Shown: positions 1 to 50,020 of the stretch, one piece after another
Numbering within the stretch: position 1 is the first letter of the stretch
Layout of the letters: each line of letters starts with the position of its first letter
Source of the DNA: Bacteroidota bacterium
Lineage (GTDB): Bacteria > Bacteroidota > Ignavibacteria > UBA10030
DNA length: 50,020 nt
Direction: 5' to 3'
Assembly: GCA_025454835.1 (NCBI GenBank)
Contig: JALONQ010000019.1
Span: 1 to 50,020, forward strand
Program-made: the position numbers and the translations under genes
Notes under the pieces: model-generated
Databases searched by the model: none
What the model was told of the DNA's origin: nothing
What the model saw: only the letters and a program-made list of their open reading frames with translations

Positions 1-18
1 CCACTCGGCCACCTCTCC
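1..18 (-). tRNA. tRNA-Ser, 5' end only (runs off left edge)
   Basis: The reverse complement of the first 18 bases reads GGAGAGGTGGCCGAGTGG, the acceptor and D-arm start of a bacterial class II tRNA-Ser. The gene continues beyond the window, so the anticodon cannot be read. Its sequence differs from the complete tRNA-Ser at 10191-10273, so it is another serine isoacceptor. It lies directly downstream of the GIY-YIG gene on the same strand, and the gene's TAA stop falls 9 bases before the first tRNA base. Whether the full tRNA is intact is an assumption. Confidence 0.7.
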
Positions 19-27
19 GGCTGAGAT
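1..27. repeat. Direct repeat, left copy (tRNA-Ser 5' end plus leader)
   Basis: These 27 bases recur without mismatch at 375-401. The repeat covers the first 18 bases of tRNA-Ser and 9 bases of leader. It may extend further left, outside the window. The two copies bracket the GIY-YIG gene, which is how a duplication made by insertion into the tRNA gene would look. Confidence 0.85.
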
Positions 28-278
28 TACTTCTGTTTCCCCTCGATGAGCCGGCGGATGAACAACCGTCCAGCCCGACTCTTAAACCACTTCTCGCGCT
101 TCATTGCTTCAGAGCGCGTGAGATATGACTCCAGGTGCAACACTTCCCACGGCGTCCATTGTTTCGTCGACTTCACTCTGCCCGCTTGATGCTGGGCAAG
201 CCGCGCTTCAAAATCCTCTGTTTGACCGACGTAGCTCCGGGAATACCGCAACGAGAGTAAAACGTAGACCCAGAACAT
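27..278 (-). CDS. Small GIY-YIG nuclease family protein
   Basis: This 83-residue protein is a single GIY-YIG domain of the UvrC N-terminal/UPF0213 type. Visible landmarks are the opening VYVLLS strand, the YVGQT turn, the FEARLAQH helix with its Arg, the PWEVLHLE strand and the terminal REKWFKSRAGR segment. Members of this short family are predicted structure-specific nucleases and mostly lack a proven role. The ATG at 278 is chosen because GGAGGGGGG lies just upstream. The frame stays open to 386, but that extension merely translates tRNA and hairpin sequence. The stop lies in the repeat next to the downstream tRNA-Ser. Confidence 0.85.
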   Translation of the reverse strand: MFWVYVLLSLRYSRSYVGQTEDFEARLAQHQAGRVKSTKQWTPWEVLHLESYLTRSEAMKREKWFKSRAGRLFIRRLIEGKQK

Positions 279-313
279 CTCGCCCCCCTCCGAAGAAGCC
301 TGTGCCTTCAGTC

Positions 314-372
314 CGTCCCGCCGGCAAGCCGGCGGGACGAGATCTCGTCCCGAACGCAACGCGTTCGGGACG
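314..372. repeat. Twin GTCCC...GGGAC hairpins upstream of the GIY-YIG gene
   Basis: Two near-perfect hairpins stand side by side. At 314-339 two 12-bp arms (CGTCCCGCCGGC and its complement) flank AA. At 346-372 two 12-bp arms (CGTCCCGAACGC and its complement) flank AAC. The palindrome GAGATCTC spans the junction at 339-346. Both arms start with CGTCCC, so they look like related copies. The core GAACGC/GCGTTC recurs in the hairpin after hoxF (3781-3799). They could terminate or pause transcription before the nuclease gene, or be a dispersed palindromic repeat. Confidence 0.7.
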
Positions 373-374
373 GA

Positions 375-401
375 CCACTCGGCCACCTCTCCGGCTGAGA
401 T
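375..401 (-). pseudogene. Truncated tRNA-Ser 5' fragment (right copy of the repeat)
   Basis: The reverse strand carries the leader ATCTCAGCC and then the first 18 bases of tRNA-Ser. After GAGTGGTC it turns into hairpin DNA and never completes a tRNA. The match to bases 1-27 is perfect. It sits 12 bases downstream of a good -7 box, the normal distance for a tRNA gene. This suggests it is the original 5' end, cut by the insertion. Confidence 0.65.
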
Positions 402-404
402 GGT

Positions 405-436
405 TCAATATAGCCAAAAGTGCATGACGGCGCAAC
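405..436 (-). promoter_or_regulatory. Promoter of the tRNA-Ser/GIY-YIG locus
   Basis: On the minus strand GTTG (433-436) is followed after 20 bp by TATATTGA (405-412). This fits the Bacteroidetes primary-sigma form, TTTG, 19-20 bp, TAnnTTTG. The first base of the truncated tRNA (392) lies 12 bases downstream of the -7 box. Prediction from pattern only. Confidence 0.45.
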
Positions 437-498
437 GAAGGTGGACTGAGAATCGAGGCACGGTCCGCTGATGGAGGGGGCGGATCACGCGGCGTCGA

Positions 499-948
499 TC
501 AGGCCCGTGCAGATGCGGATTCGAACAGGTCGGCGACTCTTCGAAGCATGCTCTCGACGCCGGAGGCTGCGACCTGTGAGAGCGGGTCGCCATGTTCGAA
601 ACTGCATGCGGGAAGGCCAACCTCGAAGGCGTATCGAGGTGGCGGTTCTCCGAGCGCTTGGGCGATCGCCAGGAGATGGCCAGGGGTCAGGTGGTGAGGG
701 TCGTAGGTGATGCGGTCGAACGAAGGTCCAACGGGCCGGCAATCGACTTCCGTCGCATCGATGTCGGCGTCCACGAAGAGCACGATGTCGTGATCCCCAA
801 GTCCGATGGCCATGTCGGCGGTCAGCTGGTGGACCGTCAGGAGGCGCACCTCCGGTTGGACCTCCGCAAGACGCCGTGCGGCGACAATGCCCGCCGCATC
901 GTCGCCGCGCAGTTCGTTGCCGATGCCAATGACGAGCGTGGAGCCCAT
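499..948 (-). CDS. hoxW: Hydrogenase maturation protease (HoxW type)
   Basis: This 149-residue protein belongs to the HyaD/HycI/HoxW endopeptidase family, which removes the C-terminal tail of the hydrogenase large subunit after nickel insertion. The start shows the family signature GIGNELRGDDAAG with the conserved Glu and Asp, then FVDADID and a His-containing segment (YDPHHLTP) at the other expected nickel-sensing sites. Length is normal. The ATG shares one base with the hoxH stop (TGATG), so translation is coupled. Its substrate is almost certainly the HoxH encoded just upstream, which has a cleavable tail. It is the last gene of the hox operon. Confidence 0.93.
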   Translation of the reverse strand: MGSTLVIGIGNELRGDDAAGIVAARRLAEVQPEVRLLTVHQLTADMAIGLGDHDIVLFVDADIDATEVDCRPVGPSFDRITYDPHHLTPGHLLAIAQALGEPPPRYAFEVGLPACSFEHGDPLSQVAASGVESMLRRVADLFESASARA

Positions 949-2390
949 CAGCGGCGTCTCTCATCCAGAACCGAACCGTCGCTCGCCACGAGTTGCACGT
1001 GCATCGCCATGTGACCGGAAGCGTGCGTGGAACAGGAAAGGCAGGGATCGTAGCAGCGGATGCCAGCCTCGATCCGATTCAGCACGCCTTCAGTCACTTT
1101 CTTGCCGTCGAGGTATCGGGCCGCCAGCTGCTGCACCGTGCGGTTCATCGCCATGTTGTTCTGGGCCGTTGCAATGAGCATGTTCACCTTCTGCAGCACG
1201 CCGTTCTCGTCGACCTGGTAGTGATGGAAGAGCACACCGCGCGGGGCTTCGCACGCGCCGACGCCTGTCAGACTGTTGATCATCGCGCGCGCGCGGATGT
1301 GCGTTCCCTGGATCTTCGGGTGCGCCAAGAGCCGCTCCACCTCCTCGACGGCGAAGAGCATCTCGATCGTGCGGGCATAATGGTAGTAGAAGGCGTTGTT
1401 GACCGTGTCGGACTCGCCCGCCAGGTCACGGAAGACGCGACGCTCGGCTTCGGCCAGCGGGGTGCCGATGCGGTCGCAGATATTCAGCCGGGCCAACGGA
1501 CCGACCCGATACATTCCTTCCGGATGACCGATCTGCTTGTAGTATGGGACCTTGAGGTAGGTCCAATCCTCGGCCTTCTCTTCAAAGTATTTCGCGTAGT
1601 CTGACGGATCGATGCGGTGCGCGATCGTGTTGCCCATGCCGTCCTTCACGCGGATGGACCCGCCGTAGTATTCCAACTCCCCTTCCTCACCGACCAATCC
1701 AACGTACATCGACCGGAAATTGCCGAAGTTGGGGATGTCGCGCTGAAACTTATCATGCACCCTCTTGATCGTCGACATCGCTTCGAGGACCGTCGCTTTC
1801 GCCTCGGGCAGCCAGACTGCGATGCTTCGGTGTTCGTCGTCGCTCAACGGGTCTCGAACGCCGCCGGCCACCGCCCATGGTGTGTGAATGCGGCGTCCGC
1901 CGAGGGTGGCGATGATCTCCTGGCCGAACTTCCGCAGACGGATGCCCTTTCGCACGAACTCCTTGTTGTTCGCCAGAAGGCCGAAGAGATTCCGCGTCGC
2001 CGGGTCCGCGTCGAAACCGAGGAGGAAGTCGGGGGACGAAAGGTGGAAGAAACTGAGCGCATGCGATTGGATCCACTGCCCGAGGGTCAGGAGGCGGCGA
2101 AGGAGCTCGGCCGTCTCCGGGATCTGGATCGCCAGGATGGCGTCACCTGCTTTCGCAGACGCGATGAGATGACTGGCCGGGCAGATGCCGCAGATGCGCG
2201 ACGTCAGGCCTGGCATTTCCCACACGAGCCGTCCTTCGCAGAACTTCTCGAAGCCTCGGAACTCGTTGACGTGGAATCGCGCGTCGACGACGTTCCCGTT
2301 CTCGTCCAGCTGGATCGTGATCTTGGCATGCCCTTCGATCCGAGTGACCGGGTCGATGACGATGGTCCGGGTGTCGTTCGTCTTATCCAT
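948..2390 (-). CDS. hoxH: NAD-linked [NiFe] hydrogenase large subunit HoxH
   Basis: HoxH (480 residues) carries the NiFe(CN)2CO active site that splits or makes hydrogen. Both metal motifs are present: RICGIC with C67 and C70, and DPCLSCSTH with C450 and C453. The 24 residues after H456 form the tail expected to be cut off by HoxW. The start [10 protein letters not shown] is typical of the family. The ATG at 2390 overlaps the end of hoxY by 8 bases, and an open frame further upstream was rejected because it runs through hoxY. With HoxY it forms the hydrogenase module of a cytoplasmic group 3d enzyme. Confidence 0.96.
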
Positions 2391-2925
2391 AGCGCAGGTA
2401 CACGTTGGGGAGTTCAGGGATCTTGCCCTGCAGGAGATTATCGACGGCAAACCAGATCTGGTCTGCCGTCGGCGGGCATCCATGCAGGAAGGCATCCACC
2501 GGAATGACCTCGTGGAGCGGCCGTGCTTTGAGCGTCAGCGGACTGATGATCTTCGAGGGCGTGGCCGGACCGCCGGGCGCCAGCTCGTGATACGAGCGAC
2601 GGAGGAGTTCATCCACGGAGAATCGATTTCGAAGCGCCGTCACGTTGCCCGTCGTGGCGCAATCGCCGAACGACACGACGAATCGGGTGCGCTTTCGAAT
2701 GAGCTGGGCCATATGGAGATGCTCCTCAGTCGAGACAGCCCCTTCGACGAGAACGACGTCGACGTTGGCCGGATACGTCTTCACGTCCGCGATAGGTGTA
2801 AAGACAAGGTCCATCCGATCGGCCAGCTCGATGAGGCGCTCGTCGAGGTCGAGAAACGACATGTGACAGCCGGAGCATCCTCCGAGCCATACAGTGGCAA
2901 CGCGGGGTTTGGGGGTCGCCGCCAT
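2383..2925 (-). CDS. hoxY: NAD-linked [NiFe] hydrogenase small subunit HoxY
   Basis: HoxY (180 residues) passes electrons from the NiFe site in HoxH to the diaphorase. Four cysteines fit the proximal [4Fe-4S] cluster: C17 and C20 in GGCSGC, C89 in SFGDC and C150 in HGCPP. No signal peptide or second ferredoxin-like domain is present, which matches the short soluble group 3d small subunit rather than membrane uptake hydrogenases. GAGGAGG within the end of hoxU gives a strong ribosome binding site for the ATG at 2925. The gene lies 1 base after hoxU and overlaps hoxH. Confidence 0.95.
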
Positions 2926-2926
2926 A

Positions 2927-3661
2927 TCAATCCTCCTCGATCGCTCGCGCGATCCATTCTTGCTTGGTGCGGGCGGTCATGATATACGGCAGGAAGGCCC
3001 GATGCTTTTCCATCTCCGACACGGTCGCCCCCTTCTCGATGAGCGCCCCGACGGGACACACGAGCACGCATTTCCCGCACGAGGTGCACGATTCCGACGT
3101 TCCCCAGGGCTGGTTCATATCGGCGACGATCTCGCAGTTGATGCCCCGGTTGGCGATATCCCAAACGTGCGCCCCCTCGACCTCGTGACAGACGCGGACA
3201 CACCGGGTGCAGAGCACGCATCGATTCCGGTCGATGATGTAGTCCGGATGCGTCGCGTCGAGCTCTTTCTTGGGGAACAGATACTGGGCTCGCACATGCT
3301 CGAGGCCAACCTCGTACGCCAGGTTCTGCAGCTCGCAGTTGTTGTTCACCACGCACACGGCGCATTGGTGGTTGCCTTCGGCCGCCAGGAGCTCGATGAT
3401 CGTTCGCCGGTAGCGTTTCAATTTGTCCGTATCGGTCCGGACGACCATGTTCTCCGACGGGTATGTCGAGCAGGCCGGAAGAAGCTTCGACGTCCCTTCG
3501 ATCTCCATGAGGCAGAGGCGGCAAGCGCCGACGTCGGAGAGTCCGTCGAGATGGCAGAGGGTGGGGATCCGGATGTCGTGCTGGCGGGCGATCTCGAGAA
3601 TGCTCTCGCTCTGCTGACCGCTCACCGGCACGCCATTGATGGTAAAGGTGATGACTGGCAT
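2927..3661 (-). CDS. hoxU: Hydrogenase diaphorase subunit HoxU
   Basis: HoxU (244 residues) matches the N-terminal part of complex I NuoG and links HoxF to HoxY. A plant-type [2Fe-2S] site uses C36, C47, C50 and C64. A His/Cys cluster motif follows (H98, C100, C103, C109), then two [4Fe-4S] sites, C148/C151/C154/C158 and C192/C195/C198/C202. The ATG at 3661 is chosen because PVITFTING is the family start. A GTG at 3697 would add 12 unlikely residues. No clear ribosome binding site precedes the ATG. A 138-bp spacer with repeats separates it from hoxF. Confidence 0.94.
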
Positions 3662-3799
3662 GAGAGGCTCTAGAAAAGGAGGAACCACGGTGCACACCAG
3701 GATGGGCGGACCACTCTGCTCGATCCGCCGCTCCGCAGTGTCATCGTGTGTCTTCGTGTCCCTTGATGGATCATGTTCATCGAACGCGCAGCGCGTTCG
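3662..3799. repeat. hoxF-hoxU spacer with a CGAACGCGC hairpin
   Basis: This is the only sizeable gap in the hox operon. Right after the hoxF stop, at 3781-3799, CGAACGCGC and its exact complement flank a single A. A weaker GGCGGA/TCCGCC pair lies near 3698-3725, and a CGTGTGTCTTCGTGTCCC stretch (3744-3761) resembles dispersed intergenic repeats common in environmental genomes (from memory). The hairpin may lower expression of the downstream hydrogenase genes or protect the upstream mRNA. Confidence 0.55.
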
Positions 3800-5428
3800 T
3801 CATGCTTCGTGCGGCTCATACACGAGTTTGGGGATGAGCAGGTCGACGTATTCTTTCCGGAAGAACCGCAGCGTCGACAGGACCGGATTGGGGGCGGATT
3901 GTCCCAGGCCGCAGAGGCTCGTCTCCTTCACCATGACACAGAGCTCTTCCAGGAGCGCCAGGTCGTCCGGCGTGGCCTGGCCGGAACGGATCTTCTCCAG
4001 CAGGAGTGCGATCTGCTTCGTTCCACTGCGACACGGCACGCACTTGCCGCACGATTCGTCCACGCTGAAATCCATGAAGAACTTCGCCACGTCGACCATG
4101 TTCGACGTCGAGTCCATCACGATCATGCCGCCGCTCCCCATGATCGACCCGACCAATTGGAGCGATTCGTAGTCGACCGGAAGGTCGAGGTGCTCCGCCG
4201 GGATGCATCCACCCGACGGTCCGCCGGTCTGTGCCGCCTTGAATGTCGTGCCTTCCGGCGTTCCGCCCCCGATCTCCTCGATGATCTCACGGAGCGGGAC
4301 CCCCATCGGCACTTCGATCAGACCGGTGTTGCAGATCTTGCCCGCCAGGGCGAAGACCTTGGTGCCGGGGCTCTTGGGAGTCCCCATGGCCGCAAACCAG
4401 GCGCTGCCGTTGCGAATGATCGGCGCGATGTTCGCGTACGTTTCGACGTTGTTGATGAGCGTGGGCATCCCCCACAGACCCTTCTCCGAAGGATACGGAG
4501 GTCGCGGACGCGGACGGCCGCGCCGTCCCTGGATCGAACGCATGAGCGCCGTCTCTTCGCCGCACACAAAGGCACCGGCCCCGATCCGAAGGTCGATGCG
4601 GAAGCTGAGGGCTGAGTCCATGATCCGGTTGCCGAGCAATCCTGCTCGCTCAGCCTGCTTGATGGCGGTCTTCAGGCGTTCGATCGCGAGCGGGTATTCG
4701 GCCCGGATGTAGATGTATCCCTGCGAGGCGCCCGTGGCGTAGCCGGCGATCGCCATTCCTTCGAGCACGCGATGCGGGTCCCCTTCAAGCACGCTGCGGT
4801 CCATGAAGGCGCCCGGGTCTCCTTCGTCCGCGTTGCAGACGACGTACTTCTGATCTCCCTGGGCCTTGCGAACGATCGACCATTTCAATCCCGTCGGGTA
4901 TCCGGCGCCGCCGCGACCGCGCAAGCCAGCCTTCCGGACCTCTTCGATGACCTCTTCCGGCTTCATCTCGGTCAACGCACGAGCCAGAGCTTCGTAGCCT
5001 CCCGCCGCCATCGATGCTTCGATCTTCTCGGCATCGATCCGCCCGCAATTCTCGAGGACCACCTTCACTTGACGCGTGAAGAACGGCATCTTCGGGTCGA
5101 CGGCATAAGCGGCGACCGGCTTCCCGCCGACGACGTGCTCGTCGAAGATCTGATGAGCGGCTTCCAGATCGACGTTCTTGTACATCGTCTCATCGGGCGC
5201 AACGCGCACGAGCGGCCCCGACCCGCAGAGACCCATGCATCCGGTCTCGACAACCTCCACCTCTTTGGCGAGGTTCCGTTCCTTCACCTGGGCACGGAAA
5301 TGGCCGACCACCTTGCCGGCACCGCAGGAGACGCATCCGGCCGCCGTGCAGGTCAGCACGCGCTTCTTGAACTCCGCCTGGCGCTGTTGCTCAGAGGCGG
5401 CGCGCTCTTCGAGTTCTTCGATCGTCAT
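3800..5428 (-). CDS. hoxF: Hydrogenase diaphorase NADH-binding subunit HoxF
   Basis: HoxF (542 residues) binds FMN and NAD(H) and exchanges electrons with the hydrogenase through HoxU. An N-terminal thioredoxin-like [2Fe-2S] domain shows C27, C32, C64 and C68. The glycine-rich [10 protein letters not shown] (172-180) and [10 protein letters not shown] (199-208) are the NuoF-family FMN/NADH motifs. C460, C463, C466 and C506 bind the [4Fe-4S] cluster. The ATG overlaps the hoxE stop as ATGA. The layout also resembles HndC/HydB subunits of electron-bifurcating [FeFe] hydrogenases, but the HoxY/HoxH partners decide the call. Confidence 0.93.
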
Positions 5429-5946
5429 GACGACACCTGTTCAGGTTCTGCGATCCACTGACCGACGCGTTCGACGGCCCCATCGACGCTCAGCTTCCCA
5501 GCCACGTCATCATCGAGGACGGCGACCGGCGCGAGGCCGCACGAGCCGATGCAGCGCGCCGAGACCAACGAGACGGCTCCGTCGGCCGTGGTCTCGCCGA
5601 ACGAGACACCGCACCTTTTTGCCACGGCGTTCTGGATCGCCTCGGCGCCTTTGACGTAGCAGGCGGTGCCCATACATAGGACGAACGCATGCCGCCCTTT
5701 CGGCTTCAAGTTGAAGAAGTGATAGAACGTCGCGACGCCGTACACCCGACTGAGCGGGAGCCGCAACGCGCGGGCGATATAGACCATCAGGTCGTTCTCG
5801 AGGTACCCGAAGATGCTCTGGGCGGAGTGAAGCACTTCGATCAGGGCATCGCCGCGCGATTGGAATCGGGCGATGGTACGGTCGAGCAATTTGAAGCGGT
5901 TGTCACCGCTGGGATGATCGGTCTTGGATGCTGGGGGAGGTGTCAT
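5425..5946 (-). CDS. hoxE: Hydrogenase diaphorase subunit HoxE
   Basis: HoxE (173 residues) is the NuoE-like subunit with one thioredoxin-fold [2Fe-2S] cluster, ligands C91, C96, C132 and C136 (CMGTAC and CIGSC). An N-terminal helical part (about 15-85) includes GVATFYHFF, a NuoE/HoxE signature. A separate HoxE is the arrangement of cyanobacterial-type HoxEFUYH enzymes. The ATG at 5946 gives the normal length, and the open frame above it is low-complexity Arg/Ser sequence. It is the first gene of the operon. No convincing promoter was seen in the 124 bp upstream. Confidence 0.92.
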
Positions 5947-6070
5947 AGGTCTGCTTTCATACGCGCCGCGGCGGAGAGACATCTCGGGCGGACGCGGTGA
6001 CACATCGGAGAGAACCCTGCACCGCCTCTCCGTGAGTACGGTAGAACGTCGGTTGGCGGCCCTCAGGCGT

Positions 6071-6568
6071 TCACGCCAGCGAAGCAGAGACCGAGGACGG
6101 CGCGGAGATCTCCGCAACGACCGGCTTCGAGAGCTCGCGCAGATCGGACGTCCGCATCGCGATGCTGACCTCAGGCGAGAACGCTGCAAAGCTCACGGCC
6201 GGCGCGTCGGACAACGCCTCGTCGATCATCACGGGCAGGCCGAACAGATTGCCGAGCGGCGGCACTGCGGTCGCCGCACACTGTGGAAAGAGGAGCGACA
6301 GATCCTCGTCGTGGACATTCGTGACCGTTCTTCCGCCAAAAGCGCGACGGACCAGATCGGGCCGCAGCTGGCGCGATTCCTCGACGATGGCCAGCCACAC
6401 CTGGCGATCCACCTGGATCGGCGTCACCCTCGCACGGCGCACGTCCGCCAATGCACTCAGCGTGCGCGGCTCCACGTGCTCTGGAATACTCGGGATGCCA
6501 TCGACCACGAACGGTACGGCGTTGGACTGCAGGTAGCGCAGGAGATTGGAGAAGGGATTCATTGCCAT
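6071..6568 (-). CDS. YbaK/ProX-type aminoacyl-tRNA deacylase
   Basis: This 165-residue protein has the YbaK/prolyl-tRNA editing fold. The marker is AAVPPLGNLFGLPVMIDEAL near residues 98-117, the substrate-pocket stretch of this family, whose members hydrolyse mischarged tRNAs such as Cys- or Ala-tRNAPro. The exact substrate cannot be read from sequence. Two in-frame ATGs, at 6568 and 6562, are equally plausible starts. It is upstream of hoxE on the same strand with a 124-bp gap, so cotranscription is possible but there is no functional link. Confidence 0.85.
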   Translation of the reverse strand: MAMNPFSNLLRYLQSNAVPFVVDGIPSIPEHVEPRTLSALADVRRARVTPIQVDRQVWLAIVEESRQLRPDLVRRAFGGRTVTNVHDEDLSLLFPQCAATAVPPLGNLFGLPVMIDEALSDAPAVSFAAFSPEVSIAMRTSDLRELSKPVVAEISAPSSVSASLA

Positions 6569-6654
6569 TTCTATTGTGTCGCGTGACAGAGCCTACCCCG
6601 AACGCCGTCCCGCGGCGCTCCGGCACGACCACACGTTCTTCCGGCAACTTCGTC

Positions 6655-6870
6655 CTACAGCCCGTGATGCTCCACATCGATGGCGTGCAGATCCTCGAGC
6701 GCGTGAACGACCGATTCGGGAAGACGTTCAACGACGTTCGAATTGCACACCGGACAACGGAGTTCCTCGACGTGGGGGATCAGGATGGCTGCGGAGAACG
6801 GGAAGATCTTGTCGCAGTCGCTGCAGACGTATTCGGGCTCAACCATAGGCGTAATGCCGTGCGTTTTCAT
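6655..6870 (-). CDS. Small zinc-ribbon protein of unknown function
   Basis: This short protein (71 residues from the ATG at 6870) has two CxxC pairs, YVCSDC and LRCPVC, about 25 residues apart, typical of a zinc ribbon. The acidic C-terminal part (ESVVHALEDLHAIDVEHH) shows nothing known. The start is uncertain: the frame stays open upstream to 6978, and an ATG at 6846 would leave 63 residues. No Shine-Dalgarno sequence marks any of them. It may be a DNA- or RNA-binding accessory protein, but no function is claimed. Confidence 0.5.
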   Translation of the reverse strand: MKTHGITPMVEPEYVCSDCDKIFPFSAAILIPHVEELRCPVCNSNVVERLPESVVHALEDLHAIDVEHHGL

Positions 6871-7091
6871 CCAAATACCGTTCGGAATGAGTCCGCACAG
6901 CATGGGGTATGATGCAAGAAGAGTACCGACCGGAATTGGCCAGGGGCCAATGGAATCGCCATCTTCCATCAGTTCCAAATTCGTTTCTGCAAAATTGGAC
7001 GATCTCGTTTCAAGAAATGAGAACGGATGTCGCCAGGTTGCGACTGGCCCGAGGGACGGCCTTCTTGGGAAGGGAATTCAAGTAGCGGGAG
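6871..7091. other. AT-richer spacer between eamA and the zinc-ribbon gene
   Basis: This stretch is visibly less GC-rich than its surroundings. ATTGGCC and its complement flank AGG at 6935-6951, a short hairpin that could end the EamA transcript, although no T-run follows. No clear promoter with correctly spaced boxes was found. Part of it may be coding if the zinc-ribbon gene starts at 6978. Confidence 0.4.
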
Positions 7092-7982
7092 TCAATCGGC
7101 GAACAGCAACGCCACCCCGGCCACCGCCGCTATGGCGCCGACCACGCTTCTCCACGTCAGTGCCTCCTTGTGCACGATCCGGACCGTCGGGAGCATCAGC
7201 ACGGGGACTATCGCCATGATGGTGGCAGCGATGGCGACGCTGGTGTTCGAGATCGCGATGAGACTGAAGGTCACTCCCAAGAATGGCCCCAGGATCGCCC
7301 CGAGCATCGTCAGCGCGAACGCCTTTCGATCGGCGGCAAACACCTTGTGCGGATCGCGGTACCGGCCAGCCCACACGTTGAGCGGAAGGATGATCGCAAC
7401 GGCGGCCACCAAGCGCACGAGGGTCGCGACGAATCCGTTGATCGGACCGGCCATGAAGGCCTTCTTCGCAAGGACGAGTCCACCCGCCTGGCCGATGGAG
7501 GCGAGCAGCGCGAAGATGACGCCGGCACGTGTGAATTGTCGCACATGGGGGGCGCCATTCCTTCCCTCCTGGATCACCAGGGCGATCCCGCTGAGCGTGA
7601 CGGCCATTCCCAACCATCCCAACGCGCTCAGCCGCTCATCGAGGAGGACGAACCCGAAGAGCGCAGAGATCGCCGGAGCGGTCGACATGATCAGCGACGT
7701 GATACGAGCGCTATTGTGTTCATACGACCGGAACAAGAACGTATCGCCGAACGCAAATCCCACGATGCCGCTGAGCGAAAGGAAGATCACCTGTTCGAGC
7801 GTCAGGTTCACGGGCAGGCGAACAACGACGACGGTGAGTGCCAGCAAGACCATGGCCGCGAGCATGCGCGTCACGTTCACATACACCGAACCCGCCCGTA
7901 CCGTCGCGGCCGCAAACGAGAGCGCGCTTCCGGTCCACAAGCAGGCCGTCAGGAGCGCGCTGAATTCGCCGATATGATGCAT
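7092..7982 (-). CDS. EamA/DMT-family inner-membrane transporter
   Basis: This 296-residue, very hydrophobic protein has about ten membrane helices in two repeats, as in the drug/metabolite (EamA, RhaT-like) exporters. Family traits are the GFAFGDTFLFRSYE segment near the end of the first repeat and GAILGPFLGVTFSLIAI plus NTSVAIAATIMAIVPVLMLP in the second. Substrates of this family range from amino acids to nucleotides and cannot be predicted here. The gene starts 39 bp after the glycosidase gene and may share its transcript. Confidence 0.88.
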   Translation of the reverse strand: MHHIGEFSALLTACLWTGSALSFAAATVRAGSVYVNVTRMLAAMVLLALTVVVVRLPVNLTLEQVIFLSLSGIVGFAFGDTFLFRSYEHNSARITSLIMSTAPAISALFGFVLLDERLSALGWLGMAVTLSGIALVIQEGRNGAPHVRQFTRAGVIFALLASIGQAGGLVLAKKAFMAGPINGFVATLVRLVAAVAIILPLNVWAGRYRDPHKVFAADRKAFALTMLGAILGPFLGVTFSLIAISNTSVAIAATIMAIVPVLMLPTVRIVHKEALTWRSVVGAIAAVAGVALLFAD

Positions 7983-8021
7983 GCCGTAGGAACAGGAAGT
8001 CGTGGCGAAGGAAGGATTGGT

Positions 8022-9980
8022 TCAGCGGATGAGCACAAGTCGTGCAACGCTCGGCCGCAGCCGGGACGATTGCATCCCGTCAAGTGCGACCAGCCGCACC
8101 ACGTAGGTACCCGTAGGGACATCGGCAGTCCAGCGAATATCGTGCTGACCCGCCGAAAGGGGGCCGTCGTGCAACACGGCCACCGATCGACCCAGAAGGT
8201 CAAAGACCTCCAGTCGCACTGGCATCCGTTCGGCGATGCCGACCCGGATCGCCGTGCTCGGGTTGAAGGGATTGGGGAAGGCGCCTTGGATGAAGAATGA
8301 GCCGGGTATGTCCGAATGATCGATCGGTCCCGTGACGGATGTGGGCGCGATTGGTGGGAGCTTCCAATTGACCATGACCATGACGGCATCGGCAACGACC
8401 GTCTTCCCGCTCCCAATGCCTTCGTTCGAGAGCCGGGCGACGTCGCGTTCGCCGGCGTCGAGCTCCACCGAGCCGAGCCACACCCACCCCGGCGCGCCGG
8501 AGACCGTTTGGTCAAGCGTCACACGCCGGGTAAGTCCGTTCAGGTCGATCAGATCGAATGGAGCCGTGTTCGTACGTGCCGGGGACGGAGAGACGATGCG
8601 ATACGCGTACACGTCGTAGAAGGCCCGCGCGGGGATCGAGGCACGGTAGACGATGGACTTGACGGCACCGGTGTCGAATGCCACAAGTCCGACCCCGTTG
8701 AACCCGGCGACGTTGAACCTGTACCACGATCCGGTCTTTGCAGCGACCGAGTCGGTCTCGTTCACGACGGAGCCTGGAGTTCGGAACGCTCGCCCATCCC
8801 GGTACGGCAGAACCGCGGGGGTCTGATACGGACCGGTGCGCAACGCCTCACCCACCGCGTTGCTGTTGGCCCGGAGGCCCTCATAGAAGAAGTACGTCTC
8901 TCCCTGCACGCCGCGTGCGCGGTTCAGCGCCACCATCGACGTGGCGGTGGTTGGCTCGATCTGGTACGATCCGACACGCGCGAGCACGCCGGCGAAGAAC
9001 ATCGGACGGCGCTGCGTCGGCACGATGCCGAGCGCTCGATCCAACCGGAACGTGTAGTCGTTGATCGTCTCCTGAGGCGTCGACCGGTTCGTCGGATACA
9101 GCTGCGGGATGAAGTTGTCCACGATCGCGCTGTCAACCCATGTCTTCGAATCCTGCAGGTATTCAGGATATCCCCATGCGTATTCGCTGGGACCGGTCGA
9201 GAAGATGAGGTGGCTCCGACGCGCCTTCACTGAATCACGCATGCGACGCAGGAAGCCGGTCAGCTTGTCGGCCCTCCATCGCATCCACGAAGCGTTCCGG
9301 AAATCCGCCGGCGGAAGTGCCCCTCCGTTCTCCGCTTGGTACAGAGCGACCGTGGTTGATTCGTACCCACCCTCAACCGGCATCGCCGGAAGTCGGTCAT
9401 CGCCTTGCACCCCGTCGACGTCATACCGGTCCACGACCTCGGTGACGAGGGAGATCATGAAGTCCTGGACCTCGGGATGGAGGCCCGACATCCAGACGAA
9501 TTGTGGGAAGGCCCCGTTTTTCGTGGCGATCCCTCCACTTGAATTCCGCAGGGCCCACCCCGGCCGAGCCGTGAGGAGCGCTCCGCGGTCGGTCGAATCC
9601 GATGCATAGTACGCTGCAAGACCGTATTCGAACCACGGGATGACCTCCATGCCGCGGCGATGCGCTTCGATGACGATCCGGCCGAGCGGGTCGCGGCCCA
9701 CAAAGGACGGATGGATCGCAGTGCCAAAGGTTCGGGCCATGACGTCGCTGGGATACAACGTATAACCGCCGTTCCAGACCACCGGAAAGACCACGTTGAA
9801 GCCCGCGGCTGCCAGATAGTCCATTGCCTGGGCGATCGAAGCGTCGGAGTTCATCACGGCCGAGGCGACGTTCGTGATCCAGACGCCCCGGAGTTCCTGT
9901 GCGGGCTGAGCGGACGCAGGGACCGGCAAGAGCACGAAGAGGCCGAAGATGATGCCACTGGCAAGGATCAGGAGACGCAT
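8022..9980 (-). CDS. T9SS-exported GHL10-family glycosidase-like protein
   Basis: This 652-residue protein begins with a signal peptide (MRLLILASG...PASAQP). Residues 25-400 match the GHL10/DUF187 glycoside-hydrolase-like fold: an ELRGVWITNV start, PWFEYGL and DGVQGDDRLPAMP near the putative active site. Residues 430-540 resemble a golvesin-like beta domain (GSWYRF...ASIPARAFYDVYAYRI...ADAVMVM). Residues 562-652 are a type A T9SS sorting domain (FPNPFNPSTAI, VFDLLGRSV, GTYVVRL, basic end). It should be secreted through the SprA pore and act on an unknown glycan. The ATG at 9980 starts the signal peptide; an upstream frame adds 14 unlikely residues. Confidence 0.9.
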   Translation of the reverse strand: MRLLILASGIIFGLFVLLPVPASAQPAQELRGVWITNVASAVMNSDASIAQAMDYLAAAGFNVVFPVVWNGGYTLYPSDVMARTFGTAIHPSFVGRDPLGRIVIEAHRRGMEVIPWFEYGLAAYYASDSTDRGALLTARPGWALRNSSGGIATKNGAFPQFVWMSGLHPEVQDFMISLVTEVVDRYDVDGVQGDDRLPAMPVEGGYESTTVALYQAENGGALPPADFRNASWMRWRADKLTGFLRRMRDSVKARRSHLIFSTGPSEYAWGYPEYLQDSKTWVDSAIVDNFIPQLYPTNRSTPQETINDYTFRLDRALGIVPTQRRPMFFAGVLARVGSYQIEPTTATSMVALNRARGVQGETYFFYEGLRANSNAVGEALRTGPYQTPAVLPYRDGRAFRTPGSVVNETDSVAAKTGSWYRFNVAGFNGVGLVAFDTGAVKSIVYRASIPARAFYDVYAYRIVSPSPARTNTAPFDLIDLNGLTRRVTLDQTVSGAPGWVWLGSVELDAGERDVARLSNEGIGSGKTVVADAVMVMVNWKLPPIAPTSVTGPIDHSDIPGSFFIQGAFPNPFNPSTAIRVGIAERMPVRLEVFDLLGRSVAVLHDGPLSAGQHDIRWTADVPTGTYVVRLVALDGMQSSRLRPSVARLVLIR

Positions 9981-10010
9981 GGCTGTTCGATCGTTCACGT
10001 CTGACAAACA

Positions 10011-10067
10011 CAACGCCCACACATCATCCGTTGGGCGTTACAAGAACAAGCAATCGTTGAGTGTTAC
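10011..10067. repeat. Half-site cluster upstream of the glycosidase gene
   Basis: Two related 13-mers stand 26 bp apart: CGTTGGGCGTTAC at 10029-10041 and CGTTGAGTGTTAC at 10055-10067 (11 of 13 identical). An inverted half-site, AACGCCCA at 10012-10019, pairs exactly with TGGGCGTT at 10032-10039 across 12 bases. The cluster lies 31 bp before the glycosidase start. It could be an operator for a regulator, or an mRNA leader hairpin. Confidence 0.4.
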
Positions 10068-10140
10068 TTCTGGAACCTTAGGGCCCTTGCCGGCGCCGGC
10101 CTGTCGCTCCGCTGCGTGATCATCTGCAACGATTCGCCTG

Positions 10141-10190
10141 CTCGACGAAGTCACGCCGCTGAGCGAGCGAAGCGGCGGGACGTAGTCGAG
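10141..10190 (-). repeat. Nested hairpin directly 3' of tRNA-Ser
   Basis: CTCGAC/GTCGAG (10141-10146 and 10185-10190) enclose GCCGCT/AGCGGC (10155-10160 and 10171-10176), with a GAGCGAGCGA loop. The element abuts the last tRNA base. It could terminate the tRNA transcript, although no T-run follows. It also resembles dispersed CGACTACGTC...CGCTCGCTCAGCG repeats known from many environmental genomes (from memory). Confidence 0.5.
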
Positions 10191-10273
<83 letters not shown>

Positions 10274-10282
10274 AACGCCACA

Positions 10283-10314
10283 AAAAAGTACCACTCCATC
10301 CCCCCAACAGCAAT
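10283..10314 (-). promoter_or_regulatory. Promoter of tRNA-Ser(UGA)
   Basis: On the minus strand ATTG (10311-10314) is followed after 20 bp by TACTTTTT (10283-10290), close to the Bacteroidetes TTTG / TAnnTTTG form. The tRNA begins 10 bases downstream. Pattern-based call. Confidence 0.4.
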
Positions 10315-10324
10315 CACCGGAGCA

Positions 10325-11014
10325 TCAGAACGTCACCGCCACGCCGATTTTGTAGAGCATGACATCGGTCTTCGACTCCTGCGTATCGTAGCGCACCTGA
10401 CCGCCGCCGAGGTCGATGATCGAGCCTTCTTTCAGATACTTGGCTCGACCTCCATACACGGTGTTGATCCCCAGATACAAGAGGACCTCCCGCACATCGC
10501 CAGATTCGAACTCGTCCCGGGGAGCAGTCCACAACAGGACCTCGACGCCGGCACCCGCCCCGTAGTTGAACGCGGCATCATTCTCATTGGTTGAGCTCGC
10601 CACCTCCTCTCCCGTGCTCTCATTCTTGATGGTCGTCGACGTCGCAAGCACATTGACGCCCACCATGCCACTGAGGTACGGCCGCACCCAACCCGAGGTC
10701 GGTTGAAGTCGCCCCTCCAGATCGAACATGAAGAAGTTGTTCGTCGTTGTCAGGTCCACGAAGACGCCCGGCGTGGTCGTGCTGAAGGGTGCCCGCCGAG
10801 AATCGTAGCCGTAGTTCATCAGTCGAAGCGATGCCCCCACCGAAAACGGTGAGGCTCCGGGAGACCAGGCGCCGCTGATCTCTCCGCCATATCCGTTACG
10901 TCCGACCTTTGTCGCAAATTCGCCTTGCGGGGCCGCGACCACAAAGCCTCCCGACGCTGAGAACTGTCCATACAGCACTCCGGGGATCAGCAACAGCATG
11001 AACGCGCGGATCAT
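10325..11014 (-). CDS. Outer-membrane beta-barrel protein, unknown function
   Basis: This 229-residue protein has a short signal peptide (MIRAFMLLLIPGVLYG, cut near Q17). It then alternates hydrophobic and polar residues in strands of 8-10 residues, ending in KIGVAVTF with a terminal Phe, the usual BamA recognition signature. The 25-kDa size fits an eight-stranded barrel of the OmpX/OmpW class. GAAGGAG precedes the ATG at 11014, which lies 3 bp after the GT2 stop. It is the last gene of the long envelope operon. No specific function is recognised. Confidence 0.75.
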   Translation of the reverse strand: MIRAFMLLLIPGVLYGQFSASGGFVVAAPQGEFATKVGRNGYGGEISGAWSPGASPFSVGASLRLMNYGYDSRRAPFSTTTPGVFVDLTTTNNFFMFDLEGRLQPTSGWVRPYLSGMVGVNVLATSTTIKNESTGEEVASSTNENDAAFNYGAGAGVEVLLWTAPRDEFESGDVREVLLYLGINTVYGGRAKYLKEGSIIDLGGGQVRYDTQESKTDVMLYKIGVAVTF

Positions 11015-11017
11015 TGT

Positions 11018-12166
11018 CTAGTCTCCTTCGGCCGGCCGGGCCGACGCCGCCGTGCCGTCTGTTTGGTTTGTTTGGTACGCTCGCCCTTTCCAGACCACAT
11101 CGCGCACGAGCAGGACGCGAAGAGGCATCAACAATACGTAGAGAGGATAATACAGTTCAAACCAGAGCGCGTGGCGCAGATCACGAAGCCGACCGATCCG
11201 CCCGAGCACGATGCCAACGAAGGTGAGGTCGCCCCACGCCTTCAGACCCCACCAGAGCCAGAAGGATCCCCCGTCCGTGACCGCCGCCAAGGCCAGTCCG
11301 GCATGCATCAGGAAGGCCACGATGACGAGCGTGTATCCGAGCCAGTTCAGGTCCAATCCGCCTCGCCCCCATCGGTGTTTCTGCTCGATCACCTCCTTGA
11401 TCGTGGGGCAGGGACGCGTGACGTTGGTCGTCGCCGGATCCACCATGAAGCGGTACCCCCACCGGCCTGTGTTCACCACCGCCTTGAACAGCTGAAAATC
11501 CTCGGTCACGCTGTTCTTGATTGAACGGAAGCCGCCGACATCCTCGTACGCACGCCGATGGATCGAGAAGTTGTTCCCGATAATGCTGAGCGGCATGCGC
11601 AGGCCGACGGTAGCGGCTGCAATGCCGAGGAGGAACGACCAGTCGAGACTCTGCATCCCCTCCAGCCAGTTCGACGATCGCTGGACCGTCAGGCCGCCCA
11701 CCACGCCGACCCCATCAGCGAACCGTGCCGTGGTCCCTTCGATCCAGGTGCGCGGGACGACGCAATCGGCGTCGGTCATCAGGAAGACCTCCCCCTTCGC
11801 CACGTCGATGCCTTGCGCCAGCGCGTTCGACCGGCCGGTGAGGTGCGAGCTTTCCTGCGGGACGATGATGCGGAGATTGGGGAACCCAGGGGCCAGTTCT
11901 CGCGCGATGCGGGCCGTACCATCGCTCGAATGATCGTCGACCAAGATCACTTCGTAGCGGTCGCGCGGGTAGCTTTGATCACGGACGGATTCCAGACAGG
12001 CTTGGATCGTCGCCTCCTCGTCGCGCGCCGGGATCAGGACCGTTACGAACGGCCGACGCTCAAGGTCGATGCGGTCAGCAGCGACGGACCGAAGGAGGCC
12101 GATGATGAGCGCAACGACGATGACCAGATAGGCACCACCGACCAGCAAGAGCAGGAATGCGATCAT
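11018..12166 (-). CDS. Membrane-bound family 2 glycosyltransferase
   Basis: This 382-residue protein has an N-terminal membrane helix (4-26), a GT-A domain and three C-terminal helices. Family 2 motifs are VLIPARDEEATI, VDDHSSDGT, TDADC (the metal-binding DxD), EDFQLF and QKHRWGRGG (the QxxRW-like motif of processive or membrane GT2 enzymes). It should transfer a sugar from an activated donor at the cytoplasmic face. Donor and acceptor cannot be predicted. The ATG at 12166 overlaps the deacetylase stop as ATGA. The neighbours point to surface-glycan or lipid-linked glycan assembly. Confidence 0.9.
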   Translation of the reverse strand: MIAFLLLLVGGAYLVIVVALIIGLLRSVAADRIDLERRPFVTVLIPARDEEATIQACLESVRDQSYPRDRYEVILVDDHSSDGTARIARELAPGFPNLRIIVPQESSHLTGRSNALAQGIDVAKGEVFLMTDADCVVPRTWIEGTTARFADGVGVVGGLTVQRSSNWLEGMQSLDWSFLLGIAAATVGLRMPLSIIGNNFSIHRRAYEDVGGFRSIKNSVTEDFQLFKAVVNTGRWGYRFMVDPATTNVTRPCPTIKEVIEQKHRWGRGGLDLNWLGYTLVIVAFLMHAGLALAAVTDGGSFWLWWGLKAWGDLTFVGIVLGRIGRLRDLRHALWFELYYPLYVLLMPLRVLLVRDVVWKGRAYQTNQTDGTAASARPAEGD

Positions 12167-12786
12167 GCGATTGGCCTTCCAAATATCAGTCCAGCCTGTC
12201 GACCCCGTCGAACGATCTCGCACACAAGGTCACCCGCGAATGCGGAGGTGCGGTCGTTGTCATGCAAGAGAATGATGTCCCCTGGCTTCGTCCGTTGCAT
12301 CACCCGCTCGGCCGTCGATGCGACCGGGCCACCGGCGAAATCCCACGAGTTGACAGTGAACATCATTGTCGTCAGCCCTGCCGCACGAGCATGGACCGGC
12401 GTGGATGGATCCAGCCGTCCGTACGGAGGGCGAAAGAGCGACGGACGACCGCCACCGGACCGTTCGATCGATTCCGACGCAACGCGCAATCGATTCACGA
12501 CCTCGGCCCGCGGACGGAACCACACAGCCCGATGCTCATCGCTGTGGCTGCCGATGACATGTCCTTCATCGCGGATACGACGGACGATCTCCGGATGCCG
12601 GACCGCTTGGCTCCCGAGCAGAAAGAAGACGGCATGCACGCGCTCTTGTTTCAACACCTCGAGTACTGCCGGCGTCGCAACGGGATGCGGACCGTCGTCG
12701 AACGAGAGCCACACGTCAGAACCTGCGGAACGCCACCGCACCGACGGAAAGAACGGAGTGACCAAAGGGATGTACCAATCAGCCAC
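12163..12786 (-). CDS. Polysaccharide deacetylase (NodB domain)
   Basis: This 207-residue protein is a compact NodB-domain carbohydrate esterase family 4 deacetylase. The motifs appear in order: LSFDDGPHP with the metal and base Asp, HSDEH for the zinc His pair, RPPYGR, a WDF segment and ILLHDN with the late His. It removes N- or O-acetyl groups from an amino sugar polymer. No signal peptide follows the chosen GTG start at 12786, so it may act in the cytoplasm or be anchored by partners. GGAGG about 8 bases upstream and the 8-base overlap with the HTTM gene support that start. Confidence 0.88.
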   Translation of the reverse strand: MADWYIPLVTPFFPSVRWRSAGSDVWLSFDDGPHPVATPAVLEVLKQERVHAVFFLLGSQAVRHPEIVRRIRDEGHVIGSHSDEHRAVWFRPRAEVVNRLRVASESIERSGGGRPSLFRPPYGRLDPSTPVHARAAGLTTMMFTVNSWDFAGGPVASTAERVMQRTKPGDIILLHDNDRTSAFAGDLVCEIVRRGRQAGLIFGRPIA

Positions 12787-14398
12787 CGGCCGACCTCCAG
12801 GTCCCAAGGTATTCACGGCGGATCGGCGGGGCCTCCCAGCGAGATGGGTCGACCGCCACGAGCTCCCGATAGATCTGCAGTTCATGAACGCCCGCGAGCG
12901 CAGGTTCATGGCCGATGGCGATGGCGGCGAGGGCGACCGCCTTCCGGGACCGGCGTTCTGGGTCCTGCGTCCAAGCCACCTGCGAGACGAGACCTCCTAC
13001 GCGGGAATTGCCGTAGCGTGCGCGAAGGGCCGTCGATCGCCACGGACGCATACTCACGATCCGCCCCTCGCCTGTCCTCCCTTCCATGGTCACGGTCCAC
13101 GCGTGCGGCTCCGCCATGCCGGCGAACGTCGGATACACCGCGACCGGCCACGAGTCCACCAGCGTGAAGCCAGCCAACGCCGCCGTCAACACCAGCGCAA
13201 AACTCCATCGACGAACAGCCAGTAAGGGTGGGGCCGAGGAGAGCGCACTGCGGTCGCCCGTGGACGCGCGCGGCGCCTTGCCCACATCGACAAAGACCGC
13301 GTAGCAAACGAGCAGGGTCCAGAAGTTGATGCCGGTCGTGATGAGCACCAGCAGGTGGAAGACGATGCCCGCCACGGCCGCCCACGGCCTTGCGCGAGGC
13401 GACAGCACGAAGAGAATGAACAGCAACTCGAACGCGATCACGGCAATACCGCCGATCGTGGTCCATACCCCCCATTCGTCGACCCGGAAGATGGGAACCT
13501 GATCGATCCTCATCCACTGCGCGTGCAGGATGGTCCGCATCGTCTCCCCCGCCCACGCGGGGCCGCCAATGACGACCTTCCAGAATCCGGCGAAGAAGTA
13601 GATGCAGCCGATGAGCAGCATGATCGTTCGGATCGGATAGGCGTACGCGACGTCGCGGGCAAGCGGATGATCGCCCGACCTCCGCCGACGCAACGCGTCG
13701 ACGGACCACGCATCTCCGGACGGAGAAGCCGCCAGGAGTATTCCGAACCAGAGAAAGTGATGGTAGTGGTCGATCTTCCCGTAGAATTGCGGGATCCCAA
13801 GAGCCAGGAGGCCGAGCACAACCGCCGCCCACGCAGACATCCTCGAATGGAATCCGATCATGGCCGTGATCGAAGCGATCGCGAAGCCGGCAGAGAGGGC
13901 ATGCACCACAGTTGGATCACGCGGGAAGAGCGGGGCGGCCCATCCCAGACCGGGCGGCGCAACAAGGAGCTCTGTCGGCAGAGCGGCGAACTTCGTCAGA
14001 TCGTTGTTGAACCACCACCAGAACATCGCACCGAAGACGGTGATGCGCGCGATCGCCAGGTTCCGCGGATCGGTCTCTTCCGCGAAGAAGGCACGAACGG
14101 CCCGATCAAGCCTGGTGGCCGCCATCGAGAGCAAGGCGCCGAGAGCGATCAACGCCGACGCAAGCCGAAACAGGACCGGTTGGCCATGCTCGACATAGAA
14201 AGCGGCCGTTCGAACGTCAGGTTCGAGGCTGCGGTGTATGGCAAGATAGCGTGCGGCTTCAGGGAACCAGCGGCCCTCGACGAGGCCAACGATGAGTCGT
14301 GCCCCATCGGACACGAACCAGAGCCCCAGCAGGATCCCCAAACTGATGAGCAGCACCCCGGCACGCCGCAGCCGGTCCGGTCCGCTAACGGAGTCCAT
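12779..14398 (-). CDS. HTTM-domain polytopic membrane protein
   Basis: This 539-residue protein has roughly eight to ten membrane helices. It resembles bacterial HTTM proteins, relatives of vitamin K-dependent gamma-carboxylase. The recognisable core is LAIARITVFGAMFWWWF, HSRMSAWAA, GKIDHYHHFLWF and a later YAYPIRTIMLLIGCIYFFAGFWKV segment. Bacterial members have no settled role and occur in surface-glycan and respiratory contexts. The last 150 residues are soluble and unlike the gamma-carboxylase lumenal part. The gene overlaps the Wzi-like gene by 14 bases and the deacetylase gene by 8, so the three are translationally coupled. Confidence 0.7.
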   Translation of the reverse strand: MDSVSGPDRLRRAGVLLISLGILLGLWFVSDGARLIVGLVEGRWFPEAARYLAIHRSLEPDVRTAAFYVEHGQPVLFRLASALIALGALLSMAATRLDRAVRAFFAEETDPRNLAIARITVFGAMFWWWFNNDLTKFAALPTELLVAPPGLGWAAPLFPRDPTVVHALSAGFAIASITAMIGFHSRMSAWAAVVLGLLALGIPQFYGKIDHYHHFLWFGILLAASPSGDAWSVDALRRRRSGDHPLARDVAYAYPIRTIMLLIGCIYFFAGFWKVVIGGPAWAGETMRTILHAQWMRIDQVPIFRVDEWGVWTTIGGIAVIAFELLFILFVLSPRARPWAAVAGIVFHLLVLITTGINFWTLLVCYAVFVDVGKAPRASTGDRSALSSAPPLLAVRRWSFALVLTAALAGFTLVDSWPVAVYPTFAGMAEPHAWTVTMEGRTGEGRIVSMRPWRSTALRARYGNSRVGGLVSQVAWTQDPERRSRKAVALAAIAIGHEPALAGVHELQIYRELVAVDPSRWEAPPIRREYLGTWRSAGG

Positions 14399-15992
14399 AT
14401 CGAACCGAGAGCGAATATTCCGGCTTGTCCGAATGCGATGCCGCCGGTACGCCTTCGTCCGTCACACGATAGGAGCGGGCCGACGCTTCTACGAACAGGT
14501 CACGGACCGGCTCATACAAGACGCGCATTCCGAACGATGTCTCGCGCCGCACCGGTCCGTACAGGAAGGGCTGCGATGGCGTGTTGTACTGGTAGTAGAC
14601 GTCCTTCCTGCCTCCTTTCCGAAGCGCGTCATACCACGCCGAGGCCCGTACGCTTCTCCAGGGACGGTAGACCACTTCCAGCGACAGAAGGTCCGCATTC
14701 TGGCCGATCCAATGCCCCATGTCGTAACCGGCGTTCTGGAACGTAGCCGCCTGGAACCGGTGTGAATAGACCCACGGATTCAATCGGCTGTATTCGATCA
14801 TCAACTCCGTGTTCGCCACGAGCAGGTCGAACGACTGGATGCCGAGCGTGTAGCCCAGCTGGTTCCTGACCTTGTCAGGGTTGAAGATCTCGCTCGTAGC
14901 GATCTCGTCGATAAAGAGCGAGCCATACAGGTTCAGTCCCAACCCGGGGTTCACGTCGACACTGAAGAAGAACTGCGAATTGTCCGTGTCTTTGTTGTAG
15001 TGCTCTCCGGACTTGAAGAACATCACGGGTATCAGGTAGATGAGCTGCGGCGTCCGATCACTGTAGACGATCGATTCTCCGAAGGAGACGTCCAGCCAAT
15101 CGGTGACGCTGGCCTCCATCACGTGTGCAGCCATGTACTTCGACCGGTAGACCGGTCGGATGTAGTCGGCCAGCGAAGAGGTGAACGTGTGATACGACCG
15201 CAGGGAGTCGAGGACCAGCGAGCTCAATTCGGCGTGGACGTACGTGAAATCGAGCCACTCGGCCAGCTCGGCGCGAAAGCGGATCTGAGGCGCTGCCGGA
15301 GCCTTGGGCGAGAGCATCAAGCTCCCACGCCTTCCGGTGGACCACCACATCGGGATCTTCTCGAGCGCGAAGGTCATTCCTCCAGTTTCGTAGGTCAGTT
15401 CGACGTCGGTGAAGTCGTATTCGAATGACCGGCCGGTGGGCTTGCTTATGATCAGCCCGTCCTCAGGCGTCAAAGCCCGGACCGGGTCGAGGTTGGTGCC
15501 GATCTCCCGATTGTCGGCGAAGTGGAATGAAAAACCGACGTGGTCGAACGCATACCCATACATCCTGAGGCCGTTCGAGACCCTCTGCCTCCAGTCGCCC
15601 TGCGAATGCTCGGTCAGGAAGGCCGCATTGAAGTCCACGTTCAGGACCCCTCCATCCAAGACGTATGTCAAGGGATGCCACCGGCGCGGCGCTTCCGTCC
15701 AGGAAGAATCGGCCAGACCGAGCTCGTCTCCGAACTCTTCCTTGAAGAACGTGAGGCGACGGAGGTCGACATCCGTCAGTTGCTGAGCGGACCGCTCGAC
15801 TCGCAGCAACATGGCCGCCACGTGCTTGCGCGAGAGCGGACGGATGATGTCGCGATACTCCGACAGACGTCCTTGTGCTTCCATCTTCTTCAGGAATTCG
15901 TAGACCTCGTGACGGACGGGCACAGACACGGATTGGGCCACCGACGCGACGGTCGCCATAGAGCAAAGCAGAACCAGAAGACACAAACGCAT
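14385..15992 (-). CDS. Wzi-like outer-membrane capsule-assembly protein
   Basis: This 535-residue protein has a signal peptide (MRLCLLVLLCSMATVASVAQ), a helical N-terminal stretch (25-85) and a long beta-rich region ending in a YSLSVRYGLR strand. The order resembles the capsule assembly Wzi family, an 18-stranded barrel that holds capsule at the cell surface: a periplasmic-type helix pair, then GFSFHFADNR, an EKIPMWWSTGRRGSLMLS segment and repeated strands. In Bacteroidetes such proteins occur next to glycan synthesis genes, as here. The call rests on pattern resemblance without a search, so a generic barrel is possible. Confidence 0.65.
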   Translation of the reverse strand: MRLCLLVLLCSMATVASVAQSVSVPVRHEVYEFLKKMEAQGRLSEYRDIIRPLSRKHVAAMLLRVERSAQQLTDVDLRRLTFFKEEFGDELGLADSSWTEAPRRWHPLTYVLDGGVLNVDFNAAFLTEHSQGDWRQRVSNGLRMYGYAFDHVGFSFHFADNREIGTNLDPVRALTPEDGLIISKPTGRSFEYDFTDVELTYETGGMTFALEKIPMWWSTGRRGSLMLSPKAPAAPQIRFRAELAEWLDFTYVHAELSSLVLDSLRSYHTFTSSLADYIRPVYRSKYMAAHVMEASVTDWLDVSFGESIVYSDRTPQLIYLIPVMFFKSGEHYNKDTDNSQFFFSVDVNPGLGLNLYGSLFIDEIATSEIFNPDKVRNQLGYTLGIQSFDLLVANTELMIEYSRLNPWVYSHRFQAATFQNAGYDMGHWIGQNADLLSLEVVYRPWRSVRASAWYDALRKGGRKDVYYQYNTPSQPFLYGPVRRETSFGMRVLYEPVRDLFVEASARSYRVTDEGVPAASHSDKPEYSLSVRYGLR

Positions 15993-16007
15993 GGAGATAC
16001 CTTGAGA

Positions 16008-16760
16008 TCAGCTGCGATGCTGGAGGATGACCCGCGCTTCCTCGAGTTGGTCCGGGGTGTTGATCCCGCGGATCTCGTCAGGATGTGACGCCAGGAGGGC
16101 GGAGACCGTCAAATGGTGTTTCCAGAAGCCTTCAAATACATCCGTCAGGTAGTACTCACCCTGTGCATTGGCCGGCGTCAGTTGATGGAGCGCTTCGAAG
16201 AGCCGCTTCCGGTCGAACACGTAGATGCCCGAATTGATCTCGTCAACGCGACGCTCTTCCTCCGTCGCATCCTTGTGTTCCACGATCTTGTACACCGAGC
16301 CGTCCGGATTGCGGAGCACGCGGCCGTAGCCTGTCGGGTCGGCGAGCCTCGCCGTCAGGATGGTCGCGATCGCCTTGGTCGCATGGTGGTGACGGAGCAG
16401 TTCCTGCATGCTGGCCGCCGTCAGCATCGGCACATCGCCCGAGAGTACGACCGTATCTCCATCGAAGTCGCGCAGAGCTGGCTCCGCCTGAAGGACGGCA
16501 TGTCCGGTTCCCAACTGCTGGTGCTGCACCACGGCCTCGACCGTCGGGTGTTCCCGCCGGAGGAACTCGGTGACCAGCTCGCGCTGGTGCCCGACAACGA
16601 CGATCACCCGTTTCGCCTCCAGCTCGTACGCCAGATCCGTTACATAGTGGATCATCGGAAAGCCGTTGAGTTCGTACATGACCTTGGCACGAGAGGGATC
16701 TTTCATACGGGTCCCCTTCCCGGCAGCCATGATCACCGCAGCCAGCAGTCGCTTCGTCAT
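16008..16760 (-). CDS. Sugar-phosphate nucleotidyltransferase (GlmU N-domain type)
   Basis: This 250-residue protein is a single nucleotidyltransferase domain close to the uridyltransferase half of GlmU. It shows AAGKGTRMKDPSRAKVM, the QxxxLGTGHAV uridine-binding stretch and LSGDVPML with the metal Asp. The left-handed beta-helix acetyltransferase domain of full GlmU is absent, so it probably only makes UDP-GlcNAc or a related nucleotide sugar. The ATG overlaps the panC stop as ATGA, and the gene precedes the Wzi-like gene by 15 bp. This position suggests it feeds activated sugar to the envelope cassette. Confidence 0.87.
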   Translation of the reverse strand: MTKRLLAAVIMAAGKGTRMKDPSRAKVMYELNGFPMIHYVTDLAYELEAKRVIVVVGHQRELVTEFLRREHPTVEAVVQHQQLGTGHAVLQAEPALRDFDGDTVVLSGDVPMLTAASMQELLRHHHATKAIATILTARLADPTGYGRVLRNPDGSVYKIVEHKDATEEERRVDEINSGIYVFDRKRLFEALHQLTPANAQGEYYLTDVFEGFWKHHLTVSALLASHPDEIRGINTPDQLEEARVILQHRS

Positions 16761-17620
16761 GCTTCGCTCTTTCTCTGTTCGAGGTACATATTGTCCAGAA
16801 GTCGGGTGGAACCGAACCGGACGGCCAAGATCGCGAGCGCGCCTGTCAGCGGAACGTCCTCCAGCTCAACGAAGGACCCCGGATCGACCACCGCCGCATA
16901 GTCGATCCGATCAGGACGTCCCTCCTTCAGGATGCCGTACATCGCTCTTCGAATGGCGGTTGCCGATCGCTCCCCAGCAGCCGCCCGCCGCTGGGCATCG
17001 GTCAGGGCCTTGTAGAGCACCACCGACCGGGCACGTTCGTCTGCGGACAGGTATGCGTTCCGGGAACTGAGAGCCAGCCCGTCAGGCTCGCGCACGATAG
17101 GAGCGACATCGAGCTCGATGTCCATGTTCAGGTCCCGAATCAGCGCCTTGACGACGGCGACCTGCTGCGCGTCCTTCTGGCCAAAGACCGCGAGATGAGG
17201 CTTCGTCGCCAAGAACAGCTTCGCGACGATCGTGGCGACCCCCCGAAAGTGACCGGGCCTCTCAGCTCCCTCGAAACCGGACGCCGCCCGTTCGTTGACG
17301 ACGAAGGTCTGGAATCCCTCGGGATAGATCTCCTCTGGAGAAGGTGCGAAGACGATATCGGAACCGGCGGCGCCGGCGACAGCGACGTCGCTGTCGAAGG
17401 GACGTGGATACCGTGTCAGGTCCTCGTTCGGGCCGAATTGTGCCGGGTTGACGAAGATCGTCGTGACGACCACGTCGGCGGCTGTCCGGGCGCGTTCGAT
17501 CAGGCTCACGTGCCCGCGATGGAGCGCCCCCATCGTCGGGACGACCGCCAGACGACGGCCGGCACCGCGTTCCGACTCGGCCGCCAACTGCATCTCAGCG
17601 ATGGTCCGCAGGGTGCGCAT
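16757..17620 (-). CDS. panC: Pantothenate synthetase PanC
   Basis: PanC (287 residues) joins pantoate and beta-alanine with ATP to make pantothenate, the precursor of coenzyme A. Typical stretches are PTMGALHRGH (nucleotide-binding HIGH-like motif), FVNPAQFGPNEDLTRYPR, GHFRGVATIVAKLF, FGQKDAQQ and LALSSRNAYLS. Length is standard. The gene starts 3 bp after the arginase stop and is coupled to the following nucleotidyltransferase. PanB and PanD, which supply its substrates, are not in the window. Confidence 0.96.
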   Translation of the reverse strand: MRTLRTIAEMQLAAESERGAGRRLAVVPTMGALHRGHVSLIERARTAADVVVTTIFVNPAQFGPNEDLTRYPRPFDSDVAVAGAAGSDIVFAPSPEEIYPEGFQTFVVNERAASGFEGAERPGHFRGVATIVAKLFLATKPHLAVFGQKDAQQVAVVKALIRDLNMDIELDVAPIVREPDGLALSSRNAYLSADERARSVVLYKALTDAQRRAAAGERSATAIRRAMYGILKEGRPDRIDYAAVVDPGSFVELEDVPLTGALAILAVRFGSTRLLDNMYLEQRKSEA

Positions 17621-17623
17621 GGC

Positions 17624-18526
17624 CTACAGGATCCGCTTCCCAAAAGCCGACAGGATCATCTCGACAGCGAACTCCGCCGACTGGTTGCGCGTGTCGAGGA
17701 TCGGGTTGTTCTCCACAACCTCCAGAGACGTCATCCGGCCGGTGTCCGCGACCGCCTCCATGATAAGATGCGCTTCCCGATAATTGAGCCCCCCCTTCAC
17801 AGGGGTCCCAACGCCCGGGGCGACCGACGGATCGACCGCATCGAGATCGAACGAGACATGCAAGCGGACCGCCCTGCCGAGATGCCTCAGCGCTTTGCCG
17901 ATGACGACCGCCATGCCGTGTCGATCGATCTCCTCCATCGTGTACGCCTTGACGCCGAGTCGCCTGATATTCGCCCGTTCGCCGTCGTCGAGATCGCGCG
18001 TGGCCACGAGCACGACGTTCTTGGGCGACACTTTGGCGAAAGGCCCGCCGATGGAGGTCAATTCGCGGGCGCCGAGCCCGAGCGAGGCCGCAAGCGGCAT
18101 GCCGTGGATATTGCCCGACGGCGTCGTCGCATCGGTGTTCATGTCGCCGTGCGCGTCGATCCACAGCACGCCAAGCGACTGATGCGCTGCCCGTGCGGCC
18201 ATGGCGAGTCCGGCAATGGTGCCGATAGCGACGGCATGGTCGCCTCCGAGGACGAGCGGGAAACCCTTCTCCCCGACGATCTTTGCCACTTTGGCCGCCA
18301 GCAGCGAACAATCCCGTACGATCTCGGGCAGATAGCGTAACCGTTCGTTGCCGACGCGCTGCTGCTCGGGACCTTTGACGACAAGGTCGCCCTCGTCGCG
18401 GACAGCATGTCCCAGCGCCCGAAGGCGTTCGGTCACGCCGGCGATGCGGATGGCCGACGGACCCATGTCGACGCCGCGACGTCCCGCGCCCAGGTCCATC
18501 GGAACGCCGATGATGCGGATATCCAT
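17624..18526 (-). CDS. rocF: Arginase
   Basis: This 300-residue ureohydrolase has the full set of binuclear manganese motifs: GGDHAVAIG, WIDAHGDMNT with Asp/His ligands, and SFDLDAVDPSVAPG. The start IRIIGVPMDLGAGRRGVDMGP and the NPILDTRNQSAEFAVEMILSAFG end are typical of Bacillus-like arginases rather than agmatinases. It splits arginine into ornithine and urea. The ATG at 18526 lies 7 bases after the accD stop. An ATG at 18559 would overlap accD and add 11 residues. Confidence 0.92.
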   Translation of the reverse strand: MDIRIIGVPMDLGAGRRGVDMGPSAIRIAGVTERLRALGHAVRDEGDLVVKGPEQQRVGNERLRYLPEIVRDCSLLAAKVAKIVGEKGFPLVLGGDHAVAIGTIAGLAMAARAAHQSLGVLWIDAHGDMNTDATTPSGNIHGMPLAASLGLGARELTSIGGPFAKVSPKNVVLVATRDLDDGERANIRRLGVKAYTMEEIDRHGMAVVIGKALRHLGRAVRLHVSFDLDAVDPSVAPGVGTPVKGGLNYREAHLIMEAVADTGRMTSLEVVENNPILDTRNQSAEFAVEMILSAFGKRIL

Positions 18527-18533
18527 CGGCTGG

Positions 18534-19376
18534 TCAGGAGTGGAGGTGCTGAAGGACACGGGAGATCTGCTCGCGCATCTCGCGGCGGTGCACGATGATA
18601 TCGACGAAGCCCTTCTCCTGGAGGAACTCGGACCGTTGGAATCCCTTTGGAAGGTCCTTGCCGATCGTCTGACGGATCACGCGAGGTCCGGCGAAACCGA
18701 TCAGCGCCTGCGGCTCGGCGATATGGATGTCTCCAAGCATCGCAAAGCTGGCGGTCACGCCGCCCGTGGTCGGGTCGGTCATGACCGAGATGAAGGGCAC
18801 GTGTGATTCGGCAAGCTCGGCCAGTTTGGCGCTCGTCTTCGCCAGTTGCATCAGCGAGAGCGCCCCTTCCATCATGCGGGCCCCGCCAGATGACGAAATG
18901 ATGATGAGCGGATGCTTGTGCTTTCTGGCGGCATCGATGGCCCGTGAGATCTTCTCGCCGACCACCGACCCCATGCTGCCACCGATGAACGCGAAGTCCA
19001 TGCAAGCGATCACCACGGGCCGCTGGTCGATGGTCCCACGGCCGGTTCGGACAGCGTCCATGAGGCCGGTCTTTTTGATGGTTTCATCGATGCGTCGGCT
19101 GTATGGCTTCGAATCGGTGAACTGAAGCGGGTCCATCGACCGCATCTTCTTGTCCATCTCCTTGAACGAACCGGCGTCGAGAAGGAAGCTGAAGTACTCC
19201 TTGCTGCCGATCCGGAAGTGGTACTGGCACTTGGAGCAGGTCCAGAGCTCCTGTTCCAGCTGCTTGCGATGGATGATCTCGCCGCAGCCACCACACTTCG
19301 TCCACATGCCGTCCGGCATTTCCTTTTTGGGATTCTCGGACTGGATGTTCGCCTGTGATCGCTTGAACCATGCCAT
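18534..19376 (-). CDS. accD: Acetyl-CoA carboxylase carboxyltransferase subunit beta
   Basis: AccD (280 residues) pairs with AccA to move the carboxyl group from biotin to acetyl-CoA, the first step of fatty acid synthesis. The N-terminal zinc ribbon is complete (C28, C31, C47, C50). The crotonase-like part shows the oxyanion stretches SSSGGARMMEG and DPTTGGVTASFAMLGD and the FAGPRVIRQTI segment. AAGGAG precedes the ATG at 19376, which lies 16 bp after tsaB. AccA is not in the window. Confidence 0.97.
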   Translation of the reverse strand: MAWFKRSQANIQSENPKKEMPDGMWTKCGGCGEIIHRKQLEQELWTCSKCQYHFRIGSKEYFSFLLDAGSFKEMDKKMRSMDPLQFTDSKPYSRRIDETIKKTGLMDAVRTGRGTIDQRPVVIACMDFAFIGGSMGSVVGEKISRAIDAARKHKHPLIIISSSGGARMMEGALSLMQLAKTSAKLAELAESHVPFISVMTDPTTGGVTASFAMLGDIHIAEPQALIGFAGPRVIRQTIGKDLPKGFQRSEFLQEKGFVDIIVHRREMREQISRVLQHLHS

Positions 19377-19392
19377 GAGCGTCTCCTTGGTC

Positions 19393-20046
19393 TCAACGGA
19401 CTCGCGCGGGCGAGGTCCGCACCTCAAATGCTTTCAAGTACATCGGTTCGAATGTCGTCACATCTTCGTGCTCGCCTCGCTGCAGTCGATCGCGCCCCAG
19501 CATCGCCACCACATGACCCTTGAGGTGATCGAGAAGGTCAGAAACGACGGCAGCTCCGCGGAACGACGCAGGCCGGTCAGTCAGCACTTCGCGTCCTGCG
19601 CATTGCAGCTGCAGGTCGGCATCTGCCATGATCGCCACCGGACCCAACACACCTTGGGCGTCGCAGAGGGCCGCATACCATTCGCCCTGCCGGGCGTCCA
19701 TCGCCAGCCAGGCTCCAGCCTGTATTCGACCCGCAGCTCGAGCGGCGATCGCACCGGCTGCCAGCGTCGACACGGCCACGAGGGGCTTGCCGATGGCGGC
19801 GACGAGGCCCTTGGCGGCGCTCACCCCGATCCGGAGTCCGGTGAACGACCCGGGCCCGGACGAAACAGCGACGGCGTCAAGCTCGGAAAGGACCACTCGG
19901 CCCTCACGCAGGACCTCGTCGACGAGCGTCAGCAGCTTCTCCGAGTGCACGCGGTCCTCACGGATCGTCCGGACGATCGAACGATCGCCGTCCACAAGCC
20001 CGACCGAACAGACCGAGGTAGCCGTTTCGATGCCGAGGACGATCAT
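19393..20046 (-). CDS. tsaB: tRNA t6A37 threonylcarbamoyltransferase subunit TsaB
   Basis: TsaB (217 residues) is the non-catalytic ASKHA-fold partner of TsaD in making t6A at position 37 of ANN-decoding tRNAs. Family landmarks are LGIETATSVCSVGL at the start, HSEKLLTLVDEVL, and SSGPGSFTGLRIGVSAAKGLV in the dimer interface. The ATG at 20046 overlaps the tsaE stop as ATGA. The open frame above it is tsaE read in another frame. The tsaE-tsaB pairing is common in bacteria. Confidence 0.94.
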   Translation of the reverse strand: MIVLGIETATSVCSVGLVDGDRSIVRTIREDRVHSEKLLTLVDEVLREGRVVLSELDAVAVSSGPGSFTGLRIGVSAAKGLVAAIGKPLVAVSTLAAGAIAARAAGRIQAGAWLAMDARQGEWYAALCDAQGVLGPVAIMADADLQLQCAGREVLTDRPASFRGAAVVSDLLDHLKGHVVAMLGRDRLQRGEHEDVTTFEPMYLKAFEVRTSPARVR

Positions 20047-20492
20047 GTCACGGCTCCGACCGGCTCGATCTCGATCCGACGGATCTGCGGTTCCTCGCCC
20101 AACTCCATGCGCACATCGTACCGGCGCGCGGGGAGCAGGCTCGGGAACCGGTCGGCCCACTCCACCAGGCTGATGCCGGCCGTCAGGAACTCCGGCATGC
20201 CGATGTCGAACAGCTCTTCTTCACTCGCCACCCGGTAGAGGTCGAAGTGATGCACCAGGAGTTCCGCGCCCGCATCGTCGCTTCCGCTGTAGCGATTCAT
20301 CAGAACGAACGTGGGGCTCGCCACCGGCTCGTGCACCTCGAACGACGTGCAGACGCCTTTGACGAACTGCGTCTTCCCGGCGCCCAGCGTTCCCATGAGC
20401 GCCACGCAGTCCCCACGCTTCAACGTCCGGCCGAAAGCCGTCGCGGCGGCCATGGTCTCAGCCGCCGAACGCGTCGTCAACCGCACGATCAC
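20043..20492 (-). CDS. tsaE: tRNA t6A biosynthesis ATPase TsaE
   Basis: TsaE (149 residues) is the ATPase that resets the TsaB-TsaD complex. The P-loop GTLGAGKT spans residues 34-41. SPTFVLMNRY, HHFDLYR and LVEWADRF match the family. The GTG at 20492 is chosen because it overlaps the porX stop as GTGA and gives the normal length; the longer open frame runs through porX. This couples its translation to the T9SS regulator, which is an unusual partner for t6A genes. Confidence 0.94.
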   Translation of the reverse strand: MIVRLTTRSAAETMAAATAFGRTLKRGDCVALMGTLGAGKTQFVKGVCTSFEVHEPVASPTFVLMNRYSGSDDAGAELLVHHFDLYRVASEEELFDIGMPEFLTAGISLVEWADRFPSLLPARRYDVRMELGEEPQIRRIEIEPVGAVT

Positions 20493-22051
20493 TTCGGTTC
20501 CAGCATGATGAGCGGCAGGATCATCTCTTCCATCGAGATGCCGCCGTGTTGGAAGCTGTCGCGATACTGGCTCAGGTACCGATGATAGTCCGTCGGGTAG
20601 ACGAAGTAGTAGTCCTCTTTGGCCAGGATGTAGTTCGTCGTGACGCTCGACCGTGGCAAGCGATAGTCCGCCGGGTTCTTGACGAACACGGCCTGGCGCT
20701 CGTCGACCTTGAGGTTGCGGCCGTACTTGTACCGGAGGTTCGTCGACGCCTCGCGGTCGCCAATGACCTTCGAGCCGCGCATGCACCGCACGCTGCCGTG
20801 GTCGGTCGTCAGGATGATCCGAACGTTCTTCTGGCGGCCGAGCGCCCGAAGCATCCCGAGGAGCGACGAGTGCTGGAACCAGGAACGCGTCAGTGACCGG
20901 TACGCCGCTTCATCGGGCGCGATCTCCTTCAGCAGCGGTGAATCAGAGCGACCATGTGCGAGCATGTCGACGAAGTTGACAACGACGGCTGTCAGTCGGT
21001 TGTTGACGTACGACGTGATGTTCTGCTCGAACTGCCGGCCGTACTCGGCGTCGAGGATCTTGACATACTTCGGTTCCGACTTCATCGCAACCCGCTTTCG
21101 CTCCAGCAGCTTCTGGAGCAGCTGGGCCTCATGCCGGTTGCGGCTGCTTTCGTCGTCCTCCCCAGCCTGCCAGATGTCGGGAAACCGCTGCTCGAGTTCG
21201 CTCGGGAACAGGCCGCTGAAGATCGCGTTCCGTGAGTAAGGCGTCGCCGTCGGCAGGATCGAGAAATAATGGTGCCGGTCGAACGCAAACGTCTCGGACA
21301 GCAGCTCCTCCATGACGAGCCATTGATCGAGACGCAGGCAGTCGATCACGAACAGGAAGACCGAGGTCTTCTCGTTGAGGGAAGGAATGACGTACCGCTC
21401 AACGATGTCGGTCGACAGCGCCACGGGACGCTTCGGGTCGGCCAGCCAATCTCGGTAGCGGCGATCGACAAACTTTGCGAACTCCACGTTGCATTCGCGC
21501 TTCTGGTCCAGGACGGTCTGACGCAGGCCCAGCTCGGGATGGTCGTCGAGCTCCTTGTCCCAGTTCGTCAGCCGAACATACAGGTCGATCCACTCACGTT
21601 CGTCCAAAGGATTCATGAGCGCCAGCGCGATGCTCCGCAGTTCCTTGGCGTAGTCGCGCGACATGACGGCGCCGGCGATCTTCTTCGAATCGAAGATCTT
21701 CTTGACGGCCAGGAGGATCTGGCTCGGATTGACGGGTTTCGTCAGATAGTCGGTGATCTTGCTCCCGATGGCCTCTTCCATCAGGCTCTCCGCCTCGTTC
21801 TTCGTCACCATGATGACGGGGAGGGATGGTTCGGCTTCTTTGATCTCACTGAGCGCCTCGAGACCCCCCTTTCCGGGCATCATCTCATCCAGAAAGACCA
21901 GGTCGTACGAGCGATCACGGACCAGTTGAAGGGCGTCGTCGCCGTTCGTGGCCGTCTCGACGACGTAGCCTTTCTGCTCGAGCAGCCGTACGTGCGCCGT
22001 GAGCATATCGATCTCGTCATCGACCCAAAGGATACGGCGGCGAATTTCCAT
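20489..22051 (-). CDS. porX: T9SS two-component regulator PorX (receiver plus PglZ)
   Basis: PorX (520 residues) controls type IX secretion gene expression and assembly. Residues 1-120 form a receiver domain with acidic pair D11/D12, phospho-acceptor D55, T83 and K105. A helical linker follows. From about residue 220 comes a PglZ-type alkaline phosphatase-like domain with LFVIDCLRLDQW, PTATPYSRNAIFSGLFP and TTDHGS carrying the zinc and nucleophile positions; in studied homologues this domain hydrolyses nucleotides. The ATG at 22051 gives a standard start (IRRRILWVDDE). A promoter lies at 22168-22198. PorY is not in the window. Confidence 0.93.
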   Translation of the reverse strand: MEIRRRILWVDDEIDMLTAHVRLLEQKGYVVETATNGDDALQLVRDRSYDLVFLDEMMPGKGGLEALSEIKEAEPSLPVIMVTKNEAESLMEEAIGSKITDYLTKPVNPSQILLAVKKIFDSKKIAGAVMSRDYAKELRSIALALMNPLDEREWIDLYVRLTNWDKELDDHPELGLRQTVLDQKRECNVEFAKFVDRRYRDWLADPKRPVALSTDIVERYVIPSLNEKTSVFLFVIDCLRLDQWLVMEELLSETFAFDRHHYFSILPTATPYSRNAIFSGLFPSELEQRFPDIWQAGEDDESSRNRHEAQLLQKLLERKRVAMKSEPKYVKILDAEYGRQFEQNITSYVNNRLTAVVVNFVDMLAHGRSDSPLLKEIAPDEAAYRSLTRSWFQHSSLLGMLRALGRQKNVRIILTTDHGSVRCMRGSKVIGDREASTNLRYKYGRNLKVDERQAVFVKNPADYRLPRSSVTTNYILAKEDYYFVYPTDYHRYLSQYRDSFQHGGISMEEMILPLIMLEPK

Positions 22052-22161
22052 GGAAGAAGGTTTGTGGGAGATCAGCGTGACCAGCATGCCGCCTCGTGGC
22101 TCTGTCCTGATCCGTCAGAAGCCAGCGATCAGGTGTACACGAGACGGCATTTCGCACCCGA

Positions 22162-22198
22162 AGTATTCAAAATACTCAGATTGGCAGCGGGATGCAAA
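22162..22198 (-). promoter_or_regulatory. porX promoter with inverted repeat over the -7 box
   Basis: On the minus strand TTTG (22195-22198) is followed after 20 bp by TATTTTG (22168-22174), a strong fit to the Bacteroidetes promoter form. AGTATT (22162-22167) and AATACT (22171-22176) form an inverted repeat with a CAA spacer that covers the -7 box, a plausible repressor site. The leader to porX would be about 110 bases. The promoter lies after the lipoprotein gene, so porX and the genes behind it can be expressed apart from sprA. Confidence 0.5.
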
Positions 22199-22222
22199 GA
22201 AGGCGCGCTGGAGCACGTTCTG

Positions 22223-22873
22223 TTAGAGCGCAAACTGCAGCGACAGCGATGGGACCAGGATCGACCTCCAGCCCGGAAAATGAAAGTAGCCGAGTTCGAC
22301 GACGAGTCGCGACGAGTCGGGTCCGGAGAACGATGACCGATAGCCAAGTGAAGCCCCATACGAGAACCACCGTGGGGCGATGAGATCGTTCGGCGACCCG
22401 GCCGGACGCCAACCGGATCGTGTACTATAGTACGAGCCGGCGACGGCGGCATAGAACCTCTGACTGCCGACGATCACGGCCGGATGGGCTCCGGCGATGC
22501 CGTTGAACACCCATTTCTTTTCGTCATTCCCGTAGGAGATATCTCGCGCAGTGACGTTGTACGAGAGAGGAAGACCGAAGGCCACAGAAACCGGACCGTC
22601 GATCAAGCGAACCTTCGGGTCGACACGCACCATCGACAAGCCCACATCGGCTCCGATGTCGGCCCAAGCAGTGAGGCCCATCCGGTAGGAGAGCGCCGCG
22701 CTCATCGCATTCCCATGCCGCGAGAGCTTGATACCAGTGGCCGAGGATCCGGGGGGAAGCGTCTCGGGACCTTGCAAGACACCGCTCGACACGCATCCCG
22801 CGGCGGTCACAACGCCGATGGCAGCGAGCACAGCCGTGAACAGGTCAGCCCTACTGGATCGAGATCTGAACAT
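22223..22873 (-). CDS. Lipoprotein with barrel-like repeats, overlapping sprA
   Basis: This 216-residue protein has a basic start (MFRSRSSRADLF), a hydrophobic stretch and the lipobox TAAGC, with the lipidated Cys near residue 27. The mature part is made of alternating short strands (SAALSYRMGLTAWADIGADVGLS, RFYAAVAGSYYSTRS, SRLVVELGYFHFPG) and ends LSLQFAL, which suggests a small beta-barrel or barrel-like outer-membrane lipoprotein. The ATG at 22873 lies 23 bases inside the end of sprA, so its translation is tied to sprA. No known T9SS subunit is recognised. Confidence 0.65.
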   Translation of the reverse strand: MFRSRSSRADLFTAVLAAIGVVTAAGCVSSGVLQGPETLPPGSSATGIKLSRHGNAMSAALSYRMGLTAWADIGADVGLSMVRVDPKVRLIDGPVSVAFGLPLSYNVTARDISYGNDEKKWVFNGIAGAHPAVIVGSQRFYAAVAGSYYSTRSGWRPAGSPNDLIAPRWFSYGASLGYRSSFSGPDSSRLVVELGYFHFPGWRSILVPSLSLQFAL

Positions 22874-25800
22874 CCAGTCCGCCTTCGTTGATCGTGTTGC
22901 CCGTGATCTTCGAGCCGCCGGCATCGGGCGCCACTTTGCTGTAGCGATAATAGAGCGACGCGGTGACCCGAGCGCTCAGGATGTACCGAATGCGAGGTTC
23001 GATCGTCGTACGATTCGACCCGTCGAGCGGCTGTCCTTCGGGCTTGAAGTTCTCCTTGAGGTTGTACAGCTTCCGCCCGTTCCGGCTGTACGTGTACGAG
23101 AGCGTCGTCATGAGGTCGTTCGAAAGCGAGAGGCCGAAGAGCGGGAACTCGAACCCCTGACGCGAGTAGGATGCCGAGACCGAGATGTCCTCCGTCGAGC
23201 TTTCGCTGATGCTCAAGACGGAAGGGGTCAGGTCGAACGACGTCGTGGTGCCATACCGGAACTGGGCCGACAGGTTCCCCTTCAGGACCTCTTTGAAATT
23301 GATGTTCACGCCGGCCAACGGAGCGAAGGCGTACATGATCGTCTGGCCGTCGGCCACCTCTTGGCCGTCGGGCGAGAGCCTCCATCGGCGCCTGAAGTTC
23401 GACTGATAGACGTGGTCGACGTTCACCTTGGAGGCCCAGCTCTTGAAGAGCACGAACTTCTCGAGGCCGTCCCACCGGAACGACCAGTTGGCGCGCGGGG
23501 CGAACGACCCGAGGATCTGGGCCAAGACCGGCAGGGCCTCCATCCCCTCTTCAAACGCTTGCGAGATCTTTACCTCGTCGGGACGTGTATCACCCCGGTC
23601 GACCCGGAGCCGCTCAAATCGGGTGTTCACATCAACGACGCCGGTCTTGAACAGCTTGAAGATCAAGACCGGAGGCAGCGTGAAGAATGTTCGATCCACG
23701 TCGCCGCTGACGGTGCGTGCCTGCACGGTCGGGATGCCGAGCGAGTCGGTCCGGACAGTCTCGTTCCGATTGAACGACCACGAGACGTTCCAGTTCAGGT
23801 CGAGGGTCGCCCCCTCCCACAGCCTGCGACTCGTCCGCAGCGCGATCTTGTTGGACTGACTGAACACGTCGGTCAGGTTGCCAATCGGAGCTCGCGGACC
23901 TCGCACGGTCCTGCCACGAACGAAGGGGAACGAGCCTGTCGTTCCGAAGATGACGTCGCCGTGGGGATCGGAAGAGAGTCCGAGCTGATACAACAGCGAC
24001 GGTCCGTTCTCCGTCAGCGAAGATTGCACGAACGGGACACGTGCGAACAGGTTGGCAAATCCGGGGCGTCCGAGAACGCCGTTGTTCTGCGATGTATTGA
24101 CTTGCGTGAACGTCATGCTCAGCCGTTCGAAGTCGAAGATGGCCGTCTTGAGGAGGAGCCGGCTGACCGCTCCGAGGGCCGCGAGTGGATTTCGTCCTCG
24201 CGGCACGGTGTCGGTCGGAGCCGGTGCCGGCATTGCGGTCTCCGGGCCCCAGATCTGATCACCGATCATCTGCAGGTTGATGTCGAGACCCATCGTCAAG
24301 CTGGCGTTCCACCCCGCTGTTCGGCCCAGGTCGCCGGCCTGTAGGTTCCGGTTCCAGTCGTACCGGCTGCTGTAGCGCAATGAAGGAACGAAGATCCGGT
24401 TGAGCATCAAGACGCTCGGAAGCACCGGCCTCGTGGTGAAGCTCATCGTCTGACCGTATTGCGTGTCGAACCCGAACGAAAGGGGCTTTTCACCGAACAG
24501 CGCATCCTGGAGGATGTCGGCCAACGACCGTTGTTGGCCGAAACGGTCCAGTTCCAGGTGGCTCATGTTGCTGCTGATATCGGCTTGATAGTCGATCTGC
24601 GGACTGAGCAGACCGCCTTCGATCAACGGCCAGTTGAGCTGAATGGAACGCTGGGCGCCGAAGGTACGATTGACCGGGTTCTCTTGCGTCTGATTCCGGG
24701 CCTGGTTGCGGTTCTGCGCTCTCGTCAACGCGGCCGTCACCGAGATCTGACGAGGTGCGTAGTAGACCTTCGTTTGCTTCCAGACCGAGAGCAGGAAGGT
24801 CTCACCAAAGGACGAGAATGGAACGACGAACGCGTCAGGACTGAGGGGGAGCGAATAGCCGAACCGGGCGTTCCACGACCATGCCGACGACGTCCGCACG
24901 GTCGGGCTTCGACGAACGCTCGCGGTGTAGGAGAACCCGAACGTCATCCGGTTGACCGTTTCAGTGACGAGCCATGAGCGCACGGGTATGGCGAGTCGGA
25001 CCGCGGGAACGGCGTACGTCTCGGTCACCGCCAGGTCTTGCGACTGCACGAGCAGCTCCTTCCCCGTCGGCGCGAGCTTCTTCCTGGTCGTCGAAGTGTC
25101 GGTATCGATCCGGTCGGCCGCCTCGTCGACGAGCACGTCGGTGCCCGGCAGATACCGGGGTCTCGACATCGATTCCACATGGGAATAGCTCACGCTCAGC
25201 TGCGTTCCCTGCCAGCTCTCCGGAAGGAATTTCTCCAGGCCGATATTCGCCGACAGGTTCCAGTCGGACCGGTCCAGGCGAGTACCGAAGCGTTCCTCGA
25301 TGCCATGGAAGAACGGATCGCGACGCTGCATCGAGAACTGGACGGACGCGATATCGGCCAGCTTGATCGAGGTTTCCATCCGATAAGCCCAGCCCGGCGT
25401 GTCGTCCACGTCCGTGAGCCGCAACTCGTTGACCCATACCTCTCCGTGGAGCTGCGCCGCCCCCACCCCGGCCGGGTTCTCCACGCCGATAAAGATGGTC
25501 GTCACGCGATTGAGCGTCGGCTCGCCGCGGATCTGGTAGGTGGCTCCCGGCGGGCCGTCCGGGACGGGCACGCGCGCGGTCGGGGCTCCCGCGCTGTCGC
25601 GCACGAGCTTGATGGCACTCAGATCCGCGAACCGGATCGTGACGTCGTTGAGGGGGTCCCATCCCGGCCGGATCGGAGCGCGGTATTCGTAGTAGCTGAG
25701 CGAGTCGGTCCCGAAGCGGATGAACACTTCGGCGTCATAGTTCGTGGAATCGATGTACCGGAACGTTTGGCCGAGGCGCTCTTCGCCGTGGATGAACATC

Positions 25801-28800
25801 TTCATCGCCCGGTAGTTGAAGAGATCCAACGGACGAATCGCGTAGCGCTTCACGGCCTGGCGGTTCTCGCCGTCGTTGATGCCGTTGAGCACGAGATTCA
25901 ACGACTGTTCGTTCCCATAGACCTCCTCGTCGGGCCGCGTGCGGTCGCGTTCACGCTGAACGCCCGGCGGGATCGAATAGGCCGGGTTGTCCTCGAAGTT
26001 GACGGTCGACACCTTGAATGTCGGGTCGTTCCGGCGAACCTCTTCCCACTGATTGCCGACGAGGTTCATTTCGGCGATGCGGACGAGCACGTCAGAGGTC
26101 GCGCCGCCCACCCAAAGACGAACCGATTCGATGTTCGTGAAGCTCGCCGTGCCGATCTTTCGGCGCACCTCGTTCAGCGGCAGGCGCACCTGGTACCAGC
26201 CGTTGAGGCCGCCGCCGACGACATAGTTCCGAAAGCCCGGCGAAGCCGTATCGAGCGGGATCTCATACTCAAAGTAGCCGTTCACCCGATCGACGATGTT
26301 GTTGCCGTTGAGATCCTCTGTATCGGGGAATCGTCGGCCAAGCTCGCTCCCGGCGCTGTTCTCGGTGCCGTTGGCCGGTCCGAACCTCTTGCCGACCGAC
26401 CCGGACAGGGCTTCCGCAAACCCGAGCGGCGGGCTCCCCCAGTTGTCGCCGGCCGGATCGCCGTTGTACTGAGGATACTTGGACACGAAATCGGCGTACC
26501 TGGTCCGTTCTTCCGCATCGCGCAGCCGGTCGATGCCGATGTCCTCCACCCCCGGGTTGAGAATGCCGTTGATGATGCCGCCGTCCAGCCCGTCCTCCGT
26601 GTCGAGTTCACGGTTCGGAATGATCTCCTCGCTGATATACCCAAGGTTGATCCGCAGCGTCGCGCCGGGTCCGGCCTCGTAGATGTTCACCCACATTTCG
26701 ATGAAGTTGATGTTCTCATCGAGCAGGTTCGAAGCGGTCGATCCCAACGTACGCTGGATACCGGCCCACGACCTCGTCGGTAGGGCCTGCAAGGTACCTT
26801 CCAGGTTCATCGAGTAGTTGTACATCCCGCGTTCGGTCGGCTGATAGTACAGATTCAGGACGCTCACTTGCTCCTGGCCGCGGGCCACGCTGCGTCGGTC
26901 GCCCCAGATATCCTGGACAAAGACGTCGCTCGGGAGCACGTTGAACCAAATGAGTTTCGCCTTGTGCTGGAAGCGCGTGCTATCCGGCAGAAGACCGGCC
27001 AACGTGTTCGAAATGAGCGTATCTCCGCCCGGCGGGAAGAGTGCGGGGTCAAGCCCCGGCACATAGAATGGGGGGCTGGCGTCGCGCCACGCCGTATAGG
27101 CAACCCCCAGCGGGATCGTGCGACGCGCTCCTTCGAAGTCGTCGATGTAGGCGATGCCGCTGCCGCCGTCCTGCGGGATGGAGCTCTTCCGGGTGTTCGG
27201 GTCGGGCGAGATATAGGCCGCCTCGCCCCGCACCGACACCGCCGACGGCGCGATGGTGCGCACCCCGGGGAGCCAGTTCAGCGCCTTCGTCACGAACGGG
27301 ACGTCCAGCTGCGCTTGGCCGTCGAAGCCCAAGATGGTATTGCTCGTCGGCTCTTCGCCGATGCGCACCTTGTCCGACAACGACTGCTGATTGAGATTCA
27401 TGATCGTGAACCCCAGCGACGATTTCGACCCCAGGTCGACCTCGCCCCTCGCCCCGATGAGGGACTTCGACGCCAGCTGGAACAGGTCGTTCGCCTCATA
27501 CCGGATCTGCAGGTTGCGACCCGGCACCAGCAGGGTCTGGTTCTTGATCGTCACGATCCCGGTGATGTAGTCGACGGTGTAGTCGACGTTCGCCGTGGTG
27601 CGCTGACCATCGACGATGACCTCCACACTCCCCTCCACGATATTGAAGCCAAGGCTGTAGGTCGACGCCGTGGACGGTGTGATGGTCCCGACGAACTGAT
27701 AGACCTGATTGCGCGGGTCGTTCAGGGCGCCGTTGTAGGTCGTATCGTAGATGGCGTTGAACGAGAATGAATCGGCATAGGCCTTTGCATCTGCCGGACT
27801 GAATTGGCGCGCCAGCAAGACCCGCTCGATCGTCGAACCGCGGAACGGCTCGACGAACGGGAAGATGATCTCGCCCCGCTGCTCGTCGATCGTCGTGCGC
27901 GAAATGAAATCGAAGGTCTTGTCTCTCCCTGACGTACCATCCGCCAGATAGCGGTCCAACCCGAAGAGCTCAAGAAGGTTGACGTTCTGCGGAAGCACGT
28001 CCTGCAGCCAGGGACCGGAGACGCGGTATTCGATCTTGAACTCGAACCCATCCTTCTTGATGCCACGTCCGCCCAGCGGATAGCGGTTCTTCAGCATGAG
28101 CTTCCACGCCGTGCGGAACTGCGGCTGCAGGTTCTTCGGCCGGACCAGCTTCATCACCAGCTTCTTCGCTGTGGAGGTGTCGCGCGCGCCAAAGTTGCCG
28201 AGCTGCGCGGCGATGCCGCCGAGCTGCAGCCGATACGCCACCGCAACGGCCTGGTCGGCTTGCAGCGGCTTGTTGATGCTGATGATACCCGCATTGGGAT
28301 CGAACGTGAAATCGCTCCCTTCCGTCAGCTGCGTGAATCGGCCGACCTGGACCTCTCCGGGGATGTCATCGTACTCTCTGAAGCGGGCCGCGTCGTCGGT
28401 CTGTTTCGTCCGGACCGAATCGAGACTCATGAACGCGACGACGTTCCGGTCCTTGGCGTCGAACGTGGCCTGGCTCGTGACCCACACCTCCATCTCCTGG
28501 ATCTGGAGCGATGGATCAGGCTCCGCCGGGATCTGGTTGAAGATGCGCTCGTAAACGGGGATGTAGGCGATGTCGATGAAGAAATGATCGCGGCTGTAAT
28601 CGACCACCTTCCGCTCGAAGGGAGTCGGGCGCGCGCCGCCCGAAACCGATAGCTCCTTGATCTGCCCCTTCTTCTGCGAGGCGACCGTCGTCAACCGGAG
28701 CGGTCCAAGCTGGAATCCGGCCTTGATGCCGAAGAGAGCGGCGCTCGGCGGGATGAAGGCCGACGAGGTCGGCAAGGACACGTTCCCGGCCTCGACGTAT

Positions 28801-29705
28801 TGCACCATCTCGTCTTCGTACCCGGTGTAGCGAACCTTCAGCTGGTTCTCGTACTCGAATGTGCGCTGCGTGTTCCAGTCGGCGTTGATCTTGAGCTTGT
28901 CGCCGATCTCGCCCTTGAGCGTGACCTGCACTTCCTGATTGAAGTCGGGCTCGTTTCGCGATTGGCCGAGCGGACTGGCGACGAACTGATCGCTCTTTGT
29001 GTTTCGGAAGGCCGCATGGATGTTCACAGCGCCGTTGATCTGGAGCCGGATGATGTTCGGGCCGAAGATGCTGAACAGTGGATTCTTCGGGACGGGGATC
29101 TCGATGTTCGTCACTTTCCCGAACAGCTCTCCGAGTCCTTCCTTCTTCGCGGCCTGGAAGCCCGTCGCCTCCACCATCTGGGCCCACGTGGTCCGAAGTG
29201 CGTAGTCGAGCCTCAGCCTGGTGTACTCCTCGAACGGCAGGATGACCGGCGCCCTGAGGTCCATGGCACCGAGGAGATACCGGACGGTGTAGATCCACTC
29301 CGTCGAGTCGAGTTTTGACTCAAGCCGTACCGACGCCGGGTCCCGAAGATACAGGTGATGTTCTGTCCGGTAGCGCTCCGCGGCCGACGCCACATCCTTC
29401 CGGTCGTGAAGGAACTGCTCGAGTCGGGCCGTCGAATCGACGGGCGGGGGGCCGGCCTTCTTCCGAACGGAGAGGGTATCGGCCGGCAGGTAGCTCTCTG
29501 ATCGCGTCGAGCGTCGCAGCAGGGCCCGCTTCCGGCGATTGGTTGGGCCGGCCGAGATCGACGCCCGCGAAGTGATCGAATCACGGGGCGCGACCTGCCA
29601 CACCGCGTTCGTCATCGCGACAGACGGGGTGGCGGCGTTGCCCGCATCCACCGTTGCGGCGCCAAGCAGGAAGAGCGATATGACGGAGAGCATGCGCACG
29701 GGCAT
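22851..29705 (-). CDS. sprA: T9SS outer-membrane translocon SprA/Sov
   Basis: SprA (2284 residues) is the giant 36-strand barrel through which type IX cargo crosses the outer membrane. A signal peptide (MPVRMLSVISLFLLGAATVDAG) is followed by a proline- and basic-rich region, then a very long series of beta strands. Family-like stretches include GARRTIPLGVAYTAWRDASPP, YQPTERGMYNY and NWGSPPLGFAEALSG, and the C-terminal end GLDVQISIQ. Length agrees with SprA of Flavobacterium and Sov of Porphyromonas (about 2400-2500). The ATG at 29705 is preferred over a GTG at 29711. It should export the protein encoded at 8022-9980. Confidence 0.94.
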   Translation of the reverse strand: MPVRMLSVISLFLLGAATVDAGNAATPSVAMTNAVWQVAPRDSITSRASISAGPTNRRKRALLRRSTRSESYLPADTLSVRKKAGPPPVDSTARLEQFLHDRKDVASAAERYRTEHHLYLRDPASVRLESKLDSTEWIYTVRYLLGAMDLRAPVILPFEEYTRLRLDYALRTTWAQMVEATGFQAAKKEGLGELFGKVTNIEIPVPKNPLFSIFGPNIIRLQINGAVNIHAAFRNTKSDQFVASPLGQSRNEPDFNQEVQVTLKGEIGDKLKINADWNTQRTFEYENQLKVRYTGYEDEMVQYVEAGNVSLPTSSAFIPPSAALFGIKAGFQLGPLRLTTVASQKKGQIKELSVSGGARPTPFERKVVDYSRDHFFIDIAYIPVYERIFNQIPAEPDPSLQIQEMEVWVTSQATFDAKDRNVVAFMSLDSVRTKQTDDAARFREYDDIPGEVQVGRFTQLTEGSDFTFDPNAGIISINKPLQADQAVAVAYRLQLGGIAAQLGNFGARDTSTAKKLVMKLVRPKNLQPQFRTAWKLMLKNRYPLGGRGIKKDGFEFKIEYRVSGPWLQDVLPQNVNLLELFGLDRYLADGTSGRDKTFDFISRTTIDEQRGEIIFPFVEPFRGSTIERVLLARQFSPADAKAYADSFSFNAIYDTTYNGALNDPRNQVYQFVGTITPSTASTYSLGFNIVEGSVEVIVDGQRTTANVDYTVDYITGIVTIKNQTLLVPGRNLQIRYEANDLFQLASKSLIGARGEVDLGSKSSLGFTIMNLNQQSLSDKVRIGEEPTSNTILGFDGQAQLDVPFVTKALNWLPGVRTIAPSAVSVRGEAAYISPDPNTRKSSIPQDGGSGIAYIDDFEGARRTIPLGVAYTAWRDASPPFYVPGLDPALFPPGGDTLISNTLAGLLPDSTRFQHKAKLIWFNVLPSDVFVQDIWGDRRSVARGQEQVSVLNLYYQPTERGMYNYSMNLEGTLQALPTRSWAGIQRTLGSTASNLLDENINFIEMWVNIYEAGPGATLRINLGYISEEIIPNRELDTEDGLDGGIINGILNPGVEDIGIDRLRDAEERTRYADFVSKYPQYNGDPAGDNWGSPPLGFAEALSGSVGKRFGPANGTENSAGSELGRRFPDTEDLNGNNIVDRVNGYFEYEIPLDTASPGFRNYVVGGGLNGWYQVRLPLNEVRRKIGTASFTNIESVRLWVGGATSDVLVRIAEMNLVGNQWEEVRRNDPTFKVSTVNFEDNPAYSIPPGVQRERDRTRPDEEVYGNEQSLNLVLNGINDGENRQAVKRYAIRPLDLFNYRAMKMFIHGEERLGQTFRYIDSTNYDAEVFIRFGTDSLSYYEYRAPIRPGWDPLNDVTIRFADLSAIKLVRDSAGAPTARVPVPDGPPGATYQIRGEPTLNRVTTIFIGVENPAGVGAAQLHGEVWVNELRLTDVDDTPGWAYRMETSIKLADIASVQFSMQRRDPFFHGIEERFGTRLDRSDWNLSANIGLEKFLPESWQGTQLSVSYSHVESMSRPRYLPGTDVLVDEAADRIDTDTSTTRKKLAPTGKELLVQSQDLAVTETYAVPAVRLAIPVRSWLVTETVNRMTFGFSYTASVRRSPTVRTSSAWSWNARFGYSLPLSPDAFVVPFSSFGETFLLSVWKQTKVYYAPRQISVTAALTRAQNRNQARNQTQENPVNRTFGAQRSIQLNWPLIEGGLLSPQIDYQADISSNMSHLELDRFGQQRSLADILQDALFGEKPLSFGFDTQYGQTMSFTTRPVLPSVLMLNRIFVPSLRYSSRYDWNRNLQAGDLGRTAGWNASLTMGLDINLQMIGDQIWGPETAMPAPAPTDTVPRGRNPLAALGAVSRLLLKTAIFDFERLSMTFTQVNTSQNNGVLGRPGFANLFARVPFVQSSLTENGPSLLYQLGLSSDPHGDVIFGTTGSFPFVRGRTVRGPRAPIGNLTDVFSQSNKIALRTSRRLWEGATLDLNWNVSWSFNRNETVRTDSLGIPTVQARTVSGDVDRTFFTLPPVLIFKLFKTGVVDVNTRFERLRVDRGDTRPDEVKISQAFEEGMEALPVLAQILGSFAPRANWSFRWDGLEKFVLFKSWASKVNVDHVYQSNFRRRWRLSPDGQEVADGQTIMYAFAPLAGVNINFKEVLKGNLSAQFRYGTTTSFDLTPSVLSISESSTEDISVSASYSRQGFEFPLFGLSLSNDLMTTLSYTYSRNGRKLYNLKENFKPEGQPLDGSNRTTIEPRIRYILSARVTASLYYRYSKVAPDAGGSKITGNTINEGGLDVQISIQ

Positions 29706-29946
29706 CAACACGTCGGCTCCGAAGGGAACTCGACCGTACCTCGGGGTCGACCCCAGATCATGACCGGGAGACTGTCAGCAATACCGTCCGGACGACGAGA
29801 ACGACCGTAGCAAACGCCCTAGGCGACTCCGGGGTCGTTCAGTGAGAGACGCCGGTCCGAGAACAACGCCGGCATCGGATGGAAGGTGGAGGAACGTGGT
29901 TGCATGATGATTGGCGCCATCATGGTAGCGAGATTTCGAGACAGGT
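29706..29946. other. Intergenic region upstream of sprA
   Basis: No gene was found in these 241 bp. A perfect 12-bp palindrome, GGGGTCGACCCC, lies at 29743-29754, about 40 bp before the sprA start, and could be an operator or part of a leader hairpin. No pair of -33 and -7 boxes with proper spacing was found. TATTGCTG on the minus strand is preceded by TTTG, but 27 bp away. Confidence 0.4.
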
Positions 29947-30603
29947 TCAAGGCGACAGGCGGCCGACATTCCAGCCGTCCGCTGCCCTCTGGTACAGGAT
30001 GCGGTCGTGGAGGCGGTTCTCACGCCCCTGCCAAAATTCGATCCGCTCCGGAATGACCCGATACCCTCCCCAATGGTCCGGAAGCGGGATCTCCCCGTCA
30101 CCGAAGCGGCGTGTGGCCTCTTCCATGGCCCGCTCCAGCGATTCGCGGGAGGGAATGATGCTGCTTTGTTGTGAGACCCATGCGCCGATGCGGCTCTCGC
30201 GCGGACGAGACGCAAAGTAAGCGGCACTCTCGGATCGGGTCAGCTCTTCGACGCGTCCCTCGATGCGCACCTGCCGTTCGAGAAGCGGCCAGAAGAAGAC
30301 GAGCGCAGCATGGGGATTCGCGCTCAGTTCGTCTCCCTTGCGGCTCGAGGTGTTCGTGAAAAGCTGGAAACCTTGCGCGTCCGCTCGCTTGAGAAGGACG
30401 ACGCGCGCCGAAGGGCGGCCGTCCGTCGTCGATGTGGCCAGGATCATTGCGTTCGGTTCCGCCTCGCCGGCCGCCGTGGCTTCATCGAACCACCGTTCGA
30501 ATTGCCGCAGCGGGTCGGGCTCAGCATCGAGTTCGCTCAATCGATGGAGGCGGTACTCCTTCCGGAGGGCGGCCAGGTCGTTGCGCGGATCAGGATTCGT
30601 CAT
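29947..30603 (-). CDS. pdxH: Pyridoxine/pyridoxamine 5'-phosphate oxidase
   Basis: PdxH (218 residues) uses FMN and oxygen to make pyridoxal 5'-phosphate. Landmarks are ARVVLLKRADAQGFQLFTN (FMN-binding), SRKGDELSANPHAALVFFW, QVRIEGRVEELT, the SRESRIGAWVSQQS-like PLP/FMN segment and the C-terminal WGGYRVIPERIEFWQGRENRLHDR, ending in a typical RLSP. Its ATG lies 14 bases inside the end of the upstream kinase gene, so the two are probably cotranscribed. No functional link between them is apparent. Confidence 0.96.
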   Translation of the reverse strand: MTNPDPRNDLAALRKEYRLHRLSELDAEPDPLRQFERWFDEATAAGEAEPNAMILATSTTDGRPSARVVLLKRADAQGFQLFTNTSSRKGDELSANPHAALVFFWPLLERQVRIEGRVEELTRSESAAYFASRPRESRIGAWVSQQSSIIPSRESLERAMEEATRRFGDGEIPLPDHWGGYRVIPERIEFWQGRENRLHDRILYQRAADGWNVGRLSP

Positions 30604-33235
30604 GCTCAGGTTCGTCGATGACCTCGCGGATCCGCTTGAGGATCTCGTCGGGGATGTACGGTTTCTGGATGAAGTCTTTCGCGCCGGCGGCGAGCAGATC
30701 CGACCGGAGATGCACGTCGAGATAGCCGCTGGCCAGGATCGATCGCACGCGCGGATTCAGCTCGCGCATCCGCTGAAAGACCTCCCAGCCGCCAACCTTC
30801 GGGAGGCCCATGTCGCTCAGCACGACCGCAATGTCCCGATGCCGCTCTCGATAGATCCGGAGCGCCTCATCGCCGTCGGCCGCCGTCAGCACCCGATAGC
30901 CGTTCGTGGACAGCAGGATCTCCAGCAGGTCGAGCAACATCGGCTCGTCTTCGATGACGAGGATCGTTTCGGTGCCCCTCGACGGGGTCGACGGCGGCTG
31001 CTCTGGCGCCGCCATCCAGGAATGCGTGGTGGCCGGCAGAAACAGATGGAACTCCGTGCCGCGCGGTTCGTGTGACATGACATCGACGAACCCATGATGG
31101 CTGTGCACGACGCCGTAGACCACAGCAAGGCCGAGACCTGAACCCTTCCCCACGCCCTTGGTGGTGAAGAACGGCTCGAAGATGCGGAGCCGGTTGTCGT
31201 CGCTGATCCCCTCCCCTTCATCGGCCACGCAGATCTGGACGTATCGATCAGCCTCGGCCAAGGGGTAGGCTTCGCGCACAGCTTCGCCCCGAACAACCCG
31301 CGTCCGGACAACGATACCGCCGCCGTTGGGCATTGCATCGCGGGCATTCTTGACGAGGTTCAGCAGCGCCTGATGGAATTGCGTCACGTCACCCTCGACC
31401 GCCGGAAGATCGGACTGGAGATCGAACTCCACGCGTACGTTCTCGGGAAGCATCACCTCAGCCAGTTGGACAACCTCGCGCACCGTTCGGTTGATGTCGA
31501 CGGGTGCGACGGCACGCTCGTTCTCTCGCGCAAAGGTCATCAGCTGGCGGACGATCCCGGCACCTCGGGCGACGGCGGTCTCGACCGGCTCGAGGTACCG
31601 TTCCAGGTCCTGCGTCGACTCCTTCCGGAGCATCGCCGCATAGCCGCCGATGATGGCCAGCAGATTGTTGAAGTCGTGGGCAATGCCCGAAGCGAGCGTG
31701 CCCAGCGTTTCCATCTTCTGCGATTCGCGCAGCTGGGCTTCAAGATTCTTGCGTTCGGTGATGTCGTACAAGACCCCCTGGATCTGCTCGAGCTCGCCGG
31801 CCGCGTCGAAGGTCGCGCGCACGTTCTCGATCACCCGCACGAGCTTTCCATCCTTGCGGCGAAGGTCGAGTTCGACCGCCTCCAACCGTCCTTTCGACCG
31901 GAGCTGTTGGACGAAGGAGTCACGCGCCGTCACCGAAGGATAGTAGCGGCGCGCATTGACGCCCAGGATCTCTTCCACGCTGTCGTAACCGAGCACACGA
32001 GCGAACGCCGCATTGCACGCCAGCATGGTGCCGTCGGGCCGCGAAATGAAATGGCCGGCCAGGTCATCATCAAAGAACTCACGGTAGCGTTCCTCGCTCG
32101 ACCGGAGCGCCTCTTGTACCCTCTTCCACTCTGTAATGTCCTTCAGCGTCCCCTCATAGTACAGGACCTCGCCGGAGCTGCGCCGAACGGAGCGCGTGTT
32201 CTCGAGACAGATGATCTCCCGGCCGTCCTTGCGCTTCAGCCGCAGTTCCTGATTCTGCTTCTGCCCGGTGTTGGGGAGGCCCTGCAGGAGCCGTTCCCGG
32301 TCGGAGGGCTGCACGTAGAGATCGCGTGCAATGTTCACCCGCAACAGATCCTCCTCGGAATCATACCCGAGCATCCGGACCATGGCCGAGTTCGCCATCA
32401 GCAGCCGGCCGTCCGGTGTGCTTTGGTAGACGCCGTCGAACACATTCTCGACAAACGATCGGAACTTGTTCTCGGATGCCCTCAAAGCCTTCTCGGCCTT
32501 CCGATGCTCCGTCACGTCGCGCAGCAACACGTGGACCGTCTCCACGCCTTTCCAGCGGACCGGAACGGCCACGGCCTCCACGTCGACCGCAGTCCCGTCG
32601 CGGCGTAGGATGCGCTCTGCGAGCAGAGGCGATGAGCCACCTCCATCACGCATCGTGACGATGGACCGCCACAGCGCTGATTCGCGTCCTTCGGCGAGCA
32701 CGGCGTCGACCCCTGTGCCCTCCAACTCCCGTCGGCCCGACGCGCCGAACAAACGTATCGCCGCATCGTTCACGATCGAGAGTTGGCCGTTCGAGACGAC
32801 GACGGCGGCCTCGGGCGATCGCTCCACGATGCGCCGGAACCGGTCTTCGCTTTCGTTCAGCTCCAGTTCGAGCGGCCGCCGGTCGGAGACATTCCGACCG
32901 ACGAGACAGACGCGTCCGTCGCGGAACGAGCTGCGGAATTCGAGTCGAACCCGGGGGCCGACCTCGGGAACGATATCGACGGTCACCGTCTGATCATGCT
33001 GTCCGCCCCGCACGGCGTCGATCACCGTCGCCATCGTTCCGCGATCTTCCGGGGCCACGAACTCAAGGAACGCAGTGCCGCGGGCGCCGGTCGCGGTCCG
33101 ACCCACAGTCTCGACGAAGGCCCGGTTGGCTGCGGCCACCTGGCCGGTCGCGTCGACGATGCAGATCGCATCGGGGGCGAGGTCGAAGAACTGCAGGATG
33201 AGGTCGATGGTGGTATGGGCGGCAGATCGGGCCAT
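30590..33235 (-). CDS. Four-PAS hybrid sensor histidine kinase with receiver
   Basis: This 881-residue protein has no membrane segments, so it senses a cytoplasmic signal. Four PAS domains lie at about 8-120, 128-248, 254-374 and 380-498. The HisKA box [12 protein letters not shown] carries H520. The ATPase domain shows [18 protein letters not shown] and the G2 box [15 protein letters not shown]. The C-terminal receiver (757-870) has D808 and K858. The ATG at 33235 starts the first PAS cleanly; a longer open frame would run 495 bp upstream, antisense to lptF. Ligand and output partner are unknown. Confidence 0.93.
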
Positions 33236-33260
33236 GAGCGACGTCGGATCGAAGCGAATG

Positions 33261-33292
33261 ATAATATACACGCGGGAGGCGGGACATTCAAA
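33261..33292 (-). promoter_or_regulatory. Promoter of the hybrid kinase gene
   Basis: On the minus strand TTTG (33289-33292) is followed after 20 bp by TATATTAT (33261-33268). Both boxes match the Bacteroidetes form. The start codon lies 25 bases further on. It lies back-to-back with the lptF promoter in a 117-bp divergent intergenic region. Confidence 0.5.
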
Positions 33293-33313
33293 CGGAGGTG
33301 CTGGTCCGCGCCT

Positions 33314-33346
33314 TCTGGCATCGACGCCGATACATCGGTATATTGA
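33314..33346 (+). promoter_or_regulatory. Possible lptF promoter
   Basis: TCTG (33314-33317) is followed after 21 bp by TATATTGA (33339-33346), 6 bases before the lptF ATG. The -33 box is weaker and the spacing long. If real, the mRNA would be nearly leaderless, and no Shine-Dalgarno sequence is seen before the ATG. Confidence 0.3.
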
Positions 33347-33352
33347 AGCGCG

Positions 33353-34678
33353 ATGATCATCTGGCGACATATCCTGGCGCGGCACGTGGCGCCGTTCGTG
33401 TTCGCCGCTTTCGTGCTGATGTTCATCTTTCTGCTGCAATTCCTCGTCAAGTCGTTGGACCAGCTGGCCGGCAAGGGCCTTGCCCCGACCGTCATCGCCG
33501 AGCTGATCGCCCTCAGCCTGGCGTGGATGGTCGTCCTCGCCATTCCAATGGCCGTGCTCGTTGCCACGCTCATGGCCTTCGGTCAACTCGCCTCGACGAA
33601 CCAGATCACGGCCTTGCGAGCAAGCGGCGTCAGTCTCTACCGGATGATCGCCCCCGTCCTGATCGCCAGCGGGATCGTCTGCTACCTCTTGGTCCTCTTC
33701 AACAACCACGTCCTCCCCGATGCGAATCATCGAACGAAGATCCTTCTCAACGATATCTCCCGGAAGAAGCCCACGATCAGCATCATGCCCGGCATGTTCT
33801 CACAGCTGATGCCCGGCTATACGATCCTCGTCCGGAGGACCTTCGAACAGTCGAATGACCTCGAAGGCGTCACGATCTTCGACTACTCGACGCCGGGCGT
33901 GCTGACGACCCTCACGGGCGAACGCGGAACGATCTCCTTCTCGTCGGACTACCGGAAGCTGATCATGGACCTTTCTGACGGCGAGATCCACGAGCAGGGA
34001 AATCGCGACGGGAAGCAGTACCGGCGTATCCGGTTCGCGACGCATCGTATCGCCATGGATGCGGAGGGATTCGATTTTCAGCGATCGAATGAAGGGACGT
34101 TTGACCGCGGCGACCGTGAGCTGAGCGCCCAGTCGATGCGACGCATCGTTGACAGTCTCACGACCGCACACGGGGCGGCCATCGTACGGCTTCGCGAGGC
34201 ACTGGCCAAACACGCGAACGAACCCATCGATCCGTCGATGCCGCCGATCATCGCCGGCGCCGCCGACCGGGCGGCGATGCTGCGGGCGGCGTTGCAGTCC
34301 GAACAAAGCTACGTGACGTACGTGCAGAACGAAATGAACAAGTTCGAGGTCGAGATCTACAAGAAGTATGCGATCCCGTTCGCCTGCGTCGTCTTTGTGC
34401 TTATCGGCGCACCGCTTGGCATCATGGCGCGACGCGGCACATTTGGCGCCGGAGCCAGCCTGAGTCTCGGATTCTTCCTGCTCTACTGGACCGCCCTGAT
34501 CCAGGGTGAGCGACTGGCCGACCGGGGCCTGCTGGATCCGCTTGTCGCCATGTGGATCGCCAACGTCGTTATCGGGACCTTGGGGGTCTACCTCACGATC
34601 CGGACGGCGCGGGAGAGTCTGTCACTCGACCTCTCATGGCTGCAGCGGCTCGTGCCGAAAAATTGGAGGTCGGAGTGA
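33353..34678 (+). CDS. lptF: LPS export permease, LptF/LptG family (first copy)
   Basis: This 441-residue YjgP/YjgQ-family permease pairs with a second one and the LptB ATPase to pull lipopolysaccharide out of the inner membrane. Three helices stand at the N-terminus (about 13-33, 53-75, 98-118), a periplasmic jellyroll region lies in between, and three helices follow after about residue 340 (IPFACVVFVLIGAPLGIMARRG is a family signature). It is longer than the usual 360 residues because of a helical insert near 265-335. Which of LptF and LptG it represents cannot be decided from sequence alone. Confidence 0.88.
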   Translation: MIIWRHILARHVAPFVFAAFVLMFIFLLQFLVKSLDQLAGKGLAPTVIAELIALSLAWMVVLAIPMAVLVATLMAFGQLASTNQITALRASGVSLYRMIAPVLIASGIVCYLLVLFNNHVLPDANHRTKILLNDISRKKPTISIMPGMFSQLMPGYTILVRRTFEQSNDLEGVTIFDYSTPGVLTTLTGERGTISFSSDYRKLIMDLSDGEIHEQGNRDGKQYRRIRFATHRIAMDAEGFDFQRSNEGTFDRGDRELSAQSMRRIVDSLTTAHGAAIVRLREALAKHANEPIDPSMPPIIAGAADRAAMLRAALQSEQSYVTYVQNEMNKFEVEIYKKYAIPFACVVFVLIGAPLGIMARRGTFGAGASLSLGFFLLYWTALIQGERLADRGLLDPLVAMWIANVVIGTLGVYLTIRTARESLSLDLSWLQRLVPKNWRSE

Positions 34679-34685
34679 GAAGGAT

Positions 34686-34764
34686 CCACCGCGAAGACGC
34701 AGAGACGCAAAGGAGCATACGTACCAGTTCCAAGATGGTTCTGGCGCCTTCGCGCCTCTGCGGT
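34686..34764. repeat. Imperfect inverted repeat between lptF and lptG
   Basis: The left arm CCACCGCGAAGACGCAGAG and the right arm CTTCGCGCCTCTGCGG are imperfect complements about 30 bp apart. They fill most of the 103-bp gap between two genes that usually lie together. The wording matches a dispersed CCGCGAAG/CTTCGCGG intergenic repeat seen in many environmental bacteria (from memory). It is probably a passive non-coding insertion, but it could reduce readthrough into lptG. Confidence 0.55.
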
Positions 34765-34781
34765 AACATCTTCTCCTGGGC

Positions 34782-35879
34782 ATGACGATCCTCGACCGAT
34801 ATATCGTCCGTCAGTACGTCGTCGCCGCCTTCTTCGGGCTCCTCAGCTTTCTGAGCATCTTCCTCATCATCGACCTGACGGAGAAGATCGACGACTTCCT
34901 CGACGCCAGCGTTCCGCCGAATGTCATCGTTGAGTACTATGTCGCATTCGCGCCCGAGATCATCAAGCTCATGACGCCTGTGGCGATGCTGCTGGCGGCG
35001 CTGTTCGTGACGGGCCGCCTGTCAACGCAGAACGAGTGGTCGGCCATGAAGTCGAGCGGCGTCAGCCTCTACCGACTGCTGGCCCCTTTCCTGGCCGTCG
35101 CCATCGTGGTCGTGGGTCTTTCCGTGTATCTGAACGGATGGGTGGTGCCGGCTTCGAATCAGAAGAAGTTCTATATCGAGCGCTCCTTCCTCCATCGCGG
35201 CGGAGATCCTTCGCAACGCTTCAACATCTTCTTCCAGGTCGGACCGACAAGGATCGTCACGGTCAACTACTTTGATACGCAGACGAAGACGGCGAGCCGC
35301 GTCAGCATTCAGGATTTCGCCGACACGAACCTCACGGTCTTGTTTCACCGATACGATGCGCTGCGAATGCAGTGGCAGGACCCGAACGACTCGTTGGCCG
35401 CGGGTTGGGCGCTGCTGTACGGCGACCATCGTGGGACGGTCGATCTGTCCGACCCGGTCATCGGGTTCCAGCGCCTCTACATAGGATCGTTGGGACTCCT
35501 GCCCGAAGACATTGAGAAGAAGCAGCGCAAGCCGGACGAGATGGAGTACGGCGATCTGAGGGAGTTCATCCAGAACCAACAACGGGCCGGTCAGGACGTC
35601 GCTCGTTGGCAGGTTGACTACCACAGCAAGCTGGCCTTTCCGTTCGCCAGCATCATCATGGTCCTGTTCGGAGTTCCGTTCGCATCCGGAAGAGCCAGGA
35701 CGGGAGCAGCCCTTGGGTTTGGAATCGCCGTGGCAATCACATTCATCTACCTGGCCTTCATGAAGATCAGCCAAGTGTTCGGATACAACGGCGACCTCAA
35801 CCCGCTCTTCACCGCCTGGATGGCCAACGGGGTCTTCTTGGCGGCGGCCGTGGTCAATCTGTTGAGAGTGCAGAAGTAG
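34782..35879 (+). CDS. lptG: LPS export permease, LptF/LptG family (second copy)
   Basis: This 365-residue YjgP/YjgQ permease is of normal length. It has N-terminal helices (about 12-33, 59-80, 100-120), a periplasmic region with SNQKKFYIERSF and FNIFFQVGPTRIVTVNYF strands, and C-terminal helices starting at FPFASIIMVLFGVPFASG. It should form the membrane pair of the lipopolysaccharide exporter with the gene at 33353. LptB, LptC, LptA and LptD are not in the window. Assignment as LptG rests on order and length only. Confidence 0.88.
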   Translation: MTILDRYIVRQYVVAAFFGLLSFLSIFLIIDLTEKIDDFLDASVPPNVIVEYYVAFAPEIIKLMTPVAMLLAALFVTGRLSTQNEWSAMKSSGVSLYRLLAPFLAVAIVVVGLSVYLNGWVVPASNQKKFYIERSFLHRGGDPSQRFNIFFQVGPTRIVTVNYFDTQTKTASRVSIQDFADTNLTVLFHRYDALRMQWQDPNDSLAAGWALLYGDHRGTVDLSDPVIGFQRLYIGSLGLLPEDIEKKQRKPDEMEYGDLREFIQNQQRAGQDVARWQVDYHSKLAFPFASIIMVLFGVPFASGRARTGAALGFGIAVAITFIYLAFMKISQVFGYNGDLNPLFTAWMANGVFLAAAVVNLLRVQK

Positions 35880-35901
35880 AAGCGCCGCACGGAGAAGCAC
35901 A

Positions 35902-35941
35902 AAGGTCCACCGAGAGATGCCGAATTCTCCCCGTGGACCTT
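35902..35941. terminator. Hairpin downstream of lptG
   Basis: AAGGTCCAC (35902-35910) pairs exactly with GTGGACCTT (35933-35941), and a GAGA/TCTC pair inside shortens the 22-base loop. It begins 22 bases after the lptG stop, where convergent transcripts meet. No long T-run follows, so it is only terminator-like. Confidence 0.4.
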
Positions 35942-35980
35942 CTACGTTCTGTCGATACCCGCGTCTCGGTCGACAAAGCA

Positions 35981-36011
35981 GATGGTCCGCCGGGCTATCC
36001 AGCGGACCATC
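35981..36011. terminator. Second hairpin between the convergent lptG and coiled-coil genes
   Basis: GATGGTCCGC (35981-35990) pairs exactly with GCGGACCATC (36002-36011) around an 11-base loop. It lies midway in the 201-bp convergent gap and may serve both directions. A CCCTTCGCTTCGGCTCAGGGC stretch at 36030-36050, also imperfectly palindromic, resembles a dispersed environmental repeat (from memory). Confidence 0.45.
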
Positions 36012-36080
36012 TTTGCGACTGGTCTTCGACCCTTCGCTTCGGCTCAGGGCAGGAGATCTGACCCTTGGCCTCGGTCTTCC

Positions 36081-37346
36081 CTATTTCTTCTTCATCTTGA
36101 CATAGAGGGCGGCCAGGATCGCGACGATCACGGCGAACAGGATGGCATATGTCAACGGCGACGTCCCCTCGAACGACTCGCGCCACTCCTGCAGCTTCGC
36201 CTCGACGAGTTTACGCTGGTCCGCCGACAGGTCGCCCCGGCTCTCCATCAACGGCAGCCAGCCGTTGGTCATCTCAGCCTGCCACAGAGCGTCGAACCGG
36301 TTGAATTCTTTCAGCTTCTCGTCCCCCGGCCTCTCCGACGTCAACCGCTCATTGATGTAGGCCGTCACGTTCGACACAAGCTCGTTGCCCGATGCGATCG
36401 GCTTGACGACGATCTGCTTGGATGAAAAGGCCGCGTTCATGCCGCGCCAGTAGGCGTCGCGCGCCTTGGCCGACCACGCCGCCAGCAATGTGTCGACCAC
36501 CGCCAGTTCCTTCGCCTTCTGTTTGTTGCTGAGATAGAGGGAGGCCAGCTTGGGCCCCAATCCCTTCCATTGCGACGAGAACCGCTGATGCTCCTGCAGG
36601 ATCGCCGCAAGGTCGCTCCCCTTCAGCTCGGCGCGTTCGAGGAACTTCAGGTTGTTCTCGATAGACGTCTTGACGCCGGTGACGATGTTGTTCCGGTCCA
36701 TCCGAAGAGCCAGGCCACGCTTCTCCACGTCGGCCAACTGGTCGACGGGCTTGGCGTATTGCTGGAAGAGGCTGTCAACGAGAGCGAAGATCATCTGATC
36801 GCGCTCTTTGATCCCCTTCTGAAGCTGGCCGATGACCATCTTCAGTGAATCCACGAGCGCGCCCGTCACCGCGTTTGACTCACCGAGCGTTCTGATGTTG
36901 CCCGACAACCGCTCGACATCCCCCATGAGCTTCAGGTTCTCGCCCGAGAGGCGTTCCACCTCGCCCGAAAGTGCACGCACCTGCTCTTCCAACTCCGCGA
37001 TGCGGGTCACTTGCGACTCGATGATGCCGAGCTTGTCCTGAGCGAGCTTCAACTGAAAGCGCAGGCGCGAGAGCCGCTCGTCGAATTTCTCGCCGTAGAG
37101 AGCTTTGTCGAGCAGGCCCTTGCTCGGCGTGAATTCCTCCTGAATGCGGTCGATGGCCAGCGCCACGTCGGCACATTCCTGCACGGTCTGAACGGCGTCG
37201 ATCGAGGCGGCCACCGTCTTGGTCTGCGCCTCGAAGGCCTTGACAGTCTGAAAGTCGGACCGTTCCTGGGAAGCAGCGAAGGATGGCATCAGGAGCGCCA
37301 GGGGCGCCACGAACGCCAGGGCGGAGAGGATCTTCAGGCCTTTCAT
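36081..37346 (-). CDS. Periplasmic coiled-coil protein with C-terminal membrane anchor
   Basis: No family is recognised for this 421-residue protein. It has a signal peptide (MKGLKILSALAFVAPLALLMPSFAAS), a long predicted coiled coil near residues 75-185 (IAELEEQVRALSGEVERLSGENLKLMGDVERLS), a helical middle part (190-390), one membrane helix at 397-417 and a KMKKK tail. This topology puts the body in the periplasm, tethered to the inner membrane by its end. The ATG at 37346 overlaps the upstream lipoprotein stop as ATGA. The pair may span the envelope, but no function is claimed. Confidence 0.65.
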   Translation of the reverse strand: MKGLKILSALAFVAPLALLMPSFAASQERSDFQTVKAFEAQTKTVAASIDAVQTVQECADVALAIDRIQEEFTPSKGLLDKALYGEKFDERLSRLRFQLKLAQDKLGIIESQVTRIAELEEQVRALSGEVERLSGENLKLMGDVERLSGNIRTLGESNAVTGALVDSLKMVIGQLQKGIKERDQMIFALVDSLFQQYAKPVDQLADVEKRGLALRMDRNNIVTGVKTSIENNLKFLERAELKGSDLAAILQEHQRFSSQWKGLGPKLASLYLSNKQKAKELAVVDTLLAAWSAKARDAYWRGMNAAFSSKQIVVKPIASGNELVSNVTAYINERLTSERPGDEKLKEFNRFDALWQAEMTNGWLPLMESRGDLSADQRKLVEAKLQEWRESFEGTSPLTYAILFAVIVAILAALYVKMKKK

Positions 37347-37804
37347 TTGGCACCTCCAGAAGGCGCCGGAGGCGTTGTGACGCCATGGCGCGTCAACAGC
37401 CACGAATCGCGGCCGCTGCGCAGACGGATATTCGGCGGGCGCTGTTCGAACTCAGGGTTCGACAGTCCCGCAGGCTGGACCTCATACGACGTGCTTAGTC
37501 CGAGGCCGTCGGTCGTGTGCTGAAAGATGTAGACCTTCTTGAACTTCGGTCCTGTCACGTAATAGAATCCCTGGCGGTCCCGGATGACGCTCAACGACTT
37601 GCCCGCCACGTTCACCGAATCCTTCAGCTCCTCGAACAGGAGCGGCTTGATATTGAAGCTCAGGTGGTATCGCTCCTCCTTGACGTTGCCGTTCTTGTCG
37701 GCGGTCAGTTCAGACATGATCGGCCAGGCAAAATCAGACGGGGCAAGAGTGAGCGTGCTGCAGCCTGCCAGCAACAGCAACGCCAATGCGATGGATGCTT
37801 TCAT
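37343..37804 (-). CDS. Short lipoprotein of unknown function
   Basis: This 153-residue protein starts MKASIALALLLLAGCSTL, a clear type II signal peptide with lipobox LAGC and lipidated C15. The mature part is mainly beta (RYHLSFNIKPLLFEELKD, SLSVIRDRQGFYYVTG, KKVYIFQ) with a proline-rich end. No conserved family is recognised. It is coupled to the coiled-coil gene downstream and has its own promoter containing a palindrome. The residue after the lipid Cys is Ser, which in Bacteroidetes does not mark surface export. Confidence 0.7.
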   Translation of the reverse strand: MKASIALALLLLAGCSTLTLAPSDFAWPIMSELTADKNGNVKEERYHLSFNIKPLLFEELKDSVNVAGKSLSVIRDRQGFYYVTGPKFKKVYIFQHTTDGLGLSTSYEVQPAGLSNPEFEQRPPNIRLRSGRDSWLLTRHGVTTPPAPSGGAK

Positions 37805-37828
37805 GGATATTCCTCATTCGTGCGAATC

Positions 37829-37859
37829 TGAATCTAATGATTCTCGCGAGAATCTCAAG
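37829..37859 (-). promoter_or_regulatory. Promoter with a 16-bp palindrome in its spacer
   Basis: On the minus strand CTTG (37856-37859) is followed after 19 bp by TAGATTCA (37829-37836). The perfect palindrome GATTCTCGCGAGAATC (37839-37854) fills the spacer, the classic place for a repressor or a MerR-type activator. The start codon lies 24 bases downstream. It drives the lipoprotein and coiled-coil genes. Confidence 0.5.
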
Positions 37860-37907
37860 TGCGCCGTGTCGAACATTCCGGAGGGCCGGGCCTGCGGCCC
37901 GTGGTTC

Positions 37908-38534
37908 TCATCTCGCATGAGCGGAAGTGCCCACGGATCGCCTCTTCCACCACGCCCAAACGCGATATCCCAGGAGGGCGATCACCAGGGCGCCGTAGAT
38001 GAGGGGGCGCTGGATGTCGAATTTGACCAACCAAAGGTAGTGCACGACGCCAAGGATCGCGACGACGTAGACCGCACGGTGCAAGCGTTTCCAAGCTTTT
38101 CCACCCATCCAGCGGGTCACGAATGTCGGCGATGTGATCGCCAGCGGAAGCATCAGCAACCATGCCGCGAAACCCGCCACGATGAATCGACGCGAAGCCA
38201 GGTCCGGAAGGATCTCCGCCCAATCGAAGAACTTGTCGAACGACAGATAGGCCAGGAAGTGCAGCGACCCGTAGAAGAACGCGTAGAGTCCTGCCATCCG
38301 GCGATAGGTCGAGAGCCGGCTCCACCCGGTGAGATCGCGCAGCGGTGTGATGGCGAGCGTGATGAGGATGAAGCGCAGCGTCCAGGTGCCCGTCTCATCC
38401 GTGATATCGTCGAGCGGATTGACCGAGAGCTGGTCCGTGGCGAACCGGTATGCCAGCCATGCGAACGGTACAAGGCCCAGCACGAAGGCCACAACCTTCG
38501 ACCAACGGAACCGCGAACCTCGATCCGATGTCAT
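37908..38534 (-). CDS. msrQ: MsrQ, heme-b membrane subunit of MsrPQ
   Basis: MsrQ (208 residues, formerly YedZ) is a ferric-reductase-like protein of about six helices that feeds quinol electrons to the periplasmic methionine sulfoxide reductase MsrP. Signatures are TGTWTLRFILITLAITPLRD, RRMAGLYAFFYGSLHFLAYL with a heme His, GGKAWKRLHRAVYVVAILGVVHYLW with the other heme His pair, and the basic C-terminus. Length is standard. It lies 227 bp after msrP on the same strand, wider than the usual close pairing. Confidence 0.95.
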   Translation of the reverse strand: MTSDRGSRFRWSKVVAFVLGLVPFAWLAYRFATDQLSVNPLDDITDETGTWTLRFILITLAITPLRDLTGWSRLSTYRRMAGLYAFFYGSLHFLAYLSFDKFFDWAEILPDLASRRFIVAGFAAWLLMLPLAITSPTFVTRWMGGKAWKRLHRAVYVVAILGVVHYLWLVKFDIQRPLIYGALVIALLGYRVWAWWKRRSVGTSAHAR

Positions 38535-38601
38535 TCAGTTCATCACGATTGAATCTTCAGGGGCGCTTCGTTCCAAGACGCCTCGAATGCACCTCAGACC
38601 T

Positions 38602-38685
38602 TCAGCCTTCTTCCCACGGCAGGATCTCACGAGGGACCTTCCCACCACCCTTCTCCGCCGTAGGCTTGCCACGTTCTTGCGCCAT
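38602..38685 (-). CDS. Possible 27-residue microprotein between msrP and msrQ
   Basis: An ATG at 38685 opens 27 codons (starting MAQERGKPTAEKGGGK, ending PWEEG) and stops at 38602. The peptide is hydrophilic and lacks the Arg/Ser bias of chance frames in this GC-rich DNA. A GTG 18 bases upstream is an alternative start. There is no strong ribosome binding site. It may be chance, and nothing is claimed about function. The rest of the 227-bp gap shows no other feature. Confidence 0.22.
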   Translation of the reverse strand: MAQERGKPTAEKGGGKVPREILPWEEG

Positions 38686-38761
38686 CCCATGAACGTGGCC
38701 CACTACAGATCACACGCGGCGTGAAACAACTCTTCATACAGACTCACCTCTCACCCTGATC

Positions 38762-39694
38762 TCAATAGTGCTTCTTCAGGTCCATCCCCGCATACAGACC
38801 TTCGACGAGGCCCGCATAGCCGTTGAGCATCAGCGTCTTCCTTTTTCCAAACTCCCCGATGCGGCGTTCGGTCTTCTGACTCCACCGCGGATGGTCGACC
38901 TCGGGATTGACATTGCTGTAGAAGCCGTACTCGTCCGGTGCCGACAGGTTCCACGTCGTCGGCGGCTCGGTCGCCGTCAGCGTCATGCGGACGATCGACT
39001 TGATCGACTTGAAGCCGTACTTCCAGGGGACCACGAGGCGGAAGGGCGCGCCGTTCTGATTCGGCAGGTCGCGGCCATAGAGACCCGTGGCCATGAAGGT
39101 CAACGGGTGGAGGGCTTCGTCAAGCCGAAGCCCCTCGACGTACGGCCAGTCGAGCACACGACGCCTCTGCCCCGGCATTTCCTCCGGACGAAGGACCGTC
39201 TGAAACGCCACGTATCTGGCTTTGGAGGTCGGCTCGACCCGCTTCAAGATGCTGGCCAGCGGAATGCCGCGCCAAGGAATGACCATCGACCAGCCTTCGA
39301 CGCATCGCATGCGATAGATGCGGTCTTCAACCGCGAACGGCTTCAGCAGGTCCTCAAGCTGGACGTCCGCTTCCTTCTTCACGTGGCCGTCGATGCGGAC
39401 CGTCCACGGCTTTGGCTTGAAGTCGCCCGAGTATGCGGCGGGGTCCGATTTGTCGGTGCCGAACTCGTAGAAGTTGTTGTAGGTCGTGATCTCGCGGAAG
39501 GTGCTGGGCTTCTCATCGGTGTCGTACGGCCCTTGCTTGCCCTGGGGCCAGCGATCCTGGGCAGCGGCCGAAGGGGCGATGAAGGCGCTGATGCCCGAAA
39601 GGCCCACCAACGAGAGCCATGTGCGGCGGGAATAGTACAGGGGCTCCGGTGTGAGCTCGGAGGAGGGGATCTTGGGGACCTGGATACGCGACAT
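38762..39694 (-). CDS. msrP: MsrP, periplasmic methionine sulfoxide reductase
   Basis: MsrP (310 residues, formerly YedY) is a molybdopterin enzyme of the sulfite oxidase fold that repairs oxidised methionines in periplasmic proteins. A Tat-type signal contains [17 protein letters not shown]. The molybdenum-ligating Cys lies in [15 protein letters not shown], followed by the [25 protein letters not shown] segment and the family end [14 protein letters not shown]. The ATG at 39694 is chosen because [12 protein letters not shown] matches other members. It works with MsrQ encoded next door. Confidence 0.96.
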
Positions 39695-39943
39695 TGATCG
39701 AATGACCTCAGACGTGGAAAGAGCACCGTGAGCGATCCGCAACACATGCTGCGACCATCACGAACTCCAACGATGATGGGATTCGCGGGGTTCCTCGGGG
39801 GGACACCGTAAAAGACCTGAACCGCGCTTGAACCGATGTCAACCAGCCGCTGTCGTGCGCTCGACCTCCTGCTTTGGGGACCCAGGATCTGGAATGTCCA
39901 TCGCCTTGTTTGGGGTTTGGGCTCTGCGATCTGGATTCTTCCC
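39695..39943. other. Intergenic region between herA and msrP
   Basis: No gene is seen in these 249 bp. A stretch with TTTGGGGTTTGGGCTCTG (39911-39928) and CGATCTGGATTCTTCCCC looks like low-complexity intergenic repeat sequence. No promoter with proper spacing for msrP was found. Confidence 0.35.
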
Positions 39944-41548
39944 CTACACCTTCTCCTGCTTCCACCACCGCGTCACCACATCTTCGATACGCGTCTTTGC
40001 GTCGCTCTGCTTCCACTTGTCGTAGAACTTGATGTCGGCCGAGTCGGGCTCGGGATTCGGAAAGTCGATCTGGACGCGCAGGGGCATGGAGATGGCCTCG
40101 CCGACCACGAGCGCCTCTCCCTGCCGGAGCGAGGGCAGCACATCGGTCAGGTTGGCGAACGTGTCGGGCACGAGGCGCCGCACGTAGTTCTGGTCGAGGG
40201 GGTTCGTCAGACGCATAATGACGTAGTTGTTGCACTGCGAGAGGATCGTCTCCGACACTTCGACGGGCCGCTGGCTGACGACCATGATGCTGACGCCGTA
40301 CTTGCGCCCTTCCTTGGCGATGCGTTCCACCGTACGCCGTGCGGCCGTTGTCGTCGTTCCCGTCTGGGGCAGATAGTTGTGGGCCTCTTCGAACACCAGG
40401 AGGATGGGAAACTCCCGCCGGTTCGGGTTCCAGAAGTTGAAGTCGAAGATCGTCCGGGCGAGCAACGACACGATCGTGTTGACGATGTCGAAGGGCACGC
40501 CGCTCAGGTCGAGGATCGTCACTTTTGCCGCGCCGTCGGCGCCGAGGATCTTCGCGAGCATGTCGTTCAGCGACTGCGACGTCACGTACTTCTTCGGCCG
40601 GAACATGAAGGCGTAGCGCGGGTCGTTCAGCTTGCCGTCGAGCCGGACGAGGAAGCGGGTGAACTTGCCGTAGAAGGGCCCTTCCTTCGACGAACCGCCC
40701 ATCGAGATCTTCTCCGTGTCCATGTACTGGACTTTGGCACGGATCTCGGCCAGGTCGAAATAGACCGGCGTGTCAATCGTGATGAGCGCCGACATCTCGG
40801 GATTCTTTCCCTTCTTCGACGCGATGACGAGGTCCTTGAGCACCGTGATCTGCGACGACGAATTCTCATCTTTCTCGTCGACGAACATCTCCCGTAACTC
40901 GTCGAAGTTCATCAGCCAGAACGGCAGTTCAAACTCGGCGATGTCGAGGTGGTTGCAATCCCCTTCGAACGCCTTCCGGTACTCGTTGTGAATGTCGAGG
41001 ATGATGATGTTCGTGTCGGGGTACTGCGTGACCTTCTGGAGGATCGACGCGACCGTGCAAGATTTGCCGGACCCCGAAGAGCCCAGCACCGAAATGTGCT
41101 TGCCAAAGAACCGATTGGCGTCGAGGTAGGCGCGTTGATTCTCGAACAGAGAGACCTGCCCGACCGAGAAGCCGTAGCGCTGATAGACCGAGAAGGCCAC
41201 CGTGAGGTCGCTGTCCTCCGCGAGATAGACCGGCGAATCGACGACCGGAAAGAGCGAAACGCCTCGTTCGTAGCGTCCGCCCTTGACCGTGCCGACCAAC
41301 GACGCGGTCATCTTGTATCGCTGTTGCCACTGGCCGTTGATCTGCACGTCCTCCTTCAGGAAGTCGGTCACCATGCCTATCAGCACAAGACTCCCCATCG
41401 GGATCAGCACATACATGCCGATCTGACCGATGAAGTAGGTCTTTCCGTTGAGGTCGCGTTTCAGCGATTTGATGTTCGCGTCGATGAGGACCTCGATCGC
41501 CCCCGTGGAAACGTGTTGAACGACGCCGATGAATTTCTGTTCGAGCAT
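39944..41548 (-). CDS. HerA-type ATPase/DNA translocase (orphan)
   Basis: This 534-residue protein is a HerA/FtsK-superfamily ATPase. A beta-rich N-terminal HAS-barrel (about 5-130) precedes Walker A GSSGSGKS (156-163) and LDIHNEY with a conserved Asp. FPILLVFEEAHNYLP is the Walker B region with catalytic Glu, and SQRPVEVSETILSQCNNYVIMRL is the sensor and arginine-finger region. HerA rings translocate DNA and usually work with the nuclease NurA, or with SIR2 or other effectors in defence. Neither partner gene is adjacent here, so its job is open. Confidence 0.85.
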   Translation of the reverse strand: MLEQKFIGVVQHVSTGAIEVLIDANIKSLKRDLNGKTYFIGQIGMYVLIPMGSLVLIGMVTDFLKEDVQINGQWQQRYKMTASLVGTVKGGRYERGVSLFPVVDSPVYLAEDSDLTVAFSVYQRYGFSVGQVSLFENQRAYLDANRFFGKHISVLGSSGSGKSCTVASILQKVTQYPDTNIIILDIHNEYRKAFEGDCNHLDIAEFELPFWLMNFDELREMFVDEKDENSSSQITVLKDLVIASKKGKNPEMSALITIDTPVYFDLAEIRAKVQYMDTEKISMGGSSKEGPFYGKFTRFLVRLDGKLNDPRYAFMFRPKKYVTSQSLNDMLAKILGADGAAKVTILDLSGVPFDIVNTIVSLLARTIFDFNFWNPNRREFPILLVFEEAHNYLPQTGTTTTAARRTVERIAKEGRKYGVSIMVVSQRPVEVSETILSQCNNYVIMRLTNPLDQNYVRRLVPDTFANLTDVLPSLRQGEALVVGEAISMPLRVQIDFPNPEPDSADIKFYDKWKQSDAKTRIEDVVTRWWKQEKV

Positions 41549-41718
41549 GGCAGCCCTTTCTGCGATTCGAGATCAAAGAACCAACGCGTGGCCGTTGCCA
41601 CGACGTCGCCACTCCCATCACTGGGGCGAGTGCACCGACGATGGACGAACTCGGCCGTTGCACCGATACCCGAAGGCAAGACCCTTTACAGCGATCGCCC
41701 GGATCGACCACGACTTCC

Positions 41719-42957
41719 TCACACGGGCTCCGACATCCGCTTGATGGCGACCAACGTCTTGTCGTCGAAGCTCCCCGCCGCGCCCTCGAAGGAACGCACG
41801 TCCTTCATGAGCGCCTCGCAGAACTCCTTGGCCGAGAGCTGGTGATGCGTCCCGAGGAAGGTCCGAACGCGCTCCTCGGTGTAGAAGTTGCCGTCCGCGT
41901 CGCGCGCCTCCGACAATCCGTCGGTGAAGATGACGACCATGTCACCGGGGCCGACCATCGTGTTTTCGACGCGAAAGGTCTCTTCGGGAAAGGGACCAAG
42001 GATCTGGCCGGTCGGCTCGAGCTCTTCGATGGCCCCCGTCGAGGCATGGTAGACGAGCGGACTGTTGTGCCCCGCGTTCGAGTACAGGAGCAGCCCTTTC
42101 GCGTTGTCCGTCAGCTCGGCGTAGACCATCGTCACGAATTGCTCTTCGGAGAAGGTGCGATTGAGCAGCCGATTGATGCCGCCCATGACGGCGCTGATCT
42201 TCATGTGATACGAGGTGCCCATCCGCAGCGCACCGACGACATAGAGGGCTTGGGCCGCCGCGGAGAATCCCTTGCTGGCAGCATCTCCGACGACGACCGA
42301 CAAACGGTCGGGATCGTCGTCCGACGTGACATAGTCGAAGAAATCACCCCCGACGATCTGCGCGGCCTCCGACACGCCAAAGATGTCGTAATGATAGAAG
42401 CGCTTGGCCGAATCCGGGAGGATACTGAGCTGGATATCCCGGGCCTTGTCGATGTCCTTCGCCATCGCCGTGGCCTTCTGCTCGATCTTCTGACCGCGGA
42501 GCGACGACGTGACCGCGACCGAGATGATGTTGAGGTCGGCGAGCAGGGACTGATCGAGTTCGTCGGCGTTGAAGGCCAGGACGTACTGCGGAACGTCACC
42601 GTGTTTCGACGGCATCCGCTCTCCAACCCCCGTCGCGGCGAACTTCACGATACCGATGCGCCGGAGCGTCGGGTCGGTCTCGTTGGCAATGATCGACCGC
42701 TGGTCGCAGAGCCACTGGAACGCCGGATAGTCGACGGGGATCCGGTACTTTGGCTCGATCCGCTCGATCTGCCCGATCTGATGGACCAACTTGAAGGAGG
42801 CTTGCTTCGGGTCAAATTCCCAGATCCGACCCCCCTTCACTTTGATGTCGGGGCTCTTGACGATCTCGTTCAGGACGTGCTTCAGCAATTCCTTGTCGGT
42901 CCGGAACCGGTCGGACGCGAAGGATTCAATCGTTCGATAGAGACGACGCAGATTCAA
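41719..42957 (-). CDS. RsbU/SpoIIE-type protein serine phosphatase
   Basis: This 412-residue protein has an N-terminal region (15-165) that looks like a GAF-type sensor. A PP2C-like SpoIIE phosphatase domain follows from about 185: IQLSILPDSAKRF, GGDFFDYVTSDDD with metal Asp residues, VVVGDAASKGFSAA, SNAGHNSPLVY, FTDGLSEARD and FDDKTLVAIKR. Such enzymes dephosphorylate anti-sigma antagonists or similar switch proteins. No STAS protein or anti-sigma kinase lies nearby. The gene follows the adenylate cyclase by 71 bp on the same strand, so the two may form one signalling unit. Confidence 0.9.
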   Translation of the reverse strand: MNLRRLYRTIESFASDRFRTDKELLKHVLNEIVKSPDIKVKGGRIWEFDPKQASFKLVHQIGQIERIEPKYRIPVDYPAFQWLCDQRSIIANETDPTLRRIGIVKFAATGVGERMPSKHGDVPQYVLAFNADELDQSLLADLNIISVAVTSSLRGQKIEQKATAMAKDIDKARDIQLSILPDSAKRFYHYDIFGVSEAAQIVGGDFFDYVTSDDDPDRLSVVVGDAASKGFSAAAQALYVVGALRMGTSYHMKISAVMGGINRLLNRTFSEEQFVTMVYAELTDNAKGLLLYSNAGHNSPLVYHASTGAIEELEPTGQILGPFPEETFRVENTMVGPGDMVVIFTDGLSEARDADGNFYTEERVRTFLGTHHQLSAKEFCEALMKDVRSFEGAAGSFDDKTLVAIKRMSEPV

Positions 42958-43028
42958 TGGAATGCCATGAAATCAATGTGACGAGGGTCCTGAGAAGTCA
43001 TCGGGAAGACCGATCACGGCCGGGCAGA

Positions 43029-45200
43029 TCATCCGTGACGGGCTTCTCCCACGCTCCACACTTTTACTTTCGCGCGCTTTCCCTTGACGGACATCGATCC
43101 AAGCGGCGACAACCGACACCATTGGGGCTTTGCCAGTTCGTCCGCCGTCGCCCCTGAGATGAGCACCTGTCCGGGCGCCGCCGCACCGCACAGTCGGGAT
43201 CCGAGGTTCACCGTGTCACCGATGACCGTGAAGTCCATCCGGTCCGGGCTGCCCATCGCCCCCATCACCAACACGCCGGTATGGATGCCAATCCCGATCG
43301 ACACGACATCCCGGTCCTCGGGGGCCAAGGCCTCCGAAACCGAACGCTGGATCTCCAACGCCGCACGGACAGCACGCTCGGCCATCCCTTCTCCCTCGAA
43401 GACCGCGACAAGAGCATCGCCCACATATTTGTCGATATCGCCGCCGTGCCTTCGCACGACCCCCGCCTGCGCCGAGAGGATGGCGTTGAGCATACCTACC
43501 ACCCGCTCGGGTTCGACCCGTTCGGAATAGGCAGTGAAGCCGCGGATATCGGAGAAGAACACGGTCGCAGTCTTGCGCGCACCCCCGATGGCCACTCCGT
43601 CCAGCGCGCTCTTCCGGACGGCGTCGACGGTCCCTTGCGAAACGAACCGTTGCAGATGGAGCCGCTCACGCAACCCCCGGACCATGTCGTTGATGCGCCG
43701 CGCCAGCGTGCCGATCTCATCGAGCGTAGCAACGTGGGCTTGAACGGAAAGGTCACCGGCGCCGACGCGCGACGCCACTCGCTCGATCTCCTGTACCGGC
43801 CCGACGACGACGCGACGCATGAAGATGCGAAGCACCAGCCAGATGAGCAAGATCGTTCCACTTCCGACCACTGCCGAACGGACCTGATTCTCGCGGATCG
43901 TCCCGTTGATCGATGCCATCGACGTCGAGACCTCTACCGCGGCCCGTACACGGTGAGTCGAGCCGTGGCACGAATGGCAACGGGGCTCATTCGGGAGATG
44001 AACGATACGGACCATCCGTTCGGCCTCCCCCGTCCCCTCACGGAACTCAAGAGTGTCGCGGTCGTCGATCACCTGGCGGAGCTGTGCCCGCGTCCGGGGC
44101 GGCGGGTTCAGGAAGCGTTCGTGACCTTCCAGGTCGAACACGCGCAACGTCTGCAGCACCTGCTCGTTCCGCAACTCATCCATGAAGTAGCGCACCGACG
44201 TCGCGCGGCCGACAAGCATGATGCTTCGGAAACCCTCGTAGATCGACGTCTGCAGCGTCGCCGTGAATTCCCCTTCTGGATCGCGCGCGTAACGAGAGAG
44301 CGCACGGGAATCATAGTCCACGACGAGCACGCCCCGCATCGGGAACTTGCCTCCGTGACAGACCTGGCACCGCTCTTCGTTGACAAGAGGCGCCGACACG
44401 CGAACGCGCTCCCCCCGGTCTTCAACGACGTGCCGCGATGATGCGGGCCTCAGAAGTTCGGTGACCCTCTCTTCGGAGAGCTCTTCATCTTCAGCGCCGA
44501 AATGCAGAAAGCCAAGCCTATCATACACCTGCACCGACAGGACGCCAGGGATCGTCTCGGCCGCTTCAATCAGCGTATCGATCTGACCGCCATGGCCCCC
44601 GAGCATGATCGTTCGAAAGGCGATGGCGATTGAGTTTGTCAGCGTCGACGCCACGCCGCGCATGGCCGATCGGTCACCCATGGACCGAGCCACTGATGGA
44701 CGAAGTGCCACCTGCAGAACTCCGCGGAGGGGCTCCTTCGGATCATGACATCGCCAGCATTCCGGCCGGTTTGGCAGCGGCGCATACCGCGTCGCCACCG
44801 TGCCGCTGTCGGTGGGAACCATCGCCGAACGGAGCATGCCGGACCGCAGGACCTCGGGGATGATCGGATCATTGACGTCGGTATTGACCCCCTCGCCCTC
44901 TCGCAGAAAGACCTCGCGTCCGAATCGATCGTAGATCGTCACGTCGACGAACTCGACGTTGTTCCGGAGGTCGTTCACCAACTCGATGGCAAACGGCGAT
45001 TTGCCCGTCAGCATCACGTTGCGGATGCCGGCGGTCAGCGCTTCGGTCGAGATGCGCAGTTGATCGCGCTGCTGGGCGATGAGCGCCTCCGATTCCCGCT
45101 GGATCGAGAGAATGACATAGGTCCCGAACCCGATCACGAGCACGACGGTGATCAGGAGCAGGACCTTGAGCTCCAAACGGGATCGAATGGCTGACAGCAC
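43029..45200 (-). CDS. Tri-heme-c sensor adenylate cyclase with HAMP domain
   Basis: This 723-residue membrane protein links a periplasmic redox or ligand sensor to cAMP synthesis. Helices lie at 10-31 and 443-461. Between them stand three similar modules, each with a heme-c motif: CWRCH (148), CQVCH (278) and CHSCH (408), exactly 130 residues apart. HAMP spans 462-515. The class III cyclase domain (543-718) has metal ligands D551 and D595, adenine-specific K591 and T658, and catalytic N665 and R669, so it should make cAMP. The start is a GTG; the promoter lies just upstream, leaving almost no leader. Confidence 0.93.
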   Translation of the reverse strand: MLSAIRSRLELKVLLLITVVLVIGFGTYVILSIQRESEALIAQQRDQLRISTEALTAGIRNVMLTGKSPFAIELVNDLRNNVEFVDVTIYDRFGREVFLREGEGVNTDVNDPIIPEVLRSGMLRSAMVPTDSGTVATRYAPLPNRPECWRCHDPKEPLRGVLQVALRPSVARSMGDRSAMRGVASTLTNSIAIAFRTIMLGGHGGQIDTLIEAAETIPGVLSVQVYDRLGFLHFGAEDEELSEERVTELLRPASSRHVVEDRGERVRVSAPLVNEERCQVCHGGKFPMRGVLVVDYDSRALSRYARDPEGEFTATLQTSIYEGFRSIMLVGRATSVRYFMDELRNEQVLQTLRVFDLEGHERFLNPPPRTRAQLRQVIDDRDTLEFREGTGEAERMVRIVHLPNEPRCHSCHGSTHRVRAAVEVSTSMASINGTIRENQVRSAVVGSGTILLIWLVLRIFMRRVVVGPVQEIERVASRVGAGDLSVQAHVATLDEIGTLARRINDMVRGLRERLHLQRFVSQGTVDAVRKSALDGVAIGGARKTATVFFSDIRGFTAYSERVEPERVVGMLNAILSAQAGVVRRHGGDIDKYVGDALVAVFEGEGMAERAVRAALEIQRSVSEALAPEDRDVVSIGIGIHTGVLVMGAMGSPDRMDFTVIGDTVNLGSRLCGAAAPGQVLISGATADELAKPQWCRLSPLGSMSVKGKRAKVKVWSVGEARHG

Positions 45201-45203
45201 TCG

Positions 45204-45235
45204 ATAATCTAGGGAGAAGTCGGCCCCTTCTCAAG
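45204..45235 (-). promoter_or_regulatory. Promoter of the heme-cyclase gene, near-leaderless
   Basis: On the minus strand CTTG (45232-45235) is followed after 20 bp by TAGATTAT (45204-45211). GAGAAG (45214-45219) and CTTCTC (45227-45232) form an inverted repeat in the spacer. The GTG start at 45200 lies only 3 bases past the -7 box, so transcription would begin at or within the start codon, or translation begins further in. Confidence 0.42.
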
Positions 45236-45265
45236 CGCGGGAATGGCCCCAAGGACACCTGCCGC

Positions 45266-45314
45266 GTGGAGGCCGGACAGCACGCTGGGGCCTCCACCCT
45301 GAAGGACCTTCAGG
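45266..45314 (-). terminator. Tandem hairpins at the end of the NAD(P)-binding gene
   Basis: CCTGAAGG and its exact complement flank one A at 45298-45314 and cover the stop codon. GTGGAGGCC (45266-45274) pairs exactly with GGCCTCCAC (45289-45297) around 14 bases. Together they separate this gene from the cyclase promoter 31 bp further on. No T-run follows, so factor-independent termination is uncertain. Confidence 0.45.
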
Positions 45315-45960
45315 CCTTCACGACGTGCAGGTTGAAATTGGGTGACTTGAGCACGCCCCACAGGCGCACCCACATCGGCAGGAGCTGTTCCGTCGCCCGC
45401 GCGTTGGTGATGTCGCCGAGGTCGATCACGTGTCTCCAGCCGAACCAATCGGTCAGGATCGTTCGCACCGTCGCCTTGGCCTGTGGGTCGTTCCCGCACA
45501 TGAACATGTCATGATCGCCCGGAATGAGCGACGGCTCGACCATCACCCGGCAGTTGACCGTGTTGAGCGTCTTCACGACCCGGGCTTCGGGAAAGGTTCG
45601 CTGGATCGTCTCACCCAGCGAATCAGTGTTGGAGATGAACAACGACGGCGGCATGCCCTTGGAGAAATCGAGCGGGTTTGAGATGTCGATCAGGACCTTG
45701 CCGGCCAACGATGCCGCCCCGGCGGCTCGCAGGGCGTCCAACGTTCCGTCCCCTTTGGTGCAGATGAACACGAGCTCTCCAAACGCGGCAGCGTCGGCGA
45801 ACGTCCCGGCCGAACCGCCGGCCCCTGCTGCCACCGCCCAGGCGGCCGCCTTGAGATTGTTCGCCGTTCGAGAACCCATGCGGACTTCGTGACCCGACTG
45901 TGCGAGCTTCGTGGCGATGGTCTCGCCGACCATGCCCGTCCCGAGTACGGCGATCTTCAT
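45310..45960 (-). CDS. NAD(P)-binding F420-reductase-like oxidoreductase
   Basis: This 216-residue protein opens with a Rossmann motif, VLGTGMVGETIATKLAQSGHEVRMGSRT. The Arg after the second strand suggests NADPH preference. LIDISNPLDF, VKTLNTVNCRVM and MFMCGNDPQAKATV match proteins annotated as NADPH-dependent F420 reductase-like or NAD(P)-binding. In organisms without F420 their substrate is not known. No F420 gene is visible here. It stands alone, 177 bp from the RDD gene. Confidence 0.82.
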   Translation of the reverse strand: MKIAVLGTGMVGETIATKLAQSGHEVRMGSRTANNLKAAAWAVAAGAGGSAGTFADAAAFGELVFICTKGDGTLDALRAAGAASLAGKVLIDISNPLDFSKGMPPSLFISNTDSLGETIQRTFPEARVVKTLNTVNCRVMVEPSLIPGDHDMFMCGNDPQAKATVRTILTDWFGWRHVIDLGDITNARATEQLLPMWVRLWGVLKSPNFNLHVVKA

Positions 45961-46087
45961 TGACGTTCTTCCCGGATTAAGGGTGGAAAGGTGGTGGTGG
46001 GTGGAGGTGTGACCAGATGAGCAGACGCTGAGGGAGGCAACATATTGTGCGATCTGATCCCCCCACCTCGGCAGGCCGAAAGCACGA

Positions 46088-46114
46088 ACGCGGGCGCTTG
46101 GAGGCCGCCCGCGT
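46088..46114 (-). terminator. Hairpin after the RDD gene
   Basis: ACGCGGGCG (46088-46096) pairs exactly with CGCCCGCGT (46106-46114) around 9 bases. It begins 23 bases after the RDD stop on the minus strand, followed by CGTGCTTTCGG. It fits a terminator in position and stem strength but has only a short T-run. Confidence 0.5.
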
Positions 46115-46137
46115 CGTCACAGGGGGTCACATCGCCG

Positions 46138-46641
46138 TCAGCGGTTCACGATCAGGCAACCCGCGATCATGTCGTGCAGTGCCTGCTTCTTCTCCGTGAA
46201 CGCCGCCAGGAGATACCCGACGCCAAGCGTCATGCCGGAGATGATCTTTGCGAAGTAGCGGCCAGTGGCGCGGCCGAACGAAAGCCGGTTTCCGGCAAGG
46301 TCAGTCACCTTGATACCTAAGGCCATCTTGCCGAGCGTCCCTTGATGTTTGGATGACTCCATCAGGGCGAAATAGAGCCACTGCCCCGCCGCAGCCAGCA
46401 ACCCGATCATGAGGTAACCGATGACGGCACTGATGACTGCGGGGATGATCTGTTCCTCGTCCTCGTTCATCGCGGTCATGACGATCCCGAAGCCCATGAC
46501 GATGAAGAACGGCAGAATGACGATCATGGCGACGATGCCGATGACGATCGAGTCGATCAGGTAGGCGGCAAAGCGCTTCCAGAAGCCGGCATAGGCCGGG
46601 GGCGGCGCGACGGCCGACACGGGTGTCGAGAGGGTATCCAT
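46138..46641 (-). CDS. RDD-family membrane protein
   Basis: This 167-residue protein has an RDD domain: a first helix with the Arg/Asp signature (GFWKRFAAYLIDSIVIGIVAMIVILPFF), a second hydrophobic segment (AVISAVIGYLMIGLLAAAGQWLYFAL), then TLGKMALGIKVTDLAG and RYFAKIISGMTLGVGYLLAAF, ending KKQALHDMIAGCLIV. Some family members act in sodium/proton exchange or as transport accessories, but most are untested. AAGGA precedes the ATG at 46641. The gene follows the DUF3109 gene by 68 bp. Confidence 0.88.
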   Translation of the reverse strand: MDTLSTPVSAVAPPPAYAGFWKRFAAYLIDSIVIGIVAMIVILPFFIVMGFGIVMTAMNEDEEQIIPAVISAVIGYLMIGLLAAAGQWLYFALMESSKHQGTLGKMALGIKVTDLAGNRLSFGRATGRYFAKIISGMTLGVGYLLAAFTEKKQALHDMIAGCLIVNR

Positions 46642-46709
46642 GACACGGTCCTTTAGATCGGTGGACGTTGCGAACACACGTTCAGAAGATCGGGCCCGGC
46701 GATCAGGAT

Positions 46710-47309
46710 TCACACGCTGCGAGCGGAACGTGACCTCCACTCGTCCAGCTCCTTGATCCCTTCTTCTCCCAGCATGAACTCGAGTTCTTCCCGACAGACC
46801 TCGGCTGGGGCAAAATGACCATCCTCGACGACACTGCAACAGACGGTCCGGTTCGTGAAATCCGGGTCGTCGACCGTAAGCACCCCATCGGAGATGGTCA
46901 GCGGAAAGGCCACACAGTAATACGGCTTCAGCGCGAATTTGTTCATCCCCTCGGCGACGGCCGCCTTCTGCAGGACACACCAGCCGCGTTGGTCAAGAAA
47001 GACGCATCCCCGCTCCGAGGTGGCCGTTCCCTCGCAGTGGCCAGACGGGAAATCGGCGTCCTCTTCGACCTCACCGCTGAACCAGCGGGCCGGGTCCTTG
47101 ACCTGGTCTTCATCCATGTGCCGGATGATCATGTCCGCATGCTGCAGGATCCGTTCCCGTTCCGTCGGATCCGCCCACACACCGTCACGGCAACAGTGGG
47201 CGTTGCAATTCCCCATCGAACAATGGCCCGCGAACTTGGGCTCGAAGAGGACCGGATCGACGGCCAGCGTGGGAAGATGGGCGAGGCGATGGGAGGAGAG
47301 GAGAAGCAT
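46710..47309 (-). CDS. DUF3109-family cysteine-rich protein
   Basis: This 199-residue protein carries many conserved cysteines: CSMGNCNAHCC near residue 30, HCEGT, GCVFLDQRGWCVLQKAAVAEG, PYYCVAFPL and RTVCCSVV. The pattern matches DUF3109, a family common in Bacteroidetes and relatives with a predicted metal or iron-sulfur site and no proven role. The start is uncertain, because family members normally begin shortly before the PKFAGHCSMGNC-like segment, so translation could start some codons after 47309. The next gene is an RDD protein. Confidence 0.8.
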   Translation of the reverse strand: MLLLSSHRLAHLPTLAVDPVLFEPKFAGHCSMGNCNAHCCRDGVWADPTERERILQHADMIIRHMDEDQVKDPARWFSGEVEEDADFPSGHCEGTATSERGCVFLDQRGWCVLQKAAVAEGMNKFALKPYYCVAFPLTISDGVLTVDDPDFTNRTVCCSVVEDGHFAPAEVCREELEFMLGEEGIKELDEWRSRSARSV

Positions 47310-47461
47310 GGCGGGGTTGCGATTGGCGATTGACGAATATCGAGTGAAGCTGGATGGTCTGTCGCTTTCAACGAAGCACCCGTGTGAGAGACCCGAGCGA
47401 ATCGACGATCGTCAATTCCCATCGGCGTCACCGGGTCCGAGATCGACAATTTCCTGGCTCT

Positions 47462-50020
47462 CTACTCGATATCAAAGTCCTTCTTCAGCCTCGCGATGAT
47501 CTGCAGGGCCTCGAGCGGGGTGATAACATTTGGATCGACGCCACGGAGCGCTTCGCGCAGCCGGTCTTCGCGCATCTCGAACAGGCTGATCTGCGGCGCG
47601 GGCGGAGAAGGAACCCGGCCCGACCGATGGGTCACCAGGTCGGAAGACTCAAGGTTCTTGAGGATCTCCGTCGCCCTCGACGTCAGTTCACCCGGCAGGC
47701 CGGCCATCTGCGCCACTTGAATGCCGTACGAGTGGTCGGCGAAGCCGGGAACAACTCGGTGCAGGAACACCACTTTGTCGCCATATTCTCGCACGTCGAC
47801 CTTGACATTCCGCACCCGGGGGAGGATCTGCGAGAGCTCGTTCAGCTCGTGATAGTGTGTTGCGAAAAGGGTCTTCGCCCCGATCCGCCCGTGGAGATAC
47901 TCCGTGAGCGCCCAGGCGATGCTGATCCCGTCGAACGTGCTCGTGCCTCGGCCGACCTCGTCGAGCAGGATCAGGCTGCGCTTCGTCGCCGTATTGACGA
48001 TATGTGCCGCCTCGTGCATCTCCACGAGGAACGTGCTCTCCCCTGCCGCAATGTTGTCGCTGGCACCGACACGCGTGTAGATGCGGTCGACGAGCCCGAC
48101 GCGGGCCGAGGCCGCGGGGACGAAGCTACCGATGTGCGCCAGAAGGACGATCAGCCCGACCTGCCGAAGATAGCTCGACTTGCCGCTCATGTTCGGACCG
48201 GTGATGATCAGGATCTGTGCCTCGTCCGGGTCGAGCCGGCAATCGTTCTCCTGATACGTCTCGCCCGGTGGGAGCAAGCGTTCGATGACGGGATGTCGAC
48301 CGCCGATGATCTCGAGCCCCATCGAAGCGTCGACCTCGGGACGGGCATAGCGCTGCTCGACGGCCGTTTGAGCGAGCGAGGAAAGGCAATCGAGCTGTGC
48401 CAGCCGGCGTGCGTTCTCCTGGATCTCATTCGCCGCGGCCGCCACCGCCTTGCGGAGCTCGTTGAACAGCTCGGCCTCGAGCTGCTGGATGCGCTCCTCG
48501 GCGCGCATCACCTTGTCCTCGTATTCCTTGAGGGCCGGCGTGATGTAGCGTTCGGCGTTGGTGAGCGTCTGCTTGCGCAGGTAGTCTGAAGGGACCTTGT
48601 CCTTGTGTGTGTTCGTGATCTCGAGGTAGTAGCCGAACACGTTGTTGAATCCCACCTTGAGCGATGTGATGCCCGTCCTTTCGCGCTCGGTCACCTGCAA
48701 CCGTGCGATCCAATCCTTGGCGCCGAACGCCACCGAGCGAAGCTCGTCCAGGTCGGCGTTGAACCCGGCCCGGATGACGCCGCCGTCGGCAAGCGTCGCG
48801 GGCGGCTCATCAACGACCGCGCCGGCGATCTGCGCGACCACACCCGTCAGCGGATCAAGCTTGGCGACCAGTTCCGTCAGCAACGTGGTCCGGAGCGCAG
48901 CGCCCGACTGAATGATCGCCGGGATCTTTTCGAGGGAGTGTCGGAGTGCGAGGATTTCGCGAGGTCCTGACCGGCCGGTGGCGATGCGGGCCAGCAAACG
49001 CTCCAGATCGCCCACGCCGGAGAGCAATTCCTGAAGCCCGATCCGCTGCCGGTCCTGGCTGACCAGCTCCGCCACGCCGTCAAGCCGGCGTTGGATGGGC
49101 TCCAATTGCTTCAACGGATGGTGGACCCATTGCTTGAGCATCCGTCCGCCCATCGGCGTGCAGGAGTGGTCAAGGACCGAGAAAAGGGAACCATCCGTGC
49201 CGCCCGACATCGCGGCGGTGATCTCGAGGTTCCGCTTCGTGGATGGGTCGAGGACGATCGTTTCAGCCAGATCGACGGCGACGACGCGACGAAGATGCGG
49301 GAGGTTGGACCGTTGGGTCTCTTGCAGGTAGTGCAGAACAGCCCCGGCCGCGACGACCCCCACGGTCAGGTCTTCCAGTCCGAAGCCCTTGAGGGATTGC
49401 GTCCTGAAGTGGGTGACCAAGGCCTCGTATCCGTAATCGCGATGGAAGACCCAATCATCAACGCGGGTCCGGAGCGCCTTCAGCGAAGCGAGCAAGGACG
49501 CCACAGCCGCGTCGTCTCGTTTCTGCACGAGGACCTCGGCAACGCCGAGGCCGGCGAGATGCTCGTTCAGGCGCGCCAGCGGCACTTCGGCGGCATAGAA
49601 TTCGCCGGTCGAGATGTCAACCCACGCGCACCCCGCGAGGTCCGCGCTTTGGGCCAACGGGCTCGAAAGAGCGATGGACGCCAGGAAGTTGTTCTGCGCA
49701 CGGTCGAGCACTTTGTCCGAGAAGGCCACGCCAGGCGTGACCACTTCGATCACGTCGCGCTTCACGATGCCCTTGGCGAACTTCGGGTCCTCGAGTTGTT
49801 CGCAGACCGCCACGCGGTAGCCAGCGCGCACGAGCTTCGGCAGGTAGGCCTCGAGCGCGTGGTGCGGGAAGCCCGCCAACGGCACTTCGCCAGCCGCACC
49901 ATTCCCCCGTTTCGTGAGCGTGATACCCAAGACGCGAGAGGTGATCTTCGCGTCCTCCTCGAAGGTCTCGAAGAAATCCCCCATCCGGAACAACAGGATG
50001 GTCTCGGGATGCTTCGCCTT
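47462..50020 (-). CDS. mutS: DNA mismatch repair protein MutS (5' end cut by window edge)
   Basis: At least 852 codons of MutS are visible, and the frame is open to the right edge (KAKHPETIL, then LFRMGDFFETF, the mismatch-binding Phe/Glu segment, normally within the first 40-50 residues). Only about 15-30 residues are missing. Further landmarks are the lever/clamp region, Walker A TGPNMSGKSSYLRQVG, the DNIAAGESTFLVEM signature and LLDEVGRGTSTFDG (Walker B), then FATHYHEL. It recognises mispairs and starts repair with MutL, which is not in the window. The gene ends 152 bp before the DUF3109 gene. Confidence 0.97.
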   Translation of the reverse strand, partial: KAKHPETILLFRMGDFFETFEEDAKITSRVLGITLTKRGNGAAGEVPLAGFPHHALEAYLPKLVRAGYRVAVCEQLEDPKFAKGIVKRDVIEVVTPGVAFSDKVLDRAQNNFLASIALSSPLAQSADLAGCAWVDISTGEFYAAEVPLARLNEHLAGLGVAEVLVQKRDDAAVASLLASLKALRTRVDDWVFHRDYGYEALVTHFRTQSLKGFGLEDLTVGVVAAGAVLHYLQETQRSNLPHLRRVVAVDLAETIVLDPSTKRNLEITAAMSGGTDGSLFSVLDHSCTPMGGRMLKQWVHHPLKQLEPIQRRLDGVAELVSQDRQRIGLQELLSGVGDLERLLARIATGRSGPREILALRHSLEKIPAIIQSGAALRTTLLTELVAKLDPLTGVVAQIAGAVVDEPPATLADGGVIRAGFNADLDELRSVAFGAKDWIARLQVTERERTGITSLKVGFNNVFGYYLEITNTHKDKVPSDYLRKQTLTNAERYITPALKEYEDKVMRAEERIQQLEAELFNELRKAVAAAANEIQENARRLAQLDCLSSLAQTAVEQRYARPEVDASMGLEIIGGRHPVIERLLPPGETYQENDCRLDPDEAQILIITGPNMSGKSSYLRQVGLIVLLAHIGSFVPAASARVGLVDRIYTRVGASDNIAAGESTFLVEMHEAAHIVNTATKRSLILLDEVGRGTSTFDGISIAWALTEYLHGRIGAKTLFATHYHELNELSQILPRVRNVKVDVREYGDKVVFLHRVVPGFADHSYGIQVAQMAGLPGELTSRATEILKNLESSDLVTHRSGRVPSPPAPQISLFEMREDRLREALRGVDPNVITPLEALQIIARLKKDFDIE

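Follow-up and report, generated by a model that had tools for sequence, protein, structure and literature searches.

Introduction

The closest described systems are the heme-c sensor domains of the Geobacter chemoreceptors GSU0582 and GSU0935. In the GSU0935 dimer, His144 and Met60 ligate one of the hemes, with the methionine being bound when the heme is reduced, released when it is oxidized, and displaced by CO or NO (PMC8396549; this and the other articles cited below are used in extract). In a preprint (PMC12889525), this heme-c domain is classed as sCache_heme within the Cache superfamily, and a member joined to HAMP is reported to have the properties of an NO sensor; the definition of single heme-c Cache sensors as a family of this kind is thus very recent. 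The legend to its Figure 2 includes fusions of heme-Cache domains to HAMP and PF00211 cyclases, and the words "tandem" and "repeat" are absent from the main text in the extract used. Here we describe an open reading frame (ORF) that appears to combine three such modules with one cyclase. The ORF lies in a stretch of 50,020 nucleotides, referred to as the window, which corresponds to positions 1 to 50,020 of contig JALONQ010000019.1 (assembly GCA_025454835.1) from a Bacteroidota bacterium (GTDB lineage Bacteroidota; Ignavibacteria; UBA10030).

Results

Domain organization and family membership

The ORF encodes, in order, a transmembrane (TM) helix, three tandem heme-c Cache modules, a second TM helix, a HAMP domain and a class III cyclase:

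43029..45200, minus strand: predicted tri-heme sensor adenylate cyclase, 723 aa, GTG start, kept in the order
45102..45170, minus strand: TM1, about residues 11-33 (hydropathy)
44706..45029, minus strand: module 1, heme-c Cache (PF21563; Pfam, single-module test)
44319..44615, minus strand: module 2, heme-c Cache (PF21563; Pfam, single-module test)
43917..44243, minus strand: module 3, heme-c Cache (PF21563; Pfam, single-module test)
43818..43886, minus strand: TM2, about residues 439-461 (hydropathy; predicted helix 429-480)
43665..43823, minus strand: HAMP, residues 460-512 (PF00672, 45.4 bits)
43056..43571, minus strand: class III nucleotide cyclase, residues 544-715 (PF00211; VIA-align to 3r5g)

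Two TM helices therefore flank the sensor and HAMP follows TM2, which is the layout of HAMP-linked transmembrane receptors; the product is predicted to be an inner-membrane adenylate cyclase with a periplasmic three-Cache part. AlphaFold2 predicts residues 8-64 to form one continuous helix running from TM1 into module 1. A Pfam search of this single 723-residue frame returns three matches to PF21563 (Mcp40H-20_sensor, the GSU0582/GSU0935 family) as well as HAMP and the nucleotide cyclase, in agreement with a preliminary description in which a HAMP-cyclase with a three-heme-site sensor had been proposed. When each module is searched alone, modules 1, 2 and 3 score 28.3, 34.3 and 43.7 bits, respectively, all above the Pfam cut-off of 27 bits. 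The related family PF11845 is barely over its cut-off for the whole protein (25.1 versus 24.1 bits), by way of module 3, and module 3 alone scores 15.1 bits, which is below the cut-off.

Profiles of modules 1, 2 and 3, made from 20, 22 and 24 sequences, align with one another over 112-123 columns with hhalign probabilities of 99.5% (modules 1 and 2), 99.8% (modules 1 and 3) and 99.8% (modules 2 and 3). Identities within the window protein are 35/117, 25/118 and 28/117 for these pairs in the same order, and every inter-module alignment score exceeds all of 300 shuffles, so the likeness of the modules extends beyond CxxCH, as had been suggested. Among solved structures, only 3b42 (GSU0935) and 3b47 (GSU0582) are matched significantly by each profile, with E-values of 2e-7 and 2e-11 for module 1, 4e-10 and 9e-10 for module 2, and 3e-16 and 3e-13 for module 3, which is the nearest of the three to GSU0935. 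The proposed kinship to GSU0582 and GSU0935 is thus upheld by the PF21563 and structure matches, but the label "PAS-like" given to these sensors is not, the domain being assigned to the Cache superfamily in the extract of PMC12889525.

Heme attachment sites and candidate distal ligands

Each module contains one heme attachment motif and one conserved methionine, for which counts are given over 26 aligned rows, the gapped rows being fragments at contig ends:

44745..44759, minus strand: CWRCH heme attachment site, residues 148-152 (C, C and H in 23/23 rows with a residue)
44355..44369, minus strand: CQVCH heme attachment site, residues 278-282 (C, C and H in 23/23 rows with a residue)
43965..43979, minus strand: CHSCH heme attachment site, residues 408-412 (C, C and H in 24/24 rows with a residue)
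45012..45014, minus strand: M63, predicted distal heme ligand, module-1 helix (Met in 23/23; 3 rows gapped)
44604..44606, minus strand: M199, predicted distal heme ligand, module-2 helix (Met in 23/23; 3 rows gapped)
44217..44219, minus strand: M328, predicted distal heme ligand, module-3 helix (Met in 24/24; 2 rows gapped)

The motifs begin at residues 148, 278 and 408 of the window protein, as first reported, and the exact spacing of 130 residues is found in this protein and in some orthologs only, the overall range being 129-137. The flanking motif had been given as N-x-x-C-x-x-C-H, which is one residue short of the actual N-x-x-x-C-x-x-C-H. The three CxxCH motifs use six of the eight cysteines in the protein, the sensor has no cysteine outside them, and two or more CxxCH motifs occur in none of 20,000 shuffles of the protein. 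Each CxxCH lies near the end of its domain, before the last strand, as is characteristic of the PF21563 family.

M63, M199 and M328 align with Met60, the redox-switched ligand of GSU0935, and the "IML-G helix" noted earlier contains its methionine at this known distal ligand position. The methionine-to-histidine spacing is 89 residues in module 1, 83 in module 2 and 84 in module 3 (M328-H412), the last being equal to that between Met60 and His144 in GSU0935 (84). This alignment suggests that methionine is the distal heme ligand in all three modules, and its conservation makes a redox-switched six-coordinate heme likely in each. Covalent attachment of heme c to each module is predicted from the motif together with the cytochrome c assembly proteins (PF01578) that are present in 98/98 genomes of the order, with three matches in the bacterium's own genome; the cytochrome c maturation genes on which the original proposal depended are therefore in place.

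Predicted structure of the sensor

An AlphaFold2 model of residues 36-440, computed with 21 aligned sequences, has a mean pLDDT of 84 and a pTM of 0.71. Foldseek matches this model to 3b42 (E 4.7e-4) and 3b47 (E 2.1e-3), and VIA-align matches it to TlpQ (Z 13.1, 119 residues, rmsd 2.7), WalK (Z 12.6, 119 residues, rmsd 3.0) and CitA (Z 11.3, 124 residues, rmsd 3.5). The matches are thus mainly to Cache-type sensor domains, which supports a Cache fold for the modelled sensor. Alignments to single-Cache chains span the model from about residue 1 to about residue 399, with about 124 positions aligned, and among the best 50 VIA-align rows none falls within module 1 alone or module 3 alone. The dCache sensors TlpC, Mlp24 and KinD are also among the structural matches. 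Taken by themselves, and with low certainty, these aligned ranges may mean that the module 1 helix pairs with the module 3 sheet in a swapped or dCache-like arrangement.

Cyclase domain and a candidate cAMP receptor

In a full-length AlphaFold2 model (m40dbe72265c6; pLDDT 78.9, pTM 0.50), the cyclase domain superposes on CyaB of P. aeruginosa (3r5g) with a VIA-align Z of 26.1 over 182 residues and an rmsd of 2.5; the 50 rows listed for this model contain cyclases, and the comparison is therefore uninformative about the sensor. Residue K591 aligns with lysine in CyaB and in the 6fht cyclase, where the guanylyl cyclase Cya2 (2w01) has glutamate, and T658 aligns with threonine in CyaB, where Cya2 has glycine. 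Because both residues are as in CyaB and unlike Cya2, ATP is the likely substrate. Moreover, D551, K591, D595, N665 and R669 are nearly invariant (90% or more) in orthologs; we take these to be the metal-binding aspartate pair, the lysine that recognizes adenine, and the asparagine/arginine pair of class III cyclases. The alignment thus shows the residues expected of a class III adenylate cyclase, and with the catalytic set intact and the ATP-type lysine kept, the adenylate-cyclase output assigned in the preliminary description appears sound.

Seven frames in the same genome encode cNMP-binding proteins, and one of them has a CRP-type helix-turn-helix (cNMP_binding plus HTH_Crp_2), a CRP-like regulator that makes a cAMP receptor plausible. 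No CxxCH was found in the five other PF00211 frames of this genome.

Origin of the three modules

A first tree of 81 module rows included long-branched single modules, one of which was placed in the module 1 group and one in the module 2 group. These two rows, S_L018 and S_L066, with end branches of 7.36 and 5.17, were dropped before a second tree was built, as were six other single-module rows (S_L091, S_L093, S_L095, S_L098, S_L099 and S_L100) and the three divergent modules of genome G078. In the resulting tree, which contains 66 modules and four single-module rows, the modules group by position, with support of 99/97 for module 1, 98/98 for module 2 and 92/91 for module 3. Grouping by position across families implies that triplication preceded the separation of the genes in family f1 (that of the window) and f3 from those in f6, and it rules out a recent array of in-paralogs. 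The mutual homology of the modules and this grouping together argue that the sensor probably arose by triplication, as was originally suggested, although neither tree shows the three modules as mutually closest relative to all single modules. The f3 modules are placed among f1 rows, so transfer between these families is possible.

Distribution

Searches at an E-value of 0.001 or better give PF21563 matches in 41/98 genomes of the order. Reading the loci reveals all three CxxCH modules in one frame in 21/98 genomes, with nine in f1, one in f3 and eleven in f6, and the number of modules is invariably three in these 21 region-spanning frames. Four of the 21 run off the contig end after module 3; in the orthologs long enough to include the output region, the sensor is joined to HAMP and to a cyclase that retains its catalytic residues. 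Four further genomes (G010, G013, G015 and G085) have fragments of the gene cut by contig ends, so that the three-module gene or its fragments account for 25 of the 41 matching genomes. The other 16 contain kinases with CX2CH and CX4CH, chemoreceptor or PAS proteins, and fragments, all lacking a cyclase motif; a version of this cyclase with fewer than three modules was looked for in these 16 and not seen, as far as the incomplete sequences among them allow a judgement. Close relatives include proteins from Ignavibacteria/Ignavibacteriales (L012, 66% identity; L013 and L014, 57%) and from 'Bacteroidia bacterium HBSIN02' (L016, 55%).

Tandem modules were also sought more widely, in genome samples that overlap and in which Geobacter's own phylum is not sampled as such. 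In the class sample (391 genomes, order included), 17 genomes outside the order match, none with two modules in one frame; four rows flagged for weaker same-frame neighbors were read, and none has two CX2CH motifs. In the phylum sample (395 genomes), 12 genomes match, three of them in the order, and no tandem was seen outside the order. The phylum of genome G694 (398 genomes) yields 116 listed places in 50 genomes, again with no two modules in one frame as judged by coordinates, and the 20 regions read, which include all 13 flagged rows, contain 21 ORFs with one CxxCH each. Plasmids gave no PF21563 match. Single-module HAMP cyclases with a CxxCH motif are found in UASB270 (L015), Spirochaetia (L017) and Spirochaeta (L018).

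Other heme-motif proteins were encountered in these genomes. Histidine kinases of the window's own genome (G000:C11:13444-13752, L010) and of many relatives (L038, L040, L167-L171, L174-L178, L181-L184) have, within one periplasmic domain, a CX2CH motif followed 42-44 residues later by NE-x-x-C-x4-C-H-x-H. These are probably diheme sensors, perhaps like those in PMC3831638. In addition, a 771-residue frame (G000:C3:100119-100184, L011) that contains 13 CxxCH motifs and is hydrophobic in its C-terminal part has the appearance of a large multiheme cytochrome.

Neighboring genes

Four genes on the same strand lie downstream of the cyclase gene:

41719..42957, minus strand: PP2C/SpoIIE phosphatase, 71 bp downstream of the cyclase (PF07228; synteny in f1)
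39944..41548, minus strand: HerA-like ATPase (PF01935; neighbor in f1 and f6)
38762..39745, minus strand: MsrP, periplasmic methionine sulfoxide reductase (NF003767 equivalog, 458.5 bits)
37908..38534, minus strand: MsrQ, heme subunit of MsrPQ (NF003831 equivalog, 179.6 bits)

The order cyclase-SpoIIE-HerA-MsrP-MsrQ on one strand is complete in the window and in seven other f1 genomes (G001, G010, in which the cyclase is cut by the contig end, G011, G012, G014, G019 and G023). This synteny suggested MsrPQ as a dedicated partner that repairs the three ligand methionines, an idea that fails on co-occurrence. MsrP is present in 10/12 cyclase genomes of f1 versus 8/20 others, and all eight f1 genomes with MsrP and no cyclase retain the SpoIIE-HerA-MsrP-MsrQ cluster; in f6, MsrP is found in 1/12 cyclase genomes versus 4/10 others. 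Any association is thus limited to f1, and the retention of the cluster without the cyclase, together with the rarity of MsrP in f6, speaks against a functional linkage. Independently of the cyclase, the juxtaposition of a HerA-like ATPase with methionine sulfoxide repair genes (window 37908-42957) is itself a conserved feature of f1.

In f6, HerA precedes the cyclase in 11/12 genomes, the twelfth (G085) being cut. Downstream of the cyclase, 7/9 loci examined share a homologous gene (assigned to GHL10 by Pfam in L086), which suggests a different operon partner from that in f1. In L086 (6102-10014), the cyclase gene overlaps or abuts this downstream GHL10 glycosyl-hydrolase-like gene. HerA is the only neighbor found in both f1 and f6, and the gene context therefore does not name the signal.

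Discussion

A working model and its alternatives

We consider the chances to be about evenly balanced that the protein is a redox-driven, Met/His-ligated three-heme periplasmic sensor acting through HAMP on a homodimeric adenylate cyclase. Each Cache module would carry one covalent c-type heme, ligated by the histidine of CxxCH and, when reduced, by the conserved methionine, and because the cyclase is presumably a homodimer, there would be six hemes per dimer. By analogy with GSU0582 and GSU0935, oxidation of the iron would free the methionine, with water taking its place, and NO or CO would displace it from the reduced heme. The freed helix could then shift TM1 relative to TM2, HAMP would relay this movement to the cyclase dimer, and the altered cAMP output would be read by the CRP-type regulator. 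The three modules might broaden the response or make it graded, for instance if they had three different midpoint potentials. Ligation, signal, direction of regulation and dimerization are all modelled here on GSU0582/GSU0935 and on class III cyclases generally. We judge redox state to be the primary signal, with NO close behind.

A less probable but substantial alternative is that the protein is primarily a periplasmic NO sensor, in which NO binds the reduced heme, displaces methionine and drives the cyclase, the three modules serving to raise affinity or cooperativity. The one signalling-fused heme-Cache protein tested with NO in the extract of PMC12889525 behaved as an NO sensor, the HAMP-linked protein having bound NO with slow release and formed no stable oxygen complex, and GSU0582 and GSU0935 bind NO as well. 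Set against these observations, the methionine conserved in all three modules favors a redox switch in each, and no NO enzyme is present among the seven neighbors scanned.

An unlikely elaboration, which builds on the predicted helix pairing, is a single-chain, domain-swapped three-heme relay. The TM1-M63 helix would sit on heme 3 and the M328 helix over heme 1, so that the heme 3 Fe-Met bond ties TM1 to TM2 while the other two hemes, having different potentials, tune the latch or feed electrons to it, giving a multi-step redox meter with cAMP as its output. If this is true, the Fe-Met bond would be a direct TM1-TM2 latch, since the last strand of module 3 runs into TM2.

More doubtful still is the idea that sensing is confined to one or two modules, the rest acting as structural spacers or as a redox relay, with heme kept for folding. 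Conservation is lowest in module 2 (mean column identity of 53% versus 61% and 60% in the other two), and the apparent pairing of the membrane-linked module 1 helix with the module 3 sheet in the model would fit a division of labor, but no covering row departs from the heme site or the distal methionine in any of the three modules, and the number of modules is constant across the 21 region-spanning frames. It is very improbable that the protein is a periplasmic electron-transfer component or heme enzyme rather than a sensor, because, although redox roles have been proposed for stand-alone heme-Cache proteins (extract of PMC12889525), the fusion of HAMP and a conserved cyclase to the sensor points to signalling.

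Whichever reading applies, a fixed three-module array that has the same methionine in each module across three families would offer a natural system for asking why a sensor should have several hemes, whether to cover a broader range of redox states, to respond cooperatively or to pass electrons internally. Moreover, cAMP is a simple readout, and work on ligands, potentials and mutations should be easier than in chemoreceptors.

Comparison with known systems

The extracts used already document heme-c Cache sensors and their cyclase fusions (PMC12889525), as well as sensors in which a second heme motif is present (PMC3831638). The earlier statement that a three-heme stack on a HAMP-cyclase is undescribed holds for the open-licence literature consulted in extract, including PMC3460858, PMC8396549, PMC2577667 and PMC3831638, in which no tandem or three-module heme-Cache form was found. 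The chemoreceptors GSU0582 and GSU0935 (3b47 and 3b42) share the domain family, the heme-c site and the distal methionine, and the methionine of their Met/His switch lies in the N-terminal helix region, at a position that is aligned and invariant in all three modules described here; they have, however, one module on a methyl-accepting chemotaxis protein, as opposed to three on an adenylate cyclase. The wider sCache_heme/DUF3365/Tll0287-like group (PF11845) likewise has a Cache fold in which CxxCH is inserted ahead of the last strand, according to the extract of PMC12889525. Within that group, the Tll0287-like proteins are stand-alone and have Cys/His ligation, whereas the present sensor is fused to a HAMP-cyclase and is free of cysteines other than those of CxxCH.

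The single-module cyclases L015, L017 and L018 come closest in architecture, with a CxxCH motif, an upstream ML/MM-x-G methionine, HAMP and a cyclase, but they have one heme module and a longer Met-His spacing (108-113), and PF21563 exceeds its cut-off in L015 alone, falls short of it in L018 and gives no match in L017. Tandem Cache domains in the periplasmic part of a receptor are also seen in the dCache sensors TlpC, Mlp24 and KinD, which have two modules and are not known to carry heme, whereas all three modules here have a heme site. Adeh_2011, Adeh_3383, GSU0591 and GSU0599 likewise have a periplasmic sensor with multiple heme motifs; in the extract of PMC3831638, however, the extra motif is described as lying within such a sensor, with mention of neither three homologous tandem modules nor a cyclase. 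Relative to these known forms, what appears to be new on sequence grounds is the presence of three tandem heme-c Cache modules on one cyclase, conserved in the order.
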